From Clostridia bacterium (GTDB taxonomy: Bacteria; Bacillota; Clostridia; Christensenellales; UBA1242): a stretch of DNA of 59,816 nt. The DNA is taken from positions 1 to 59,816 of the forward strand of contig JAFVWN010000041.1 in the NCBI GenBank assembly GCA_017501645.1, in the 5' to 3' direction. Numbering within the stretch: position 1 is the first letter of the stretch; every line of letters starts with the position of its first letter. Below are positions 1-59,816 of this stretch, one piece after another. The notes beneath the pieces are model-generated. The model was not told the DNA's origin and made no database searches. It saw only the letters and a program-made list of their open reading frames with translations. The position numbers and the translations under genes were made by a program.

Positions 1-1439
1 AATGCAGAATATCCTATACTTGTTACACTATCTGGTATTATTAATTCTCCGGTTAATCCACTGCACTCATAGAATGCATAATCTCCTATACTTGTCACTT
101 CTTCTAGCACGCTTAAATCTGTACAATCAAATCCTTGTATTATTGTATTTGTACTTTTTTCTATTATTGCATTCTTCCCTCTGTCTTCATATATAGTGTT
201 ACCGCTTGATACTTTTACTTCTGTTAATCCACTGCAAGAAGAGAATGCATAATTTCCTATACTTGTTACACTATCTGGTATTATTAATTCTCCGGTTAAT
301 CCACTGCAAGAATAGAACGCAAAATTCCCTATACTTGTTACGCTGTTTCCTATTGTTACACTTGTTAATCCTCTGCAAGAATAGAATGCAGCATTACCTA
401 TACTTGTTATATTGTTATGAATATTTATACTCTTGATATTACAGTTATAATAACCCATATCCGTATCAAAACAAGAAATAGGAACTTTTGTTATCTCGCT
501 TGAAAATGTTATATTTACCGAACCACAAGAATTAAATTTTCCTTTGAATGCAGAATTTGCAATTGTTGTCACTGTTTTGTCTTCATACTCTCTTGGCATT
601 ACAAGATTAAACTCTGTTCCACTATATGTTACTGCACTATTTTTTGTTAAAATATATCCGTCAGCACCATCCGTTGTAAATGTAAACAAACTTGGATCCG
701 CCGTTCTTGTATAAATATTAATACCATCACTGCCTGCCGTTGCTGTTCTTGGAACAAAAGTTATCTCTTCTCCTGCAGAAGTCAAGTCAATTGTGCCATT
801 TTTGATTGTTGTCATTAATATTTCGTCATAAAAATATCCACAACAATGCTCATAATCAAGTGGCATTTCACTTTCTTGAAGAGGGTATGTTGTTGCTCCA
901 GCAGGAGCTGTTATTGTTTTAGATAATCCACCATCAACATAGATATTAATATTTGTTGGTGACATTTTTATATACTCATTTCCGTCCACTAAAGCATTAT
1001 CACTTATTTCTAATATACCACCACTCTCAACATAGATTGCTGGGGCATTGTCTGCAAAGTTGCCAGTAATTGTTCCGCCATTAATATAGCACTCACCACC
1101 ATTTGCAACATAGATCGCTCCGCCATATTTTGCATAGTTTCCTGTGATTGTTCCGCCAGTCATTGTGAACACTGCACCATCACTTATATATAAAGCTCCG
1201 CCTTTCTCTGCGAAGTGTCCGCTTATCTCTCCACCGCTCATATTATAAGTTGAGCCTGCAGATAAATAGATTGCACCGCCTTTTTCTACACATTCACCAT
1301 TCATAATATTTTCAACAATTTCTGTTTGCGATAACGCACTTGCAGTAATTTTAGCATCAAAATTAAATGCAAAAGAAAATCCCAGACATATAATGCCTAG
1401 CGTAAATACAAAACTTAAAATTGTTTTTAGTTTCTTCAT
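1..1439 (-). CDS. BspA-like leucine-rich-repeat surface protein, 3' end cut by window edge
   Basis: An open frame of 479 codons starts at ATG 1439 behind GGCGGAGAAAGA and runs off the left edge with no stop, so only the N-terminal part is visible. It begins with a basic, hydrophobic signal or anchor segment (residues 1-27). Next come Gly-Gly repeats of the type GGTITGN/GGAIYV (about 53-145), then a Cys-pair module (MPLDYEHCCGYF, 192-203). From about residue 340 there are BspA/LRR_5 repeats (SVTSIGNYAFSSCSGLT style). It is a close paralogue of the gene at 39738-43544, with the same domain order and the same promoter. LRR_5 proteins of this kind are usually exported and involved in adhesion or host contact, but no function can be assigned here. 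No sorting signal is visible because the C-terminus is missing. Confidence 0.9.
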   Translation of the reverse strand, partial: MKKLKTILSFVFTLGIICLGFSFAFNFDAKITASALSQTEIVENIMNGECVEKGGAIYLSAGSTYNMSGGEISGHFAEKGGALYISDGAVFTMTGGTITGNYAKYGGAIYVANGGECYINGGTITGNFADNAPAIYVESGGILEISDNALVDGNEYIKMSPTNINIYVDGGLSKTITAPAGATTYPLQESEMPLDYEHCCGYFYDEILMTTIKNGTIDLTSAGEEITFVPRTATAGSDGINIYTRTADPSLFTFTTDGADGYILTKNSAVTYSGTEFNLVMPREYEDKTVTTIANSAFKGKFNSCGSVNITFSSEITKVPISCFDTDMGYYNCNIKSINIHNNITSIGNAAFYSCRGLTSVTIGNSVTSIGNFAFYSCSGLTGELIIPDSVTSIGNYAFSSCSGLTEVKVSSGNTIYEDRGKNAIIEKSTNTIIQGFDCTDLSVLEEVTSIGDYAFYECSGLTGELIIPDSVTSIGYSA

Positions 1440-1482
1440 TCTTTCTCCGCCTTTTTCTTTAGTTTACACCTTTACACATATT

Positions 1483-1511
1483 ATTATATATAATAATTTC
1501 AAAAACTCCAA
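1483..1511 (-). promoter_or_regulatory. Promoter of the BspA-like gene with 18-bp palindrome
   Basis: Reading the minus strand, TTGGAG (1506-1511) and TATAAT (1483-1488) are separated by 17 bases. The -10 box lies inside a perfect 18-bp palindrome, ATTATTATATATAATAAT (1480-1497). The same -35, spacing and palindrome occur at 43885-43916 upstream of the paralogue, which supports a real and perhaps repressor-controlled promoter. Confidence 0.7.
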
Positions 1512-1590
1512 ACAAAATTAAACACTATTTTAATTTTTTTAAGTTTTTTTTCCACTTTGCAACTTTCCCTCATTAAGAAAGATTATATTT

Positions 1591-1650
1591 GAAAAGCTTT
1601 GCTTTTGGTTCCTACGGAAGACAAAACTTTGTTTTGTGATTCATCATTGA
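1591..1650 (+). repeat. Multi-hairpin dispersed repeat, single copy
   Basis: The core GGTTCCTACGGAAGACAAAA continues as CTTTGTTTTGTGATTCATCAT and matches the 2.5-copy array at 43624-43835, in the opposite orientation relative to the neighbouring BspA-like gene. It contains ACAAAAC/GTTTTGT and TTCC/GGAA inverted repeats. Its left end here reads AAAAGCTTTGCTTTT, a different palindrome at the place where the other copies carry AACCC-GGGTT. Confidence 0.65.
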
Positions 1651-1753
1651 AAAACAAATTGTTTTTTGCCTACTCTCTTCTTAACACTAGTCTACCCCTC
1701 CCCAACTTTTTGTCAAGCGATTTAAGAGGAGGTTACGAAATAATTTTTTACAT

Positions 1754-1786
1754 AAAAAAGAAGACAAAATAATTTGCCTTCTTTTT
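1754..1786 (-). terminator. Rho-independent terminator after the RsgI-like gene
   Basis: On the minus strand GAAGGCAAA-TTA-TTTTGTCTTC forms a stem (one G-U pair) and is followed by TTTTTTA. It lies about 20 bases after the stop of the gene ending at 1805. Confidence 0.75.
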
Positions 1787-1804
1787 GAATGTTTGTTTTT
1801 TCTA

Positions 1805-2974
1805 TTATTCTACATTTGGAGTGCTTGGTTGCATATTTTGCCATAGAGTTTCAGCTTGAGCAATATATGAAGCAAACTCTGTTTCAAAAGCAGTTTTGTA
1901 ACTATCTTTCACATTATTAACCGCTTGATTAATTGTTTCTGCACCATCTTTTAAGATTGTTTCAAGTATATTTAATGCACCGTTTAAAGCTTGATTAAGA
2001 CCAGAAATTGCAATGTTAATTGCATTTGTCATCTCCATCATAAGAGATTCTGCATTAGTCTTTGCTTGAGCAAGAGTGTTCTCTGCTTCTGCAACTGCTG
2101 TTTCTAATGAAGCCAAAACAACAGGGTCAACTTCAGTTTTCATTTGTGCTTCTAATAAATTTTTCTTAGCCTGCATATATTCTTGCATTTCTTGAGCATA
2201 CACACCACTCAAAACCTGCTCTGTATATGCTTCTTTATATGAAGCAATATTTTCTACTAGTGCTGTTAAATTTGTATTGACATTGTTAAGGAACTCACCA
2301 AAAACACCCATTCCCGATGCAATCAAACCTTTTACAGCTTCAAATTTTGCCTTAACAATTTCTTCTGCTCTAGTCTTGTAATATAGTTCTTTTAATTCTT
2401 GAGAAAGAAGTTCCTCTGTTTGCTCGTGAGATTCTTGGATAAGAGCAACAAGTTCTTCCCTCGTCATCTCTTTTGCTAAATCCACAGGGATTTCTTGCAT
2501 TAATTGACTAACTCTTGTAGCAAGTTCATCTTTAGAGATAACACCCTCAAAAGAAATTTTTGCATTTAGGTCAAGAGCTTCTAGTTTTGATTTTGCATAA
2601 GACTTAACTTCATTATATAAAGCCTTAGCATCTTCACCTGAAATAGAAATTTTAAGTTCATTTTCAGTAGCATCAACATCTCCAGCTATTGCAAAACCAT
2701 TCTCTTTTGCAACAGTTAAAAACGCTTCAACAGCCTCTTTTGCTGTCTTGCCCTCAAAATCAACTTTTGTAAGAATGTAGTTTCCGTCATCATTAGTCGC
2801 TGTTACACTTACAACTTTATCATTCTTATCTAGTACAAACTCTAATGATGGATTCATAGAAACATTCATAAGCCTTTCTTCTTCTTTTTTGCCACAACCA
2901 ACAAGCGACATTGCACCAGCGAATATCACAAGCATTACAAAGCAAGCACATAAACTTTTAAAAAACCTTTTCAT
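1805..2974 (-). CDS. Lipoprotein with RsgI-like (anti-sigma-I middle domain) motif
   Basis: Encodes 389 residues. The start at ATG 2974 is preceded by AGGAGGG; an upstream in-frame start is less likely. A type II signal peptide ends in the lipobox LVGC (Cys27), so the protein should be lipid-anchored outside the membrane. Residues 36-58 (MNVSMNPSLEFVLDKNDKVV) match the NPS-x-E-hx-hD/N-ph-D-V-h-SV pattern of the extracellular middle domain of RsgI anti-sigma factors. The following 60 residues (TAKEAVEAFL...) fit the small alpha/beta repeats seen there. The last 200 residues are predicted helical or coiled-coil. The cytoplasmic anti-sigma and membrane-spanning parts of RsgI are absent, and no sigI gene is next to it. 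A role in sensing is therefore only a guess. Confidence 0.8.
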   Translation of the reverse strand: MKRFFKSLCACFVMLVIFAGAMSLVGCGKKEEERLMNVSMNPSLEFVLDKNDKVVSVTATNDDGNYILTKVDFEGKTAKEAVEAFLTVAKENGFAIAGDVDATENELKISISGEDAKALYNEVKSYAKSKLEALDLNAKISFEGVISKDELATRVSQLMQEIPVDLAKEMTREELVALIQESHEQTEELLSQELKELYYKTRAEEIVKAKFEAVKGLIASGMGVFGEFLNNVNTNLTALVENIASYKEAYTEQVLSGVYAQEMQEYMQAKKNLLEAQMKTEVDPVVLASLETAVAEAENTLAQAKTNAESLMMEMTNAINIAISGLNQALNGALNILETILKDGAETINQAVNNVKDSYKTAFETEFASYIAQAETLWQNMQPSTPNVE

Positions 2975-3035
2975 AATTCCCTCCTGATTTTTCATTATAG
3001 TTTTATAACTATGTATTACACATATTAACAAAATA

Positions 3036-3068
3036 AAAAAATTCCGTCAAACAAATTTTGGCGAAATT
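3036..3068 (-). terminator. Possible terminator after the PH-domain gene
   Basis: On the minus strand an imperfect stem (TTCGCC-AAA against TTTGACGGAA) is followed by a run of seven T. It sits between the stop of the PH-domain gene and the start of the lipoprotein gene. The stem has a bulge and a mismatch, so confidence is moderate. Confidence 0.45.
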
Positions 3069-3089
3069 TTTGTAAATTTTATACAAATT

Positions 3090-3701
3090 TTATTGTTTTT
3101 TTTCGGCATCAATTTTAGCTTTTATTTCCTTACTTACATCATACGGAGCTTTTATATGATTGAAAGCAAACTTATAAGTTTCAGCACTTAAAACTTCTGC
3201 ATTAACCATAAATCGTATGGTTCCAGTACCTCGTTTTAACATCTTATCAAGACCACTTTCAACTATGTTATTTGACAAAATGTTTTCATATTCAACACTT
3301 CTATAATCAGTACCAAATATACCCGTTCTTACTATCAATCTCTTGTTTGTATACGCAAAAAATGTGTTTTTATAATACAGGTGACTAACCACTAAAACAC
3401 CAACTAAAGATAACACAAACAAAGAAGACGGCAACACAGATGCTAAAATTATCTCACCTCTTGAAGCCTTTTCTTCACTTGGCAAACAAAAAACTAGAAC
3501 AACAAATAAAGCCATAATCAAAAAAGGAACAACTAAAGATAAAATGTTAGAAAAATACACTTTTACTTTATCTGGTTTATAGGCTTTTTCTATTTTTTCA
3601 TCACTATCAATGATGGAGTCAAAAACCCTTATAACCTCATCATCAAAATCAACCTTACTCTTTTTGCTTTTTGCAAGGCTGTCATCTTCTATATGAGACA
3701 T
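3090..3701 (-). CDS. PH-domain (bPH2/DUF304-like) membrane protein
   Basis: Encodes 203 residues from ATG 3701, 14 bases after the plsC stop. A longer frame from a TTG at 3758 overlaps the Lys-rich plsC tail and is less likely. After a charged cytoplasmic N-terminus there are two hydrophobic segments (about 48-74 and 83-109). A bacterial PH-like domain follows, with the typical FFAYTNKRLIVRTGIF and RSVEYENI motifs. The family (YdbS/YdbT-like) is membrane-associated and its role is poorly defined. It is probably co-transcribed with plsC. Confidence 0.8.
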   Translation of the reverse strand: MSHIEDDSLAKSKKSKVDFDDEVIRVFDSIIDSDEKIEKAYKPDKVKVYFSNILSLVVPFLIMALFVVLVFCLPSEEKASRGEIILASVLPSSLFVLSLVGVLVVSHLYYKNTFFAYTNKRLIVRTGIFGTDYRSVEYENILSNNIVESGLDKMLKRGTGTIRFMVNAEVLSAETYKFAFNHIKAPYDVSKEIKAKIDAEKKQ

Positions 3702-3714
3702 TTGTTTATCTTTT

Positions 3715-4359
3715 TTAGCCAACTTTTTTCTCCATTTTCTTTTTCTTTTTTTGAGCAAGTTTTGCGTCCATATCTTCCCTTAATTGAGACATTGCTCTCA
3801 CTAAATTTTGTACATTTAGTTCTTGCTCTTCACGAGTTAGTCTTCTCTTATCTTCCCCAACAACATCAATTGGTTCACCAATTAAGATATAGTTTCTTCT
3901 AAAAACTTTTGGCTTTTTATAAATCACAACCGGAACAATTTGACTTTCTCCCTTTGAAGCAAAAACTATTGCTCCATTTTTTAATTGCATAAGCCCTTCT
4001 TCCTCTATATTTTTATTCCTTGTTCCCTCAGGAAATATACCTAAAATTTTATTTTTCTTTAAAACTTCAAGTGCAAACTTAAAAGATGAAACACCCGGTT
4101 TTTCTCTATCAACAGGGAAACCGCCAAACCTCTTTAGAAAAAATCCAACAAATTTATTTTCAAATAATTCTTTTTTTGCCAAGAACCTTATTTTTTTATT
4201 CAAATAAACATCAAGTAATACAGGGTCCATATTTGTAAAATGGTTACAAGTCAAGACATAACCTTTTTTCTTCGGTAGATTTTTCTTCCCAATAACTTTT
4301 ACTGGATAAAACAATCTAAGAGGTATCCACGCCAAAATAAAACAGATTACAAATAGCAT
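3715..4359 (-). CDS. plsC: 1-acyl-sn-glycerol-3-phosphate acyltransferase
   Basis: Encodes 214 residues. It should transfer a second acyl chain to lysophosphatidic acid to give phosphatidic acid at the inner membrane face. The sequence shows one N-terminal hydrophobic helix, the catalytic HX4D motif (His40-FTNM-Asp45) and the substrate-binding FPEGTR motif (109-114). The tail is a basic run of Lys. The start follows AGGAGG. It lies 12 bases after the HI0933-family gene. In many Clostridia cmk lies just upstream and ispH just downstream of plsC in this neighbourhood; both are absent here. Confidence 0.95.
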   Translation of the reverse strand: MLFVICFILAWIPLRLFYPVKVIGKKNLPKKKGYVLTCNHFTNMDPVLLDVYLNKKIRFLAKKELFENKFVGFFLKRFGGFPVDREKPGVSSFKFALEVLKKNKILGIFPEGTRNKNIEEEGLMQLKNGAIVFASKGESQIVPVVIYKKPKVFRRNYILIGEPIDVVGEDKRRLTREEQELNVQNLVRAMSQLREDMDAKLAQKKKKKMEKKVG

Positions 4360-4371
4360 AATTTTTCCTCC

Positions 4372-5598
4372 TTAAAAATCACTCGCACATGCGGCAGCCG
4401 TAGAAAATGCAAGTTGCAAATTAAAACCACCAGTAAAAGCATCAATGTCTAAAACCTCACCAATAAAATAAAGTTTACTAACAAGTTTGCTTTCCATTGA
4501 TTTTGGTTTTATGTCTTTAACAGAAACACCACCACTAGTTACAACCGCTCTTTCTATGTCGTCAAGTCTATCAACAGATAATGGAAAGCCTTTTAATAAC
4601 TCACAAAGTTTTTGCCTTTCTTCAGCAGTCAACTGACTCACCTTTTTGCTTCTTAAAACACCTAGTCTTTGAGCAAAAATAGGAACTAATGCTTTAGGCA
4701 AAAGCCGTTCTAATAAGCTTGAAAATTGTTTAGCTTTAAGCTCTACAATGTCTCTTTCCAATCGTTGAAAAAGTGCAAAATCACCAAGTCCCGGCTTAAA
4801 ATCAATATATAATTTTATGTTTTTAGGGTCAATTCTATTAATTTTACTAGACATTGATAAAACTAATGGACCCGAAACACCATTTCCTGTAAATAGCATT
4901 TCACCAACTTCCGTTGTATAGATTTCTTTCTTTTTTTCGTATCCTTTTAACACAACATTTTTTAAAGACAAACCACTAAGATTTTTCAAATCCTTATCAT
5001 TTAAAAGTATAGCAACTAATGCAGGAACAGGCTCTACAATTCGGTGCCCCGTAACACTTGCAAACTTATAACCATCACCTGTGCTACCAGTAAGAGGGTA
5101 ACTTACACCACCTGTAGAAACAACTACAGCATCACTATTTATCACTTCTCCACTGCTTAATTTTACACCAACAGCTTTATTTTCTTCTGTCAAAATTTCT
5201 TTAACTTCACTATTTAATCTTATGTCAACATTAAACAATTTTAGCCTTCTTTCAAGTGCCTTTGTTATATCGCTAGCTTTATCACTCTTTGGGAAAACCC
5301 TATCCCCTCTTTCTACCTTTAAAGGAACTCCTAAATCCTCAAACAGCTCCATTGTATCATTTGAATTAAACCTAACTTCACTACTCATAACAAACTTTGG
5401 ATTTGTTACAATATTTTGTAAAAATTCATTACCTGTTACCGCATTTGTTAAATTACATCTACCCTTACCAGTTATATAAATTTTTTTACCCAATTTTTCA
5501 TTTTTTTCAAGCAATACAACCTCGTGTCCTCTTTGAGCAATTAGAAGAGATGCTACTAAGCCCGAAGCACCACCGCCAACAACACAAACTTTCATCAT
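4372..5598 (-). CDS. HI0933/BaiN-family FAD-dependent oxidoreductase
   Basis: Encodes 408 residues. The N-terminus has the Rossmann motif GGGASG (8-13) and the family signature GKGRCNLTN (44-52). The C-terminus has the family's FAD-closing motif FIGEVLDIDAFTGGFNLQ. This YhiN/HI0933 group includes the bile-acid enzyme BaiN and the rRNA flavoprotein RdsA, so substrate cannot be assigned from sequence. Two ATGs occur in tandem at 5598 and 5595; AGGAGGA spacing favours the second. It lies 7 bases after rluB, as in many Clostridia. Confidence 0.9.
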   Translation of the reverse strand: MMKVCVVGGGASGLVASLLIAQRGHEVVLLEKNEKLGKKIYITGKGRCNLTNAVTGNEFLQNIVTNPKFVMSSEVRFNSNDTMELFEDLGVPLKVERGDRVFPKSDKASDITKALERRLKLFNVDIRLNSEVKEILTEENKAVGVKLSSGEVINSDAVVVSTGGVSYPLTGSTGDGYKFASVTGHRIVEPVPALVAILLNDKDLKNLSGLSLKNVVLKGYEKKKEIYTTEVGEMLFTGNGVSGPLVLSMSSKINRIDPKNIKLYIDFKPGLGDFALFQRLERDIVELKAKQFSSLLERLLPKALVPIFAQRLGVLRSKKVSQLTAEERQKLCELLKGFPLSVDRLDDIERAVVTSGGVSVKDIKPKSMESKLVSKLYFIGEVLDIDAFTGGFNLQLAFSTAAACASDF

Positions 5599-5604
5599 TT
5601 CCTC

Positions 5605-6312
5605 CTAAAGTGATTTTAGATACAATATTTCTTGAGGACTTAAACTCCTACACTTACCACGAGCAAGACCTCCAAGTCTTAACTCACCAATTTGTGTTCT
5701 TTTTAAAAACACCACATTAAGACCTACTGCATCAAACATTTTTCTTACCTGACGATTTTTACCTTCACTAATAACAACCTCAAGTTTTGTACCATTATTA
5801 ACTTTTTCAAGCATCCTTACTTTACATTTAGAAAGCCTAACTCCATCAATAACCACTCCAGCTCTCATAACCGCAAGCTGACTCTCTTTAACTTCTCCCT
5901 CAACCTTTACAACATAAGTCTTAGTTATTTCATTAGATGGGTGTGAAAGTACATAAGCCAAATCTCCATCATTTGTCATAATTAAAAGACCTTCACTATC
6001 ATAGTCAAGTCTACCTACAGGTTTTAGCTTCTTATACATCTCTGGCATAATGTCCACAACTGTCTTTCTTCCGTGTTCATCACTCATTGATGTTATAACA
6101 CCTTTTGGTTTATGAAGCATTACATAATCAAACTCTTCAGCAAAAAGTACTTGTTTGCCATCAACAAGAACCTTATCTTTTTTCTCATCAACAGAAAAGC
6201 CAAGGTCACTTACAACCATTCCATTGCAAACAACCCTGCCTTCTCTTACTAAATCTTCACACTTACGGCGAGAACCAAGACCCGCACCCGCCAAAAATTT
6301 ATTAATTCTCAA
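5605..6312 (-). CDS. rluB: Ribosomal large-subunit pseudouridine synthase (RluB/RsuA family)
   Basis: Encodes 235 residues. An N-terminal S4 RNA-binding domain (INKFLAGAGLGSRRKCEDLV) precedes the catalytic domain with GRLDYDSEGLL, where Asp103 is the expected nucleophile. It should convert a uridine in 23S rRNA to pseudouridine. Length and order are normal for RluB. It sits between the carboxypeptidase gene and the flavoprotein gene, which is the usual scpAB-ytfIJ-dac-rluB order of Clostridia. Confidence 0.93.
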   Translation of the reverse strand: MRINKFLAGAGLGSRRKCEDLVREGRVVCNGMVVSDLGFSVDEKKDKVLVDGKQVLFAEEFDYVMLHKPKGVITSMSDEHGRKTVVDIMPEMYKKLKPVGRLDYDSEGLLIMTNDGDLAYVLSHPSNEITKTYVVKVEGEVKESQLAVMRAGVVIDGVRLSKCKVRMLEKVNNGTKLEVVISEGKNRQVRKMFDAVGLNVVFLKRTQIGELRLGGLARGKCRSLSPQEILYLKSL

Positions 6313-6330
6313 AATGTCCTCTTTCGCCTT

Positions 6331-7482
6331 TTACATCTTTTGAATAATCCGCTCAAATTTCGAATTAAATGTATTAGGTTCTATATAATTAATATTATAT
6401 ATTTTCTTAGAAAAAATCAACTGATTTTTGATTTTTACTTGAACATCAGCAAGTTCTTCACCTTTTTTTATTGGAGCAGACTTTTCTTTTTCGTATTTTA
6501 CACTAAAATTAACATCCTTTAACTCTTCTCTTTTTAACGGATAATAAAAATCTTGCCCGGAATAAAGCTCAATTTTATTAACCTTTGATTTAGACACTTT
6601 AACTTCCCCTATCTTATCATCCTTTGAAACCACTTTGTACATTTTGTATTCTTCAAAGCCTTTTTTCAAAAGTTTTTCACACTCTTCAAACATTGGACCA
6701 CAATTAAGAAGAACACACACAAGTTGCATTCCTTCTTTTGTTGCACTTCCAACAAAACACCTGCCGGCTTTTCTTGTATATCCTGTTTTTACGCCATCAG
6801 CATATTCAAAATTTTTCAAGAGCTTATTTTTGTTTATTAAATCCCTGCTAAATTTTGATTTTAACTCATTGGAAATACTTTTCTTTTTTGTAGAAACAAT
6901 TTCAGCAAACTCTGGATTTGAAAGTGCATATGAAGTAATTTTTGCAAGGTCACTTGCGGTTGTGTAATGCTCATCATCTGGAAGTCCGTGAGGATTTTTT
7001 ATTTGAGTGTTATTTATACCTTTTTCTTTTAAAAACTCATTAACTTCTTGAACAAATTTTTCTTCACTTCCTGAGGTTGCTATTGCAAGTGCCACCGCCG
7101 AATCATTTCCAGACCTTAGCATTAACCCATACAAAAGTTCACGAATTGTTAAATGCTCTCCCTCTTTTAAACCAATAGATGTTCCCTCTATTTTAGTTGC
7201 GTTTTTTGGTATTTCTATAGGCCTATCCAAGTCTTTATTTTTCTCTATCGCATAGATAGCTGTAATAATTTTTGTTGTGCTTGCCATAGGTAATTTTTCT
7301 TGCTCGTTAAAAGAATATAAAACCCTTCCTGAAGACTGTTCAATAACAATCATTGATTTTGCTTCTGTCTTTAATTCTTCCGCAGAAGCTACAAATTTTT
7401 GATTATCACCAAAACAACAAAAAATCGCAAAAATCAAAACTAAAACACCAAAAAACCATACAAAACCCTTATTTTTCACCAC
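6331..7482 (-). CDS. D-alanyl-D-alanine carboxypeptidase (DacF/DacB family)
   Basis: Encodes about 383 residues. Penicillin-binding motifs are STTK (active-site Ser about residue 68), SGN (about 124) and KTG (about 232), followed by a C-terminal beta-rich PBP5-type domain. A signal peptide is clear (FVWFFGVLVLIFAIF). The enzyme trims the terminal D-Ala from peptidoglycan stem peptides outside the cell. No ATG is available: GTG 7482 and GTG 7479 follow AAAGGTGAT at good spacing, while TTG 7500 would give a longer form. It overlaps the end of ytfJ by 14 bases. The linkage to ytfJ suggests a role in spore cortex or vegetative wall maturation. Confidence 0.93.
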   Translation of the reverse strand: MVKNKGFVWFFGVLVLIFAIFCCFGDNQKFVASAEELKTEAKSMIVIEQSSGRVLYSFNEQEKLPMASTTKIITAIYAIEKNKDLDRPIEIPKNATKIEGTSIGLKEGEHLTIRELLYGLMLRSGNDSAVALAIATSGSEEKFVQEVNEFLKEKGINNTQIKNPHGLPDDEHYTTASDLAKITSYALSNPEFAEIVSTKKKSISNELKSKFSRDLINKNKLLKNFEYADGVKTGYTRKAGRCFVGSATKEGMQLVCVLLNCGPMFEECEKLLKKGFEEYKMYKVVSKDDKIGEVKVSKSKVNKIELYSGQDFYYPLKREELKDVNFSVKYEKEKSAPIKKGEELADVQVKIKNQLIFSKKIYNINYIEPNTFNSKFERIIQKM

Positions 7483-7864
7483 TTTTATCACCTTTATCAA
7501 AAAATTTACTTACGCCAGAAATAACATCTGGAATAGTCTCAATTAACTTTTCATAAGGGCTTTTTTCATCAATTCTTATAAGTTTACACTCGTCATTTTT
7601 TATGGTTAAAAGACCAACTGGATGCATTGTTACACCAGCACCACTTCCGCCTGCAAAAGGATATTTTCCTGTAGACTTAAACAACTTTTCATCACTATTG
7701 TATTCACCACCGCCAGCAACAAAACCGACCGATAATTTTGTTAAAGGAAAAACCAATATTCCCCCTTTTGTTTCAAACGGAACCCCAACAACCGTATTTA
7801 CATCAACAATACTTTTTATCCTTTCAATCGCAGAAGAGATTAATTCATTAATTTGATTATCCAT
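7469..7864 (-). CDS. ytfJ: Sporulation protein YtfJ (GerW family)
   Basis: Encodes 131 residues with the family core GVPFETKGGILVFPLTKLSV, followed by a Gly-rich stretch (GFVAGGGEY and FAGGSGAGV). GerW/YtfJ is made in the forespore in Bacillus and is needed for normal germination. It is placed directly after ytfI (the stop of ytfI at 7865 abuts the start of ytfJ), so the pair is translationally linked. Confidence 0.95.
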   Translation of the reverse strand: MDNQINELISSAIERIKSIVDVNTVVGVPFETKGGILVFPLTKLSVGFVAGGGEYNSDEKLFKSTGKYPFAGGSGAGVTMHPVGLLTIKNDECKLIRIDEKSPYEKLIETIPDVISGVSKFFDKGDKSGEK

Positions 7865-8413
7865 TTATTCTTTCCCCCTTTCCTTTAACATAAAACACAA
7901 ACCATTAACCGCAGACAAAAACATATCAAGTAAACTAAAAGTTATAACACCTGAAGCTGTAAGTTCCAGCCTGTTTTTGTCGTACTCTGGCTCAACTAAA
8001 ACAAAAGTCTTCATTTGTTTATACTTAGACATAAACACAGCAAAAATTGACAATACAAAAACATTTATATATCCACAAGCCATTGAGACTAAGCAGGCAT
8101 CATCTTCTAGTCCCCCGTTAAAAAACAGTTCTGCTTTTTTGACATCAACTCTTTTTGATAAAGACAAAAAATAGTGATTTTTAAAGGTCTTGTTCTTTTT
8201 CTTTTTTTTATTTTTTTCTTTTTCAAATGAAAATTTGCCGTCTGTGTTAACTTTAAATCGCCCATTAAAAAGTCTTATATTAAGCACTTTTATAACCGCA
8301 AAACCTATATTTTCTAATGCGTTTATATGTACCGCACCTTTAAACTTAAAAGGATATGTGATGACCAATATCACAAAAACCACCATCACTAAAATTAAAA
8401 CAGCAACTTTCAT
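7865..8413 (-). CDS. ytfI: DUF2953 protein (YtfI-like)
   Basis: Encodes 182 residues from ATG 8413; an upstream TTG would sit right after the scpB terminator. An N-terminal membrane helix (VAVLILVMVVFVILVI) is followed by a Lys-rich segment around residue 70. The conserved DUF2953 part follows, with KKAELFFNGGLEDDACLVSMACGYINV and VEPEYDKNRLELTASGVITF. The family is sporulation-linked and of unknown biochemistry. It is always next to ytfJ in Firmicutes, as here. Confidence 0.88.
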   Translation of the reverse strand: MKVAVLILVMVVFVILVITYPFKFKGAVHINALENIGFAVIKVLNIRLFNGRFKVNTDGKFSFEKEKNKKKKKNKTFKNHYFLSLSKRVDVKKAELFFNGGLEDDACLVSMACGYINVFVLSIFAVFMSKYKQMKTFVLVEPEYDKNRLELTASGVITFSLLDMFLSAVNGLCFMLKERGKE

Positions 8414-8456
8414 ACTCTTAGGTTGTGTTATAAAATAAAAAAAATACCACAAGCAT

Positions 8457-8486
8457 AAAAAAAGACATACTTTTCAGTATGCCTTT
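8457..8486 (-). terminator. Rho-independent terminator after scpB
   Basis: On the minus strand AGGCATACT-GAAA-AGTATGTC is an eight-base stem with a GAAA tetraloop, followed by TTTTTTTAT. It separates scpAB from ytfI-ytfJ. Confidence 0.88.
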
Positions 8487-8507
8487 TATATCTTTATAAT
8501 TTATATC

Positions 8508-9344
8508 CTATAACCACTCGTCATCATCATCAAAATCATCATCTTCGTCAAAATCATCATCAAGTTCATCTTCAAAAGATTCTTCATCTTCTTCTAGAAT
8601 TTCATCAAACTCTCCTACTTCTTCTATTTCTTCCATTCCAGAATAGTCATCAGCAGTTTCTAAGTCATCACCAACCATATCTGCTTCTTTTTCGCCAAAC
8701 ACAGGAGATTCTAAAACTTCTAAATCTTCAACTTTTGGAGCTTCCGCCATCGCAACATCACTTTGTTGTTCCTCTTCAGGCTTTACTTCAAAATGATTAT
8801 AAAGTCTATCATCACCACTTCTTATAACTTTAACCTTGTCTAAAAGTTCATTATAATCAGGCAAATCATCAATGCTTGAAATATTAAACCTTTTTAAAAA
8901 CTCATCAGTAGTTCCAAAAAGTGCAGGCTTACCAACAGCTTCTTTTCTACCGACAATTTCAATAAGATTATGTTCTAGCAAAATATTTATAGCATAATCC
9001 GAACTAACACCTCTTATTTCTTCAATCTCAAGTCTTGTTACAGGTTGCTTATAAGCAATTATTGACGCAGTTTCCAATGTTGCTCTCGACAAATTTCTTT
9101 GCCTTATAGGATTAAGCACTAGTGAAACCGTATCTGCATATTTTGAATTTGAAGCAAATTGAAGTTTATTATTAAATTCAAGCAACACAATGCCTGAATC
9201 TTGACTATACTTGTTTTGAAGATTTTTAACTGCGTTTTTTATATCATTTTTATTCACATCTAACTTAGAAGTGATATCCGCAATATCTACAGCGTCACCA
9301 TTAACAAACAATATGCTTTCTAATATACTTTCTAAATTTTCCAT
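8508..9344 (-). CDS. scpB: Segregation and condensation protein B with acidic tail
   Basis: Encodes 278 residues. The first 170 residues are a typical ScpB double winged helix (LESILESILFVNGDAVDIAD, IEEIRGVSSDYAINILLEHN). ScpB binds ScpA and works with SMC in chromosome compaction. The tail from about residue 175 to the end is made largely of Asp and Glu and ends in a nearly pure acidic run before WL. Most ScpB proteins are about 180-200 residues. The start overlaps the scpA stop by one base (TAATG). Confidence 0.95.
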   Translation of the reverse strand: MENLESILESILFVNGDAVDIADITSKLDVNKNDIKNAVKNLQNKYSQDSGIVLLEFNNKLQFASNSKYADTVSLVLNPIRQRNLSRATLETASIIAYKQPVTRLEIEEIRGVSSDYAINILLEHNLIEIVGRKEAVGKPALFGTTDEFLKRFNISSIDDLPDYNELLDKVKVIRSGDDRLYNHFEVKPEEEQQSDVAMAEAPKVEDLEVLESPVFGEKEADMVGDDLETADDYSGMEEIEEVGEFDEILEEDEESFEDELDDDFDEDDDFDDDDEWL

Positions 9345-10252
9345 TATTTATTTTCCTCTTTCTTAAAAATATCAATATCGCCAAAGGTAGACGCTTGCTC
9401 GACTTTTATTAGTTGCCCTTTTAAAAGTTCCAAAAGAGCTAAGAATGTATTAATAATTTCACTCTTTGAATAATCCTCTTCAAAAAGTTCATTAAACTTA
9501 AATCTATCTTTAATAAGTAAACTATCTTTAATTTGAGCTATTTTTTCAGCAACAGTAAATCTGTCCTTTTCAATCTTCCTTTCTGTAATTGTTTCTGCTT
9601 TAACACTTACCTTATGAAGTAAAGATGAAAACGCATTGATAAGAGCATCTACATTCAGCATTTCTGGAAGCTCATACCTATATTCTCCCGCTGATTGGTC
9701 TGGCTCTTTATAAAATTTTCCAACATCTTCACAAGTCTTTAATTTTTCGCTCGCTTCTTTAAACAACTTATATTCTTCAAATTGTCTATAGAATTTTTCT
9801 TCAATATCCTCTTCTTCTTGATCTAATAAAACTTCAGGCTTTGGAAGAAGCCTTTTTGACTTAATCTCAAGAAGAGTTGATGCCATAAGCGTAAAGTCTG
9901 CCGCCTTTTCCATATCTAGTCCATCAAGGTCTTTAATCATTTCAAGATATTGCTCTGTTATTTGAGAAATGAAAATATCCCTAATATCAATTTTTGCACC
10001 CTTTACTAAATGATACAATAAATCTAAAGGTCCTTCAAACTGGTCGAGCTTAAACTTTAAAGAACTATCAATATCCTCAGCAGTCTCCATCCCTTCAATT
10101 TGAATTGGAGCATCTTCATCAAAAGCTTCAATAGCCTGCTTTAACTCAACCTGTTTCTTTTCTTCATCACTCAAATTTCCCGCACCAGAAACAACAGAGC
10201 CTTGCAAAAACTCGTCAACTTTAATATCTAAATCTTTAGTTTCTTTTTCCAT
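9344..10252 (-). CDS. scpA: Segregation and condensation protein A (kleisin)
   Basis: Encodes 302 residues. After a 60-residue acidic N-terminal extension the kleisin signature FKLDQFEGPLDLLYHLVK appears, followed by the SMC-binding helix and the long middle region. A C-terminal winged helix (KFNELFEEDYSKSEIINTFLALLELL) ends the protein. ScpA bridges the SMC heads and recruits ScpB. It lies 9 bases after the M50 protease gene. Confidence 0.95.
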   Translation of the reverse strand: MEKETKDLDIKVDEFLQGSVVSGAGNLSDEEKKQVELKQAIEAFDEDAPIQIEGMETAEDIDSSLKFKLDQFEGPLDLLYHLVKGAKIDIRDIFISQITEQYLEMIKDLDGLDMEKAADFTLMASTLLEIKSKRLLPKPEVLLDQEEEDIEEKFYRQFEEYKLFKEASEKLKTCEDVGKFYKEPDQSAGEYRYELPEMLNVDALINAFSSLLHKVSVKAETITERKIEKDRFTVAEKIAQIKDSLLIKDRFKFNELFEEDYSKSEIINTFLALLELLKGQLIKVEQASTFGDIDIFKKEENK

Positions 10253-10261
10253 ATCCTTTTC

Positions 10262-10948
10262 CTAAGCAATTAATCCAAATAATGCATTAAAACCTCTCAT
10301 AACTAAATCTAAAAGACCGCCTGCAAAAAAATCAATATAAAGATCTAAAACTCCAGAAATTAAAAGAATAAGAATTATCCAAAAACTATACATTTTCATA
10401 AATCTTATAAATCCATTCTCTGTTTTAGATACAGCCTCAACAACTCGAAATCCGTCTAGAGGATATATTGGCAATAAATTGAAAAATGCAAACATAAAGT
10501 TCAAGTTGATTAAGTATAAAAAGAAATAATAATATAACAAACTTACAAAACCATAATCTGTAAATAATGCTGGCCAGAAATTTATTATTATACAATAAAG
10601 AAGACAAGCAATTGTTCCAATCACTAAGTTAGTCAAAACTCCAGCAATTGAAACTCTTATTTCGCTTTTCCAACCCCTTCTAAAGTTTCTTTTATCTATT
10701 GGAACGGGTTTTGCAAATCCAATGCCGAAAAACAAAAGCAATAACAAACCTTTAACATCAATATGCTTGAACGGAGCAAGAGTATATCTTCCCAACGCTT
10801 TCGCAGTTAAATCTCCCTCTTTGTATGCCGAATGAGCGTGAGCAAATTCGTGTGCTGGCATACAAATAAAAAGCGCAGACATAAACCCAACAAGCACAGC
10901 CAACATAGTTAAGGGACTGTCAATCAACCCAAATAATGAAACAATCAT
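10262..10948 (-). CDS. Site-2 protease family (M50) membrane metalloprotease, YwhC-like
   Basis: Encodes 228 residues with five or six hydrophobic segments. The zinc motif is HEFAH (in MPAHEFAHAHSAYKEGD, about residue 33) and the distal Asp motif is NLLPIYPLDGFRV. There is no PDZ domain, unlike rseP in this window. This short M50 class lies upstream of scpAB in many Firmicutes, as here. Its substrates are unknown. The start follows GGGGAGAAT. Confidence 0.9.
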   Translation of the reverse strand: MIVSLFGLIDSPLTMLAVLVGFMSALFICMPAHEFAHAHSAYKEGDLTAKALGRYTLAPFKHIDVKGLLLLLFFGIGFAKPVPIDKRNFRRGWKSEIRVSIAGVLTNLVIGTIACLLYCIIINFWPALFTDYGFVSLLYYYFFLYLINLNFMFAFFNLLPIYPLDGFRVVEAVSKTENGFIRFMKMYSFWIILILLISGVLDLYIDFFAGGLLDLVMRGFNALFGLIA

Positions 10949-11003
10949 ATTCTCCCCTTTATATACTATATTATTATAACTTTATTTATGCATTGTTGTC
11001 AAA

Positions 11004-11044
11004 CAAAAGGGCGACAATCATTATAATATTATTGTCGCCTTTTA
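11004..11044 (-). terminator. Terminator after dacF
   Basis: GGCGACAAT (11010-11018) pairs perfectly with ATTGTCGCC (11031-11039). On the minus strand the stem is followed by CTTTTGTTTG, just past the dacF stop. A short T run on the other side could make it work in both directions. Confidence 0.75.
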
Positions 11045-11046
11045 TA

Positions 11047-12204
11047 TTAATTAAAAACTTTATATATCTTTTTTAGAATATCTCCAATAGTTATCTTTTG
11101 TAAATTTTCATTGACTACCAAATAATCCTCATAAATTACCACATTGTTGTTGTCTAAAACATAAAGTTTTCCAACTCTATCACCAGCCCTTTTAGGAGCT
11201 TTTATGTCATCAACTCTACACTCTATTTTGTAATCAAATTTCTCACCTTTTTTCAAAAACTTAACAAAATCATTTTCTGGATATACTATAGCTTCAGTTT
11301 TTAATCCATTCACCACATCATACTTTCCAACTTCCTTATATTTAGAAAACACCTGTTTGTTTTCATAATTGTTAAACCCAAAATTAAACATTTTTGCAGT
11401 CTCTTCAAATCTAGTTTTGCTATCTACTGCACCAATCACAACGCTCACCAATCTCATACCTCCCCTTGTTGCAGAAGAAGCTAGGCAATACCCTGCATCA
11501 TTAGTAAAACCTGTTTTTCCACTATCACAACCATCAAAACTTCTAATTAATTTATTAGTGTTTACAATGTCTGTCTTTCTTCCAGACGGATGAACTAGTT
11601 GAGTCATCCAAATTTTACTGTATTTTTTATAAATAGCATTATCGCAAATTTCAGTATAAATTTTTGCAATGTCTCTTGCAGATGAATAATGGTCAATTGC
11701 TGTCAATCCTGTTGAGTTTATAAAAGAAGTATTTTCTAGTTCTAATTCTTCTGCCTTTTTATTCATAAGCTTAACAAAGTCATCTTCACTTCCTGCAACC
11801 TTTTCAGCCATAGCAACAGTACTATCATTGGCAGATGCAACAATAATTGTCATTATAAGGTCGCCCACTTTATATTCACTCCCTTCGTCTAAAAAAGCAG
11901 AAGACCCCTCTGTCTCCGCAGAGTGTTTACTTACTCTCACTAAAGTTTCTTCATTAAAACTCCCTTTTTCCATTTCTTCAAAAATAATCAAAAGAGAAGC
12001 AAGCTTAGTCATACTTGCAATAGGTAATCTTTTATCACTGTTCTTTTCATAAATAACTGTTCCACTTTTTGCGTCATATAAAAGTGCACTTTTACTTGTT
12101 ATATTAAAAGTCTCTTCTGCATTAGCTTTTTGGGGCACAAATACCCCAAAAGAACAAACAATTAATAATACAGAACATATAATAGTAAAAAATATTTTTT
12201 TCAT
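11047..12204 (-). CDS. dacF: D-alanyl-D-alanine carboxypeptidase, DacF-like
   Basis: Encodes 385 residues. It has a signal peptide (1-29, ANA-E cleavage) and the motifs SMTK (Ser64), SAN (123-125) and KTG (229-231), followed by the PBP5-type C-terminal domain. It removes terminal D-Ala from peptidoglycan outside the cell. It is the second such gene in the window (the other ends at 6331). Its position just after the SpoIIM-like and Spo0A-like genes favours a sporulation role such as cortex cross-link control. Confidence 0.9.
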   Translation of the reverse strand: MKKIFFTIICSVLLIVCSFGVFVPQKANAEETFNITSKSALLYDAKSGTVIYEKNSDKRLPIASMTKLASLLIIFEEMEKGSFNEETLVRVSKHSAETEGSSAFLDEGSEYKVGDLIMTIIVASANDSTVAMAEKVAGSEDDFVKLMNKKAEELELENTSFINSTGLTAIDHYSSARDIAKIYTEICDNAIYKKYSKIWMTQLVHPSGRKTDIVNTNKLIRSFDGCDSGKTGFTNDAGYCLASSATRGGMRLVSVVIGAVDSKTRFEETAKMFNFGFNNYENKQVFSKYKEVGKYDVVNGLKTEAIVYPENDFVKFLKKGEKFDYKIECRVDDIKAPKRAGDRVGKLYVLDNNNVVIYEDYLVVNENLQKITIGDILKKIYKVFN

Positions 12205-12270
12205 ATAAAACCCTCATTTTTAGCGTTATTACATATATTTTTTACCAATATTTGACAAATTATGCACTTT

Positions 12271-12894
12271 TTAATAATTTACAACAATAAAACTTTTAAT
12301 AATTAGTGGCAATATAAAGCTGTGCAAAACACAAATAACAACAACAAATAGAACACATAACAAAACTTTCAGTAAATACCCATTTTCTTTGAAACTGCCA
12401 AAAAAATTAAGACCAAAAGACCTACAAGTATTCGCCCTCTCTATACCACAAATATTAAAAATAACCATTATTAATATATTCAATAAGTTTATTGGAATCA
12501 TAAATAATATAACATTTATTATTCCAATTACTCCATATAAAGAAACTAAAGCACCACAAGACAAAACAAATAAAACCGTTTGATAGCAAATAAAAATATA
12601 ATTTATAATTGAAGAATATACAGAAAGACTAAACACAAAAATAATTAAAAGACAAAGTAGCATATCTGCCAGTCTAGAATAAAATATTTCTGTATAACTT
12701 GCTGTTCCATTAATAAAATCAAACATTATATTGTCAGTGGCTGTCAATAATGAAGTGTATTTATAGTTTGTTAAAGCCAAATATATACCAACAGCAACTC
12801 CAACAATAATACTTATACAAGAAATAATATAATATATTACATTTTTTCTTAAATGCTCTATTATTCTTTCTTTAATAAAAAAACTATTTACCAT
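12271..12894 (-). CDS. Five-helix membrane protein, probable SpoIIM-like
   Basis: Encodes 207 residues with about five membrane helices (residues about 18-42, 70-93, 97-120, 122-147, 175-200). The N-terminus IKERIIEHLRKNVIYYIIS followed by a GVAVGIYLAL helix resembles SpoIIM, part of the SpoIIDMP engulfment machine. In Clostridium the order recN-spoIVB-spo0A-spoIIM is common, and this gene fills the spoIIM position. Sequence identity is too weak to be certain. No clear ribosome binding site precedes ATG 12894. Confidence 0.6.
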   Translation of the reverse strand: MVNSFFIKERIIEHLRKNVIYYIISCISIIVGVAVGIYLALTNYKYTSLLTATDNIMFDFINGTASYTEIFYSRLADMLLCLLIIFVFSLSVYSSIINYIFICYQTVLFVLSCGALVSLYGVIGIINVILFMIPINLLNILIMVIFNICGIERANTCRSFGLNFFGSFKENGYLLKVLLCVLFVVVICVLHSFILPLIIKSFIVVNY

Positions 12895-12933
12895 ACATTA
12901 TTATATGATAAATAGTCATATTTTTTTACTGTT

Positions 12934-13695
12934 TTAAATTCTTGAATATAACTCTTCCCCAAACTCTGCATCCGTAAGCAACTTGCCTAGAATCATTTTG
13001 ATTAAAATCGAGTTTGTCAAATCATACTTGACAAATTCTTTAACACTTTTATTTTGGTTTGTATCCGGAAGTCTTTGCACCTCTTTTATTGCATTTGCCA
13101 AAGCCGTTCTCATTGCTCTTTCTACTGCACACAATTTTATCCCATAGCAGTCACCAATCTCTTGATAAATATCCATTATATTAATATGCTTTGGGTAATT
13201 AAAAAATGTTATCGTTATTGCATCTACAAAATAAGTAAAACCGCTATTTTTAGGCGAAAACTTTAGCAGTACTAAAAACCCGTGAACAGCACTTTTTACT
13301 TTTTGAATACTATATGCCGGCTTTTGCATTATCTTAGACTTGAACATAAGCAACAGCTCTGCAAGTTTTAAATCAAAATTAGAAAGTTCTGTTTTATCAA
13401 TTAAATAATATTTTTTAGATTTCTCTATTTGTTTATTCCCAACAACTATTATGTTCTTACAATAATTATCATAAATCAAATTAACTAATCTTTCAAACCT
13501 TATCAAATCAGTTCCATCATCTTCAAGTATTAAAACATTTACAATATTTTCATTAAAATGTTTAAACAATTCATCTATATCGCCAGAAACCATCAAACAT
13601 TCATAACCCAATATTTCAAGTTGCTTCATATCTATATTTTTAGGAACTACACCCTCGTTTTGACTATACACACAAGCCTTTAATTTTACTATCAT
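12934..13695 (-). CDS. Spo0A-like sporulation regulator with degenerate receiver domain
   Basis: Encodes 253 residues. The C-terminal half (about 130-245) matches the Spo0A DNA-binding domain: a long helical start (VKSAVHGFLVLLKF), then DIYQEIGDCYGIKLCAVERAMRTALANA, which contains the helix-turn-helix. It lies between spoIVB and the SpoIIM-like gene, the standard spo0A position. The N-terminal half keeps the length and beta-alpha spacing of a CheY-like receiver but not its chemistry. The acidic pair is Ser11-Gln12, the phospho-Asp position is Glu58 (VNVLILEDD), and the Thr and Lys switch residues are not recognisable. It should bind DNA but not accept phosphate in the usual way. Confidence 0.85.
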   Translation of the reverse strand: MIVKLKACVYSQNEGVVPKNIDMKQLEILGYECLMVSGDIDELFKHFNENIVNVLILEDDGTDLIRFERLVNLIYDNYCKNIIVVGNKQIEKSKKYYLIDKTELSNFDLKLAELLLMFKSKIMQKPAYSIQKVKSAVHGFLVLLKFSPKNSGFTYFVDAITITFFNYPKHINIMDIYQEIGDCYGIKLCAVERAMRTALANAIKEVQRLPDTNQNKSVKEFVKYDLTNSILIKMILGKLLTDAEFGEELYSRI

Positions 13696-13760
13696 TGTAT
13701 TTCTTCCTTTCTAAATAACATAAGAAAAGTTTACCACAATGCACCACAAAAATCAAACAA

Positions 13761-13790
13761 TTTTACAATATTTTACAATATTTTACAATA
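13761..13790. repeat. Three tandem 10-bp repeats upstream of the Spo0A-like gene
   Basis: TTTTACAATA occurs three times without interruption, 66-95 bases upstream of the Spo0A-like start. On the coding strand each reads TATTGTAAAA. The 10-base period puts the units on one helix face. Confidence 0.85.
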
Positions 13791-13802
13791 TTATTAATAA
13801 TT

Positions 13803-14990
13803 TTAATTATCAATCATCCAATCAATATAAACACCAAAGCCTTTTGTTGGGTCCGCAACAAAAACATGAGTAACCGCACCTATTAATTTACCATTTTGAA
13901 TAATAGGACTACCGCTCATTCCCTGAACAATCCCACCAGTTTTAGAAATTAATTCTTCATCCGTCACCCTTATAACCATACTTTTATTGCTACTTTTTGT
14001 TTGATAAGAAAGCTTGATTATTTCGATATCATACTCTTCAGGAACACCACCATCTATCGTACATAAAATTTTAGCTTTTCCAGTCTTAGCAGAATCTCTA
14101 AAACCAACTTCTATTGGTTCAACTCCTAGTTTATTTATGTAATCCTCATTCATTTTTCCGTAAACACCATAATTGTTATTATTATCAAGAGTTCCAGCCT
14201 TAACGCCACTTCTTAAAAACAACCCTCTAAGTTCACCGGGTTGTCCCCTAAGCCCCTTATTATAACCAACAATATTACATTTATAGACACTACCTTTTGA
14301 AACCGGCATTATCTTTCCTGTATCTATATCACAAACTGGATGTCCAAGTGCTCCAAACCTAAAGTTATCTTCTCTTACATATGTTAAAGTTCCTACACCC
14401 GCAGCATTATCTCTTACCCATAAGCCAAGCCTATATGTTTTTGTTGCAGATTCTTTTACGGGAATAAACTTTTCATTTATTTCTTGTCCACCTCTTTTTA
14501 TAACTGCCGTTATTTCTTCCCCTGGATTTGCTTCGGGATTGATTAAATCATTAAAATGATTTGCACTTTTTATAACCTCACCATTGATACTATATAAAAT
14601 ATCCCCAACTTTTATGTTTTTACCCTCTGTCGGTTTTACTTCCCCCCACTCTGTTACAACCTTACCAATGGCAACAATAACAACACCATCACATTCCATT
14701 GTAAACCCAAGTGGATAACCGCCCGGATACACCATAATCTTTCGATTATCTTTTGAAACATTTTTCTTTTTCTGGCCACCAAAAAAATCACGAATTAAAT
14801 CCTTTAACTCTGGCATTTTTTGTGCCGATACTTGAGCTTGAACTGTACTGCACTCAATAATTTTTACATCATTATTAAAAAAGCCTAATATACATAAACT
14901 TTGAACAAAACAGCAAAAAGCAACAATTATTATTACTAGTGCTTTCACAAACTTATTCCTACTTCCAAAAGAAAAAACCACTCTATTCAT
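13803..14990 (-). CDS. spoIVB: SpoIVB serine peptidase
   Basis: Encodes 395 residues. An N-terminal membrane anchor (about 15-38) is followed by a PDZ domain (about 100-170). The SpoIVB peptidase domain has the catalytic His in FGALGHPV (His217) and the nucleophile in GMSGSPI (about Ser361). In Bacillus it is secreted from the forespore and cleaves SpoIVFA to start sigma-K activation. It lies 36 bases after recN and before the Spo0A-like gene, as is usual. Confidence 0.95.
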   Translation of the reverse strand: MNRVVFSFGSRNKFVKALVIIIVAFCCFVQSLCILGFFNNDVKIIECSTVQAQVSAQKMPELKDLIRDFFGGQKKKNVSKDNRKIMVYPGGYPLGFTMECDGVVIVAIGKVVTEWGEVKPTEGKNIKVGDILYSINGEVIKSANHFNDLINPEANPGEEITAVIKRGGQEINEKFIPVKESATKTYRLGLWVRDNAAGVGTLTYVREDNFRFGALGHPVCDIDTGKIMPVSKGSVYKCNIVGYNKGLRGQPGELRGLFLRSGVKAGTLDNNNNYGVYGKMNEDYINKLGVEPIEVGFRDSAKTGKAKILCTIDGGVPEEYDIEIIKLSYQTKSSNKSMVIRVTDEELISKTGGIVQGMSGSPIIQNGKLIGAVTHVFVADPTKGFGVYIDWMIDN

Positions 14991-15026
14991 AAGAGTAGTT
15001 TTTGTTATTTACAAATATATATGTAT

Positions 15027-16724
15027 TTATTTTAGATTTTTATAAAAATTTTCACCACTTTCAAGCATTTCATTAGCGTGCCTCAAAGAACTTTCAGTTA
15101 TATTTCCACTTATTAGCCTTGCAATCTCTTTAGCTCTCGCCTCTCCGTTCAAGTTCATTACTTCAGTAATTGTCTTTCCATTCTCCTCGTGTTTTTCAAT
15201 AAAGAAATGCGTTTTACCATAACTAGAAATTTGAGCCAAATGCGTAACACAAATTACTTGTGCCATTTGTGAAACTTTATCTAGTTTTTCAGCAAGAACC
15301 AATGCAATATGTCCACTAACACCTGTATCAACTTCATCAAACACAAGAGTTCCAATTCCTTCAATTCTTGCAGTTATGTTTTTTACTGCAAGCATAAACC
15401 TACTCATTTCTCCACCACTCGCCACATCTTTGAGCGGTTTAACAAGTTCCCCTAAGTTTGCAGAGAACATAAACTCAACTTTATCTAGTCCAAAAACAGA
15501 CAAAGAATCCAATGACAAAGGCTTAAAATCGACCACAAAGTTTGCACTCTTCATTCCAAGTTCAACAAGTTCTTGTTTTATAGCTTTTTCAAACTCTTTT
15601 GCAACCTTTTGCCTTTCTTTAGTAAGTTCATTTGCTTTATTGACTAAAGCCTCTTGTATCTTAACTTTTTGAGCTTTCAGCACAGCGATTCTTTCATAAG
15701 AATTAACTAGCTTTTCATACTCTCTACCAATCTTTTCTCTATAATCATTGATTGCAGTAATATCAAAACCGTATTTCTTTTTAAAACTTGAAAGCAAATC
15801 TAATCTATCTTCATTTTCTTTTGCTTTTTGCTCATCAAAATACACATTATCCAAAATGCTTTCTAACTCATTTGATATATCTTCAAGTTCAATTTTCACA
15901 GACTCAACCCTATCAACAACTTCATTAATTTGATTGAGATATGGCATAATTGAGTTTAAAAGGACTCCAATTTTTTTAACACTATCAAGAACTCCTGCAT
16001 ACTCGTAGTTGTCTCCACTTGCAATCTTAATAGCGCCGTTAATTGCCTCTAAAATTTTTTCTTGATGCAATACTTGATTTCTGTAATTTTTAAGTTCCTC
16101 TTCTTCGCCCTCATAAAATCCTGCATCATCAATCTCTTGCATTTGATAACCATAAAGTTCAATAAGCCTTTCCCTTTCTTGGTCATCAACAGTAAATCCG
16201 TCTAACTCCTCAAGAACTGTTTTATATTCATTCAAAACATCAACATATTTGTTTTTTAAATCCAAAACTTTTTTACCACCATAAAGGTCAAGAATGCCAA
16301 TATGACTGGATATTTTTAATAGGTTTTGATGCTCGAATTGACCATGCAAATCCATCAAATATGAAGACAATCTTTTAAGCATAGAAAGAGTAAAAGTGTT
16401 CCCGTTAACCCTACACTCATTCTTTCCTTCCATACTGATTTTTCTAGTTATAATTAAAGTATCATCTTCTTCAAGACCAAGCTCTACCATAACAGACTTA
16501 ACCGCATCAGGAATGTCTGTAAACACTGCCTCCACACTAGCAAATTTTTCACCTCGAGAAATTAACGATTTGTCCGCCTTTTCCCCCAACAGCAAAGATA
16601 GTGAGTCAATAATTAAAGACTTACCTGCACCTGTTTCGCCAGTGAGAACATTAAGCCCATCAGTAAATTCAATGGACTGAGAATGTATCAAAGCAATATT
16701 GTTAATCGTTAATTTTTCTAGCAC
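15027..16724 (-). CDS. recN: DNA repair protein RecN (SMC-like ATPase)
   Basis: Encodes 565 residues. It has Walker A GETGAGKS (29-36), a coiled-coil middle (about 150-370), the ABC signature ASGGEMSRF and Walker B LVFDEVDTGVSG. RecN gathers broken DNA ends for recombination. The start is GTG 16724 behind AAGGGAAA. In many Firmicutes ispA, dxs, tlyA, nadK and argR lie between xseB and recN; here the two genes are only 14 bases apart. Confidence 0.96.
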   Translation of the reverse strand: MLEKLTINNIALIHSQSIEFTDGLNVLTGETGAGKSLIIDSLSLLLGEKADKSLISRGEKFASVEAVFTDIPDAVKSVMVELGLEEDDTLIITRKISMEGKNECRVNGNTFTLSMLKRLSSYLMDLHGQFEHQNLLKISSHIGILDLYGGKKVLDLKNKYVDVLNEYKTVLEELDGFTVDDQERERLIELYGYQMQEIDDAGFYEGEEEELKNYRNQVLHQEKILEAINGAIKIASGDNYEYAGVLDSVKKIGVLLNSIMPYLNQINEVVDRVESVKIELEDISNELESILDNVYFDEQKAKENEDRLDLLSSFKKKYGFDITAINDYREKIGREYEKLVNSYERIAVLKAQKVKIQEALVNKANELTKERQKVAKEFEKAIKQELVELGMKSANFVVDFKPLSLDSLSVFGLDKVEFMFSANLGELVKPLKDVASGGEMSRFMLAVKNITARIEGIGTLVFDEVDTGVSGHIALVLAEKLDKVSQMAQVICVTHLAQISSYGKTHFFIEKHEENGKTITEVMNLNGEARAKEIARLISGNITESSLRHANEMLESGENFYKNLK

Positions 16725-16738
16725 TATTTTTTCCCTTA

Positions 16739-16960
16739 TTAATTATTTTCTATATCAGTAAATGGTTTAATTGTTATTTGTTCAAGTTCTTTCTTTATAA
16801 TTTCAACCTTGCCTTCTGTCGTCTTGATTTTTTCAAAACAAGTCTTAGAAAGTTCAACACTTTTTTCAAAAAGTTTAATAGCCTCATCTAAAGAAATTTC
16901 ACCTTGTTCTAACGCTTCAAGTATATTTTCAAGTTCTTTGACAGCCTCTTCGTAACTCAT
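16739..16960 (-). CDS. xseB: Exodeoxyribonuclease VII small subunit
   Basis: Encodes 73 residues with the family pattern YEEAVKELENILEALEQGEI followed by SLDEAIKLFEKSVEL. It binds XseA to form the single-strand exonuclease. It overlaps the xseA stop by one base (TAATG), so the two subunits are translationally coupled. Confidence 0.96.
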   Translation of the reverse strand: MSYEEAVKELENILEALEQGEISLDEAIKLFEKSVELSKTCFEKIKTTEGKVEIIKKELEQITIKPFTDIENN

Positions 16961-18147
16961 TAATTTTTATTCTCCTTTACTTCTTCAACTATGCTCACAA
17001 CATACCCACCTTGCAAAATGGTTTTTAATTTATCGCCTTTTACAAGGTCTTTTATGCCTACGCTTTTATCATCTTTTAAAACTTTTGAATATCCTGATTT
17101 TAAAATGGTTAGCGGGTTTGATTTTTCTAGTTTTGTAACCAAATTATCCAGCCTTGACCTTCTTTCATCAACATATTTGCTTATCAAATTCACAATCTTA
17201 TTGTTTTTAAATTCTAAATTCTTCCCTTCTACACCAAGCTTTAATTCCATAGTTTTAACAATAACCTGAACCAAACTTGATACTGTTTGTTTATTAGATT
17301 GCAAAAGTTTCAACATTCTGTTTTCAACATTTTGCTTGATATTATCAAGATACTGCAATTCTCCATAGTAATCAAAGACCGCAAGTTCTGCACCTACTGA
17401 TGGAGTTGGAGCTCTCATATCCGCAACAAAATCTATAATTGTGAAATCTGTTTCGTGACCAACAGCAGAAATGACAGGAAGGGTTGACGCATAGACTGCC
17501 CTTGCTACAATTTCTGTATTAAACGGAGCAAGGTCTTCAAAAGAACCTCCACCTCTTGCAACAATGATTACATCTACATTCTTTTCTTTATTAAAATACT
17601 CTATCCCCTCAGCAATTTCCATCTCTGCATTTAGTCCTTGAACTTTTGCAGGATAAACTAGAATATCTGTATTTGGATTTTTTGCTCTTGTTACATGATA
17701 GATATCTCTTATAACAGCCCCTGTTTCACTAGTTACAACACCAATTTTGTTTGCATACTTTGGAATCGGCTTTTTTGCAGAGTCCGCAAAAAGACCTTCC
17801 CCATCAAGCCTTGCTTTTAATTCAAGATATTTTTTATAAAGTTCACCCATTCCGTAAGGCTCTACTTTGCTTGCAACAAATGACAATCTTCCAAGTTTTA
17901 TATGATAATTAAGCTTGCCTGTTACTAAAACCTTATCACCATTTTTTGCAAAAGGTGTGAATGCTGAAAATTTTATACAAGAAAGCTGAGCACCTTCTTC
18001 TTTTATATCAAAATAAGCAATACCGTTTGAGATTTTAAAATTTGTAACCTCTCCGTACACACTTACCCCGATTAAAAACTCTTCATTATCAAAGATGTTC
18101 TTTATGTAATTATTTAGTTGCGTTATTGATAAAGTTAAGTTTTGCAT
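16960..18147 (-). CDS. xseA: Exodeoxyribonuclease VII large subunit
   Basis: Encodes 395 residues. An N-terminal OB-fold (about 5-95) precedes the catalytic region with VVTSETGAVIRDI, ARGGGSFEDLAPFN and SAVGHETDFTIID. The rest is a coiled-coil region that binds XseB. It overlaps the nusB stop by one base. Confidence 0.96.
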   Translation of the reverse strand: MQNLTLSITQLNNYIKNIFDNEEFLIGVSVYGEVTNFKISNGIAYFDIKEEGAQLSCIKFSAFTPFAKNGDKVLVTGKLNYHIKLGRLSFVASKVEPYGMGELYKKYLELKARLDGEGLFADSAKKPIPKYANKIGVVTSETGAVIRDIYHVTRAKNPNTDILVYPAKVQGLNAEMEIAEGIEYFNKEKNVDVIIVARGGGSFEDLAPFNTEIVARAVYASTLPVISAVGHETDFTIIDFVADMRAPTPSVGAELAVFDYYGELQYLDNIKQNVENRMLKLLQSNKQTVSSLVQVIVKTMELKLGVEGKNLEFKNNKIVNLISKYVDERRSRLDNLVTKLEKSNPLTILKSGYSKVLKDDKSVGIKDLVKGDKLKTILQGGYVVSIVEEVKENKN

Positions 18148-18539
18148 TATTCACCCATAAAATTAGACAATATTCCGTTAATAAACTTACTACTTTTTTC
18201 TGTTGAATAGATTTTAGCCAAATTAAGAGCTTCATTAACACTTACAGCTTTTGGAATGCTATTTACATATTTCATTTCATAAATAGCAACAACTAAAATC
18301 GCTAAATCAACTTTAAAAATTCTATCAAGTTTGAAACCTGAAGAAAAAGCCTCTATATCTTTTAGAAGTTCATCACAATGATTAATTACACCATTATAGA
18401 TTTCATTTATATATCCTACTTCGGCTTTGTTTTCTTCATCACTTATTATTTCTTCAAGAAACTCAACATCTTTCTCTTTATTAAAAAGGTATTCAAATAC
18501 AAGCTTAAAAACAAGTTCTCTTGCTGAACTTCTACTCAT
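18147..18539 (-). CDS. nusB: Transcription antitermination protein NusB
   Basis: Encodes 130 residues of an all-helical NusB fold, with the N-terminal SARELVFKLVFEYLF and C-terminal IPKAVSVNEALNLAKIYS motifs. NusB with NusE binds boxA in rRNA leaders. The start follows GGAGGAAAAATA. It sits between a novel membrane gene and xseA, the usual place apart from the neighbour upstream. Confidence 0.95.
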   Translation of the reverse strand: MSRSSARELVFKLVFEYLFNKEKDVEFLEEIISDEENKAEVGYINEIYNGVINHCDELLKDIEAFSSGFKLDRIFKVDLAILVVAIYEMKYVNSIPKAVSVNEALNLAKIYSTEKSSKFINGILSNFMGE

Positions 18540-18560
18540 TATTTTTCCTCCAATGGATTC

Positions 18561-19571
18561 TTATAATTCTCTTTCATTTGTAGATGCAGTAATTCTCACT
18601 CCTGCATCATTGCTTGCTCCAGGTTGTGTGCTTGCAAAAATATTAACCGCACTTGGTTTGTTTACCGTTGGTTGAACTGGTGGCTTTTGCGGTTGAACCG
18701 GTGGCTTTGGTGGCTCTGGTGGTTTTGTTTCTTGTGGTTTTTCAGACTTATTTGGTTTTTTGCCTGATGTTGCCGCAGCAAACGAAAACAACTCGTTAAT
18801 TAAGTTTCCTTTATACATTGTTGGAAACTTATCAAGTTTATCCGCTTTAAGAGCACCTTTTGATTTTCCAATAGAATATTTAGGTTTATCCGCTCCACCA
18901 CCACTAGGTTTTTTACTACTTGGTTTTGATTTTGGTTTAGATTTAGCTTTAGACTTGGCCTTACTCTTTAAAACTTTTTTAATTGCTGAAGCCTTTTCTA
19001 TATCACCATTCTTTTCTGCCTCATCAATTTTTTGTTTCAATGTCTCTTTAATAAATCTTTCTTCTTTTTCAGCCTCGCTAAGTTTTCTAGTCATCACCCT
19101 TGTTGTAATATCGACTTTTGCAAATCTTTTAACTCTATTTTTTATAACTAACACTTGAGGAATTTCTTTTCCATTTTTATCAAACTTTGGCATAATCCCC
19201 AAAAGTTCATAAATTGTCAATACTCTATTTCCCTCTTCATCATAAATAGGCTCTATACCAAGAACTTCGTAGATGTCCTTAATTGAACCATCTTTATTAT
19301 ATTGTAGAGGTATTCCAAGTGCTTCATAAATATCAATTAATGGGTCCCCTGAAGTTTCCACTTTAACAGGTTCTGCTTTTTTCTTTTTCATCTTCTTGAG
19401 CAATTTTACATACAAGAAAATAACAACTCCAAGTAATATTACTAGGGGACAAAAAGAACAAAGGAAAGCAATAAGCCCAAACACCTTTGTAGCAAATAAA
19501 ACAATTGTGAGCAAACTTAAAGTAGCCACAATTGAAAGAGATATTAAAAGTATCTTCTTCTGTTTTTCCAT
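18561..19571 (-). CDS. Novel membrane protein with three 20-residue repeats and Pro-rich tail
   Basis: Encodes 336 residues from ATG 19571 behind AAGGAG. I do not recognise a family. Two membrane helices lie close together (about 7-29 and 32-56), so both ends should be cytoplasmic. Three near-identical units follow: IYEALGIPLQYNKDGSIKD (81-99), IYEVLGIEPIYDEEGNRVLT (100-119) and IYELLGIMPKFDKNGKEIPQ (120-139). Then come a basic, helical stretch rich in KSKAKSKPKS and a Pro-rich tail (PPEPPKPPVQP). It lies between the Asp23-family gene and nusB. In related bacteria that slot often holds AmaP, the Asp23 membrane anchor, so an anchoring role is plausible but unproven. Confidence 0.85.
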   Translation of the reverse strand: MEKQKKILLISLSIVATLSLLTIVLFATKVFGLIAFLCSFCPLVILLGVVIFLYVKLLKKMKKKKAEPVKVETSGDPLIDIYEALGIPLQYNKDGSIKDIYEVLGIEPIYDEEGNRVLTIYELLGIMPKFDKNGKEIPQVLVIKNRVKRFAKVDITTRVMTRKLSEAEKEERFIKETLKQKIDEAEKNGDIEKASAIKKVLKSKAKSKAKSKPKSKPSSKKPSGGGADKPKYSIGKSKGALKADKLDKFPTMYKGNLINELFSFAAATSGKKPNKSEKPQETKPPEPPKPPVQPQKPPVQPTVNKPSAVNIFASTQPGASNDAGVRITASTNEREL

Positions 19572-19599
19572 CAATTTTCTCCTTAAGTAAGGTAATGGG

Positions 19600-19986
19600 C
19601 TACACAACCGTCATTTCTTCATTGTTACCAAACACAACACCAGTAACATTAACATTAATGGCAGCAACTTTAAAATCTGTCATTGACTCAATACTGCTTT
19701 TAATATTTTCTTGAACTCTAAAAGCAACATCTTTAACTGAGTATCCGAAAAGAACATTTACATAAACATCAACATAGACATCATCATCTTCGCCAAACTC
19801 AATAAGCACTCCTCTGTTGTAGTTTTTATTAAACATTTTTTTCCACATTGAAAAGGCATCAGTACTAAGTGATGCAATTCCATTAATCTCTTGAGAGGCA
19901 AGTTTTACAATTGATAAAACAACATTTCTTTTATATGAAACGCTCCCCTCTTCTGTATCTACTAGCTTTTGTTTACGATTAGCCAT
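19600..19986 (-). CDS. Asp23/Gls24 family protein (YqhY-like)
   Basis: Encodes 128 residues from ATG 19986, five bases after AGGAG. It has the family pattern GSVSYKRNVVLSIVKLASQEI, then a hydrophobic strand (VYVDVYVNVLFGYSVKDVAF), and ends in the VNVTGVVF motif. Asp23 proteins are abundant membrane-associated cytoplasmic proteins linked to envelope stress or lipid homeostasis. It is first in the run leading to nusB and has its own promoter. In Bacillus yqhY lies at the same place. Confidence 0.9.
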   Translation of the reverse strand: MANRKQKLVDTEEGSVSYKRNVVLSIVKLASQEINGIASLSTDAFSMWKKMFNKNYNRGVLIEFGEDDDVYVDVYVNVLFGYSVKDVAFRVQENIKSSIESMTDFKVAAINVNVTGVVFGNNEEMTVV

Positions 19987-20026
19987 ACATACTCCTTTTT
20001 TGCACACAGTGCTATAATATATTTAT

Positions 20027-20055
20027 ATTATATCACAAGTAAAAAAGTTATGCAA
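20027..20055 (-). promoter_or_regulatory. Sigma-A promoter of the Asp23-nusB-xse-recN run
   Basis: On the minus strand TTGCAT (20050-20055) and TATAAT (20027-20032) are separated by 17 bases. They lie about 40 bases upstream of the Asp23-family start. Confidence 0.75.
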
Positions 20056-20114
20056 CGATTTTATTTTTTCAGTAAAAAATTTTAAAACCGACCAATAAAA
20101 CTCAATAATCAAAA

Positions 20115-20151
20115 GAAAAAACCGCAAAATTTCAATATTTTTGCGGTTTTT
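20115..20151 (-). terminator. Terminator after spoIIIAH
   Basis: AAAACCGCAAAA pairs with TTTTGCGGTTTT around a short AT loop. T runs on both sides mean it could work in either direction. It ends the spoIIIA transcript. Confidence 0.85.
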
Positions 20152-20178
20152 AACATATTTTTATTGGTTTTTGCGTTT

Positions 20179-20652
20179 TTATTCAACAGGAATAATTTTA
20201 ACATTTGTTGCAAGCACTTTTGCTTCTCTTACTAAAATAGACAAAATTTTTGCAACCTCATTACTATTAAGCCCTGCAGAAGTCTTTACAAACACATTCA
20301 TATTATCATCAGTTGAAGTAACTATAACATCTTCATAGCCAGTCGCAGCAATCAAACCTTCTAACGCAAGCTCACTTTCCATTTTAGAAGCAATCTTCGC
20401 TTTTTCGGCTTTAGCGTTCGCAACTTCAGTAGCATCAGTAGATGACGCTATAATTGAATCATAAATCTCAATTTGATAATTTCGTGATGCCAACTTATCT
20501 TCTCTACAAGATGTAAAAAAATTTGCAGATGTTGTTTGTGTCACATCTAAAGAACTATCACTTTTATTAAGAGCAATATTCAAATACCCAGTCACAACCA
20601 ACAATACAACCATTGACACTAAAACAAATATTTTTTTCTTTTTGCTTAACAT
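20179..20652 (-). CDS. spoIIIAH: Stage III sporulation protein AH
   Basis: Encodes 157 residues from ATG 20652 behind AAGGAGGGTGG. One N-terminal membrane helix (about 7-25) is followed by an extracytoplasmic part with the family motif SANFFTSCREDKLASRNYQI. The C-terminal YscJ-like ring-building domain (ALEGLIAATGYEDVIVTSTD) comes last. SpoIIIAH on the mother-cell side binds SpoIIQ across the intermembrane space to form the feeding channel. It is the last gene of the spoIIIA operon. Confidence 0.95.
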   Translation of the reverse strand: MLSKKKKIFVLVSMVVLLVVTGYLNIALNKSDSSLDVTQTTSANFFTSCREDKLASRNYQIEIYDSIIASSTDATEVANAKAEKAKIASKMESELALEGLIAATGYEDVIVTSTDDNMNVFVKTSAGLNSNEVAKILSILVREAKVLATNVKIIPVE

Positions 20653-20686
20653 AGACCCACCCTCCTTAAAATACAAAACTTTCATA

Positions 20687-21241
20687 TTATTTTCCCTCCA
20701 TCACTTCAACCTTAGAGACCTCAACAGATAATACACTAGACACAACATTGATTAAATTTGCTTTAAACTTTATATCTTTAGCACCACTAGCAACAATTAA
20801 AACTCCTGTGATTTTTGGTAGAAATTCTACAACAACCACTGGCGTACTCACACTTCCATTTTTAGACATTACTATCTCTGTTTTTATTGACTTTACTGTA
20901 GGTTTACCACTATCCAACTTTTCATAGTACTCTGTTTGAGATTCTTCAAGATACTTTATTGTTGGGCTAGCATCTACCATCACAAAAACATCAACATTCC
21001 CGATACCTTTTATTCCCGCTAGTACATTAATAAGTCTATTCTCAACCACTTCACAATATTCCATAGCAGATATGTTTTTATTGTCAACTTTTGTCACTTT
21101 ATTCTTATTACTTTCAAAAGTGAAAGAACTTGCAAATATAAGAACAATACAGACCGCCAACAATACAATAAATATCGTTTTTAACAGTTTTTTATTTTTA
21201 AATATTGGCATTTTTAAAAAGCTAGATATTTTACTTAACAC
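20687..21241 (-). CDS. spoIIIAG: Stage III sporulation protein AG
   Basis: Encodes about 184 residues from GTG 21241, eight bases after GAGG; TTG 21247 is an alternative. One membrane helix (about 23-43) precedes the ring-forming domain (CEVVENRLINVLAGIKGIGN, then VDVFVMVDAS). The C-terminus GVLIVASGAKDIKFKANLIN matches the family. SpoIIIAG forms a large secretin-like ring in the engulfment channel. Confidence 0.94.
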   Translation of the reverse strand: MLSKISSFLKMPIFKNKKLLKTIFIVLLAVCIVLIFASSFTFESNKNKVTKVDNKNISAMEYCEVVENRLINVLAGIKGIGNVDVFVMVDASPTIKYLEESQTEYYEKLDSGKPTVKSIKTEIVMSKNGSVSTPVVVVEFLPKITGVLIVASGAKDIKFKANLINVVSSVLSVEVSKVEVMEGK

Positions 21242-21300
21242 AACCAAAACCTCGTTTTTTATATTATTATTCAGTGCAATTTTATAGTTTTTGCAGTTTT

Positions 21301-21474
21301 TTATAATAAAAAATCAAATATTGCATTACATATTGGTGTCACTAAAGCCGAAAATAAATAAACCCCAACAACACATAAACAAAACTTTTTCATAGCTCCT
21401 TCAGGGATTATTACACCAACAAAAATTTCAAGAAAAACACAAAAAATCAAATTTGAAACTAATCCTTTTAACAT
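21301..21474 (-). CDS. spoIIIAF: Stage III sporulation protein AF, minimal form
   Basis: Encodes only 57 residues. The start is ATG 21474, eight bases after the spoIIIAE stop and behind TAGGTGTG. The stop is TAA at 21301. The product begins MLKGLVSNLIFCVFLEIFVG and ends TPICNAIFDFLL, two membrane helices that match the N-terminal pair of SpoIIIAF. It lies exactly between spoIIIAE and spoIIIAG. Usual SpoIIIAF proteins have about 170-200 residues with a soluble ring-like domain after the helices; that domain is missing and no remnant follows. Confidence 0.85.
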   Translation of the reverse strand: MLKGLVSNLIFCVFLEIFVGVIIPEGAMKKFCLCVVGVYLFSALVTPICNAIFDFLL

Positions 21475-21482
21475 CTTCACAC

Positions 21483-22742
21483 CTACACAAAACTAGACAC
21501 AGAACACATTGTTAAAAATATAGTAAAAAAATACATTAATGAAACACCCACTAAAACCACCGTTAAAAGTTTAAAACTTTTTGCAACCCCATAAAGCAAA
21601 GACGAACTTTTTTTATCACCAACAATATCTATAACACCCGCAACAAATTTCAAACCAAGTTCAATAACCGCAACAGACAATATTGGAGAAATTATACTAG
21701 CAAAAAGCATTAATATCCCAGTAAAACCTGTTGCATTTTTTACCAAAAGCCCACCAGCCTTAACAACCTGAAAACCATCACTTATATAACCACCCAACAT
21801 TGGCACATAATTTTTTATTGCATACTTAGTAGCTTTTATACTTATCCCATCACTCGTCCCGGCCGTTAAACCATTTAAAGTCATAAATGCCATATAAACA
21901 GTGAAGATTATACCTATTACCCATTTAAAAAGTGAAGATATAAATCCATTAATTTTTTCAAAACTATTATTTTTTGAAAAACAGCCAACTATTGATAAAA
22001 CAAAACCAATAACAAATAATGGAAACAATACATAAATAAATACTGTCGATACAGAATTTGTTAGAAAAGCAAACATTGGAGAGTATGCTTTAACAGAAAT
22101 AGCCCCTCCCATAATAGACATAAGTGACAACAATACTGGAAATATAGCATTCATTTGTTTTTGTAAGTCAACTAAAGATTGCTTTGCTTCGCTTATTACT
22201 GAGGATGAGATTTTTGCTAAAATAATAGAAACAACAGCCAGACATATATATCTAATAATATCTCCAACCCCAGAAATGCTCGAGGGCTTAAAATTATTAA
22301 AGACACCAAAAAGCAATACAATAGCCAAAATTACCAACAGAGGAAAGAGCATTTCTTTAAGTAAGGAAACCGCCCCGCCGACAAAAATTTTAAGCATACC
22401 ACCCAAAGAAACCGTTTCTTCACCTTTGATTATCTTTGAAACATAACCTTTAAAGGTTTCTCCTCCAAATAGAGAAAAATCAACATCAACAGCTTCTAAA
22501 ACTTCTTCAAGCTCGCTAAAATCTATATCCTCTAAAACACTATCTGTAGCACTTTCCAATTCTTTTTCATAGTCAACGACCTCATTGTTTTCTGCATTTA
22601 CATAATTTTCTTTTTTATTATTCATAAAATTAAAAAATGCAAAACAAATTGACGCAATTGTAAAAAACAATAGTAATTTGCTTAAATTATAGATAATATT
22701 GCAGTTGTTAGGTTTTTTATTATTGGAAATGCAGATATACAT
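21483..22742 (-). CDS. spoIIIAE: Stage III sporulation protein AE
   Basis: Encodes up to 419 residues. A hydrophobic signal segment (about 20-40) is followed by an acidic external stretch and about eight membrane helices. The family signature VDLQKQMNAIFPVLLSLMSI with GGAISVKAYSPMFAFL is clear. It is a membrane component of the SpoIIIA channel. ATG 22742 overlaps spoIIIAD by 61 bases; no other good start lies nearer, so the exact N-terminus is uncertain. Confidence 0.94.
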   Translation of the reverse strand: MYICISNNKKPNNCNIIYNLSKLLLFFTIASICFAFFNFMNNKKENYVNAENNEVVDYEKELESATDSVLEDIDFSELEEVLEAVDVDFSLFGGETFKGYVSKIIKGEETVSLGGMLKIFVGGAVSLLKEMLFPLLVILAIVLLFGVFNNFKPSSISGVGDIIRYICLAVVSIILAKISSSVISEAKQSLVDLQKQMNAIFPVLLSLMSIMGGAISVKAYSPMFAFLTNSVSTVFIYVLFPLFVIGFVLSIVGCFSKNNSFEKINGFISSLFKWVIGIIFTVYMAFMTLNGLTAGTSDGISIKATKYAIKNYVPMLGGYISDGFQVVKAGGLLVKNATGFTGILMLFASIISPILSVAVIELGLKFVAGVIDIVGDKKSSSLLYGVAKSFKLLTVVLVGVSLMYFFTIFLTMCSVSSFV

Positions 22743-23062
22743 ATAGCAACTTTACCCCCTAAAACAACCTTGTTTGAAATTGACTTATTACCACAATCCT
22801 CAGCCAAATCACTAGTAAATTCTGTTATATACCCAATCCCTATAACTTTCAAAATTGGAGAAATTATATCTGTTTTTACACCAGCATAATTACCGAAATT
22901 AGCAATCTCTTCTATAAACAGTTTTCCCTCGTTAAGCACAAGCATAAAAATTATTAAACCACCACACACATTTGCAAGTAGTGAGAATTCCGGTTTATAT
23001 TGTTTCAATACTATATTAATTAAAAGGGTACATACCCCAATCCCCAAAATCTTTATTAGCAT
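22682..23062 (-). CDS. spoIIIAD: Stage III sporulation protein AD
   Basis: Encodes 126 residues with about four membrane helices, including the family segments LLINIVLKQYKPEFSLLANV and IGYITEFTSDLAEDCGNKSI. It is a small membrane part of the SpoIIIA channel. The start at 23062 follows AAGGGTGAAG. Confidence 0.95.
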   Translation of the reverse strand: MLIKILGIGVCTLLINIVLKQYKPEFSLLANVCGGLIIFMLVLNEGKLFIEEIANFGNYAGVKTDIISPILKVIGIGYITEFTSDLAEDCGNKSISNKVVLGGKVAICISAFPIIKNLTTAILSII

Positions 23063-23073
23063 AACTTCACCCT

Positions 23074-23271
23074 TTAATAAAGATTAAATAAATTCTTTAC
23101 AGTATCAAACAAACCACTCACCATATTCAAAACCATTATTAAAACCATCACTAATCCAGCCAATGTCGACAAGGTTGCGATTTCGCTTTTGCCTTGATGT
23201 TGTAAAATCTGCCCCACAACAGCAGTTAAAATTCCAATACCTGCTATTTTAAAAATAATATCTATATCCAT
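23074..23271 (-). CDS. spoIIIAC: Stage III sporulation protein AC
   Basis: Encodes 65 residues with two membrane helices. It has the family pattern IFKIAGIGILTAVVGQILQH and GKSEIATLSTLAGLVMVLIM. The length is typical. It lies between spoIIIAB and spoIIIAD as usual. Confidence 0.95.
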   Translation of the reverse strand: MDIDIIFKIAGIGILTAVVGQILQHQGKSEIATLSTLAGLVMVLIMVLNMVSGLFDTVKNLFNLY

Positions 23272-23278
23272 TATTCAC

Positions 23279-23767
23279 CTATGCTATTAATATACAAACC
23301 ACCACTCCCACCGCTAAACTAAGTTTATAAATCAACCCCTCATTTGTTCTTCTAATACTTTCAACTTCATTAATTTTTCTCTTTAATTCTTCTTGATATT
23401 TTTCCAACTGTCCTATTTCTTCACTAACCCCTTTCGTTCCAAAGCCTCTAAAAAATACCTCAATATTTCTTCTTTCTTCTCTTTTCAAAAAATAGAGAAT
23501 TTTATTGTCCAGACATTTCTTTTCATTTTGCATTAAATAATTTTTTATTTCTTGAAACTCCTTCAAAAACTCAACTTGTTTTTCTTCAAAAAATTTGTCA
23601 AACAATTCAGTTAGTTTTATTTGACTAAACTCAATTTCTGTTTTTGCATAACCAACAAATAATTTTAATTCTTTATAAAACTTATCTCTTGTAATAAATA
23701 ATTTTACCAGTCCTCTGCCAACAACTGAAGATAAAACAATTATTAAAACACAACCGACATAAACCAT
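23279..23767 (-). CDS. spoIIIAB: Stage III sporulation protein AB
   Basis: Encodes 162 residues from ATG 23767, which sits six to eight bases after AGGTG; GTG 23776 would be 9 bases longer. The N- and C-terminal membrane helices flank a cytoplasmic helical bundle resembling GspF. The family motifs ELKLFVGYAKTEIEFSQIKL and FFRGFGTKGVSEEIGQLEKY are visible. It is thought to act with the SpoIIIAA ATPase. Confidence 0.93.
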   Translation of the reverse strand: MVYVGCVLIIVLSSVVGRGLVKLFITRDKFYKELKLFVGYAKTEIEFSQIKLTELFDKFFEEKQVEFLKEFQEIKNYLMQNEKKCLDNKILYFLKREERRNIEVFFRGFGTKGVSEEIGQLEKYQEELKRKINEVESIRRTNEGLIYKLSLAVGVVVCILIA

Positions 23768-23776
23768 AGCAAACAC

Positions 23777-24688
23777 CTAAAAATATATACACTTATGATT
23801 TTCATCATAGACACTTATACACTCACCAACTTTGTTTTTGTTAGAAAGTAAGAAATACCGTTCAAAACATCTTGCTGTTAATATTTTATTTATCCCTTGT
23901 CTTTCTTTTAACTCACTGATACTATTTGCGTGAATAGAGGCTATTACTTTAACCCCGGAATTTACTGCATTTATACAAGCGTCTACATCCGCCTCACTCA
24001 TAAGCTCGTCTGTAATTATGATATCTGGCCTTAAAACCCTAATCCCATTACTAAACGCAAACTCCTTACTTGCCCCTGAAACAATATCTGTATACATTCC
24101 TACATCCAACATTGGCTCTCCATCTAAAGTTGACGCCAATTCAAACCGTTCGTCTACAAGCAGTGTATTAAAAACTTTATCCTCTATCCCTGATATTTTT
24201 CTTGCGATATCTCTTAGATATGTTGTCTTCCCTGCACCTGGAGGTGAAATTATCAAGGAGTTTTTTATTCCATAATCTTTGCTATAAATATAATTAAAAA
24301 CAAATGCGGAACAATCTTTAACCTCGTGCGGTACTCTTATGTTAATTGAATTGATATTCTTTATTGTTGTGGGCATAAACTTATCACTGTTAACACTTTC
24401 TCCTGCTATACCCAGTCTTATTCCTCCTCTTGCAGTAATAAACCCCTGTTTAATTTGGTTATTATAAGCATACAATGAATTTTCTGTCGCTCTTTTCAAA
24501 ACATACTCTATCATTTCTTTTGTTACAAAAACAGGCTCTCCACCACTCATCCTTTTCAAAACACAATTTTTTCCTTGGTAATTTATAACAACGGGTGCGT
24601 TTCTTCTTAGCCTTATCTCTTGTATTTTTTTCATATCGTAATTTATCAATGTGTTGTTTATTTCTTGTGGCAACAATCTATAAATCAT
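23777..24688 (-). CDS. spoIIIAA: Stage III sporulation protein AA, secretion-type ATPase
   Basis: Encodes 303 residues from ATG 24688 behind GGAGGTGTTGTTTA; a longer frame upstream has no support. Walker A is PPGAGKTTYLRDIAR and a Walker B-like region is PDIIITDELMSEAD. It resembles type II/IV secretion ATPases and energises or assembles the SpoIIIA channel from the mother-cell side. It is the first gene of spoIIIAA-AH, which follows efp as in Bacillus. Confidence 0.95.
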   Translation of the reverse strand: MIYRLLPQEINNTLINYDMKKIQEIRLRRNAPVVINYQGKNCVLKRMSGGEPVFVTKEMIEYVLKRATENSLYAYNNQIKQGFITARGGIRLGIAGESVNSDKFMPTTIKNINSINIRVPHEVKDCSAFVFNYIYSKDYGIKNSLIISPPGAGKTTYLRDIARKISGIEDKVFNTLLVDERFELASTLDGEPMLDVGMYTDIVSGASKEFAFSNGIRVLRPDIIITDELMSEADVDACINAVNSGVKVIASIHANSISELKERQGINKILTARCFERYFLLSNKNKVGECISVYDENHKCIYF

Positions 24689-24749
24689 TAAACAACACCT
24701 CCGTTTATAAAAGATATTAACAGGCTTTATTTTATATGTTTTTTTGCAT

Positions 24750-24779
24750 AAAAAAAATATGCCACTTAATGACATATTT
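24750..24779 (-). terminator. Terminator after efp
   Basis: On the minus strand ATATGTCA-TTAAG-TGGCATAT (with a G-U pair) is followed by TTTTTTTTA. It separates efp from spoIIIAA, so the spoIIIA operon needs its own, probably sporulation-specific, promoter. Confidence 0.75.
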
Positions 24780-24811
24780 TCTATTTTATTATTAACTTTT
24801 GTTCTATAATA

Positions 24812-25369
24812 CTAAGCTCTTGACATATATGTTCCAGTTCTAGTATCAATTCTAATTCTATCACCATTATTTACAAATAGTGGAACTTGAATAACATAAC
24901 CTGTTTCAAGAGTTGCTGGCTTATAGCTTGCCTTAGAAGTATCGCCTTGGATACCTGGTTCACATTCAACAATGTTAAGTTCAACAAATGTTGGTGGTTC
25001 AACACTGAAAGCTTCACCCTTATAGAATTGAATAGTACAATTCATATTCTCAACAATAAAGCTTAAAGCATCTTCAACTTGATCATGGTTAAGTGGAACT
25101 TGTTCATAAGTTTCATTATCCATAAAGTAGTAAAGACCTGAATCATTGTAAAGATATACCATTTCTTTTCTTTCAATATGAGCCTTTTCAAATTTTTCAA
25201 CTGGGTTGAATGTTTTTTCAACAACTTGACCAGTTACAATATTTTTTAATTTAGTTCTAACGAATGCAGCACCTTTACCTGGTTTAACATGTAAAAAGTC
25301 TACAACGATATAAATTTTACCTTCCATTTCAAAGGTAACGCCTTTTCTTAAATCTCCAGCAGTAATCAT
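24812..25369 (-). CDS. efp: Translation elongation factor P
   Basis: Encodes 185 residues from ATG 25369 behind GGAGGAAATT. It has three OB-like domains. The loop [13 protein letters not shown] carries the expected tip Lys32, and the C-terminal signature [17 protein letters not shown] is complete. EF-P relieves ribosome stalling at proline runs. It precedes spoIIIA, the conserved Firmicutes order. Confidence 0.97.
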
Positions 25370-25399
25370 AATTTCCTCCAATAATTTACTAACATAAGT

Positions 25400-25428
25400 A
25401 GTATACCACTATATTTACTTCAAATCAA
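25400..25428 (-). promoter_or_regulatory. Sigma-A promoter of efp
   Basis: On the minus strand TTGATT (25423-25428) and TATACT (25400-25405) are spaced by 17 bases and lie about 30 bases before the efp start. Confidence 0.7.
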
Positions 25429-26266
25429 TTGTTTCCTCAAAAATATTTTTCATTTTGACAGAATCTATTGTTTGAGAGCCTCTTGATTCGCAAATTATAG
25501 TTGCATCAATATCTAAATCTTTGAGTACCTTTGCCAAAATTTCAAAATCTGGCCCATACTCTGTATCTTCTTCAAAAGTCAAGTGTTTAAGCTCTCCTTT
25601 TGAACCATACATAATTTTTGAAAAGTGTATATGCACTTTTTTATATCTTTCTCCAATATACTTTTCGAGCGTTTTAAAAACATTTACATAATCGTCATAA
25701 GTTTTTAAGCCCCCAAGCGTATATGAATTTATGTGCCCAAAATCAAGTGTTGGTATAAACTTTTCGTCTATTGCACACATTTGAGCAACTTCTTCAACCG
25801 TTCCTATTTGACCGTGTTTTCCCATTGTCTCTGGACAAATATACATTCCTTCAAAATCATATTCGTCTAAAAGAGCAGACAACTCTTTTAATCTTCTCAT
25901 AACAAGTTCAAAGGCTTTTTCTCTTGTATTTTTAGTCAAGCTTCCCGGATGAAAAACCAATCTTTTTGCACCCATTAACTTCATTTTTGTTAGACTATCA
26001 ATTATATAACCTTTTGACTTGTCTGCCATAATATCATCTGGATTTGCAAAATTTATAAAGTATGGTGCGTGAACACTAAGTTCAACTCCATATTCTTTAA
26101 AAATCTGCCCAAGCTTTATCGCTTTTTCATCACCAATGTGAATACCTTTATTGAACGCATACTCGTAAGCATCTAAGTTATGCTCAATTATCCAACTAGG
26201 AACTTCTTCACTTTTTGAATATTTCTCTAAAAACTTATCACAAAAACCAGACGGACCAAATCTCAT
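25415..26266 (-). CDS. Endonuclease IV-like TIM-barrel protein
   Basis: Encodes 283 residues of an AP-endonuclease-2 TIM barrel. The metal-ligand motifs appear in order: SVHAPYFIN, VFHPGS, CPETMGK, LDFGHINS, HIHFSK and ICESRG. These match endonuclease IV (Nfo), which cuts abasic DNA using three zinc ions. It is shorter in some loops than classical Nfo, so a related hydrolase or isomerase is possible. Its start overlaps the truB stop by one base. Confidence 0.85.
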   Translation of the reverse strand: MRFGPSGFCDKFLEKYSKSEEVPSWIIEHNLDAYEYAFNKGIHIGDEKAIKLGQIFKEYGVELSVHAPYFINFANPDDIMADKSKGYIIDSLTKMKLMGAKRLVFHPGSLTKNTREKAFELVMRRLKELSALLDEYDFEGMYICPETMGKHGQIGTVEEVAQMCAIDEKFIPTLDFGHINSYTLGGLKTYDDYVNVFKTLEKYIGERYKKVHIHFSKIMYGSKGELKHLTFEEDTEYGPDFEILAKVLKDLDIDATIICESRGSQTIDSVKMKNIFEETIDLK

Positions 26267-27120
26267 TATACTTTATCCTTATAATATAAATATATTTTGT
26301 TTTTTATCTTTCCATTATTTGCTTCAACTACAGAAAATTCTTGATTTTCTAAGTATGTAATATACTCGCCATCATCACAATTTAATTTTATTTCTTTACC
26401 CGAGAACAAGTCTTTAGCTTGCCCAAAAGTTAAATTTATAACAGGAAAATTCAATACATCATTTACTTTTGTAAGCAATTCCACATTGTTTTCAAATTCT
26501 TCTAGTGTAACTGCATTCTCAATATCAAACTTTCCGCTTTTAGTTCTTATTATTGCAACAGTGGTTGCTTTTGAATCCAACTTTTCTGCAATGTCACGAA
26601 CAATAGCTCTTACATAAGTTCCGCTTGAACAATGTATTTTTAAGGCAAAAACACCTTCTTCAACCCAAGGCTCAACCTCGATTGAATAAATGTCTACCTC
26701 TTTAGGTTCAAGCTCAATTTCTTGATTTTTTAAAGCTGCTTCGTAAGCCCTTACACCGCCCACAGACTTAGCACTAAAAATTGGGGGCATTTGCATTTGC
26801 TTACCAACTAGTGAGCTTGCAATTTTCTCAACCTGTTCTAAAGTTGGAATAATATTTGATTTTGAAACAACTTTCCCTTCACTATCGAGAGTGTCAGTTT
26901 CTATACCAAATTTTGCAAGAGCAAAATACTTTTTTTCTTTTTGCAAAAAGTAATCGAAAAATCTTGTTGCTCTTCCTACAGCAATTGGCAAAACACCAGT
27001 TGCAAGAGGGTCAAGCGTCCCAAGATGCCCCACTTTTTCTTTTGTTATTCTTTTGATTTTATTTACAATATAACCAGAAGAAACACCTGTTGGTTTTATT
27101 ATATTTACAAATCCTAACAC
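26266..27120 (-). CDS. truB: tRNA pseudouridine(55) synthase
   Basis: Encodes 284 residues from GTG 27120, overlapping the nrnA stop by seven bases. The catalytic motif GHLGTLDPLATGVLPIAVG and the later CSSGTYVRAIVRDIAEKL motif are both present. It makes pseudouridine 55 in the tRNA T loop. The rbfA-nrnA-truB order is standard. Confidence 0.96.
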   Translation of the reverse strand: MLGFVNIIKPTGVSSGYIVNKIKRITKEKVGHLGTLDPLATGVLPIAVGRATRFFDYFLQKEKKYFALAKFGIETDTLDSEGKVVSKSNIIPTLEQVEKIASSLVGKQMQMPPIFSAKSVGGVRAYEAALKNQEIELEPKEVDIYSIEVEPWVEEGVFALKIHCSSGTYVRAIVRDIAEKLDSKATTVAIIRTKSGKFDIENAVTLEEFENNVELLTKVNDVLNFPVINLTFGQAKDLFSGKEIKLNCDDGEYITYLENQEFSVVEANNGKIKNKIYLYYKDKV

Positions 27121-28112
27121 CTATGTAGTTCCTCTTTTAGTGCGTCAAGCACATATTTTTTTGCAACTTCTAGCGGTTCTGCAATTTTACAACCAGAAGC
27201 CTTTAAATGACCGCCACCGCCAAAAGTTTCAGCAATTCGCTTTGCGTTGTAATCACCTTTTGTTCTAAATGAAATGTAATGAACTCCAGGTTCTTGGTCG
27301 CCTTCCGATACCAAAGCCACTATTTTAACAGAACCTATTTGCATTGCTATATCTGTAATTCCTTTAGTTTCATCAAAAGCAACTCCAATCTCTTTAAAAT
27401 CTTTTGCCACAAGCGTCATAACTGCAATTTGATTGTCTTCAAAAAATTCAATTCTATTATGAGCAAGCTTTCTCAAGTTGAAAGCCTCGACAGTTAAACT
27501 ACTAAGAAGCGGAACGGTTATTTCATCCATAGCAAGCCCGCTTTTTTCAAGAAGCTCTGTAATAATTTTAAATGTTGACGGATAAGAGTTTGAAAACTTT
27601 AAACAACCAGTATCCGTATAAATCCCACTTATTAAAAGCCTGCACATTTCCTTATCAAACTCTACACCAAGCTCTTTGATTATCCTATATACAACCTCAC
27701 AAGTAGAAGACACATTTGTATCTACATAATTATATTTTGCAAATCGTGGGCTATCTAAATGATGGTCAAGAAGCATAGTAGTCTTAACATTCTTTCTGTA
27801 CTTATATTTGAATCTTCCTATTCTGTTCTCATCATTACTATCAAGAATAATTGCTACATCATACTCTCTTTGAGATTGATTGTTGATTAGCTTTGTGTCC
27901 TCAAACATATACGCATTGTTTGGAAATGTTGAATCCACAAACACATTCGCAATCTTTCCCATCTTTTCTATTGCTCTCTTAAGAGCAAGACTTGAACCAA
28001 TCGCATCAATATCGGTATGAACATGAATATAAAGGGAAAAACTTTTGTTTCCCTTTATCACATTCGCAATCTGCTCTAAAGAATTGTTTTCTTTACTAAG
28101 CATTGTCATCAT
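27114..28112 (-). CDS. nrnA: DHH/DHHA1 phosphoesterase (NrnA-like)
   Basis: Encodes 332 residues from ATG 28112 behind AGAAGGTG; two further ATGs follow within nine bases. The DHH domain shows HVHTDIDAIGSSLALKRAI, DSND and LLDHHLDSPRF, and the DHHA1 domain ends in FGGGGHLKASGC. The family degrades nano-RNAs and pAp. It overlaps rbfA by 17 bases. Confidence 0.93.
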   Translation of the reverse strand: MMTMLSKENNSLEQIANVIKGNKSFSLYIHVHTDIDAIGSSLALKRAIEKMGKIANVFVDSTFPNNAYMFEDTKLINNQSQREYDVAIILDSNDENRIGRFKYKYRKNVKTTMLLDHHLDSPRFAKYNYVDTNVSSTCEVVYRIIKELGVEFDKEMCRLLISGIYTDTGCLKFSNSYPSTFKIITELLEKSGLAMDEITVPLLSSLTVEAFNLRKLAHNRIEFFEDNQIAVMTLVAKDFKEIGVAFDETKGITDIAMQIGSVKIVALVSEGDQEPGVHYISFRTKGDYNAKRIAETFGGGGHLKASGCKIAEPLEVAKKYVLDALKEELHRC

Positions 28113-28452
28113 TAGACACCTTCTCAATCAAGTTCATAAGCTTTTGACTTTTTTCATACGAATCGTCTTTACTAAAAACAAGTTCAGGCATTGTCCTTAG
28201 TCTTACCATACGCATAACTTCTCTTCTAATGAAGTTCTTTGCTTTATTTAAACAAGCAACCACATGCTCTTTTATCTCATCAGTCGCAAGAACACTTACA
28301 GCAACCTTTGCTAAGCTTAGGTCTGCAGTTGTATCAACATCAACAATTGAAATAATCAAACCGTCTAATTCTGGATTATTCATTTTTGATACAACTTCAG
28401 CAATCGCTTTTTGAATCTCTCCATTAATTCTACTCATTCTAATATTAGCCAT
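28096..28452 (-). CDS. rbfA: Ribosome-binding factor A
   Basis: Encodes 118 residues with the KH-like fold pattern RISRI-type start (MSRINGEIQKAIAEVVSKM) and the end RTMPELVFSKDDSYEKSQKL. It helps 16S rRNA 5' end maturation. It lies 15 bases after infB, the standard place. Confidence 0.95.
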   Translation of the reverse strand: MANIRMSRINGEIQKAIAEVVSKMNNPELDGLIISIVDVDTTADLSLAKVAVSVLATDEIKEHVVACLNKAKNFIRREVMRMVRLRTMPELVFSKDDSYEKSQKLMNLIEKVSNDDNA

Positions 28453-28467
28453 AAATCTCTCCTATCA

Positions 28468-31020
28468 CTAAATTCTTTCTAGTGCGTAAGTTTCAATAAT
28501 GTCACCAACTTGAATATCTGTAAATCCTTGAAGTGTTGCACCAAACTCAAAGCCTGCATTAACATCTTTAACTTCATTCTTTTCTCTTTGAAGAGTTGCA
28601 ATAGAACCATCATATACTTGCTTGTCTTTTCTTAAAAGTCTTGCTTTGCTATTCTTTGAAATCTTACCATCAAGAACATAAGAACCAGCAATAACTCCAA
28701 CTTTACTTGCTTTAAACAACGCTCTAACTTCAGCGTGTCCAGTAACAACTTCTCTGTATTTTGGAGTTAACATCTTATTGATTTCTTCTGTAACAAAATC
28801 AATTGCTTCATAGATAATTCTAAAGAATTTAATGTCAACCTTGTTCTTTTCTGCCATAGCTTTTGCTTTTGCATCAGGCTTAACATTGAATCCAATAATA
28901 ACAGCATTAGATGCTTCTGCAAGCATAACATCATTTTCGTTAATAGCACCAACACCACCGTGAATTGGTCTAACTTTAACTTCATCATTTTGAACAACCG
29001 CAAGTGATTGTTTTAACGCCTCAATAGAACCTTGAACATCACCTTTAATAATAACATTGTAATCTTTGAAGTTACTATCAGCAATTTTGTTAAGAAGGTT
29101 ATCAAGAGATAAATCTTCAGCTTTAATCATTGATGTTCTTTGTTTGTTTGTTCTCTCAGTTAAGATTTGCTTTGAGAACTTCTCATCAACAACATATAAT
29201 TGGTCTCCGGCATTAGGAACACTAGTTAAACCAAGAATTGCAACCGGTGTTGACGGAGTTGCTTTCTTAATGTGAACACCATTTTCGTTAATCATTGCTC
29301 TAACTTTACCAGTAGCAGTTCCCGCAACAACTGTGTCACCTATGTTAAGAGTACCATTTTGCACAAGAACTGTTGCAACTGTACCCATACCCTTATCGAG
29401 TCTGGCTTCAATAATACTACCAGAAGCCTTTCTGTCAGGGTTTGCTCTTAAGTTTTGATACTCTGCAACAAACAATACCATCTCTAGAAGTTTGTCAACA
29501 TTCATACCTTTCTTAGCTGAGATAGGAACCATAATTGTTTCTCCGCCCCACTCTTCTGGCATTACACCAACTGCAGCAAGTTGTTCTTTTACCTTATCAA
29601 CATTTGCTGTTGGAAGGTCAACTTTATTAATAGCAACAATCATTGGAACTTTTGCTTCTTGAATAAACTTAATTGATTCTTTTGTTTGAGGCATTACACC
29701 ATCATCCGCAGCAACAACTAAAATTGCAACATCTGTTAAAGAAGCACCACGCTTACGCATTGCATCAAACGCAGCGTGTCCCGGGGTATCAATAAATGTA
29801 ACAACTTCTCCGTTAACTTTAATTTGATATGCACCGATATGTTGAGTGATACCACCAGCTTCTCCAGAAATAACATTTGTTTTTCTTATATAGTCAAGAA
29901 GAGATGTTTTACCGTGGTCAACATGACCCATAACTGTAACAACTGGAGGACGCTTTTGAAGACTCTTCTCATCATCACTTTCAGCACTGTGAATATCTGC
30001 AAGCTTTTCCTCATAAGACTTTTCAACTTTCTTTTCTAGAGTTACACCAAGCTCTGACGCAATAAGCTCAGCAGAATCATAGTCAATATTACTATTGATG
30101 TTAACCATCATTCCAAGAAGAAGGAATTTACTCATAATTTCAGCAACAGGTCTACCTATTTTTTCAGCAAGAAGTTTTACTGTTAAGTTGTCAGTAGTAA
30201 TAACAGCATGGTCAATCTTAGGTGCTACCACAACAGGAGCAACCTCTTTCTGCTTTTTACCACGCTTCTTAGAACCCATTCTCTCGCCATCATCAAATAA
30301 TGAATCGTCTTCAACATAACCACGCATAACAAGAGCCTTTTTATTCATAGACTTCTTGTCATCTCCACCCTTATCAAATGATTTCTTCTTTGCAGATGTA
30401 TGATTTGTTGCTGAATTTGGCTTAATAAGAGTACTTGCATCCATCTTATCTGCATTACTCATTGGGCTAAGTCTTGGACCTTGAGGTCTTGGCTTATCAC
30501 CAAATGCAGGTTTTTGACCAAATTGACCATTTCTTTGGCCAAATTGTTGACCCCCTTGTGGTCTTCTTTCTCCAAAACCACCTTGAGGTTTTGCACCTGC
30601 AGGTCTTTGCCTATCTCCAAAATTACCTTGTTGAGGTCTTTCTCTAAATCCTCCCTGTTGATAATTTTGACCGCCTTGCCTTCTATCAGCAAAACTTCTT
30701 GTTTGATTTTGAGCTTGAGAAGACGGAGCAACTCTCTTTTGCTCTACTGGTCTTTGTTGAACCTCTACTTTTGGCTCTGGCTTTTTCACCTCAACAGGCT
30801 TAACTGCTTCTGGCTTATCTTTCTTTTCTTGAGCCTTTCTTTCTTCACTTTGCTTGATTCTTTGTTGTAATCTTTCTGTTAGTTGGTCAAGCTTAGTTCT
30901 TGCTCTCTTTAAATTTGCACTAAGACCGCCTAGGGCATTTGTTTGCGCCAACCCTTGCATTTTCTTGAATGCGTCTTCTTGATTTTTTCCTTGTTCTTGA
31001 GTTTTTGTGGTATTCACCAA
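28468..31020 (-). CDS. infB: Translation initiation factor IF-2
   Basis: Encodes 850 residues. A low-complexity N-terminus rich in Gly, Gln and Arg (about 105-185, for example FGERRPQGGQQFGQRNGQ) comes first. The IF2-N helix, G domain (GHVDHGKT, 365-372; NKVD) and C-terminal fMet-tRNA domains follow. The start is TTG 31020, seven bases after GGAGG, or GTG 31017 immediately after. The gene belongs to rimP-nusA-ylxR-ylxQ-infB-rbfA. Confidence 0.97.
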   Translation of the reverse strand: MVNTTKTQEQGKNQEDAFKKMQGLAQTNALGGLSANLKRARTKLDQLTERLQQRIKQSEERKAQEKKDKPEAVKPVEVKKPEPKVEVQQRPVEQKRVAPSSQAQNQTRSFADRRQGGQNYQQGGFRERPQQGNFGDRQRPAGAKPQGGFGERRPQGGQQFGQRNGQFGQKPAFGDKPRPQGPRLSPMSNADKMDASTLIKPNSATNHTSAKKKSFDKGGDDKKSMNKKALVMRGYVEDDSLFDDGERMGSKKRGKKQKEVAPVVVAPKIDHAVITTDNLTVKLLAEKIGRPVAEIMSKFLLLGMMVNINSNIDYDSAELIASELGVTLEKKVEKSYEEKLADIHSAESDDEKSLQKRPPVVTVMGHVDHGKTSLLDYIRKTNVISGEAGGITQHIGAYQIKVNGEVVTFIDTPGHAAFDAMRKRGASLTDVAILVVAADDGVMPQTKESIKFIQEAKVPMIVAINKVDLPTANVDKVKEQLAAVGVMPEEWGGETIMVPISAKKGMNVDKLLEMVLFVAEYQNLRANPDRKASGSIIEARLDKGMGTVATVLVQNGTLNIGDTVVAGTATGKVRAMINENGVHIKKATPSTPVAILGLTSVPNAGDQLYVVDEKFSKQILTERTNKQRTSMIKAEDLSLDNLLNKIADSNFKDYNVIIKGDVQGSIEALKQSLAVVQNDEVKVRPIHGGVGAINENDVMLAEASNAVIIGFNVKPDAKAKAMAEKNKVDIKFFRIIYEAIDFVTEEINKMLTPKYREVVTGHAEVRALFKASKVGVIAGSYVLDGKISKNSKARLLRKDKQVYDGSIATLQREKNEVKDVNAGFEFGATLQGFTDIQVGDIIETYALERI

Positions 31021-31043
31021 TTTAGTTCCTCCAAATATATTAG

Positions 31044-31325
31044 CTAGAAATTGTTTATTATTGCTTTCGCAAGTTCTTTATTTTTTATACCAAATGCTTT
31101 TACTGAAACATTTTCAATAATCTCAAGCATCTGCTCGTCTGTTACTTCAAACACTTTAACACCTTGACCTCTTAAACTTACACATCTTTGCTTAGAGGCT
31201 TCGGCTAAAGCATTTGAATATATAACAACATTTACTTTTTTTTCTTTAATAGAGTCAACCCCATACACAACAGAGTTAGACTTCTTTGCAAATCCAATAT
31301 ATGTCTTAATTTTTTGAATATTCAT
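31044..31325 (-). CDS. ylxQ: L7Ae-like RNA-binding protein (YlxQ)
   Basis: Encodes 93 residues of the L7Ae/L30e fold: IGFAKKSNSVVYGVDSIKE and VVIYSNALAEASKQR are visible. YlxQ binds RNA; its target is uncertain. It overlaps the ylxR stop by 20 bases, as is usual between nusA and infB. Confidence 0.9.
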   Translation of the reverse strand: MNIQKIKTYIGFAKKSNSVVYGVDSIKEKKVNVVIYSNALAEASKQRCVSLRGQGVKVFEVTDEQMLEIIENVSVKAFGIKNKELAKAIINNF

Positions 31326-31578
31326 AGTATTTTACAAGCTCCTCATATATTGAATCATCAACATTTGTCTTAAAAGAGCGATTGATTGCTTTTGTTTTGA
31401 ATGCCTTACTTACACAATCAGCATTTTTACAAACATACATTCCTCTACCGCTTTTCTTATGAGACTCATCAATAAAAATCTCATCATTCTTGTTTTTCAC
31501 AATTCTAATAAGATTTTGTTTTTGTGCTTTGTTTCTACAAACCGCACACATTCTTTCAGGCTGTTTAATTTCTTTCAA
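31306..31578 (-). CDS. ylxR: YlxR family RNA-binding protein
   Basis: Encodes 90 residues with the family start PERMCAVCRNKAQKQNLIRI and the motif KSGRGMYVCKNADCV. The start is TTG 31578 behind AGGAGGGT; no ATG is available. YlxR (RnpM) is a nucleic-acid-binding protein that modulates RNase P in Bacillus. Confidence 0.93.
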   Translation of the reverse strand: MKEIKQPERMCAVCRNKAQKQNLIRIVKNKNDEIFIDESHKKSGRGMYVCKNADCVSKAFKTKAINRSFKTNVDDSIYEELVKYYEYSKN

Positions 31579-31598
31579 AGGAATACCCTCCTTTTTTA

Positions 31599-32729
31599 CT
31601 ATTCAAAATCAACAGAGCCAAAGATATCGTCAATATCGTCAAGAGAAACAACTTCTTCTTCAACTTTTGGAGTTGCAAGTTCTTCAGCTTGAGCTTTAGA
31701 CTCACTCTTAACATCTATCTTCCAGCCAGTTAGTTTTGCAGCAAGTCTAACATTTTGACCGCTCTTACCAATTGCTAAAGATAACTTATCATCAGGAACG
31801 ATAACTCTTGCAGACTTGTTAAGTTCATCAATTTCAACAGATAAAACTGTTGCTGGAGATAAAGCTCTTGCAATGTACTCAAATGGGTCATCACTCCATA
31901 TAATGATATCAACTTTTTCTCCGCCAAGTTCTGCAACTACAGCGTTTACACGAGTACCCTTGTTACCAACACAAGCTCCAAGTGGATCGATTTGAGGATC
32001 ATCACTGTGGATAGCCATCTTTGTTCTATAACCAGCTTCACGGACAATGTTTTTAATTGTTACAAGTCCTGAAGAAATTTCTGGAACTTCATTTTCAAAC
32101 AATTTTCTTACAAAACCAGGGTTTGTTCTTGAAACAATTGCTTGAACTCCACGAGCAGTTTCTCTTAACTTTTTAACATACACACGAAGTCTATCGTTAA
32201 TGATGTATTTTTCGTTTTCGATTTGGTCAACAGGCATCAACACACCTTCAATTTGAGTGTTTGCAAGTTCTAAATAATAAGCATCATTTTCTTGTCTGCG
32301 AATGATACCGTGCATCAATGTATCAACCTTTTCTTCAAGCTCACCATATGCAGCAGCTCTTTCAACTTCTCTTAACTTTTGAGTTACAACTTGTTTTGCA
32401 GTACCAGCAGCGATACGACCAAAATCTTTTGGTGTAATTTCTTCTGCAACTTTGTCTCCCTCTTTATAAGACTTTTTGATAAGTTTTGCTTCTTCTAAAG
32501 AAATTTCTTTATCAGGGTCTTCAACAACTTCTCTTACTGTCTTATAAGCATAAACTTTAATTGTGTTCTTTTCTGGGTTAAGCCTAACCTCTACAGCTTT
32601 AGACTCTGCAAAGTTTTTCTTATATGCTGCAACAAGAGCAGTTTCTAATGTTTCAATGAAAAATTCTTTTTTAATACCTTTTTGCTTTTCAAGTTCATCT
32701 AGAGCTTGGAAAAAATCTTTATTTGTCAC
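31599..32729 (-). CDS. nusA: Transcription termination/antitermination factor NusA
   Basis: Encodes 376 residues from GTG 32729 behind AAGGAGATACGAAA. The N-terminal RNA-polymerase-binding domain (1-125) is followed by S1 (about 135-200) and two KH domains. KH motifs include DPIGACVGNKG-like DPLGACVGNKGTRV and LSLAIGKSGQNVRLAAKLTG. A short acidic tail (LDDIDDIFGSVDFE) ends the protein. It follows rimP by 12 bases. Confidence 0.97.
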   Translation of the reverse strand: MTNKDFFQALDELEKQKGIKKEFFIETLETALVAAYKKNFAESKAVEVRLNPEKNTIKVYAYKTVREVVEDPDKEISLEEAKLIKKSYKEGDKVAEEITPKDFGRIAAGTAKQVVTQKLREVERAAAYGELEEKVDTLMHGIIRRQENDAYYLELANTQIEGVLMPVDQIENEKYIINDRLRVYVKKLRETARGVQAIVSRTNPGFVRKLFENEVPEISSGLVTIKNIVREAGYRTKMAIHSDDPQIDPLGACVGNKGTRVNAVVAELGGEKVDIIIWSDDPFEYIARALSPATVLSVEIDELNKSARVIVPDDKLSLAIGKSGQNVRLAAKLTGWKIDVKSESKAQAEELATPKVEEEVVSLDDIDDIFGSVDFE

Positions 32730-32741
32730 TTTCGTATCTCC

Positions 32742-33203
32742 TTAAAATTCTATATATTTAGTAGCTTTAGAAATTAAAGCTCTTTCAATCTCAATTTCTT
32801 TGCCTTTTTTATCTTTAATAATAATCTTGTCTTGGTCAAAACTTAAAAGTTCACCAACAAACTTTTTGCAAGCACCCAATTTTTTGAAAAGGTTAACTTC
32901 CAAAACCTCGCCCTCATTTCTTTTAAAATCTTTATCAGTTTTAATTTCTCTGTCAAGACCCGGTGAAGAAACATTAAGCGTATAAGAAGCACCATTTGTT
33001 GGGTCAAGCTCATCAAGAGGCTCATCAATCGCTCTGTGAACCTTTTCGCAATCTTCAATTGTTACGCCACCTTTTTTATCAATGAAAACAGTAAGATTCA
33101 TACCATCAAACTTTTTCTCAAAAGCGACTTCAACAATTTCAAGACCTAAGCCTTCAACAATTGGCGTAATAAATTCTTCAACTTGTTTTTTTGTGTTAGC
33201 CAC
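32742..33203 (-). CDS. rimP: Ribosome maturation factor RimP
   Basis: Encodes 153 residues from GTG 33203 behind AAGGAGGTTGTT. A longer frame exists upstream but runs through the leader hairpin and promoter, so it is rejected. The conserved segment DCEKVHRAIDEPLDELDPTN and the strand SYTLNVSSPGLDREIKTDKD are typical. It assists 30S assembly and is the first gene of the nusA-infB operon. Confidence 0.94.
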   Translation of the reverse strand: MANTKKQVEEFITPIVEGLGLEIVEVAFEKKFDGMNLTVFIDKKGGVTIEDCEKVHRAIDEPLDELDPTNGASYTLNVSSPGLDREIKTDKDFKRNEGEVLEVNLFKKLGACKKFVGELLSFDQDKIIIKDKKGKEIEIERALISKATKYIEF

Positions 33204-33239
33204 AACAACCTCCTTATTTTCGTTTCTTACAAAATTTAA

Positions 33240-33262
33240 GGAGTGGCAAATTTTGCCACTCC
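33240..33262 (-). promoter_or_regulatory. Leader hairpin of the rimP-nusA-infB operon
   Basis: GGAGTGGCAAA and TTTGCCACTCC form a near-perfect palindrome between the operon promoter and the rimP ribosome binding site. The T run after the stem is weak (TTAAATTTT), so it may be a leaky terminator or attenuator rather than a full stop. Confidence 0.65.
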
Positions 33263-33287
33263 CAAAGAAACGCCATATATTGATTAT

Positions 33288-33316
33288 ATTATAACTAATA
33301 CTTTTCATTTTTGCAA
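33288..33316 (-). promoter_or_regulatory. Sigma-A promoter of rimP-nusA-infB
   Basis: On the minus strand TTGCAA (33311-33316) and TATAAT (33288-33293) are spaced by 17 bases. A second overlapping TATAAT lies five bases further on. They are upstream of the leader hairpin. Confidence 0.78.
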
Positions 33317-33341
33317 GTATTTATTCAAAAATAATGCTGTT

Positions 33342-34970
33342 TTATTCAGTAATTTCCGCAAATTCACTAATTTTTATAAGCACTTCAGCTGTTGCAATAG
33401 CATCATACACCGCCCTATGGGCATTATCAAGCAAAACTCCAAGAGCTTCAGCAACTGTTCCAAGCTTCAAATTCTTAGTCCCTTTAACCTCTTTTTGAGC
33501 AAGTTTATACACATCAATAACCTTATTATCATAGTTATAACCGCACTTTTTACCAAACACATTTAAGAAATGACAGTCAAAACCAATAATGTTATAACCT
33601 GACAAATATGAGTTTCTTGTAAACTTATAAAAGTCTGCAAGAACTTGTTCATAAGTTGGTGCTCCCGCAACATCATCATCTGTTATTCCTGTAATTTTTG
33701 TAGACTCCTCAGGAATATGCATTTGAGGGTCAACATACGCCATAAATTTTTCTGTAATTTTTCCCTCGTGCACTTTTACTGCTCCAATTTCGATTATATA
33801 ATCCTTTCCCGTTATATCAAGACCTGTTGTTTCAAAGTCAAACACAACAATATCATTTTTAAGCAAAAAGTCATTAATCTTTTTAGTTCCACCAAGATTA
33901 AACAAATCATCTTGTGCATAACTCTCATACTTTTCAGGGAACACCCACCTATACGACTTAGGCTCTTCTTTATAATGAATTTCTTCTTCAAAAGCCTCAG
34001 GCAAAACACATTTGCTGATGTTTTTAACCCTCATACTTACACCGCCAGAAAATTTATCTTCCTCTAGTTTTCCAGAAACTATATATGAGCTATGTTCTTC
34101 AAGTTTCGCAAGTTGTTCTGCAGTATTTTTTGTTTCAAATATAACACAATTGATTTTTCCGGTAAAATCTTCTAAAACAAACTTATAAAGTTTCTTTTCT
34201 CTTGGAGCTTTCTCTGTTGTTGGTTCTTCTCCTTCCTCTGTTTGAGGCACTTCTTTTTTCTCCTCTTGAGGCTTGTCCTCTTCTTTTGCTTTTCTTTTAG
34301 GCGTGTAAGTAATATCCTTTAAGTATTGCATTTTTCCACAGAAAACCACATCCTCTTCAGGCGTTTTCTTATCCTTTATATAAAAGGCATTTGTTTCCGT
34401 CAAATCACCAACAATAGGCTCAACACCTGTAACTTCTATATATCTTACATCAGGAATAACATTAAAAAAGTCTGGCTCAACAACCTCTTCTTTTATTTCG
34501 TCAGTCAAGCCTTTCTTTGGTAAAAACTCAACATTAATATGTGCATAAAAAGAGGACTGCAAGTACTTTTCTGTTTCTTTCTTCACTCCTCTTGCAGATA
34601 TATAATCAATTAATTTTTCATCAACTAATACAGAGACATTTTTCTCTTCCCCTTCACAATCAACATTATCAATTTCATAAATAATTGAAGGAAAATTTTT
34701 ATGAAAGAAGTTTTTTAAACTATCCCTCAAAGCCTCATTAACAACAAAATTTTTAATAAATTTTATTTCGTAATTAAAATGTTTTGGGAGATTTTCTTTC
34801 ACAATCTTTTCCGCATTAAGCCTATCTTCTTGTGAAAGAATAACCCCGTCATTATAAAACATTTCAACTTTACATACACCTGTGGATTTTTCAAGAGTTG
34901 CAGACTTAAACTTAAACCCAAACTTATCCCCAGTATTTTCATTTAAAACATCAACAATATTTTTATCCAT
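33342..34970 (-). CDS. PolC N-terminal part only: OB domain plus DnaQ-type 3'-5' exonuclease
   Basis: Encodes 542 residues. Residues 1-165 resemble the PolC N-terminal domain. A charged linker (225-258) and an OB-fold (about 260-325, LYKFVLEDFTGKINCVIFET) follow. The DEDDh exonuclease at 372-540 has all key residues: DFETTG (Asp378, Glu380), GFDCHFL (Asp465) and HRAVYDA (His518, Asp523). PolC of Firmicutes has about 1,400 residues with a PHP domain split around the exonuclease and a polymerase domain after it. Both are absent here, with a clean stop. The gene sits between rseP and rimP, exactly where polC is found in Firmicutes. It probably proofreads or trims DNA ends, but activity is inferred. 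Confidence 0.85.
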   Translation of the reverse strand: MDKNIVDVLNENTGDKFGFKFKSATLEKSTGVCKVEMFYNDGVILSQEDRLNAEKIVKENLPKHFNYEIKFIKNFVVNEALRDSLKNFFHKNFPSIIYEIDNVDCEGEEKNVSVLVDEKLIDYISARGVKKETEKYLQSSFYAHINVEFLPKKGLTDEIKEEVVEPDFFNVIPDVRYIEVTGVEPIVGDLTETNAFYIKDKKTPEEDVVFCGKMQYLKDITYTPKRKAKEEDKPQEEKKEVPQTEEGEEPTTEKAPREKKLYKFVLEDFTGKINCVIFETKNTAEQLAKLEEHSSYIVSGKLEEDKFSGGVSMRVKNISKCVLPEAFEEEIHYKEEPKSYRWVFPEKYESYAQDDLFNLGGTKKINDFLLKNDIVVFDFETTGLDITGKDYIIEIGAVKVHEGKITEKFMAYVDPQMHIPEESTKITGITDDDVAGAPTYEQVLADFYKFTRNSYLSGYNIIGFDCHFLNVFGKKCGYNYDNKVIDVYKLAQKEVKGTKNLKLGTVAEALGVLLDNAHRAVYDAIATAEVLIKISEFAEITE

Positions 34971-34997
34971 CTGTCCCTCAGTCTACCTTACAAAAAT

Positions 34998-36251
34998 CTA
35001 CGCTATAAAGAAATGGTAAACATCCAAGAAGATGACTAACCCCAGAAGCACAAACAATCCAACTGTATGAATAATATTTTCAATTTTTCGTGGAACTGGC
35101 TTTCTAAAAATTCCTTCAATTGCAACAAAGACACACCTTGCACCATCAAGCGCAGGTATTGGCAAAATGTTAAACAATGCCAAGTTCATAGAAAGCATTG
35201 GCAACAACAATAAGAATGAAGAAAGTCCAAGTTGAGAAATTTCTGCGATTTGAGAAATCGCTGTTACAGTACCACCAAGTTCATTAATTGCTGTCGAACC
35301 AGTAAAGATTCCACCAAGAGCTCCTAAAATCAATTTACAAATATAGAACGAGAATGGCCAAGCCTTACCCAAAGACTCCCAGAATCCATACTCACCTTGC
35401 ACTGAATAATAGATAAATCCCATACTTTCAGTAGGCGTTGAAAGTGTGATTCCTGCAAGTTTTACAAGTTCCTCGTCTGTGTAGACTGAGCCATCAGCTT
35501 TATAGAACACTCCGTTATGAGTAAACTTATCATAACTTTCAGTTTCCTCATCATAGTTCGCTTCAACGGACCTTATATATGCCTTAAAGTCTTCTATGCT
35601 CCAAGGATTGACTCCACCTTTATCATATACAGCATTTTCAAGTTTTGAAGAATCTGCAACAAAGAAGAAGGCTTCTGTTAAAACTTTTTGAACATTTTTT
35701 ACCTTAATAATTTTTCCATCTCTTTCAACAGTTAGTGTAATATTTTCACCTTTTTCAATCTTGCTTGTAATATCACTCATAGAGCGGTAAATTTCAATAG
35801 ATTCACCATTAACTTCTCTTACAATATCCCCCCTTTGCAAAATACCATCATTAGGGTTATTTGGAGAAAAGTTTTCAATACAAGGAAGTGCATATCCATT
35901 AACCATCAAAAATATAGCAGCTGTAATAATTCCAAAAATAAAGTTAAACAAAACACCAGATACAAGAACAATTAATCTTTTCCAAGCTGGCTTGTTGTTA
36001 AACGCATCTTTATCTGGATTATCCTCATCTTCCCCCTCAAAGGCACAAAAGCCACCAAGAGGAAGAAGTCTTACAGAAAAGACCTCACCAGTTTTTTTAT
36101 TTACTTTTTTAAATAGTTTTGGTCCAAAACCTATTGCAAACTCATTGATTTTAAAACCAAGAATCTTACCTGCAACATAGTGTCCAAATTCGTGCACCGT
36201 AATAAGCACCAACAAGACAACCAAGGCTAGTAATATATAAAGAAAATCCAT
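34998..36251 (-). CDS. rseP: RIP zinc metalloprotease RseP (site-2 protease)
   Basis: Encodes 417 residues. The first membrane helix carries HEFGH (His20, Glu21, His24). A PDZ domain (about 115-185) and an extra external loop (about 200-265) follow. The distal motif NILPIPALDGARC and two last helices complete the fold. It cuts membrane proteins such as anti-sigma factors within the membrane. In many Firmicutes dxr lies just before and ispG just after this gene; both are missing here. Confidence 0.94.
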   Translation of the reverse strand: MDFLYILLALVVLLVLITVHEFGHYVAGKILGFKINEFAIGFGPKLFKKVNKKTGEVFSVRLLPLGGFCAFEGEDEDNPDKDAFNNKPAWKRLIVLVSGVLFNFIFGIITAAIFLMVNGYALPCIENFSPNNPNDGILQRGDIVREVNGESIEIYRSMSDITSKIEKGENITLTVERDGKIIKVKNVQKVLTEAFFFVADSSKLENAVYDKGGVNPWSIEDFKAYIRSVEANYDEETESYDKFTHNGVFYKADGSVYTDEELVKLAGITLSTPTESMGFIYYSVQGEYGFWESLGKAWPFSFYICKLILGALGGIFTGSTAINELGGTVTAISQIAEISQLGLSSFLLLLPMLSMNLALFNILPIPALDGARCVFVAIEGIFRKPVPRKIENIIHTVGLFVLLGLVIFLDVYHFFIA

Positions 36252-36275
36252 AATTAATAATCCTTTATCTAGTTT

Positions 36276-37181
36276 TTACACAAATAGTGCGAATAAAATA
36301 TAAATCAATACTCCAGCAAACATAAGCCCATCTACTCTATCCATAAACCCGCCGTGTCCCGGGAATATTGAACCAAAATCTTTAATTCCAGCCTTTCTCT
36401 TGTAAGCAGAAGCAACCAAATCTCCAAATTGTGTTAAGAATGTACCAAACAAACCAGCACATCCAAAAATTACACCTATTGTCATTGGTTGTAAGTGAGC
36501 AAAGCAATCACCTAAAAGTCCAAAATGAACAAAACATAGATATGCAAGACCTGACGCTAGTATTCCACCAAGAGCCCCAAATATCATACCAGCAATGCTC
36601 TTCTTAGGAGAAATTTCAGGAGCCATCTTTGCACCCTTTATCAAAGAACCAAAAAGATAAGCAAACACATCTGTAAACATAGAGATTGCAAATGTCATAA
36701 TTATTCCAACATATCCAATATTTAATCCAAAATGATTGATACCAATCAAAAAGCTAAGCAATGTTGTTGGATAAATCATAATTTCAAGAGTGTTTTTTGT
36801 TTCGTTAAGCAACGACTGATTTAGTTCGTTTTCGTCAGCTATAGTTTCGCCTCTTTTTCTTAAAATAGCATTACTTATAAGTTCTTTTATCATTAATAAG
36901 ATAAACATCAACAGTAATAGTACCAATATTAAAAGCAATGCTGTATCTATATATTTTCCATTAAATATAAAGATACAAGTTATAAGAATTGCATAAACAA
37001 AAGGTAAAAGTTTGTTCACTTTCTTGTTTGACACTTTGCAAGCCATAGACATTTCAACTATACTTCCAATCATTATTGCTAAGGCAAACGCATCAAAAAA
37101 TAGAAGAGAAACTTCTCTTAACGCAATAAAGCCAGCAGTAACTAATAGTATAAAAAATCCTGTTATTGTTCTTTTTAACAT
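36276..37181 (-). CDS. cdsA: Phosphatidate cytidylyltransferase
   Basis: Encodes 301 residues with about eight membrane helices and the C-terminal signature SPKKSIAGMIFGALGG with GDLVASAYKRKAGIKDFGSI and PGHGGFMDRVDGLM. It makes CDP-diacylglycerol from phosphatidic acid and CTP. It follows uppS by 18 bases, as usual. Confidence 0.96.
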   Translation of the reverse strand: MLKRTITGFFILLVTAGFIALREVSLLFFDAFALAIMIGSIVEMSMACKVSNKKVNKLLPFVYAILITCIFIFNGKYIDTALLLILVLLLLMFILLMIKELISNAILRKRGETIADENELNQSLLNETKNTLEIMIYPTTLLSFLIGINHFGLNIGYVGIIMTFAISMFTDVFAYLFGSLIKGAKMAPEISPKKSIAGMIFGALGGILASGLAYLCFVHFGLLGDCFAHLQPMTIGVIFGCAGLFGTFLTQFGDLVASAYKRKAGIKDFGSIFPGHGGFMDRVDGLMFAGVLIYILFALFV

Positions 37182-37199
37182 TTGTTTTTCTCCTAAAGG

Positions 37200-37916
37200 C
37201 TAAACTTTTCCAAATCTTCTTTTTCTTTTTTGATAAGCTTCAATACACTCATCAACAACTTTTGCATCAAAATCAGGCCAATACTTTTGTGGGAAATAAA
37301 ACTCCGCATACGCCGCTTGATACAGCATAAAATTGGAAAGCCTTTGCTCCCCACTTGCCCTTACAATTAAGTCTGGGTCAGCAAGTCCAGCAGTATAAAG
37401 ATATTTTTCAAAAATCTCTTCTGTAACTTCTTTTACACCATCTTTTATAAGGTTGTTGACCGCATTTACAATCTCGTGGCGTGCACCATAAGCAAACCCA
37501 AAATTTAACACATGGGTTTTGCAATCTGCAGTCTTTTCAGTTAGTTCTTTAAGCTTTTCTTGAATATCTTCAGGAATAAGCCCAAGATCACCCATAAGGC
37601 GGAATTTTGCATCTCTTTTTATAAGAGACTCGGCAAGCCCCTCCCAATTTCTAAAAAGATTGAAAATATAATCAACTTCTTCTTTTGGGCGATTAAAGTT
37701 TTCAGTTGAGAAGCAGAAAAGAGACACTATCTCTATTCCTCTTTCATAGCATCTATCTAAAACTTTTTTAATTGCTTCTTTACCCGACTTGTGACCTTCA
37801 AATCTAGGCAAGCCCTTTTCAGTAGCCCACCTTCCATTACCATCCGCAATAAACGCAATGTGTCTAGGAACAACCTGAGACTTTTGCTCTTTGTTTTTTC
37901 TTTTAAACCAAGCCAT
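37200..37916 (-). CDS. uppS: Undecaprenyl diphosphate synthase (cis-prenyltransferase)
   Basis: Encodes 238 residues with the signature HIAFIADGNGRWATEKG (Asp26 expected to be catalytic), FSTENFNRPKEEV and the C-terminal DLIVRASGEQRLSNFMLYQ motif. It builds the C55 lipid carrier for cell-wall synthesis from isopentenyl diphosphate. The presence of uppS shows that isoprenoid precursors are needed even though nearby pathway genes are missing. Confidence 0.96.
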   Translation of the reverse strand: MAWFKRKNKEQKSQVVPRHIAFIADGNGRWATEKGLPRFEGHKSGKEAIKKVLDRCYERGIEIVSLFCFSTENFNRPKEEVDYIFNLFRNWEGLAESLIKRDAKFRLMGDLGLIPEDIQEKLKELTEKTADCKTHVLNFGFAYGARHEIVNAVNNLIKDGVKEVTEEIFEKYLYTAGLADPDLIVRASGEQRLSNFMLYQAAYAEFYFPQKYWPDFDAKVVDECIEAYQKRKRRFGKV

Positions 37917-38118
37917 CTTTACCCTCTACATTTATTAAAAAATCTCCTACAATAAGTAAAACTTGTTTTTCGCCTAACATTTTAGCAGAAACAACAAGCT
38001 CCGCATCTGTACTTATCTTTGGTAAAGAATTTTTAACATTATTCACAGAGTACCCTGAATTTTCAAGTTCTTTTTGAGCAACAGCCACTGGAAGTCCTAT
38101 AAACTTTGAAAAGTCCAC
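37903..38118 (-). CDS. Small protein with PASTA-like pattern
   Basis: Encodes 71 residues from GTG 38118, whose G is shared with the frr stop (TAGTG). It overlaps uppS by 14 bases, so it is tightly coupled to both. The pattern FIGLPVAVAQKELENSGYSV followed by a strand VSAKMLGEKQVLLIV resembles one PASTA domain (G-L-x3-A-x3-L-x2-G). There is no signal peptide or membrane helix, unlike secreted PASTA proteins. Function is unknown. Confidence 0.75.
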   Translation of the reverse strand: MDFSKFIGLPVAVAQKELENSGYSVNNVKNSLPKISTDAELVVSAKMLGEKQVLLIVGDFLINVEGKDGLV

Positions 38119-38693
38119 TATACTTGCATAATTTCCTTTTCTTTTTCGTCCATCATTGCATCAATTTTATTGCAGTTAGCGTCAAGTGTTTTTTGAATGT
38201 CTTTTTCATAAGATGCAAGTTCGTCTTCACTTACCTTGCCATCTTTTTTAAGTTTCTTAAGTTCGTCAAGAGCATCTCTTCTTGCATTACGACAAACAAC
38301 TTTAGTGTCCTCAGCAATCTTCTTTGTACTCTTAACAAGTTCTCTTCTTCTATCTTCAGTAAGTGCAGGGAATGTAAGTCTAATTACTCTTCCGTCATCA
38401 CTAGGTGTAAGACCAATATCACTTGCTAAAATAGCCTTGTTGATTTCTTTTACTAAAGAAGCATCCCAAGGTGAAATCACCAACATTCTCGCATCCTGAA
38501 CGCTGATGTTTGAAATATGAGCTAAAGGTGTTGGACTTCCATAGTAGTCAACAGTAATCTTGTCAAGCACATGAGGATTAGCTCTTCCGGCTCTAATAGC
38601 TAATAGTTCTTGCTTTAAATGAGAAATCGCTTTTTCTTGAGTATCTTCAAACTCTAAAAAGATTTCATCAATTATCTCGTTATTTTCAGCCAT
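38118..38693 (-). CDS. frr: Ribosome recycling factor
   Basis: Encodes 191 residues with the family motifs AIRAGRANPHVLDKITVDYY, MLVISPWDASLVKEINKAI and FPALTEDRRRELVKSTKKI. It splits post-termination ribosomes with EF-G. It begins the frr-uppS-cdsA run and has its own promoter. pyrH, normally just before frr, is absent. Confidence 0.97.
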   Translation of the reverse strand: MAENNEIIDEIFLEFEDTQEKAISHLKQELLAIRAGRANPHVLDKITVDYYGSPTPLAHISNISVQDARMLVISPWDASLVKEINKAILASDIGLTPSDDGRVIRLTFPALTEDRRRELVKSTKKIAEDTKVVCRNARRDALDELKKLKKDGKVSEDELASYEKDIQKTLDANCNKIDAMMDEKEKEIMQV

Positions 38694-38722
38694 AATTATC
38701 TCCTTAAATAATTTATGATAAT

Positions 38723-38751
38723 ATTTTACTAGATAATTAGCTTTTAAGCAA
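38723..38751 (-). promoter_or_regulatory. Sigma-A promoter of frr-uppS-cdsA
   Basis: On the minus strand TTGCTT (38746-38751) and TAAAAT (38723-38728) are spaced by 17 bases, about 30 bases before the frr start. Confidence 0.65.
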
Positions 38752-38800
38752 ACAAAATTTGAAATATTTTTAAAAGTATGAAAAATTTATTATATTATAT

Positions 38801-38830
38801 TTGATAATTATCAATATTATGTTGTACAAT
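38801..38830 (+). promoter_or_regulatory. Sigma-A promoter of the ADP-ribosylglycohydrolase gene
   Basis: TTGATA (38801-38806) and TACAAT (38825-38830) are spaced by 18 bases. AAAGGAGA lies six bases before the ATG at 38851. Confidence 0.7.
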
Positions 38831-38850
38831 CGTAAAAAAGGAGATTTATT

Positions 38851-39651
38851 ATGCTTGGTGCTGTTTTAGGCGATATTGTTGGTTCTCTTTATGAGTTTGA
38901 TAACATAAAAACAAAAGATTTTCCTCTATTTACTGATGAAAACTTTTTTACTGATGACACTGTTATGACCTTTGCAATTTTTAGCGCTCTTGACAAATGT
39001 GACGGAAATTATGAAAACCTAGAACAACAAACAGTTTATGAAATGCGAAGATTTTATGAACTTTATCCCAAAAAATCTTATGGATATAATTTTACCAGTT
39101 GGTTAATTTCTAGCGACCCAAAACCTTATAATAGTTTCGGCAATGGTTCTGCTATGCGAGTTTCTGCAGTTCCTTATTTTTGCAAAAACATCAAGGATGT
39201 TATAAACTTATCCAGAAAGGTAACCTGCCCAACACACAATCATCCTGAAGGGCTAAAAGGTGCTGAAGCAACTGCTGTTTGCATTTGGCTAGCCCTCAAC
39301 AAGAAGGATAAAAACTTCATTAAAACTTTTGTTGAAGAAACATATTATCCTCTAAATTATGATTATAAAAACCTTGTAGAAAATTACACCTTTCAGGCTT
39401 CTTGTCAAGAAACCGTACCTCAAGCAATTTATTGTTTTTTAATAAGTAACAGTTTTGAAGACGCAGTTAGAACAGCTGTTTTTGTTGGTGGAGATTGTGA
39501 TACCCTCACCGCAATAACAGCATCAATAGCTGGGGCTTATTATGGCATTGACGAGGAACTTGAGTACAAAACATTGTCTTATTTAGACCCTCATCTTAGA
39601 ACCTTATACAACAGGTTTAAAACAATAAAAAACAAAAATTTCAAAAAGTAA
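38851..39651 (+). CDS. ADP-ribosylglycohydrolase family protein
   Basis: Encodes 266 residues, one of only two plus-strand genes. The DraG-type metal motifs are present: GAVLGDIVGSLYEF, FTDDTVMT (TDDT 34-37), GNGSAMRVS and GGDCDT (213-218; GGDTDT in most members). These hold two magnesium ions and remove ADP-ribose from proteins or small molecules. It lies in an accessory island beside the BspA-like gene. No ADP-ribosyltransferase or toxin partner is visible nearby, so the substrate is unknown. Confidence 0.93.
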   Translation: MLGAVLGDIVGSLYEFDNIKTKDFPLFTDENFFTDDTVMTFAIFSALDKCDGNYENLEQQTVYEMRRFYELYPKKSYGYNFTSWLISSDPKPYNSFGNGSAMRVSAVPYFCKNIKDVINLSRKVTCPTHNHPEGLKGAEATAVCIWLALNKKDKNFIKTFVEETYYPLNYDYKNLVENYTFQASCQETVPQAIYCFLISNSFEDAVRTAVFVGGDCDTLTAITASIAGAYYGIDEELEYKTLSYLDPHLRTLYNRFKTIKNKNFKK

Positions 39652-39681
39652 ATCACACCAAAAAAAACGCAAAAACATAAT

Positions 39682-39737
39682 AAAAAGAGTGAAATTTCTA
39701 GTAATTTATTAAAAAACTAGCATTTCACTCTTTTTTT
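39682..39737. terminator. Bidirectional terminator between convergent genes
   Basis: AAAAAGAGTGAAAT-TCTAGT pairs with ACTAG-ATTTCACTCTTTTT around an AT loop. It serves both the plus-strand ADP-ribosylglycohydrolase gene and the minus-strand BspA-like gene, whose stop abuts it. Confidence 0.9.
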
Positions 39738-42700
39738 CTATGCAATTTTATTTTCTTTAAAAATTACACAATATTCTTTTTTATAAGGCAAAAACTTTTG
39801 TTCTTCTTGCACATTTTTAGCATAAATAGATTGAGCAATTATCTCATTGTCTTCAACAATCTCACCCTCTATTTGTTCTTTATCGGTTGGAGCAAAAGCA
39901 AGTCCAACTGCAGATTTATATTGTTCGAGAGTATAACCATAGTTGACTGTTAGTGTTAATCCATCATCATAATATTTCCAAGATGTACTCCAACCGCTTG
40001 GAACACTTGAAGCATTTGCAACATCTGTATATATTACTAAACTACTTGAACAGTTATAAAATGGAGATCTTGAATAACCCGTTGCCAATATAGTTGTTAC
40101 ACTACTTGGAATATATACACTTGTTAATCCACTGCAAGAATTGAATGCATTAGATCCTATACTTGTTACACTGTCTGGGATTATTACACTTGTTAATCCA
40201 CTGCAAGAATTGAATGCAGAAGAACCTATACTTGTTACACTATTTGGAATTGTTATACTTGTTAACCCACTACAAGAAGAGAACGCATGAGAACCTATAC
40301 TTGTTACTCCATCCCCTATTGTTACACTTGTTAACCCGCTGCAAGAATAAAAAGCACCATGTCCTATAGTTGTTACGCTATTTGGAATTTCTATACTAGT
40401 TAGTTTAGAACAACCATTTAAGGCTGACATATCGATTTTTGTAATCTTGTCATGAATAACAAAAGACTCACAGTTTGCCGGCACTAGCAAATAATCTAAA
40501 ACTTGAATATTAGCACACAATACCAACCCCGTAACTCCTGAACAATTATAAAAAGCACCCTCTGAGTCTCCGTTATCATAGTAAGCAGAAGTTACTGGCA
40601 ATCCACTATATTCCATAGGAACAACAACTTCACCTGTTATTGATGTTGAACTTCTTCTAAAGTAGTATGAAACTCCATCACTGTTTTTACTAAAAATCAA
40701 CTTATCTAAAGTTGCTGTCTTGGTATAAAGATTTACATCTCCATTGGAAAAATCAATAGTATCATTCTTGATAGTTGTTCTAAGTTCACTATCTAAGAAA
40801 TATCCACAACAATGCTCATAATCAAGAGGCATATCGCTTTCTACAACAGTATATGATGTCACACTTAAATCAAAACTCAATGTTTTTGTTGGAGTGGTTG
40901 CCCCATCAACATAAATATTAATATCATTTGTAGGCATAACAATGTTACCATCACTATCAAGAGAACAACCATAAATGGTTGTAAGTTGATTAGACGAATC
41001 ATAATAGTTAAAATATTCACTCCAACCGCTTGGTTTACTCTCTGGTTCACAATACAATTTCATACTGCTTGAACAACTATAAAATGGAGAATATCCCGCT
41101 GCTGTATTTGAAATAATTACTCCACTAGGAATGTAAACGCCTGTTAATTTACCACAGCTCATAAAAGCTGTATTTCCAAGAGAAGTAACACCCTTACCAA
41201 TAATTAAATCTCCTGTAATGCCAGCGCAATTATAGAACGCGGCGTTGTCAATTGTTGTTAAAGAATCTGCCATCTTGATGCCAGTGAGCTCATAGCAACT
41301 AAAAAATGAATGATTCCCTATACTTTCAACACCCTCTGGAATATTCAACACTCCAGACAATGACGAACAAGAGAAAAATGCTTCCTTTGGAATAACTTTG
41401 AGGTTCGAGCTTAATACTAGCTGACCTGCAAAACTAGAACAGTTTACAAACACCCCATCTCCAATAGATGTAACAGAGTTTGGAATAACTAAATCACCTG
41501 TTAGTTTGCTACAACCCCAAAAAGCACTGTTTCCTATGGTTGTAAGAGTATTTGGAAGAGTTAATTCACCATTAAAAGAGTAGCAAGAAGAAAAGGCGTT
41601 TTCTCCAATTGAAACAACACCATTTGGAATGGTTAAATTTCCTGAAAGGGATCTGCAATTATTAAAAGCATTTATTTCAATGACTTCGACATTATTACCG
41701 ATAGTCAATGAACCAGAAAGACCACTACATCCATAAAAAGTGTTTGACTTTATTGTTGTAATACCACTGCCGATAACCAAATTACCGCTAAATCCGCTAC
41801 AATTATAGAACGCCTGAGCACCTAAAGTTGTAACTCTGTCCGGAATAATTATGTCTCCAGTAAATTGTTTACATTCCTTGAACGCATAACTACTAATTGT
41901 CTCAAGGTTTTCAGGTAAAGACAAATTCCCACTAAATAAACAAGTTGCAAACGCATTGTCGCCTATTGTCTTTAAGGTGCTTGGTAAAATCAATGCCCCA
42001 TTGAAAGAAGAACCGTCAAAAGACATATATTCAATATTTGTAACCCCCTCAGGGATAATCACATCACCTTTTATATATGACATCCAACGGAAAGCACCAT
42101 AAGGAATACTTGTTATATTTTTTGATAAAGTCAATGTTCCGGTAAATCCTGAACAATCAAAGCAAGTTGTACCTATTGATGTAACAGAGTTTGGAATGAC
42201 TAAATCTCCAGTGAAACCTGTATTGTAAAAAGCACTTATTCCTATTGATTCCAAGCCATCATTTAAAGTTAGAGTTCCTTTAAAACCAGGGCAACTACTA
42301 AACGCGTTTGAACCAATACTCTTTACTTTACTTGGAATTTCTAAATCACCAACAAATTTACAATAAGAAAACGAACTTGACGGTATTTCCGTGATATTAT
42401 TACTTAAAACAAGCTCGCCATTAAACCCCGAACAAAAAGAAAATGCACTACTTTCAATAGTTTCTACAGAATCAGGAATGATTAAATCCCCTGTAAAACC
42501 TGAACAATTATTGAAAGCAGAACCACCAATACTTGTTACGCTATTTGGTATTGTTAATTCTCCAACCAAATTATTTAAATTATAAAAGGCATAATCTCCA
42601 ACACTTAACAATCCTTCTTGTAAAGTAATGCCTGTCATTGATGTGCAACCATAAAAAGCACCACTTGAATAACTTGACGCATTATAAATGCTTGTTTGAG

Positions 42701-43544
42701 TATTGTTATACTCTTTTGGAAGAACTACATGCCCACTAATCGTCTTGTCTTTTACTTGTATGTCGTAAATATCAACCATATAGTAAAAATTAAAATAATC
42801 CAAATCTGTTGCTGTTCTTGTATAAAGCCTAGCGACATAGTTTTCAGCATCTGCAGTTCTTGGTGCAAAGCCTTTTGCCTCACTTGTAAGCGCAACCTCT
42901 CCATTTGAACATTCACTAAGCCTTGCATCTAAGAAATATCCACAACAATGCTCATAGTCAAGAGGCATTTCGTTTTCGTCAATTGTATATGTATCAGCCT
43001 TTAGATATCTTGTTTCAACAAGTGAACCATCTACATATATTTCTAATGCATTGCCATACTTTTCATACTCATTATCTTTAATTACTGCAGTTTGGTCTAC
43101 ATTAAGTGTTGCTCCATCTTCTACATAAATTGCTGGTGCAAATTGTGCTTTATTTCCTGTAATTGTTCCACCAGTGATATTACAAGTTCCGCCGGCTTCA
43201 ACATAAATTGCCCCACCATAAAGTGCTGTACAACCAGTAATTGTTCCTCCAGTCATTGTAAAGGTTGAACCATTTGTTACATATACAGCTCCACCATATT
43301 GATTAGTCTTTCCAGTAATTGAACCACCAGTCATTGTGTATGAAGCCCCACCACTTATATATAACGCTCCGCCTTTCATACTTTTATCTGCGGTGCTAGC
43401 ACCAGTGTCTTCTGCACTTGTGCCGTTCATTGTCTGTTCTGTTTGTGTTTCAGGATTATCCGCCAATGTAAAAGGTATGCCTGCTATAATTAGGCATATT
43501 ATTGGTAACAATATAAATAATACAAGTTTTAGTTTCTTACCCAC
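39738..43544 (-). CDS. Large BspA-like leucine-rich-repeat surface protein
   Basis: Encodes 1268 residues from GTG 43544 behind AGGGGTG. A signal peptide (LVLFILLPIICLIIAGIPF) is followed by Gly-Gly repeats (about 58-165, MTGGTITG/GGAIYV). The Cys-pair module MPLDYEHCCGYF occurs twice, first before and again between two blocks of LRR_5/BspA repeats of about 24 residues (for example SVTSIGDGVFVNCSSFAG). I estimate 25-30 repeats in all. There is no LPXTG motif, membrane anchor or cell-wall domain at the C-terminus. Such proteins are usually secreted and adhesive. It shares its design and promoter with the gene at 1-1439. Confidence 0.93.
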   Translation of the reverse strand: MGKKLKLVLFILLPIICLIIAGIPFTLADNPETQTEQTMNGTSAEDTGASTADKSMKGGALYISGGASYTMTGGSITGKTNQYGGAVYVTNGSTFTMTGGTITGCTALYGGAIYVEAGGTCNITGGTITGNKAQFAPAIYVEDGATLNVDQTAVIKDNEYEKYGNALEIYVDGSLVETRYLKADTYTIDENEMPLDYEHCCGYFLDARLSECSNGEVALTSEAKGFAPRTADAENYVARLYTRTATDLDYFNFYYMVDIYDIQVKDKTISGHVVLPKEYNNTQTSIYNASSYSSGAFYGCTSMTGITLQEGLLSVGDYAFYNLNNLVGELTIPNSVTSIGGSAFNNCSGFTGDLIIPDSVETIESSAFSFCSGFNGELVLSNNITEIPSSSFSYCKFVGDLEIPSKVKSIGSNAFSSCPGFKGTLTLNDGLESIGISAFYNTGFTGDLVIPNSVTSIGTTCFDCSGFTGTLTLSKNITSIPYGAFRWMSYIKGDVIIPEGVTNIEYMSFDGSSFNGALILPSTLKTIGDNAFATCLFSGNLSLPENLETISSYAFKECKQFTGDIIIPDRVTTLGAQAFYNCSGFSGNLVIGSGITTIKSNTFYGCSGLSGSLTIGNNVEVIEINAFNNCRSLSGNLTIPNGVVSIGENAFSSCYSFNGELTLPNTLTTIGNSAFWGCSKLTGDLVIPNSVTSIGDGVFVNCSSFAGQLVLSSNLKVIPKEAFFSCSSLSGVLNIPEGVESIGNHSFFSCYELTGIKMADSLTTIDNAAFYNCAGITGDLIIGKGVTSLGNTAFMSCGKLTGVYIPSGVIISNTAAGYSPFYSCSSSMKLYCEPESKPSGWSEYFNYYDSSNQLTTIYGCSLDSDGNIVMPTNDINIYVDGATTPTKTLSFDLSVTSYTVVESDMPLDYEHCCGYFLDSELRTTIKNDTIDFSNGDVNLYTKTATLDKLIFSKNSDGVSYYFRRSSTSITGEVVVPMEYSGLPVTSAYYDNGDSEGAFYNCSGVTGLVLCANIQVLDYLLVPANCESFVIHDKITKIDMSALNGCSKLTSIEIPNSVTTIGHGAFYSCSGLTSVTIGDGVTSIGSHAFSSCSGLTSITIPNSVTSIGSSAFNSCSGLTSVIIPDSVTSIGSNAFNSCSGLTSVYIPSSVTTILATGYSRSPFYNCSSSLVIYTDVANASSVPSGWSTSWKYYDDGLTLTVNYGYTLEQYKSAVGLAFAPTDKEQIEGEIVEDNEIIAQSIYAKNVQEEQKFLPYKKEYCVIFKENKIA

Positions 43545-43623
43545 TATGGCACCCCTTTAATGAATGATGAATGAAGAATGAAAAAATGATGAATTACGGC
43601 AGACGCTCCGCTTAGGATAAAAT

Positions 43624-43835
43624 AATGATGAATCACAAAACAGAGTTTTGTCTTCCGTAGGAACTAACCCGAAAGGGTTGAAATGAAATATTGCAGATAT
43701 TTCTTTTTTGTTTTGTCTTCCGTAGCAACTAACCCGCAAGGGTTGAAGAACAATGATGAATCACAAAACAAAGTTTTGTCTTCCGCAGGAACTAACCCGC
43801 AAGGGTTGAATTGTAATATTGCGGATGGTTCTTTA
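43624..43835 (-). repeat. Array of 2.5 copies of a multi-hairpin repeat
   Basis: Units lie at 43624-43709, 43711-43747 (left half missing) and 43752-43835. Each full unit is about 85 bases and carries the inverted pairs ACAAAAC/GTTTTGT and AACCC-GCAA-GGGTT, with CTTCCGTAGGAAC between them. It ends in an AATATTGC-GAT tail. The array sits in the leader of the BspA-like gene. A single diverged copy is at 1591-1650 beside the paralogue. Confidence 0.8.
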
Positions 43836-43887
43836 TAATTTATCTACTCATTCATTCTTTTCTTTAGTTTACACCTATACATTTATT

Positions 43888-43916
43888 ATTATATATAATA
43901 ATTTTGAAATCTCCAA
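43888..43916 (-). promoter_or_regulatory. Promoter of the large BspA-like gene with 18-bp palindrome
   Basis: On the minus strand TTGGAG (43911-43916) and TATAAT (43888-43893) are spaced by 17 bases. The -10 box lies in the same 18-bp palindrome (43885-43902) as at 1480-1497, and a downstream AGGTGTAAACTAAAGAAAA block is also shared. Confidence 0.7.
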
Positions 43917-43959
43917 ATAAAATCAAGGGCTTTTTATGTTTTTTTAATATTTTTTGCAT

Positions 43960-43986
43960 AAAAAAAGACCGAGTTAAACTCGGTCA
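43960..43986 (-). terminator. Terminator after tsf
   Basis: On the minus strand GACCGAGT-TTA-ACTCGGTC is a perfect eight-base stem followed by TTTTTTTA, seven bases after the tsf stop. Confidence 0.92.
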
Positions 43987-43992
43987 GTTGTA

Positions 43993-44649
43993 TTACATCA
44001 TACCAGCGGCTTGCTTCTTAACTTCTTCAGCAAAGTCGTCTTTTCTCTTCTCTAAGCCTTCGCCCATTTGGAATCTAACAAATCTACGAATAGAAATCTT
44101 TTCGCCAATCTTGTTAGTAGCGTCAGCAACAAGTTGAGAGATTGTCTTTGAAGGGTCTTTAACATACTCTTGTTCAAGAAGACAAACTTCTTTATAGTAT
44201 TTTTTAATTCTTCCTTCAACCATCTTATCAACAACAGCAGCAGGCTTACCCTCGTTAAGAGCTTGAGCTTTTAAAATCTCTTTCTCTTTCTCAAGTTCTG
44301 TTGTATCAACTTCTTCAATGTTGATATATTTAGGGTTTGCAGCAGCAATGTGGATAGCAATGTCGTGTCCTAATTCTTGGAATGCAGGACTCTTTGCAAC
44401 GAAGTCTGTTTCACAGTTTACTTCAAGCAAAACACCGATTGTACCGTTCATATGAATATATGAGAAAACAGCACCTTCAGCAGCAATTCTGCCTTGACGC
44501 TTAGCAACAGCAGCAATACCTTTTTCTCTTAGGTAGTCTACAGCCTTAGACATATCGCCATTACATTCAGTTAATGCCTTTTTGCAATCAAGCATACCAG
44601 CACCAGTTTTTTCTCTTAAATCAACTACATCTTTTGCAGTAAATGCCAT
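43993..44649 (-). CDS. tsf: Translation elongation factor Ts
   Basis: Encodes 218 residues. The N-terminal UBA-like helix ([20 protein letters not shown]) and the core motif [10 protein letters not shown] are present. It exchanges GDP for GTP on EF-Tu. The length is that of the short Firmicutes/cyanobacterial type. It follows rpsB by 34 bases; pyrH, which normally follows, is replaced by the accessory island. Confidence 0.97.
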
Positions 44650-44683
44650 ATAATTAAACTCCTTAAATTAATTATTAAATTAA

Positions 44684-45481
44684 TTATTCTTGGTCGATAG
44701 CAGTTTCTTCAGCTTTAACTTCCTCAGCAACTACTTCAGTACCTTCAGCTTCTGCTTTAGCTTGAGCCTCAGCTTCCTTACGCTTAGCAAGACCTTCTTC
44801 ACCCTCTCTGCCTTCAATAACAGCGTCAGCCATTGCACCAGCAATAAGCTTAACTGCACGGATAGCATCATCATTTCCTGGGATAACATAATCCACAGAA
44901 TCTGGGTCACAGTTAGTGTCTACTAAACCAACGATAGGAATACCAAGAGAACGAGCTTCACGAACTGCAATATATTCTTTCTTAGGGTCAACTACGAAAA
45001 GAGCACCTGGAAGTGTTCTCATTTCTTTGATACCACCAAGATTTTCTTCGAGCTTATCTCTTTCAGCTTTGAGCTTCATAACTTCTTTCTTAGTAAGTAA
45101 ATCAAACTCACCAGACTTTTCCATTTGGTTAAGTTTGTTAAGTCTATCAACTCTACTTCTAATAGTTTTAAAGTTAGTTAAAGTACCTCCAAGCCAACGA
45201 TTGCCCATGTAGAACATATCACATCTTTGAGCCTCTTCAATAACGGCATCTTTTGCTTGCTTCTTTGTTCCAACGAAAAGAACAGACTTTCCTGATTCAA
45301 CAACTTCTTTAATGAAAGCATAAGCTTCATCAATAAGACCAACTGTTGTTTCAAGGTCAAGAATGTAAATATCGTTACGAGCAGTGAAGATGTATTTCTT
45401 CATTTTTGGGTTCCACTTTCTAGTTGGATGACCAAAATGAACACCAGCTTCAAGCAATTGTTTCATTGATACTACTGACAT
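44684..45481 (-). CDS. rpsB: Small ribosomal subunit protein uS2
   Basis: Encodes 265 residues with the family start [36 protein letters not shown] and [21 protein letters not shown] 30-residue Glu/Ala-rich tail extends the C-terminus. It is the first gene of rpsB-tsf and follows AAGGAGGAAAAAG. Confidence 0.97.
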
Positions 45482-45513
45482 ATTTCTTTTTCCTCCTTGT
45501 TTATTTCCTCTCT

Positions 45514-45586
45514 ACGCATCATCTATTTTGGGAACACTTAGAAAAAAGTGCAACAAACAAAATATCCACGCAGATGTGTGATGCGT
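45514..45586 (-). promoter_or_regulatory. Candidate structured leader of rpsB-tsf
   Basis: ACGCATCA (45514-45521) pairs perfectly with TGATGCGT (45579-45586), closing a region that contains an inner CACTT/AAGTG hairpin. The 5' arm begins right after the promoter, so it would lie at the start of the mRNA, and the ribosome binding site follows the 3' arm. This arrangement fits a ribosomal-protein autoregulatory leader, but no known motif is recognised. Confidence 0.5.
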
Positions 45587-45588
45587 CA

Positions 45589-45617
45589 ATTATATTACAG
45601 TATTAATAAAAAATCAA
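45589..45617 (-). promoter_or_regulatory. Sigma-A promoter of rpsB-tsf
   Basis: On the minus strand TTGATT (45612-45617) and TATAAT (45589-45594) are spaced by 17 bases, directly upstream of the candidate leader. Confidence 0.78.
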
Positions 45618-45649
45618 GTATTATTAGTAAAATTTTTTCACCTTTACAC

Positions 45650-45680
45650 AAAAAAAGAGCACAACAAAAGTTATGCTCCG
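45650..45680 (-). terminator. Terminator after the DUF1292 gene
   Basis: On the minus strand GAGCATAAC-TTTT-GTTGTGCTC (one G-U pair) is followed by TTTTTTTG. Confidence 0.85.
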
Positions 45681-45713
45681 CATTTTTTACTTTTTATTTA
45701 TGAAATTGACTAA

Positions 45714-46061
45714 TTAATTGTTTGCTCCGTCAGCCTCATCAAGTAATTTGTTGTATTCATCAAATACAGCATCAATGACAGCATCGTCAAGTTCGATTTC
45801 GAATTTGTCTTCACCATCTTTACCTCTTGAAACCTTGAAAACTAAAGCTTCGTCTTCTTCCATTCCATCAAGAAGTTCTACTGGTTGCAAAATTGCATAG
45901 AAATTTCCTCTGTATGCAATACCTGCGATTTCAACAAAGTCTACTTCCTCACCGTCTGCAGTCATAAGAGTGATAACATCATCCTCATCATTTTGCATAT
46001 GGTCGATTGACTCTGGAACGCCCTCGCCACCAAACTTCTTCTCTTCTTCATTATTTGCCAT
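45714..46061 (-). CDS. DUF1292 protein (YrzB-like)
   Basis: Encodes 115 residues, strongly acidic, with the family core DDVITLMTADGEEVDFVEIA and FYAILQPVE. The function is unknown. The gene follows ruvX, as in most Firmicutes (alaS-yrzL-ruvX-yrzB), but has its own promoter here. Confidence 0.9.
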   Translation of the reverse strand: MANNEEEKKFGGEGVPESIDHMQNDEDDVITLMTADGEEVDFVEIAGIAYRGNFYAILQPVELLDGMEEDEALVFKVSRGKDGEDKFEIELDDAVIDAVFDEYNKLLDEADGANN

Positions 46062-46119
46062 AAATGTACTCCTTAAATTTTATTTATGTGAAAAGTGAAA
46101 GCCACTCCTCTTACCCTCT

Positions 46120-46148
46120 ATTATACACTACTTTTTGATTTTGTCCAA
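46120..46148 (-). promoter_or_regulatory. Sigma-A promoter of the DUF1292 gene
   Basis: On the minus strand TTGGAC (46143-46148, within the end of ruvX) and TATAAT (46120-46125) are spaced by 17 bases. Confidence 0.7.
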
Positions 46149-46544
46149 ATAATTTTGCAAAATAATTGTAGCAGCTATTTGGTCAACAACATCTTTTCTC
46201 TTTTCCCTTCTCATATTTGACTCTATAAGAATCCTTTCAGCAGAAACCGTTGACAACCTTTCGTCTTGAAACACTATTTTAGCATCTGTGAGTTTTGAAA
46301 GTTCTTCTGCAAAATCTTTCACCATTTGCACAGAATCCCCCTCACTCCCATCAAGCTTCAAAGGAAGACCTATTACAAAAGTGTCCGCATCAAGTTTATT
46401 TGCAAGAGTCACCATATACCTTGTGTCAAGATACATATTTCTTCTTTTATAAACTTCATATGAGCTTGCAATGATTCCAAGAATATCACTTGTCGCAATG
46501 CCAATTCTTACTGTTCCAATATCTAGACCGATAATTTTTTTCAA
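46128..46544 (-). CDS. ruvX: Putative pre-16S rRNA nuclease / Holliday junction resolvase YqgF
   Basis: Encodes 138 residues of the RNase H-like fold with IGLDIGTVRIGIATSD (Asp8), FVIGLPLKLDGSEG and FQDERLSTVSAER. In E. coli it trims the 16S rRNA 5' end. The usual gene length and neighbour (DUF1292) support the call. Confidence 0.94.
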   Translation of the reverse strand: MKKIIGLDIGTVRIGIATSDILGIIASSYEVYKRRNMYLDTRYMVTLANKLDADTFVIGLPLKLDGSEGDSVQMVKDFAEELSKLTDAKIVFQDERLSTVSAERILIESNMRREKRKDVVDQIAATIILQNYLDKIKK

Positions 46545-46560
46545 CTTTCTCTTTTCCTTT

Positions 46561-46590
46561 TGTGTTATTTCACAATACTATAATAACACA
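46561..46590. repeat. Inverted repeat upstream of ruvX
   Basis: TGTGTTATT (46561-46569) and AATAACACA (46582-46590) are a perfect 9-base inverted pair with a 12-base loop, just before the ruvX ribosome binding site. There is no T run on either strand, so it is not a normal terminator; an operator or leader hairpin is possible. Confidence 0.5.
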
Positions 46591-46608
46591 TAAAAAAATT
46601 TAAGTCTA

Positions 46609-46863
46609 TTATTTTAAGGCTTTAGTTTTAGATTGATTATTTTTTTGTGTGGTCGTTTCTTGCTCTGCTTTCTCTTCAATTTTGTCTTCAATCTTTTCTT
46701 TCATCTTCTCAATGCCTTCTTTTGCCTCTTCTAGCTTCTCCATTGCAACTGTCTTTGCCTCTTTCATTGCTGAAGAAACCTTCTTGTTGTTTGACGCAAT
46801 CATTGCCCCAACAACAACTCCAATCCCCATTGAGATTAAGCAACATTTCATTGTTTCTTTCAT
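46609..46863 (-). CDS. YtxH-like small membrane protein
   Basis: Encodes 84 residues. One N-terminal helix (CLISMGIGVVVGAMIASN) is followed by an amphipathic, Lys/Glu-rich helical part (AKTVAMEKLEEAKEGIEKMK). This is the YtxH/gas-vesicle-GvpP-like pattern, often linked to stress. The function is not known. Confidence 0.8.
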   Translation of the reverse strand: MKETMKCCLISMGIGVVVGAMIASNNKKVSSAMKEAKTVAMEKLEEAKEGIEKMKEKIEDKIEEKAEQETTTQKNNQSKTKALK

Positions 46864-46933
46864 TATTTTTTCTCCTTATCCTTTTTACATTAGTTTGGAT
46901 AAAGTTTGATAAAATATACAATTTTTAGCAAAT

Positions 46934-46978
46934 AAAAAAACCGTAAACTTTACAAAAAATCGCAAAATTTACAGTTTT
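46934..46978 (-). terminator. Terminator after the nifU-like gene
   Basis: On the minus strand AACTGTAAA-TTT pairs with AAA-TTTACGGTT (G-U pairs) and is followed by TTTTTTTA. The loop is about 15 bases. Confidence 0.7.
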
Positions 46979-47007
46979 ATACTATAAAAATTATTATTTT
47001 TGATTAA

Positions 47008-47412
47008 TTAGTCATCATCTTCCGTTGCACGCTTAATGCCTTTCTTCTTGCTTTCGTAGCTTGCAATAGCATCCTTAACAGTCTCTTCTGCAAGTGTTAC
47101 GCAATGCATTTTATTCTCTGGAAGTACGCCCCCAAGTTCGCTTAAAATATCATCTGTGGTAATATTTAAAGCTTCATCAACTGTCTTTCCTATCATTAAT
47201 CTTGTTGCAACAGATGTACAAGCAATTGCTCCAACACAACCAAAAGTTTGAAACATTGCATTTGTTACAACATCATCTTCAACAGTGATATAAATTTTCA
47301 TAATCTCTCTATCAGTTGGAGAAACAATCTTACCCTTTCCGCTCGCACCCTTGATAACTCCAACATTTTGAGGGTTAAAGAATTCATTTAAAACTTTTTC
47401 ATTATATTGCAT
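47008..47412 (-). CDS. NifU/IscU-like Fe-S cluster scaffold with altered first cysteine site
   Basis: Encodes 134 residues of the NifU N-terminal fold. Two cluster cysteines are conserved: Cys59 in TFGCVGAIACTS and Cys104 in KMHCVTLAEE. The first cysteine motif, normally PxCGDIMK, reads PTDREIMK (32-39), with Asp34 at the Cys position and Glu36 at the Asp position. It lies two bases after nifS, so the two are one operon. Cluster assembly with only two of the three cysteines would be unusual; a changed ligand or another role is possible. Confidence 0.88.
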   Translation of the reverse strand: MQYNEKVLNEFFNPQNVGVIKGASGKGKIVSPTDREIMKIYITVEDDVVTNAMFQTFGCVGAIACTSVATRLMIGKTVDEALNITTDDILSELGGVLPENKMHCVTLAEETVKDAIASYESKKKGIKRATEDDD

Positions 47413-47413
47413 A

Positions 47414-48601
47414 CTATAATTCCACCTTGTTCTTATAAATTCTTATTGCAGAAATGCTTCTTACTTTCTTAACAATTTTTCTTAATCTTTCAGCCATATA
47501 GTCAATATCTTCTTTAGTTGTGTACTTACTGAAAGTAAATCTTATTGTTGAAATAGCATCTTCGACTTCTTTTCCCATAGCCATTAAAACATGAGATGGA
47601 GCATTTAAACCAGTTGCACAAGCAGAACCAGTAGAAACACAAATGCCCTCTCTATCAAGCATCACAGTCACAGCCTCACCCTCAGCCGCTTCAAAAGAAA
47701 TACTTGCATTTCCTTGAAGTCTTTGAGTTGGATGACCATTTAATGAAATGTTGTGAATTAATGTACTTACTTGCTTCAAGAAATATTTTCTTATGCTTCT
47801 TAAGTGCTTGTTGTTCTCTTCAATATTTTCAGTAACTTCTTCAATCGCTTTACCAAGACCAACAATTGCTGGAACATTTTCTGTTCCTGCTCTCATATCG
47901 TTTTCTTGATGTCCGCCATCAATAAGTTTTTGGATTTTAAGCCCCTCTCTTACATACAAAACACCAACACCTTTTGGTCCGTAAATCTTATGTCCAGAGA
48001 TTGAAAGAGAATCAATACCTATTTCTTTAACATTGATATCAATCGCACCAATTGCACCAACGGCATCAGTATGGAAGGCAACCTCATTAGCTTTTGCAAG
48101 TTCCGCAATCGCTCTTATTGGTTGAATTGTACCAACCTCATTATTTGCAGTCATTATAGAAATCAAAACAGTGTCAGGCCCAATAGCTTTTACTATTTCA
48201 CTATACTTAATAACACCCATTTCATCAACAGGGATATATGTTACTTTAAAACCTTCTCTTTCTAACGCTCTACAACTTTCTAGCACTGAAGGGTGCTCAA
48301 TCGCAGAAGTAATAATATGATTACCCTTATCCCTATTTGCTTTTGCAATTCCTTTAATCGCCCAGTTGTTAGACTCGCTACCACCAGAAGTAAAGAAAAT
48401 TTCGCTTGGCTTTGCGCCAATTGCTTTTGCAACTCTTTCTCTTGCTTTTGCAAGTAACTCACCAGCATCTCTACCAGCCTTGTAAATGCTTGATGGATTA
48501 CCATAAACAGAGCCATACGCATCAATCATCTCACGGTAAACTTCGTTAGACATTGGAGTTGTTGAAGCATTGTCAAAATATACAACTCTTTGCTTTTCCA
48601 T
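47414..48601 (-). CDS. Cysteine desulfurase (NifS/IscS family)
   Basis: Encodes 395 residues. PLP is expected on Lys205 (SISGHKIYGPKGVGVLY) and the catalytic Cys lies in STGSACATGL (about 328). It removes sulfur from cysteine and passes it to the scaffold encoded by the next gene. The start follows AAGGAGAAAGTC. The name could be nifS or iscS; sequence alone does not decide. Confidence 0.95.
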   Translation of the reverse strand: MEKQRVVYFDNASTTPMSNEVYREMIDAYGSVYGNPSSIYKAGRDAGELLAKARERVAKAIGAKPSEIFFTSGGSESNNWAIKGIAKANRDKGNHIITSAIEHPSVLESCRALEREGFKVTYIPVDEMGVIKYSEIVKAIGPDTVLISIMTANNEVGTIQPIRAIAELAKANEVAFHTDAVGAIGAIDINVKEIGIDSLSISGHKIYGPKGVGVLYVREGLKIQKLIDGGHQENDMRAGTENVPAIVGLGKAIEEVTENIEENNKHLRSIRKYFLKQVSTLIHNISLNGHPTQRLQGNASISFEAAEGEAVTVMLDREGICVSTGSACATGLNAPSHVLMAMGKEVEDAISTIRFTFSKYTTKEDIDYMAERLRKIVKKVRSISAIRIYKNKVEL

Positions 48602-48634
48602 AGACTTTCTCCTTGAAGTTATTTCACTAATGCA

Positions 48635-48664
48635 ATTTTAACACGGATAAGCACATTTCGTCAA
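48635..48664 (-). promoter_or_regulatory. Sigma-A promoter of nifS-nifU-like operon
   Basis: On the minus strand TTGACG (48659-48664) and TAAAAT (48635-48640) are spaced by 18 bases, about 35 bases before the nifS start. There is no Rrf2/IscR gene or clear IscR site beside it. Confidence 0.68.
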
Positions 48665-48674
48665 TACCCGACAA

Positions 48675-48705
48675 GAAAAAAAGTGCAAAAAACTTTCGTT
48701 TTTGC
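48675..48705 (-). terminator. Terminator after thioredoxin gene
   Basis: On the minus strand GCAAAAAC-GAAA-GTTTTTTGC is a stem with a GAAA loop followed by ACTTTTTTT. A larger pairing with AAAAGTGCAAAA at 48737-48748 is also possible. Confidence 0.75.
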
Positions 48706-48756
48706 CCCACCAAAAAGCATACACGATTATAATTTTGCACTTTTAATATTTTTTTA

Positions 48757-49065
48757 CTAAAATTGTCTCTCAACAAACGAAGATAGAACATCTTCATTTA
48801 CAAGACCAACACTTTTATCAACCGCCTTTCCGTTTTTATAAGCAATTATACAAGGAATACTCATAATCCCTTGACTTCTTGAAAAAGCAGGTTCTTCATC
48901 AACATTACACTTAACAAAAATAGCTTTATTCTTATACTTATTTGCGACTGCTTCATAATATGGAGCAATAGCCATACAAGGACCACACCAACCAGCCCAA
49001 AAATCTACAAAAACCAATGGTTTATTCATAATGTCTTGAACATTTTCTTGAGTCAATTTTTCCAT
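48757..49065 (-). CDS. trxA: Thioredoxin
   Basis: Encodes 102 residues with the active site WAGWCGPC (Cys27, Cys30) and the cis-Pro motif SIPCIIAYKNGKAVDK. It reduces protein disulfides in the cytoplasm. It lies 22 bases after hisS and is probably co-transcribed with it; this pairing is not a common one. Confidence 0.93.
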   Translation of the reverse strand: MEKLTQENVQDIMNKPLVFVDFWAGWCGPCMAIAPYYEAVANKYKNKAIFVKCNVDEEPAFSRSQGIMSIPCIIAYKNGKAVDKSVGLVNEDVLSSFVERQF

Positions 49066-49087
49066 AAATTACCCCCAAATTAATATT

Positions 49088-50368
49088 TTACTCTTCATCA
49101 CTAAAGTAAGCTTCAAATGCCATATCTGCAATTTGACCAACATCATCAAGAGAAACCTCTTCTTGCTTTGAGTTTGTCATACACTTTATCTTTGCAGTTC
49201 TTGTTTGTAATTCTTGTTCGCCAATAATCATTACATTTTTTGCACCAATCTTGTCAGCATATTTCATTTGGGCTTTCAAACTTCTGCCCATTGTATCAAA
49301 CTCAACGATAATATCTTCATCTCTCAATTTTTGAGCAAGTTCAACAACTGCTAACATTTCATTTGGAGAAGCGTTTGCTATATATAATTCTATCCCTGAA
49401 TTATCTTTTAATTCAATGTTATTCTTCTCTAAAAGAGCAAGCAATCTTTCAACTCCAAGACCTACACCAACACCCGGCAAGTCTTTTCCTCCAAGCTCTC
49501 CAACAAGCCCATCATATCTACCACCTGCACAAATTGTACCAAGCGCACCGTTTTCAACAGTTAAAAACTCAAACACAGTTCTTGAATAATAGTCTATGCC
49601 TCTTACAAGGTTGTCATTTTCTTTATACTCAATACCACTTGTTTTTAAAAGAGCTTTAAGTTCATTATAGTGATTTTTACAATCATCACACAAATAATCT
49701 CTTGGCTTTGGAGCATTGTTTTTAAAGCTTGCACATTTTTCTTCTTTACAATCAAGAAGTCTTAAAGCATTCTTTTCATATCTCACTTTGCAATCCGCAC
49801 ACATTTCATCAATATGTTTAGAGTAATACTTTTTTAAAGCTTCAATATACGCATTTCTACAATTTTTACAACCAATAGAGTTGATATTTAACATATAGTT
49901 ATGGAAGTTAAGACTGTCAAAAACAGACTTAATTACTCCAATAACCTCAATCTCCATAAGTGGAGATGAAGAACCAAAAGCCTCAATCGAAAATTGATGG
50001 TGCTCACGAAGTCTACCGGCTTGAGGTCTTTCATATCTAAAACATGGTGTATACATAAATAGTTTTTGAGGCATAGCTTCGTTATCAAGTCCGTTTTCAA
50101 TAAGAGCACGAACAATAGAAGCTGTTCCTTCGGGTTTTAATGTAATACTTCTATCACCTTTATCCATAAAAGTATACATTTCTTTGTTTACAATATCACT
50201 ACCCTCACCAACACCACGCACAAAAAGTTCTGTATGCTCAAAAACAGGGGTTCTAATTTCTTTAAATCCTCTCTTTGATAAGCTTTCTCTAGCACAATCT
50301 TCTACTTGTTTCCATTTATAAATTTCGCTAGGCACAACATCTTTTGTCCCTTTTGGTCTATTAATCAT
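49088..50368 (-). CDS. hisS: Histidyl-tRNA synthetase
   Basis: Encodes 426 residues. Class II motifs include RPKGTKDVVPSE, MFMYTPCFRYERPQAGR-like TPCFRYERPQAGRLREHHQF, and the HisS-specific LVRGIDYYSRTVFEF and GAGGRYDGL-like CAGGRYDGLVGELG. The C-terminal anticodon domain follows. A cysteine-rich insert (CKNCRNAYIEALKKY ... CADCKVRYE ... CDDCKNHY) resembles a zinc-binding block seen in some bacterial HisS. Confidence 0.96.
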   Translation of the reverse strand: MINRPKGTKDVVPSEIYKWKQVEDCARESLSKRGFKEIRTPVFEHTELFVRGVGEGSDIVNKEMYTFMDKGDRSITLKPEGTASIVRALIENGLDNEAMPQKLFMYTPCFRYERPQAGRLREHHQFSIEAFGSSSPLMEIEVIGVIKSVFDSLNFHNYMLNINSIGCKNCRNAYIEALKKYYSKHIDEMCADCKVRYEKNALRLLDCKEEKCASFKNNAPKPRDYLCDDCKNHYNELKALLKTSGIEYKENDNLVRGIDYYSRTVFEFLTVENGALGTICAGGRYDGLVGELGGKDLPGVGVGLGVERLLALLEKNNIELKDNSGIELYIANASPNEMLAVVELAQKLRDEDIIVEFDTMGRSLKAQMKYADKIGAKNVMIIGEQELQTRTAKIKCMTNSKQEEVSLDDVGQIADMAFEAYFSDEE

Positions 50369-50387
50369 AACTAATTTTCCTTTTGTA

Positions 50388-51704
50388 TTATAAAATATAT
50401 TTTCTCAAATCGAATTCTTTCAAGATATTTGCAAGATGTTCTTGAACATACTTTTTGTCAACTTTAACATCAATCATTGGATGATCCCCTGTTGCGTTGA
50501 ATGAAATATCCTCAAGAAGTTTTTCAAGTATTGTATGGAGTCTTCTTGCACCAATATTTTCACTTGTTTCATTTTCTAAAGAAGCAATTCTTGCAATCTC
50601 ATCAATTGCATCATCCATAATTTCAAGATTAATGTTATCAACACCAAGCAAACTCTTATATTGTAGTATAAGTGAATTTTCTGTATTTTTCAAGATGTTT
50701 ACAAAATCTTCATAACCAAGAGAAGCGAGTTCTACAATTACTGGAAATCTTCCCTGAAGTTCTGGAATTAAATCTTCCACTTTTGAAACATGGAAAGCAC
50801 CAGCTGCAATAAATAAAATATAATCTGTTTTAATTGGACCATATTTTGTAGAAACTGTTGAACCTTCAACAATAGGAAGAATGTCTCTTTGTACACCTTC
50901 TCTTGAAACATCAGGAGAAGAACCGCCCCCATTTCCACCTTTTCCTGCAATTTTATCAATCTCATCAATGAAGATAATACCGTTTTGTTCAGCCCTCATT
51001 AGTGCCTCACTATTAACATTATCCATATCAATAAGTCTATCACTCTCTTCCGCAATGAAAATCCTCTTAGCATCAGCAATTTTCATTGTTTTTCTCTTCT
51101 TTCTCTTTGGCATAATGTTCCCAAACATATCACCAAGATTAATTTCCATTCCCGGCATTAGAGGCATTGCTTTTTGTTCTTCAGCAACTTCAACCTCAAC
51201 CATTTTATCATCAAATTTATTGCCTGCAAGTTCAGTCACAATAATTTGCTTAATCTCATCATCAGTTTTGCCTGCATATAAATCTCTTTTTTTAGCATAT
51301 AAAACAAGAGCAAGTCTATTATAGGCATTTTGCTCAGCTTTATCTTTAACCTCATTTACTCTTTCAGCTTTCACTAAATGAATAGATGCTTCAACCAAAT
51401 CTCTAATCATTGACTCAACATCTCTTCCAACATAACCTACTTCTGTAAATTTAGTGGCTTCAACTTTTACAAAAGGAGCTTTTACAAGTTTTGCAAGTCT
51501 TCTTGCAATCTCTGTTTTACCAACACCTGTAGGACCTTTCATAATTATATTCTTTGGAGTTATTTCATCCCTCATCTCTTTAGGGAGTTTGCTTCTTCTA
51601 TATCTATTTCTCAAAGAAATTGCAACTGCCTTTTTTGCTTCTTCTTGACCTACAATATATCTATCAAGTTCATTAACAATTTGTTTTGGAGTAAGTTCTA
51701 TCAT
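50388..51704 (-). CDS. hslU: HslU ATPase of the HslUV (ClpYQ) protease
   Basis: Encodes 438 residues from ATG 51704 behind GAGGAGGTGTA. Walker A is GPTGVGKT (57-64), Walker B is [12 protein letters not shown], and the I-domain (about 110-230) is present. The C-terminal tail EFDLRKYIL docks into HslV. It begins right after the hslV stop, so the two subunits are coupled. Confidence 0.97.
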
Positions 51705-51705
51705 A

Positions 51706-52239
51706 TTACACCTCCTCAATAGTAACATTTCCGTTTGTATAAACACAAATGTCTCCAGCTATCTTCATTGCTTTTTCAGCAATTTCTTTAGCTGAAAGGT
51801 CTGTATTTTCTTTTAGAGCTTTACCTGCAGCCAGAGCATAGTTAGACCCTGAACCAATAGCACAGATTCCATCATCTGGTTCTATTACATCACCAACACC
51901 AGTAATAATAAACATAGAATCTTTATCTGCAACTATCATCATTGTATCAAGTTGCCTAGCACCCTTATCGCTTCTCCACTCTTGCGCAAGTTCAACAGCA
52001 GCTCTTGTTAAATTTCCCGCATACTTTTTAAGAATCTTTTCAAACTTTTCCATAAGCGTAAAAGCATCTGCAGTAGCTCCTGCAAAGCCAACAACTACTC
52101 TATCGTTATAAATTCTTCTTACTTTTTTTGCTGTTGCTTTCATTATAACTCTTTCACCAAGAGTAACTTGACCGTCTCCCGCAACAACTCTTTTTCCGTC
52201 TTTTTCAACACCAATGATTGTTGTTCCTCTAATTTCCAT
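51706..52239 (-). CDS. hslV: HslV peptidase of the HslUV protease
   Basis: Encodes 177 residues from ATG 52239. The N-terminus [20 protein letters not shown] carries the catalytic Thr of the proteasome-like fold after a five-residue leader. [14 protein letters not shown] and [14 protein letters not shown] are typical. It forms the proteolytic double ring with HslU. It overlaps the trmFO stop by 11 bases. Confidence 0.96.
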
Positions 52240-53542
52240 TATCAATTGCCTCCTTAATTTTAGCCATCTCTTCAATTGCTCTTTTTGAATACTCCTCTTT
52301 CCTCTTTTGCTTATCCTTAATAAGCTCGTTATGAGGTGTTAGTATTCCAAAATTTGCATTCATTGGCTGAAAATCCACATTTTCAGTACTTATATAATTA
52401 CACAAAGCACCCGTAATAGTCAAATTATTGAAATAAATTTTTTCTTTACCTTCAAGTTTTCTTGCCATAGATATTCCTGCAATAAGCCCACTCATAATAC
52501 TTTCAACATATCCTTCAACACCTGAGATTTGCCCTGCAAAGAAAATTTTATCATATTTTTTCATTGAAAAATCACTATTAAGATGTTTTGGTGCATTGAT
52601 ATATGTGTTTCTATGCATTACACCATACTTGACAAACTCAGCATTTTCAAGAGCGGGAATCATAGAAAAAACACGCTTTTGCTCAGGGTATGTAAGATTT
52701 GTTTGAAAACCAACCAAATTGTATAATTCGCCCTCTAGATTTTCTCTTCTTAGCTGAACCACCGCAAATGGTCTTTTTCCATCATTATCTAAAAGTCCTA
52801 CAGGTCTTAAAGGTCCATATCTTAAAGTGTCTTTACCTCTTGATGCCATTACCTCAACAGGCATACAACCTTCAAAAACCTCTGTTCCCTCAAAATCGTG
52901 AAGTTCAACCCTTTGAGCATTTGTAAGTTCTTCGATAAACGCATAGTATGTATCTTTATCCATAGGACAGTTTATATAATCGCTTTCACCCTTTTGATAC
53001 CTAGAAGTTGTAAAAGTCTTTTCCATATTAATAGTGCCAGCATCTACAATGGGGGCTGAAGCATCAAAAAAGTATAACCCCTCCTCTCCTAAAAGCTTAG
53101 CAATCTCTTTTGAAAGACTGTCGCTAGTAAGAGGTCCTGTTGCAATAATCGTTGGAACAGAAGTGTCTATAGTTGTTATCTCTTCTCTTATAATTTTAAT
53201 GTTATCAAACTTTTCAAGCTCTTTTGTTACTGCTTTACTAAAAAGTTCTCTATCAACAGCTAGTGCACTTCCTGCAGGAACGCTACACTTTTCCGCAACT
53301 TTTAAAAGTAAACAGTCCAAAATGTTAAGTTCTGCCTTTAATGCTCCAGAAGCTGTAGAGAGCAGTGAACTTTTAAAAGAGTTACTGCAAACAACTTCTG
53401 CTAAATTATCATTATGATGAGCAGGAGAAAACTTATGGGGTTTCATTTCATAAAGTTCAACCTCATAACCTCTTTTCGCCAATTGATAAGAAGCCTCGCT
53501 TCCCGCAAGGCCTCCTCCTATAATTCTAATTCTTGTTTTCAC
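52229..53542 (-). CDS. trmFO: tRNA (uracil-54)-C5-methyltransferase, folate-dependent
   Basis: Encodes 437 residues from GTG 53542, overlapping topA by 17 bases. The FAD motif [40 protein letters not shown] and the C-terminal [20 protein letters not shown] are diagnostic. It makes ribothymidine 54 using methylenetetrahydrofolate. The topA-trmFO-hslVU order is as in Bacillus, where codY follows; codY is not seen here. Confidence 0.97.
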
Positions 53543-55643
53543 TTACTTCTTCCTTATTTTCTTTCACAATTTTTTCAGCCCTAGAATAAGTACACTTAGG
53601 ACAAGAAATAACTTTTTTAGTTGAGTAAATTCTCACAATCATATCCTCATTACAAGAAGGACACTTTTCTCCAGCAGGTATATCCCAAGACTTAAACTCA
53701 CAGTCCGGATACCCTTCACAACCATAGAAGAATTTACCAGTTTTTGTTTTTAGTTTCTTAACATTTTTCCCACATTTTGGACATACAGCTACAATAGGAT
53801 TATCTTCTTCTATGTTTCTTGTGTTTTTGCAAGTTGGGAAATTTGGACAAGCTAGGAATTTACCAAACTTACCTGCTCTAACAACCATCTTACTTCCACA
53901 CTTTTCGCAGATTTCTTCACTTTCCTCGTCTGGAATTTTACTCTTTTCTCCATTAAGGTAAGCGGCTTTTAATTCCTTTTCAAATCCGCCATAGAATTGA
54001 GCTATAACACTTTGCCACTCAGTATCCCCAAGTTCAATATCGTCAAGCTTATCTTCCATTTCTGCAGTAAAGCCTATGTTCATTATGTTTTCAAAATGCT
54101 TCATTAAATAATCAACAGCAACCCTTCCAAGCTCTGTTGACTTAATAGCTTTACCCTTATCCTTTTCAATATAGTTTCTTGAGTAAAGCACACTTACTGT
54201 TTGTGTGTAGGTGGCGGGACGACCAATACCTTTATTTTCCATTGCATCAACTAAGCTAGCTTCTGTAAATCTTGCAGGTGGCTTTGTAAACTTTTGCTCT
54301 GGCTTTAATTCTTTTTGAACAAAAGTGTCCCCAACTGAAATGTCTGGAAGTTTAGCGTTTTCCTCGTCATTGTCTTCCTCTTCAACATAGTTTGTGTAAA
54401 GAGCAGTATAACCATCAAACACTGGAGTTCTTCCTGTGGTTTTAAACTTATAACCTGAGTTTTCAATATCTACACTCAAACTGTTGTAACTAGCATCTGC
54501 CATTTGGCTCGCTAAAAATCTATCGTAAATAAGTTTATAAAGCCTATACTCATTTTTACCAATAAGAGGCTTCATTTTTTCTGGAGTATTGTCAAGACTG
54601 ATTGGACGAATAGCTTCGTGCGCATCTTGAACATCTTTTTTGTTCTTATAAAATCTTGGTTTTTCTGGCAAATATTTTTCACCATACTTATTCATTATAT
54701 ATTCTTTTGCCATTGCTTGTGCTTCTGGGCTAAGACGAGTAGAGTCTGTACGAATATATGTAACAAGTGCAAGTTTTCCGCCTGTTGTAAGGTCTGCACC
54801 TTCATAAAGAGTTTGAGCAGTACTTGTAATAGTCTTCAAACTCATTCCAAGCTTGTTACCAGCTTCTTTTTGCATTGATGAAGTTGTAAATGGCGCACTT
54901 GGGTGTGAATAAGTAATAGACTTTTTAACATTAGTTGCAACAAATGTACCTTGCTTAATCTTTTCAAGGATTTCACCCATTTGTTCTTTTGACTTAATCT
55001 TTTTATCTTTACCATCAACAAGTGCAGTCTTAACAATATCCTTGCTTCCATCTTTTAAAAGGCTAGCAGATAAAGTCCAATATTCTTCAGGCTTAAAGTT
55101 TTCAATCTCTCTATCTCTTTCAACCACAAGTCTTAGTGTTACACTTTGAACACGCCCAGCACTCATATTTGGTTGAATCTTTTTACATAGAATTGGACTA
55201 ACCTTATAACCTACAAGTCTATCCAAAACTCTTCTTGCCTGCTGAGCATCTACAAGATTTTGATTAATTGCTCTTGGATGCTTAGCTGCCTCTTGAACAG
55301 TTTTCTTTTCAATTTGGTTAAAAGTAATTCTACAATCACTATTTTTATCAACGCCAAGAATTTCACATATATGCCAAGCAATAGCCTCACCCTCACGGTC
55401 AGGGTCGGTTGCAATCAATATACTGTCTGCATTCTTATAATCATTAACAATGCCTGTAACGACTTTTTTCTTGTCCGCTGATACTGTATACTCTGGAGCA
55501 AAATTGTTAGCAATATTAATACCAAGTCCTTTGACTGGCAAATCTCTAACATGACCAAAAGTCGCAACAACCTTATAGTCATCTCCTAAATACTTTTGAA
55601 TACTTGGTCTTTTACCAGGACCTTCTATCAAAACTAATTTCAT
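53526..55643 (-). CDS. topA: DNA topoisomerase I
   Basis: Encodes 705 residues. The TOPRIM domain starts LVLIEGPGKRPSIQKYLGDD, where SK-in-the-usual-E-SPxKxK motif is altered to EGPGKR. The catalytic Tyr is in TYIRTDSTRLS (about 297). Three C-terminal zinc ribbons follow (CEKCGSK, CPKCGKN, CPSCNED, about 578-690). It relaxes negative supercoils. It lies between dprA and trmFO as in Bacillus. Confidence 0.96.
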   Translation of the reverse strand: MKLVLIEGPGKRPSIQKYLGDDYKVVATFGHVRDLPVKGLGINIANNFAPEYTVSADKKKVVTGIVNDYKNADSILIATDPDREGEAIAWHICEILGVDKNSDCRITFNQIEKKTVQEAAKHPRAINQNLVDAQQARRVLDRLVGYKVSPILCKKIQPNMSAGRVQSVTLRLVVERDREIENFKPEEYWTLSASLLKDGSKDIVKTALVDGKDKKIKSKEQMGEILEKIKQGTFVATNVKKSITYSHPSAPFTTSSMQKEAGNKLGMSLKTITSTAQTLYEGADLTTGGKLALVTYIRTDSTRLSPEAQAMAKEYIMNKYGEKYLPEKPRFYKNKKDVQDAHEAIRPISLDNTPEKMKPLIGKNEYRLYKLIYDRFLASQMADASYNSLSVDIENSGYKFKTTGRTPVFDGYTALYTNYVEEEDNDEENAKLPDISVGDTFVQKELKPEQKFTKPPARFTEASLVDAMENKGIGRPATYTQTVSVLYSRNYIEKDKGKAIKSTELGRVAVDYLMKHFENIMNIGFTAEMEDKLDDIELGDTEWQSVIAQFYGGFEKELKAAYLNGEKSKIPDEESEEICEKCGSKMVVRAGKFGKFLACPNFPTCKNTRNIEEDNPIVAVCPKCGKNVKKLKTKTGKFFYGCEGYPDCEFKSWDIPAGEKCPSCNEDMIVRIYSTKKVISCPKCTYSRAEKIVKENKEEVSENKN

Positions 55644-55719
55644 AAAATCTCCTTAATTTTTGACACTCGTTTGCTAGTCTATAACAAATTTTAAAAAAAA
55701 GCAAACATTTTCAAGGCAA

Positions 55720-56802
55720 TTAAAGTGAGTAAAAATTGCCAGGCAGTTTTTTTATTAAACCACTAATTTCCATCATTGTCAACAAACTTATTAAAGATTT
55801 TGACTCGATTTTTGTTTTCTCTTGTAATGTATCAAAATCAATTTCACCCTCGTAAAGAGCTTCAAGTATAGTTTTTTCTTGAGCAGAAATTTCTTTTATC
55901 TTTTTAGTGTTTTCTTCTTTGTTTTTATCAAAACCTAAAACTTTCAACACTCTTTTAGGGCTTATTGTAAAAGTTTCTGGAAGCTCTTCAATAAGTTTAT
56001 TAGAGCCAAGACTAGACACTGATGTTATATTTGCAGGAACAACAAAAAGTTCTCTCCCTTGCTCTATTGTATGATTAGCCGTATTAAGAGTCCCTGAACT
56101 TTCCCCTGCCTCAACAATAATCGTTCCTAAAGCAAGACCACTTATTATTCGGTTTCTTTCCACAAAAGAATATCTCGTTGGTCTTCTTTTTGGTGGATAC
56201 AAACTTACAAGAAGTCCACCATTTTCAATTATCTTTCTTGCAAGGTCTGTGTTTTGTTCTGGATAAACTTTGTCAAGCCCACCACCAAGAACAGCAATAG
56301 TTTTCCCTTTTGCTTCAAGCGTAGAAACAGCAACTTCCATATCAAGTCCATAAGCAAGACCAGAAACCGTAACAAGTCCAGCATCCGCAAGTTCACTTGC
56401 AAAAAGTCTTGTAACCTCTCTTCCATAAGCGGTTGGTCTTCTTGTCCCAACAATAGCAATAGACTCTTTATTGAATAAATTTTTATCACCTTTATAGTAC
56501 AAAACGAATGGAGGATTTTGAATCTGCTCTATTTGTTTTGGATAATCATCATTTCCTAAAAAAACAGCCAAAATACCAAATTTTTCAAATTCTAGCACTG
56601 TTTTTTCAATATTTTTTAATGAAATTGCGTTTTTTAATTTCAAAAACATTGCATCACCGAGGTTGTCAACAATTTCATTTTTGTATTTTTCTACACCATC
56701 AATGATTTCTTCAGCATCATAATTTTCAAGCAAAAATTTTGTCGCCTTATATGAAATCATTACTTCATCTAAAAGCAAAATTAATTTTTCTCTCGCATTC
56801 AT
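55720..56802 (-). CDS. dprA: DNA-processing protein DprA (Smf)
   Basis: Encodes 360 residues with the Rossmann-like DprA core: VGTRRPTAYGREVTRLFASE, VTVSGLAYGLDMEV and LPPKRRPTRYSFVERNR-like YPPKRRPTRYSFVERNRIIS. A short winged-helix (TILEALYEGEIDFDTLQEKT) ends the protein. DprA loads RecA on incoming DNA. It overlaps comM by one base. Confidence 0.95.
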   Translation of the reverse strand: MNAREKLILLLDEVMISYKATKFLLENYDAEEIIDGVEKYKNEIVDNLGDAMFLKLKNAISLKNIEKTVLEFEKFGILAVFLGNDDYPKQIEQIQNPPFVLYYKGDKNLFNKESIAIVGTRRPTAYGREVTRLFASELADAGLVTVSGLAYGLDMEVAVSTLEAKGKTIAVLGGGLDKVYPEQNTDLARKIIENGGLLVSLYPPKRRPTRYSFVERNRIISGLALGTIIVEAGESSGTLNTANHTIEQGRELFVVPANITSVSSLGSNKLIEELPETFTISPKRVLKVLGFDKNKEENTKKIKEISAQEKTILEALYEGEIDFDTLQEKTKIESKSLISLLTMMEISGLIKKLPGNFYSL

Positions 56803-58322
56803 TATAGCATCACCTTATCTATATTTCTGTATGCAATCGCTTCTGCAATATGACTAAATTCAATATCTTCTTTTCCATCAAGATCTGCAATTGTTCTTGC
56901 AACTTTTAATATTCTATTATATCCCCTTGCTGACATATGATACTTTTCAAAAGCATTCTCTAAAAGAGTAGACGACATATCATCAAGCTTACAATATTTC
57001 TTTATATGCTTTGAAGTCATTTTTGCATTTGAGTAAATATTTTCACCTTTGTATCTTTCAAGTTGAATTTGTCTTGCTTTATCAACTCTCTTTTTAATCT
57101 CTTCACTACTCTCTTCTTGAGCATCAGTAGTAAGGTCAACATAAGCAACTCTATCAACATCAATTTTTAAATCAATTCTATCAAGCAATGGTCCTGAAAT
57201 CTTTTTCATATATCTTTGTATTAAAGATGGAGAACAAGAACAAGTCAAGTCTTTTGAACCATAATTCCCGCAAGGGCAAGGATTCATACTTGCTACCAAA
57301 ATAAAATTTGCAGGGTACTCAACAGTACCGCTAGCTCTTGACACAGAAATTCTTCCATCTTCAAGAGGTTGTCTTAAAGTCTCTAACGAATCTCTTGAGT
57401 ACTCCGGCATCTCATCTAAGAATAAAACACCATTATGTGCTAAGCTAATTTCCCCTGGCTTTATATCTTTTCCTCCACCTGCTAAAGCAACCGTTGTTGC
57501 TGTGTGGTGCGGAGACCTGAAAGGCCTTGATGTTACAACGCCTTTAGACAAATCAAGCGTTCCTGCAACACTATGTATTTTGGTTACCTCTAGAGCTTCT
57601 TCAAAAGTTAAATCAGGAAGTATTGACGGAACACAATGTGCAAGCATAGTCTTTCCACTTCCCGGAGGACCAACCATCAATATATTATGTCCACCAGCAA
57701 CAGCAATTTCAATCGCTCTTTTTGCTATTCCCTGACCTTTAACCCTTGCAAAGTCTTCACTTGCAAATAATTGTTCACTTTTCCAAATCTTTTTTTCAAC
57801 AGGCATAGGCTTAACTTCGCCATTTATAAAAGCAACTACACCCTTAAGATTTTCAAAAGCAAAAACATTAACACCTTCTATATAACTAGCCTCTTCTTCA
57901 TTTTGCTTAGGAACTATAAAAGATGTAAATCCCGCCTCTCTTGCAGATATTAAAATTGGCAATAACCCAGCAACAGGTTTAAGTGAACCATCAAGACCAA
58001 GCTCACCAACCATAACAAACTTTTTATATTCGCCAAGTTTAATTTGTTCACTCGCACATAATATAGATATAGCAATCGGCAAATCAAAAGCTGGACCTTC
58101 TTTCTTTTGATTTGCAGGTGCTAAGTTAATAGTGATTTTCCCCGGAAACTTAAAACCCGAATTTTTAACCGCAGCTCTAACCCTTTCTTTCGATTCCTTA
58201 ACCGCAGTATCAGGAAGTCCAACAATTTCATATTTTGGCAAACCTTGACTTATATCAACCTCAACATCAACTTTATAACCCTTTAGTCCAAGCAAGCCAT
58301 AACTTTTAGTAGTAGCAAGCAT
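56802..58322 (-). CDS. comM: YifB/ComM-family Mg-chelatase-like AAA+ ATPase
   Basis: Encodes 506 residues. An N-terminal LonC-like domain (VDVEVDISQGLPKYEIVGLP) precedes the AAA+ module with Walker A GPPGSGKT (about 218). The DNA-binding GEISLAHNGVLFLDEMPEYS and cysteine-rich NPCPCGNYG motifs follow. In naturally competent bacteria ComM is a branch-migration helicase. Coupling to dprA fits a recombination role. Confidence 0.94.
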   Translation of the reverse strand: MLATTKSYGLLGLKGYKVDVEVDISQGLPKYEIVGLPDTAVKESKERVRAAVKNSGFKFPGKITINLAPANQKKEGPAFDLPIAISILCASEQIKLGEYKKFVMVGELGLDGSLKPVAGLLPILISAREAGFTSFIVPKQNEEEASYIEGVNVFAFENLKGVVAFINGEVKPMPVEKKIWKSEQLFASEDFARVKGQGIAKRAIEIAVAGGHNILMVGPPGSGKTMLAHCVPSILPDLTFEEALEVTKIHSVAGTLDLSKGVVTSRPFRSPHHTATTVALAGGGKDIKPGEISLAHNGVLFLDEMPEYSRDSLETLRQPLEDGRISVSRASGTVEYPANFILVASMNPCPCGNYGSKDLTCSCSPSLIQRYMKKISGPLLDRIDLKIDVDRVAYVDLTTDAQEESSEEIKKRVDKARQIQLERYKGENIYSNAKMTSKHIKKYCKLDDMSSTLLENAFEKYHMSARGYNRILKVARTIADLDGKEDIEFSHIAEAIAYRNIDKVML

Positions 58323-58472
58323 ATTTATTCACTCCTTTTCTCTTCTTCAAAAATAAATATAACATAAAGAAATTTTATTATCAAGAAAATAAAACAAATA
58401 ATTAAGGATACAAACTTACCCTCAAAAAAATATAATAATATATGCAAGACTTTTTTTGCTAGGGAGAACACT

Positions 58473-59261
58473 ATGAAAAAAATAATACAATGTGTCCCAA
58501 ATGATGAAGATTTAGATAAAACCATTGCCCATATTAACATTATTAAAAAAGTAGGTTTTGATGGAGTATTTTTGCAGTGGTACGATAAAAATTTTTTAAA
58601 AATAAACCAACAAATAGAAAAGTGCAAAAGTATAGGCTTAAAAATTGAATTTATACACCTAAACTATGAAAATATAAACAATTTATGGATAAACCACGAA
58701 ACAACACCTGTTATAATTGATGAATATATTAACAAATTATATATATGTAAAAATCATAATATTGAAACAGTTATACTTCATTTATCAGCAAAAGAAAAAG
58801 CGCCACCTATGACAAACATTGGTATAAATAACTTTAAAAAGATTGTAAAAGTGGCAGAAAATCTAGACATATTTATAGCTTTAGAAAACACAAAAACTCC
58901 AGGAAGATTTGAATATTTATACAACAATATAAACAGCGAAAATTTGAAACTATGTTTAGACACTGGACATCTTCATTGCTTTTATAAAGACAATATCAAT
59001 TGGAGCTTTTTAAAAGATAAAATTTTAACATTACACATTCACGATAATTATCAAATAAAAGATAATCATCTACTCCCGTTTGACGGAAATACAAATTGGC
59101 ACAAATTAATCTCTAATTTGCAAAAAGCGAATTATAAAGGAAATGTTGTACTTGAAAGTCATTATACAAATTACCAAAATTTAGACCTTTTTAATTTTTA
59201 TAAAAAAAGTTTTGAAAAAGCTCAAAAAACGCAACAATTGTTCAAAACTACCACTTATTGA
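58473..59261 (+). CDS. AP-endonuclease-2 type TIM-barrel protein (sugar isomerase-like)
   Basis: Encodes 262 residues from ATG 58473 behind AGGGAGAACA. The barrel shows the metal and active-site motifs of the AP2Ec family: EFIHLNYE, VILHLSAKEK, IALENTKTPG, CLDTGHLHC, HIHDNYQ and VVLESHY. These occur in xylose isomerase-like epimerases, IolE-like enzymes and endonuclease IV relatives; substrate is unknown. It is divergent from comM, on the plus strand, and has no partner genes. Confidence 0.85.
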   Translation: MKKIIQCVPNDEDLDKTIAHINIIKKVGFDGVFLQWYDKNFLKINQQIEKCKSIGLKIEFIHLNYENINNLWINHETTPVIIDEYINKLYICKNHNIETVILHLSAKEKAPPMTNIGINNFKKIVKVAENLDIFIALENTKTPGRFEYLYNNINSENLKLCLDTGHLHCFYKDNINWSFLKDKILTLHIHDNYQIKDNHLLPFDGNTNWHKLISNLQKANYKGNVVLESHYTNYQNLDLFNFYKKSFEKAQKTQQLFKTTTY

Positions 59262-59463
59262 CACACTTTTTAACAATTTTAACCATATTTTTTGCATTTT
59301 TGACGCTTTTTACACTATAAAACAATATCATTACCATATTTTCTATTTTGTATTTTTATTATTTTGTCAAATATTTTTCCGCTTATCCTATTTTACATTT
59401 TATAATGTCAAAACTATTTTTATCACTCACAAAAAAACAATTTTATTATAGATTTTCACAACA

Positions 59464-59506
59464 AAAAAAGAAAGGATTCTTACACAATTCATCCTTTCTT
59501 TTTTGT
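59464..59506 (+). terminator. Terminator downstream of the plus-strand TIM-barrel gene
   Basis: AAAAGAAAGGAT pairs with ATCCTTTCTTTT around a 14-base loop and is followed by more T. It lies about 200 bases past the stop. A-runs on the other side could allow minus-strand use. Confidence 0.75.
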
Positions 59507-59566
59507 TTTTTTTACTTAAAAACTTGCTCCCACTCAATAAAAAAACACTTAATTATTAAAAAAGTG

Positions 59567-59595
59567 TTGCATAAATCCAGCGTTTGTGATACAAT
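59567..59595 (+). promoter_or_regulatory. Promoter of tRNA-Leu
   Basis: TTGCAT (59567-59572) and TACAAT (59590-59595) are spaced by 17 bases, about 35 bases before the tRNA. A small inverted pair CACTT/AAGTG ends right at the -35 box. Confidence 0.72.
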
Positions 59596-59630
59596 CATTT
59601 TATGTTTAAAAGAGCATAAAATATATATGT

Positions 59631-59716
59631 GCTGGTGTGGTGGAATGGCAGACGCGACGGACTCAAAATCCGTTGATAGCAATATCGTGTGGGTTCAAGT
59701 CCCACCACCAGCACCA
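59631..59716 (+). tRNA. tRNA-Leu, anticodon CAA
   Basis: The 86-base gene folds with acceptor GCTGGTG/CACCAGC, discriminator A and encoded CCA (59714-59716). The anticodon stem is ACGGA/TCCGT with loop CTCAAAA, giving anticodon CAA (59664-59666) for UUG codons. The long variable arm marks it as class II, and the T arm is GTGGG-TTCAAGT-CCCAC. Confidence 0.96.
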
Positions 59717-59724
59717 ACTAGAAG

Positions 59725-59755
59725 AACGGTTGCAGTAGTATACAATCGTTTTTTT
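59725..59755 (+). terminator. Terminator after tRNA-Leu
   Basis: AACGGTTG (59725-59732) pairs with CAATCGTT (59743-59750), with one G-U pair, followed by TTTTT. Confidence 0.8.
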
Positions 59756-59816
59756 CTTTATTTAAATTAAGCGTTTTTAGGTGGTCGCCTAGCGCCCTCC
59801 GGAGTGTGATTATAAA

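Follow-up and report, generated by a model that had tools for sequence, protein, structure and literature searches.

In the textbook view, Spo0A is a switch driven by kinases, and in clostridia orphan histidine kinases are generally regarded as feeding it (PMC11210211). Among the atypical response regulators, BldM and WhiI are functional as heterodimers in the Streptomyces sporulation programme (PMC4125116), and a review of pseudo-receivers (PMC12632262) contains no Spo0A-type case and never names Spo0A. The window analysed here, i.e. the whole stretch of 59,816 nucleotides, lies on contig C38 in an assembly of 1.46 Mb and carries on its minus strand a gene that an initial annotation, made from the letters of the DNA, had called the spo0A of this genome. 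That annotation had described a receiver domain stripped of its phosphorylation residues, had taken Glu58 as a possible mimic of phosphorylation and had suggested that sporulation entry might not use a phosphorelay in this organism. The gene, designated as spo0A2 below, was compared with the canonical Spo0A proteins of the same genome, genus, family and order, and with the described regulators that carry non-catalytic receivers.

Results

Spo0A2 and its receiver

The features of the locus are listed in Table 1. The start codon of spo0A2 is ATG, preceded by the ribosome-binding site AGGAAG, and the GC content of the gene is 29%. About 24 stops would be expected per 253 random codons at this GC content (P of no stop, 8e-12), and six same-genus genomes have an intact homologue at the same place; the intact ORF is not explained by chance.

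Table 1. Coordinates of spo0A2, its domains and the neighbouring features in the window
Feature	Position	Strand	Basis or remark
spoIIM-like gene, 39 bp downstream of spo0A2	12271..12894	(-)	TIGR02831, 28.8 bits, below cut-off
spo0A2	12934..13695	(-)	253-aa Spo0A paralogue, receiver degenerate
C-terminal Spo0A DNA-binding domain, aa 130-243	12967..13308	(-)	Pfam Spo0A_C; 1fc3/1lq1 matches
N-terminal pseudo-receiver, aa 1-123	13327..13695	(-)	hhalign; AF2 model; structural match to receivers
Ribosome-binding site AGGAAG of spo0A2	13703..13708	(-)	sequence
Putative sigma-A-type extended -10 promoter of spo0A2, TTTG-N17-TGG-TAAACT	13728..13757	(-)	conserved 6/7
spoIVB, upstream neighbour, marks the ancestral spo0A site	13803..14990	(-)	TIGR02860, 391 bits
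Terminator-like hairpin before spoIVB	14973..15003	(-)	sequence
Divergent spoIIIA cluster	20179..24775	(-)	all matches under NCBIfam cut-offs

The C-terminus of Spo0A2 was matched by Pfam Spo0A_C (PF08769) at 34.7 bits (cut-off 25), which bears out the DNA-binding domain proposed by the initial annotation. Pfam Response_reg (PF00072) matched none of the seven same-genus members, Spo0A2 of the window included, and the Spo0A equivalog model TIGR02875 gave no match to Spo0A2 at E<=1. By profile-profile comparison, Spo0A2 was aligned with the canonical Spo0A of the order over 198 columns at 14% identity (probability 96.7), with Ser11 and Gln12 in place of the acidic pair and Glu58 in place of the phospho-accepting Asp, exactly as had been aligned by eye. 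According to our reading of the same alignment, the switch Ser/Thr and Lys, which the initial annotation could not recognise either, are both absent, and the protein is about 8 residues short between β4 and β5.

The AlphaFold2 model of Spo0A2, built with seven sequences, had a mean pLDDT of 83.8. In this model β4 (82-86) runs to β5 (97-100) without α4, giving a receiver-like (βα)5 fold minus α4 that is joined to a helical domain. The best receiver match of the former was 2qxy (Z 13.5); for the latter, the matches were 1fc3, the trans-activation domain of Spo0A (Z 16.1), and 1lq1, its complex with DNA (Z 15.9). Shifted Asp and Lys residues that might have rescued the receiver were rejected by the profile alignment together with the model. 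As judged from the sequence, Spo0A2 has lost the phosphorylation site and α4 and still has the folds of a receiver and of the Spo0A DNA-binding domain.

The presence of Glu at the phospho-Asp position of the window protein had led to the proposal that Spo0A2 is locked on, with Glu58 mimicking phospho-Asp and the Spo0A targets driven constitutively. However, position 58 reads E/D/E/N/N/D/D across the seven members of the genus, and phospho-mimicry by Glu58 is unlikely because Glu is not conserved. The change of Asp to Glu has been reported to be insufficient by itself in Spo0A (PMC4395418), the recognition helix is changed (see below) and a normal Spo0A is encoded in the same genome, so that a locked-on Spo0A2 is considered to be highly improbable.

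The canonical copy and the origin of the pair

The search of the genome with Spo0A_C detected a second protein, on contig C40, at 141.6 bits versus 36.8 bits for the window copy. This protein (Spo0A1) is 260 aa in length, has Asp11, Glu12, Asp57, Ser85 and Lys107, i.e. all catalytic residues, and was matched by TIGR02875 at 243 bits (cut-off 200). The view that the genome has no other spo0A was rejected on this ground, a second canonical spo0A being what the initial annotation had itself named as speaking against its reading; the window gene occupies the ancestral spo0A locus by position, but the canonical Spo0A of the genome is the one on contig C40. Contamination was also rejected as the source of the latter, which clusters with its six same-genus counterparts and has valS upstream in all seven genomes, valS being presumed from its own sequence rather than named by a family search.

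Both copies are present in all six same-genus genomes, the divergent one always beside spoIVB, and most genera of the family have one canonical copy and one divergent or shortened copy. Against the canonical profile, the spoIVB-adjacent protein reached 270-345 bits in ordinary genomes of Bacillus, Clostridium and Paenibacillus, where it is canonical, and fell to 20-115 bits near the window clade. In the maximum-likelihood tree, all canonical non-syntenic copies found in the family and the order formed one clade (100/99). This clade was separate from other Firmicutes and also from the syntenic copies, still intact, of G036 and G057; the degenerate syntenic copies were poorly placed with their long branches, and the tree was used only to show that the clade of canonical non-syntenic copies has a single origin. 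From the clade structure and the profile scores we infer that a duplication, or a single acquisition, predates the spread of the order and that the copy left behind at the old site degenerated afterwards.

Just a DNA-binding domain of 111-118 aa lies beside spoIVB in the order relatives G042, G043 and G044, which points to this domain as the part that selection retains. As read from these proteins, the trend at the old site is from an intact receiver through a degenerate one to none, with the DNA-binding domain kept. These relatives also bear on the idea that the pseudo-receiver acts as a sensor, binding a ligand or a partner and thereby gating DNA binding, as in JadR1 or BldM-WhiI. A conserved receiver fold whose active site is gone would suit such a sensor, and mechanisms of this kind are known for pseudo-receivers (PMC12632262, PMC4125116); against it, neither a ligand pocket nor a partner was identified for Spo0A2, and the domain has been dropped altogether by some relatives in the order, so that an essential sensing role is not general. 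This idea is regarded as having a minor probability.

Further Spo0A_C genes were observed in single genomes. G010 has two spoIVB loci (L084, G010:C9 and L083, G010:C26), each followed by a Spo0A_C remnant or a divergent copy. In the family member G018 (L110, G018:C16 40000-59900), three Spo0A_C proteins are located within 14 kb, one canonical and two consisting of the DNA-binding domain (114-117 aa), which suggests repeated local duplication. The spoIVB locus of G018 has the same sequence as that of Candidatus Caccopulliclostridium gallistercoris, a bacterium assigned by its authors to GTDB family UBA1242, order 4C28d-15 (PMC8035907). G050 has five Spo0A_C genes in total and shows two adjoining proteins with the DNA-binding domain only (L130, G050:C6 52000-58500).

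Gene order, promoter and DNA-binding domain

The neighbours of spo0A2 are those named in the initial annotation, with a strong match for spoIVB and a weak one for spoIIM (Table 1). The gene order spoIVB-spo0A2-spoIIM was constant and on the same strand in 7/7 same-genus genomes, with gaps of 26-115 bp between spoIVB and spo0A2 and 26-39 bp between spo0A2 and spoIIM, and no terminator-like hairpin was found between the three genes. Such an arrangement would agree with Spo0A2 being a late compartment-specific DNA-binding protein, sharing a transcript with its two neighbours in either the forespore or the mother cell. We consider this unlikely, in view of the conserved putative sigma-A-type promoter directly upstream of spo0A2 and of the divergent full-length copy that persists in G007 and G026 despite the lack of a detectable spoIVB in both.

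The strict form of this promoter (TTTG-N17-TGN-TANNNT) was present between spoIVB and spo0A2 in 6/7 same-genus genomes and the looser form (TTG-N20-TANNNT) in 7/7. The strict form occurred in 0.5-2% of shuffled sequences. The seven genomes are relatives rather than independent trials, but the intergenic bases around the motif are poorly conserved. A vegetative-type promoter, as predicted here, fits a modulator and also a gene unlinked to sporulation. Within the genus, exact TGTCGAA boxes numbered 4 in the 300-bp regions upstream of the seven canonical spo0A genes and none in the 250-bp regions upstream of the seven spo0A2 genes, and no 0A boxes were found upstream of spoIIAA in the window genome. 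In the spoIIIA cluster of the window, spoIIIAH was not recognised.

Within the genus, the identity of the DNA-binding domain was 94% for canonical Spo0A and 41% for Spo0A2, and those of the Spo0A2 receiver and SpoIVB were 34% and 59%, respectively; by these values, Spo0A2 is evolving fast. The divergent copy was undetected in some family genomes, e.g. G015 and G027, from which it follows that Spo0A2 is not indispensable. Both the fast divergence and these absences could be expected of a decaying relic without function, the ORF of which is open only for want of time. The intact ORF, the position and the promoter are, however, kept across the genus as judged from the seven sequences, each of which would contain the above number of stops if random; moreover, the conserved residues of Spo0A2 are common to the whole genus, and most genera of the family still have a copy. 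A relic is considered to be quite improbable.

The recognition helix of Spo0A2 reads VERAMRT in the window protein and VEKSMRT in most relatives, compared with the canonical VERAIRH. Glu213, Arg214, Arg217 and His218 contact DNA in the 1LQ1 complex of Spo0A. In this numbering, the Spo0A2 homologues keep the equivalents of Glu213 and Arg217, the equivalent of Arg214 is Lys in 6/7 and that of His218 is Thr, Ser or Leu. Because the equivalents of Arg214 and His218 are altered, the binding specificity of Spo0A2 has probably changed, and its DNA binding could be weak or lost.

Histidine kinases and receivers in the family

The family set consisted of 36 genomes (G000-G035), and kinases were searched for by using the HisKA, HATPase_c and HATPase_c_5 profiles, with PF02518 and PF14501 as the HATPase families. 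Two receivers are encoded in the window genome (G000): one is that of the canonical Spo0A, and the other is the partner of its sole histidine kinase. The stand-alone Spo0F-like receiver, a survey for which had been proposed in the initial annotation, was not found in this genome. The only two-component system of the window genome is a BceRS-like cassette of response regulator, histidine kinase and ABC transporter (L237, G000:C33 153-2598), which was possibly acquired; a HisKA counterpart of its kinase was found in none of the six same-genus genomes.

HisKA was detected in only 6/36 family genomes (G000, G018, G022, G031, G032 and G035), all of which also have non-Spo0A receivers. In the other 30, no histidine kinase was found by the HisKA, HATPase_c and HATPase_c_5 profiles: the HATPase_c matches, assigned by length and not annotated singly, had the lengths of GyrB/ParE, MutL or SpoIIAB or were fragments, and HATPase_c_5 added no kinase. 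Near-complete genomes are among these 30, namely G027 (3 contigs, 100%), G007 (9 contigs, 99%) and G016 (100%). Canonical Spo0A is the sole receiver in 27 of these 30 genomes, the exceptions being G009 and G020 without any receiver and G008 with two canonical Spo0A copies. Of the 34 canonical Spo0A copies in the family, 30 retain the phospho-Asp, whereas Ser/Thr and Lys are present in every one. Replacement of the phospho-Asp was by Glu in G011, G025 and G034 and by Asn in G012. Sporulation is predicted for the family from its genes, with spoIVA in 36/36 genomes and spoIVB in 33; spoIIAB-sigF and the spoIIIA cluster are present in the window genome.

Judging from these searches, most relatives in the family appear to have lost all the histidine kinases by which Spo0A would normally be switched on. 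Since clostridial Spo0A is generally regarded as fed by orphan kinases (PMC11210211), a kinase-free family would be a real exception, and the suggestion of an unusual sporulation entry gains support from this side rather than from the window gene. We tentatively propose, at somewhat less than even confidence, that endospore entry occurs without a histidine kinase in the 0.8-1.5 Mb Clostridia around Candidatus Caccopulliclostridium, where Spo0A as the only receiver would depend on a non-kinase phosphate donor or on control of its level, together with a phosphorylation-independent Spo0A2 encoded at the old locus.

Discussion

On balance, and with modest confidence, Spo0A2 is taken to be a phosphorylation-independent, partly re-targeted paralogue that modulates canonical Spo0A and is not itself the switch for sporulation entry, its regulatory role being one that we infer. 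The duplication would be older than the diversification of the order, with Spo0A2 having stayed at the ancestral spoIVB-spoIIM site. Spo0A1, encoded beside valS, still has its catalytic receiver and an almost unchanged helix of the type that reads the 0A box, and is taken as the master regulator. Spo0A2 would be made from its own conserved sigma-A-type promoter and would bind DNA without phosphorylation, its activity being set by the amount made and possibly also by a bound partner. With its altered recognition helix it may recognise sites that form an overlapping or a modified set, and it may tune the output of Spo0A1 via competition or mixed dimers; for mixed dimers of Spo0A1 and Spo0A2, the BldM-WhiI heterodimers (PMC4125116) are a working precedent.

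A spo0A duplicate at the textbook position in a gut bacterium has shed its switch, and most genomes of its family keep the phosphorylation site of Spo0A with no detectable histidine kinase. The question of what activates Spo0A without a kinase becomes directly testable in these organisms. The locus is also a warning that gene order alone or Spo0A_C alone can mislabel spo0A in metagenome annotation and in the prediction of sporulation. In the literature searched on Spo0A paralogues, outside which most subscription journals lay, no description of such a pattern was found.

Compared with Spo0A itself (TIGR02875; 1LQ1, 1FC3), Spo0A2 is alike in the two-domain layout, the Spo0A_C fold (Z 16), the position behind spoIVB and the equivalents of Glu213 and Arg217. 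It differs in having no phosphorylation site, no α4 and an altered helix in which the equivalent of His218 is lost. It also goes unmatched by TIGR02875, lacks an upstream 0A box and shares its genome with a canonical Spo0A. HP1043, ChxR, BldM, WhiI and JadR1 resemble Spo0A2 in placing a non-catalytic receiver fold ahead of a DNA-binding domain, but their DNA-binding domains are different from that of Spo0A2, the receiver of which is too diverged for Pfam Response_reg. The stand-alone Spo0A_C proteins of the same order (110-150 aa) share the Spo0A_C domain with Spo0A2, and those of G042-G044 share its position next to spoIVB as well; whereas these proteins have wholly lost the receiver, Spo0A2 retains a degenerate one.
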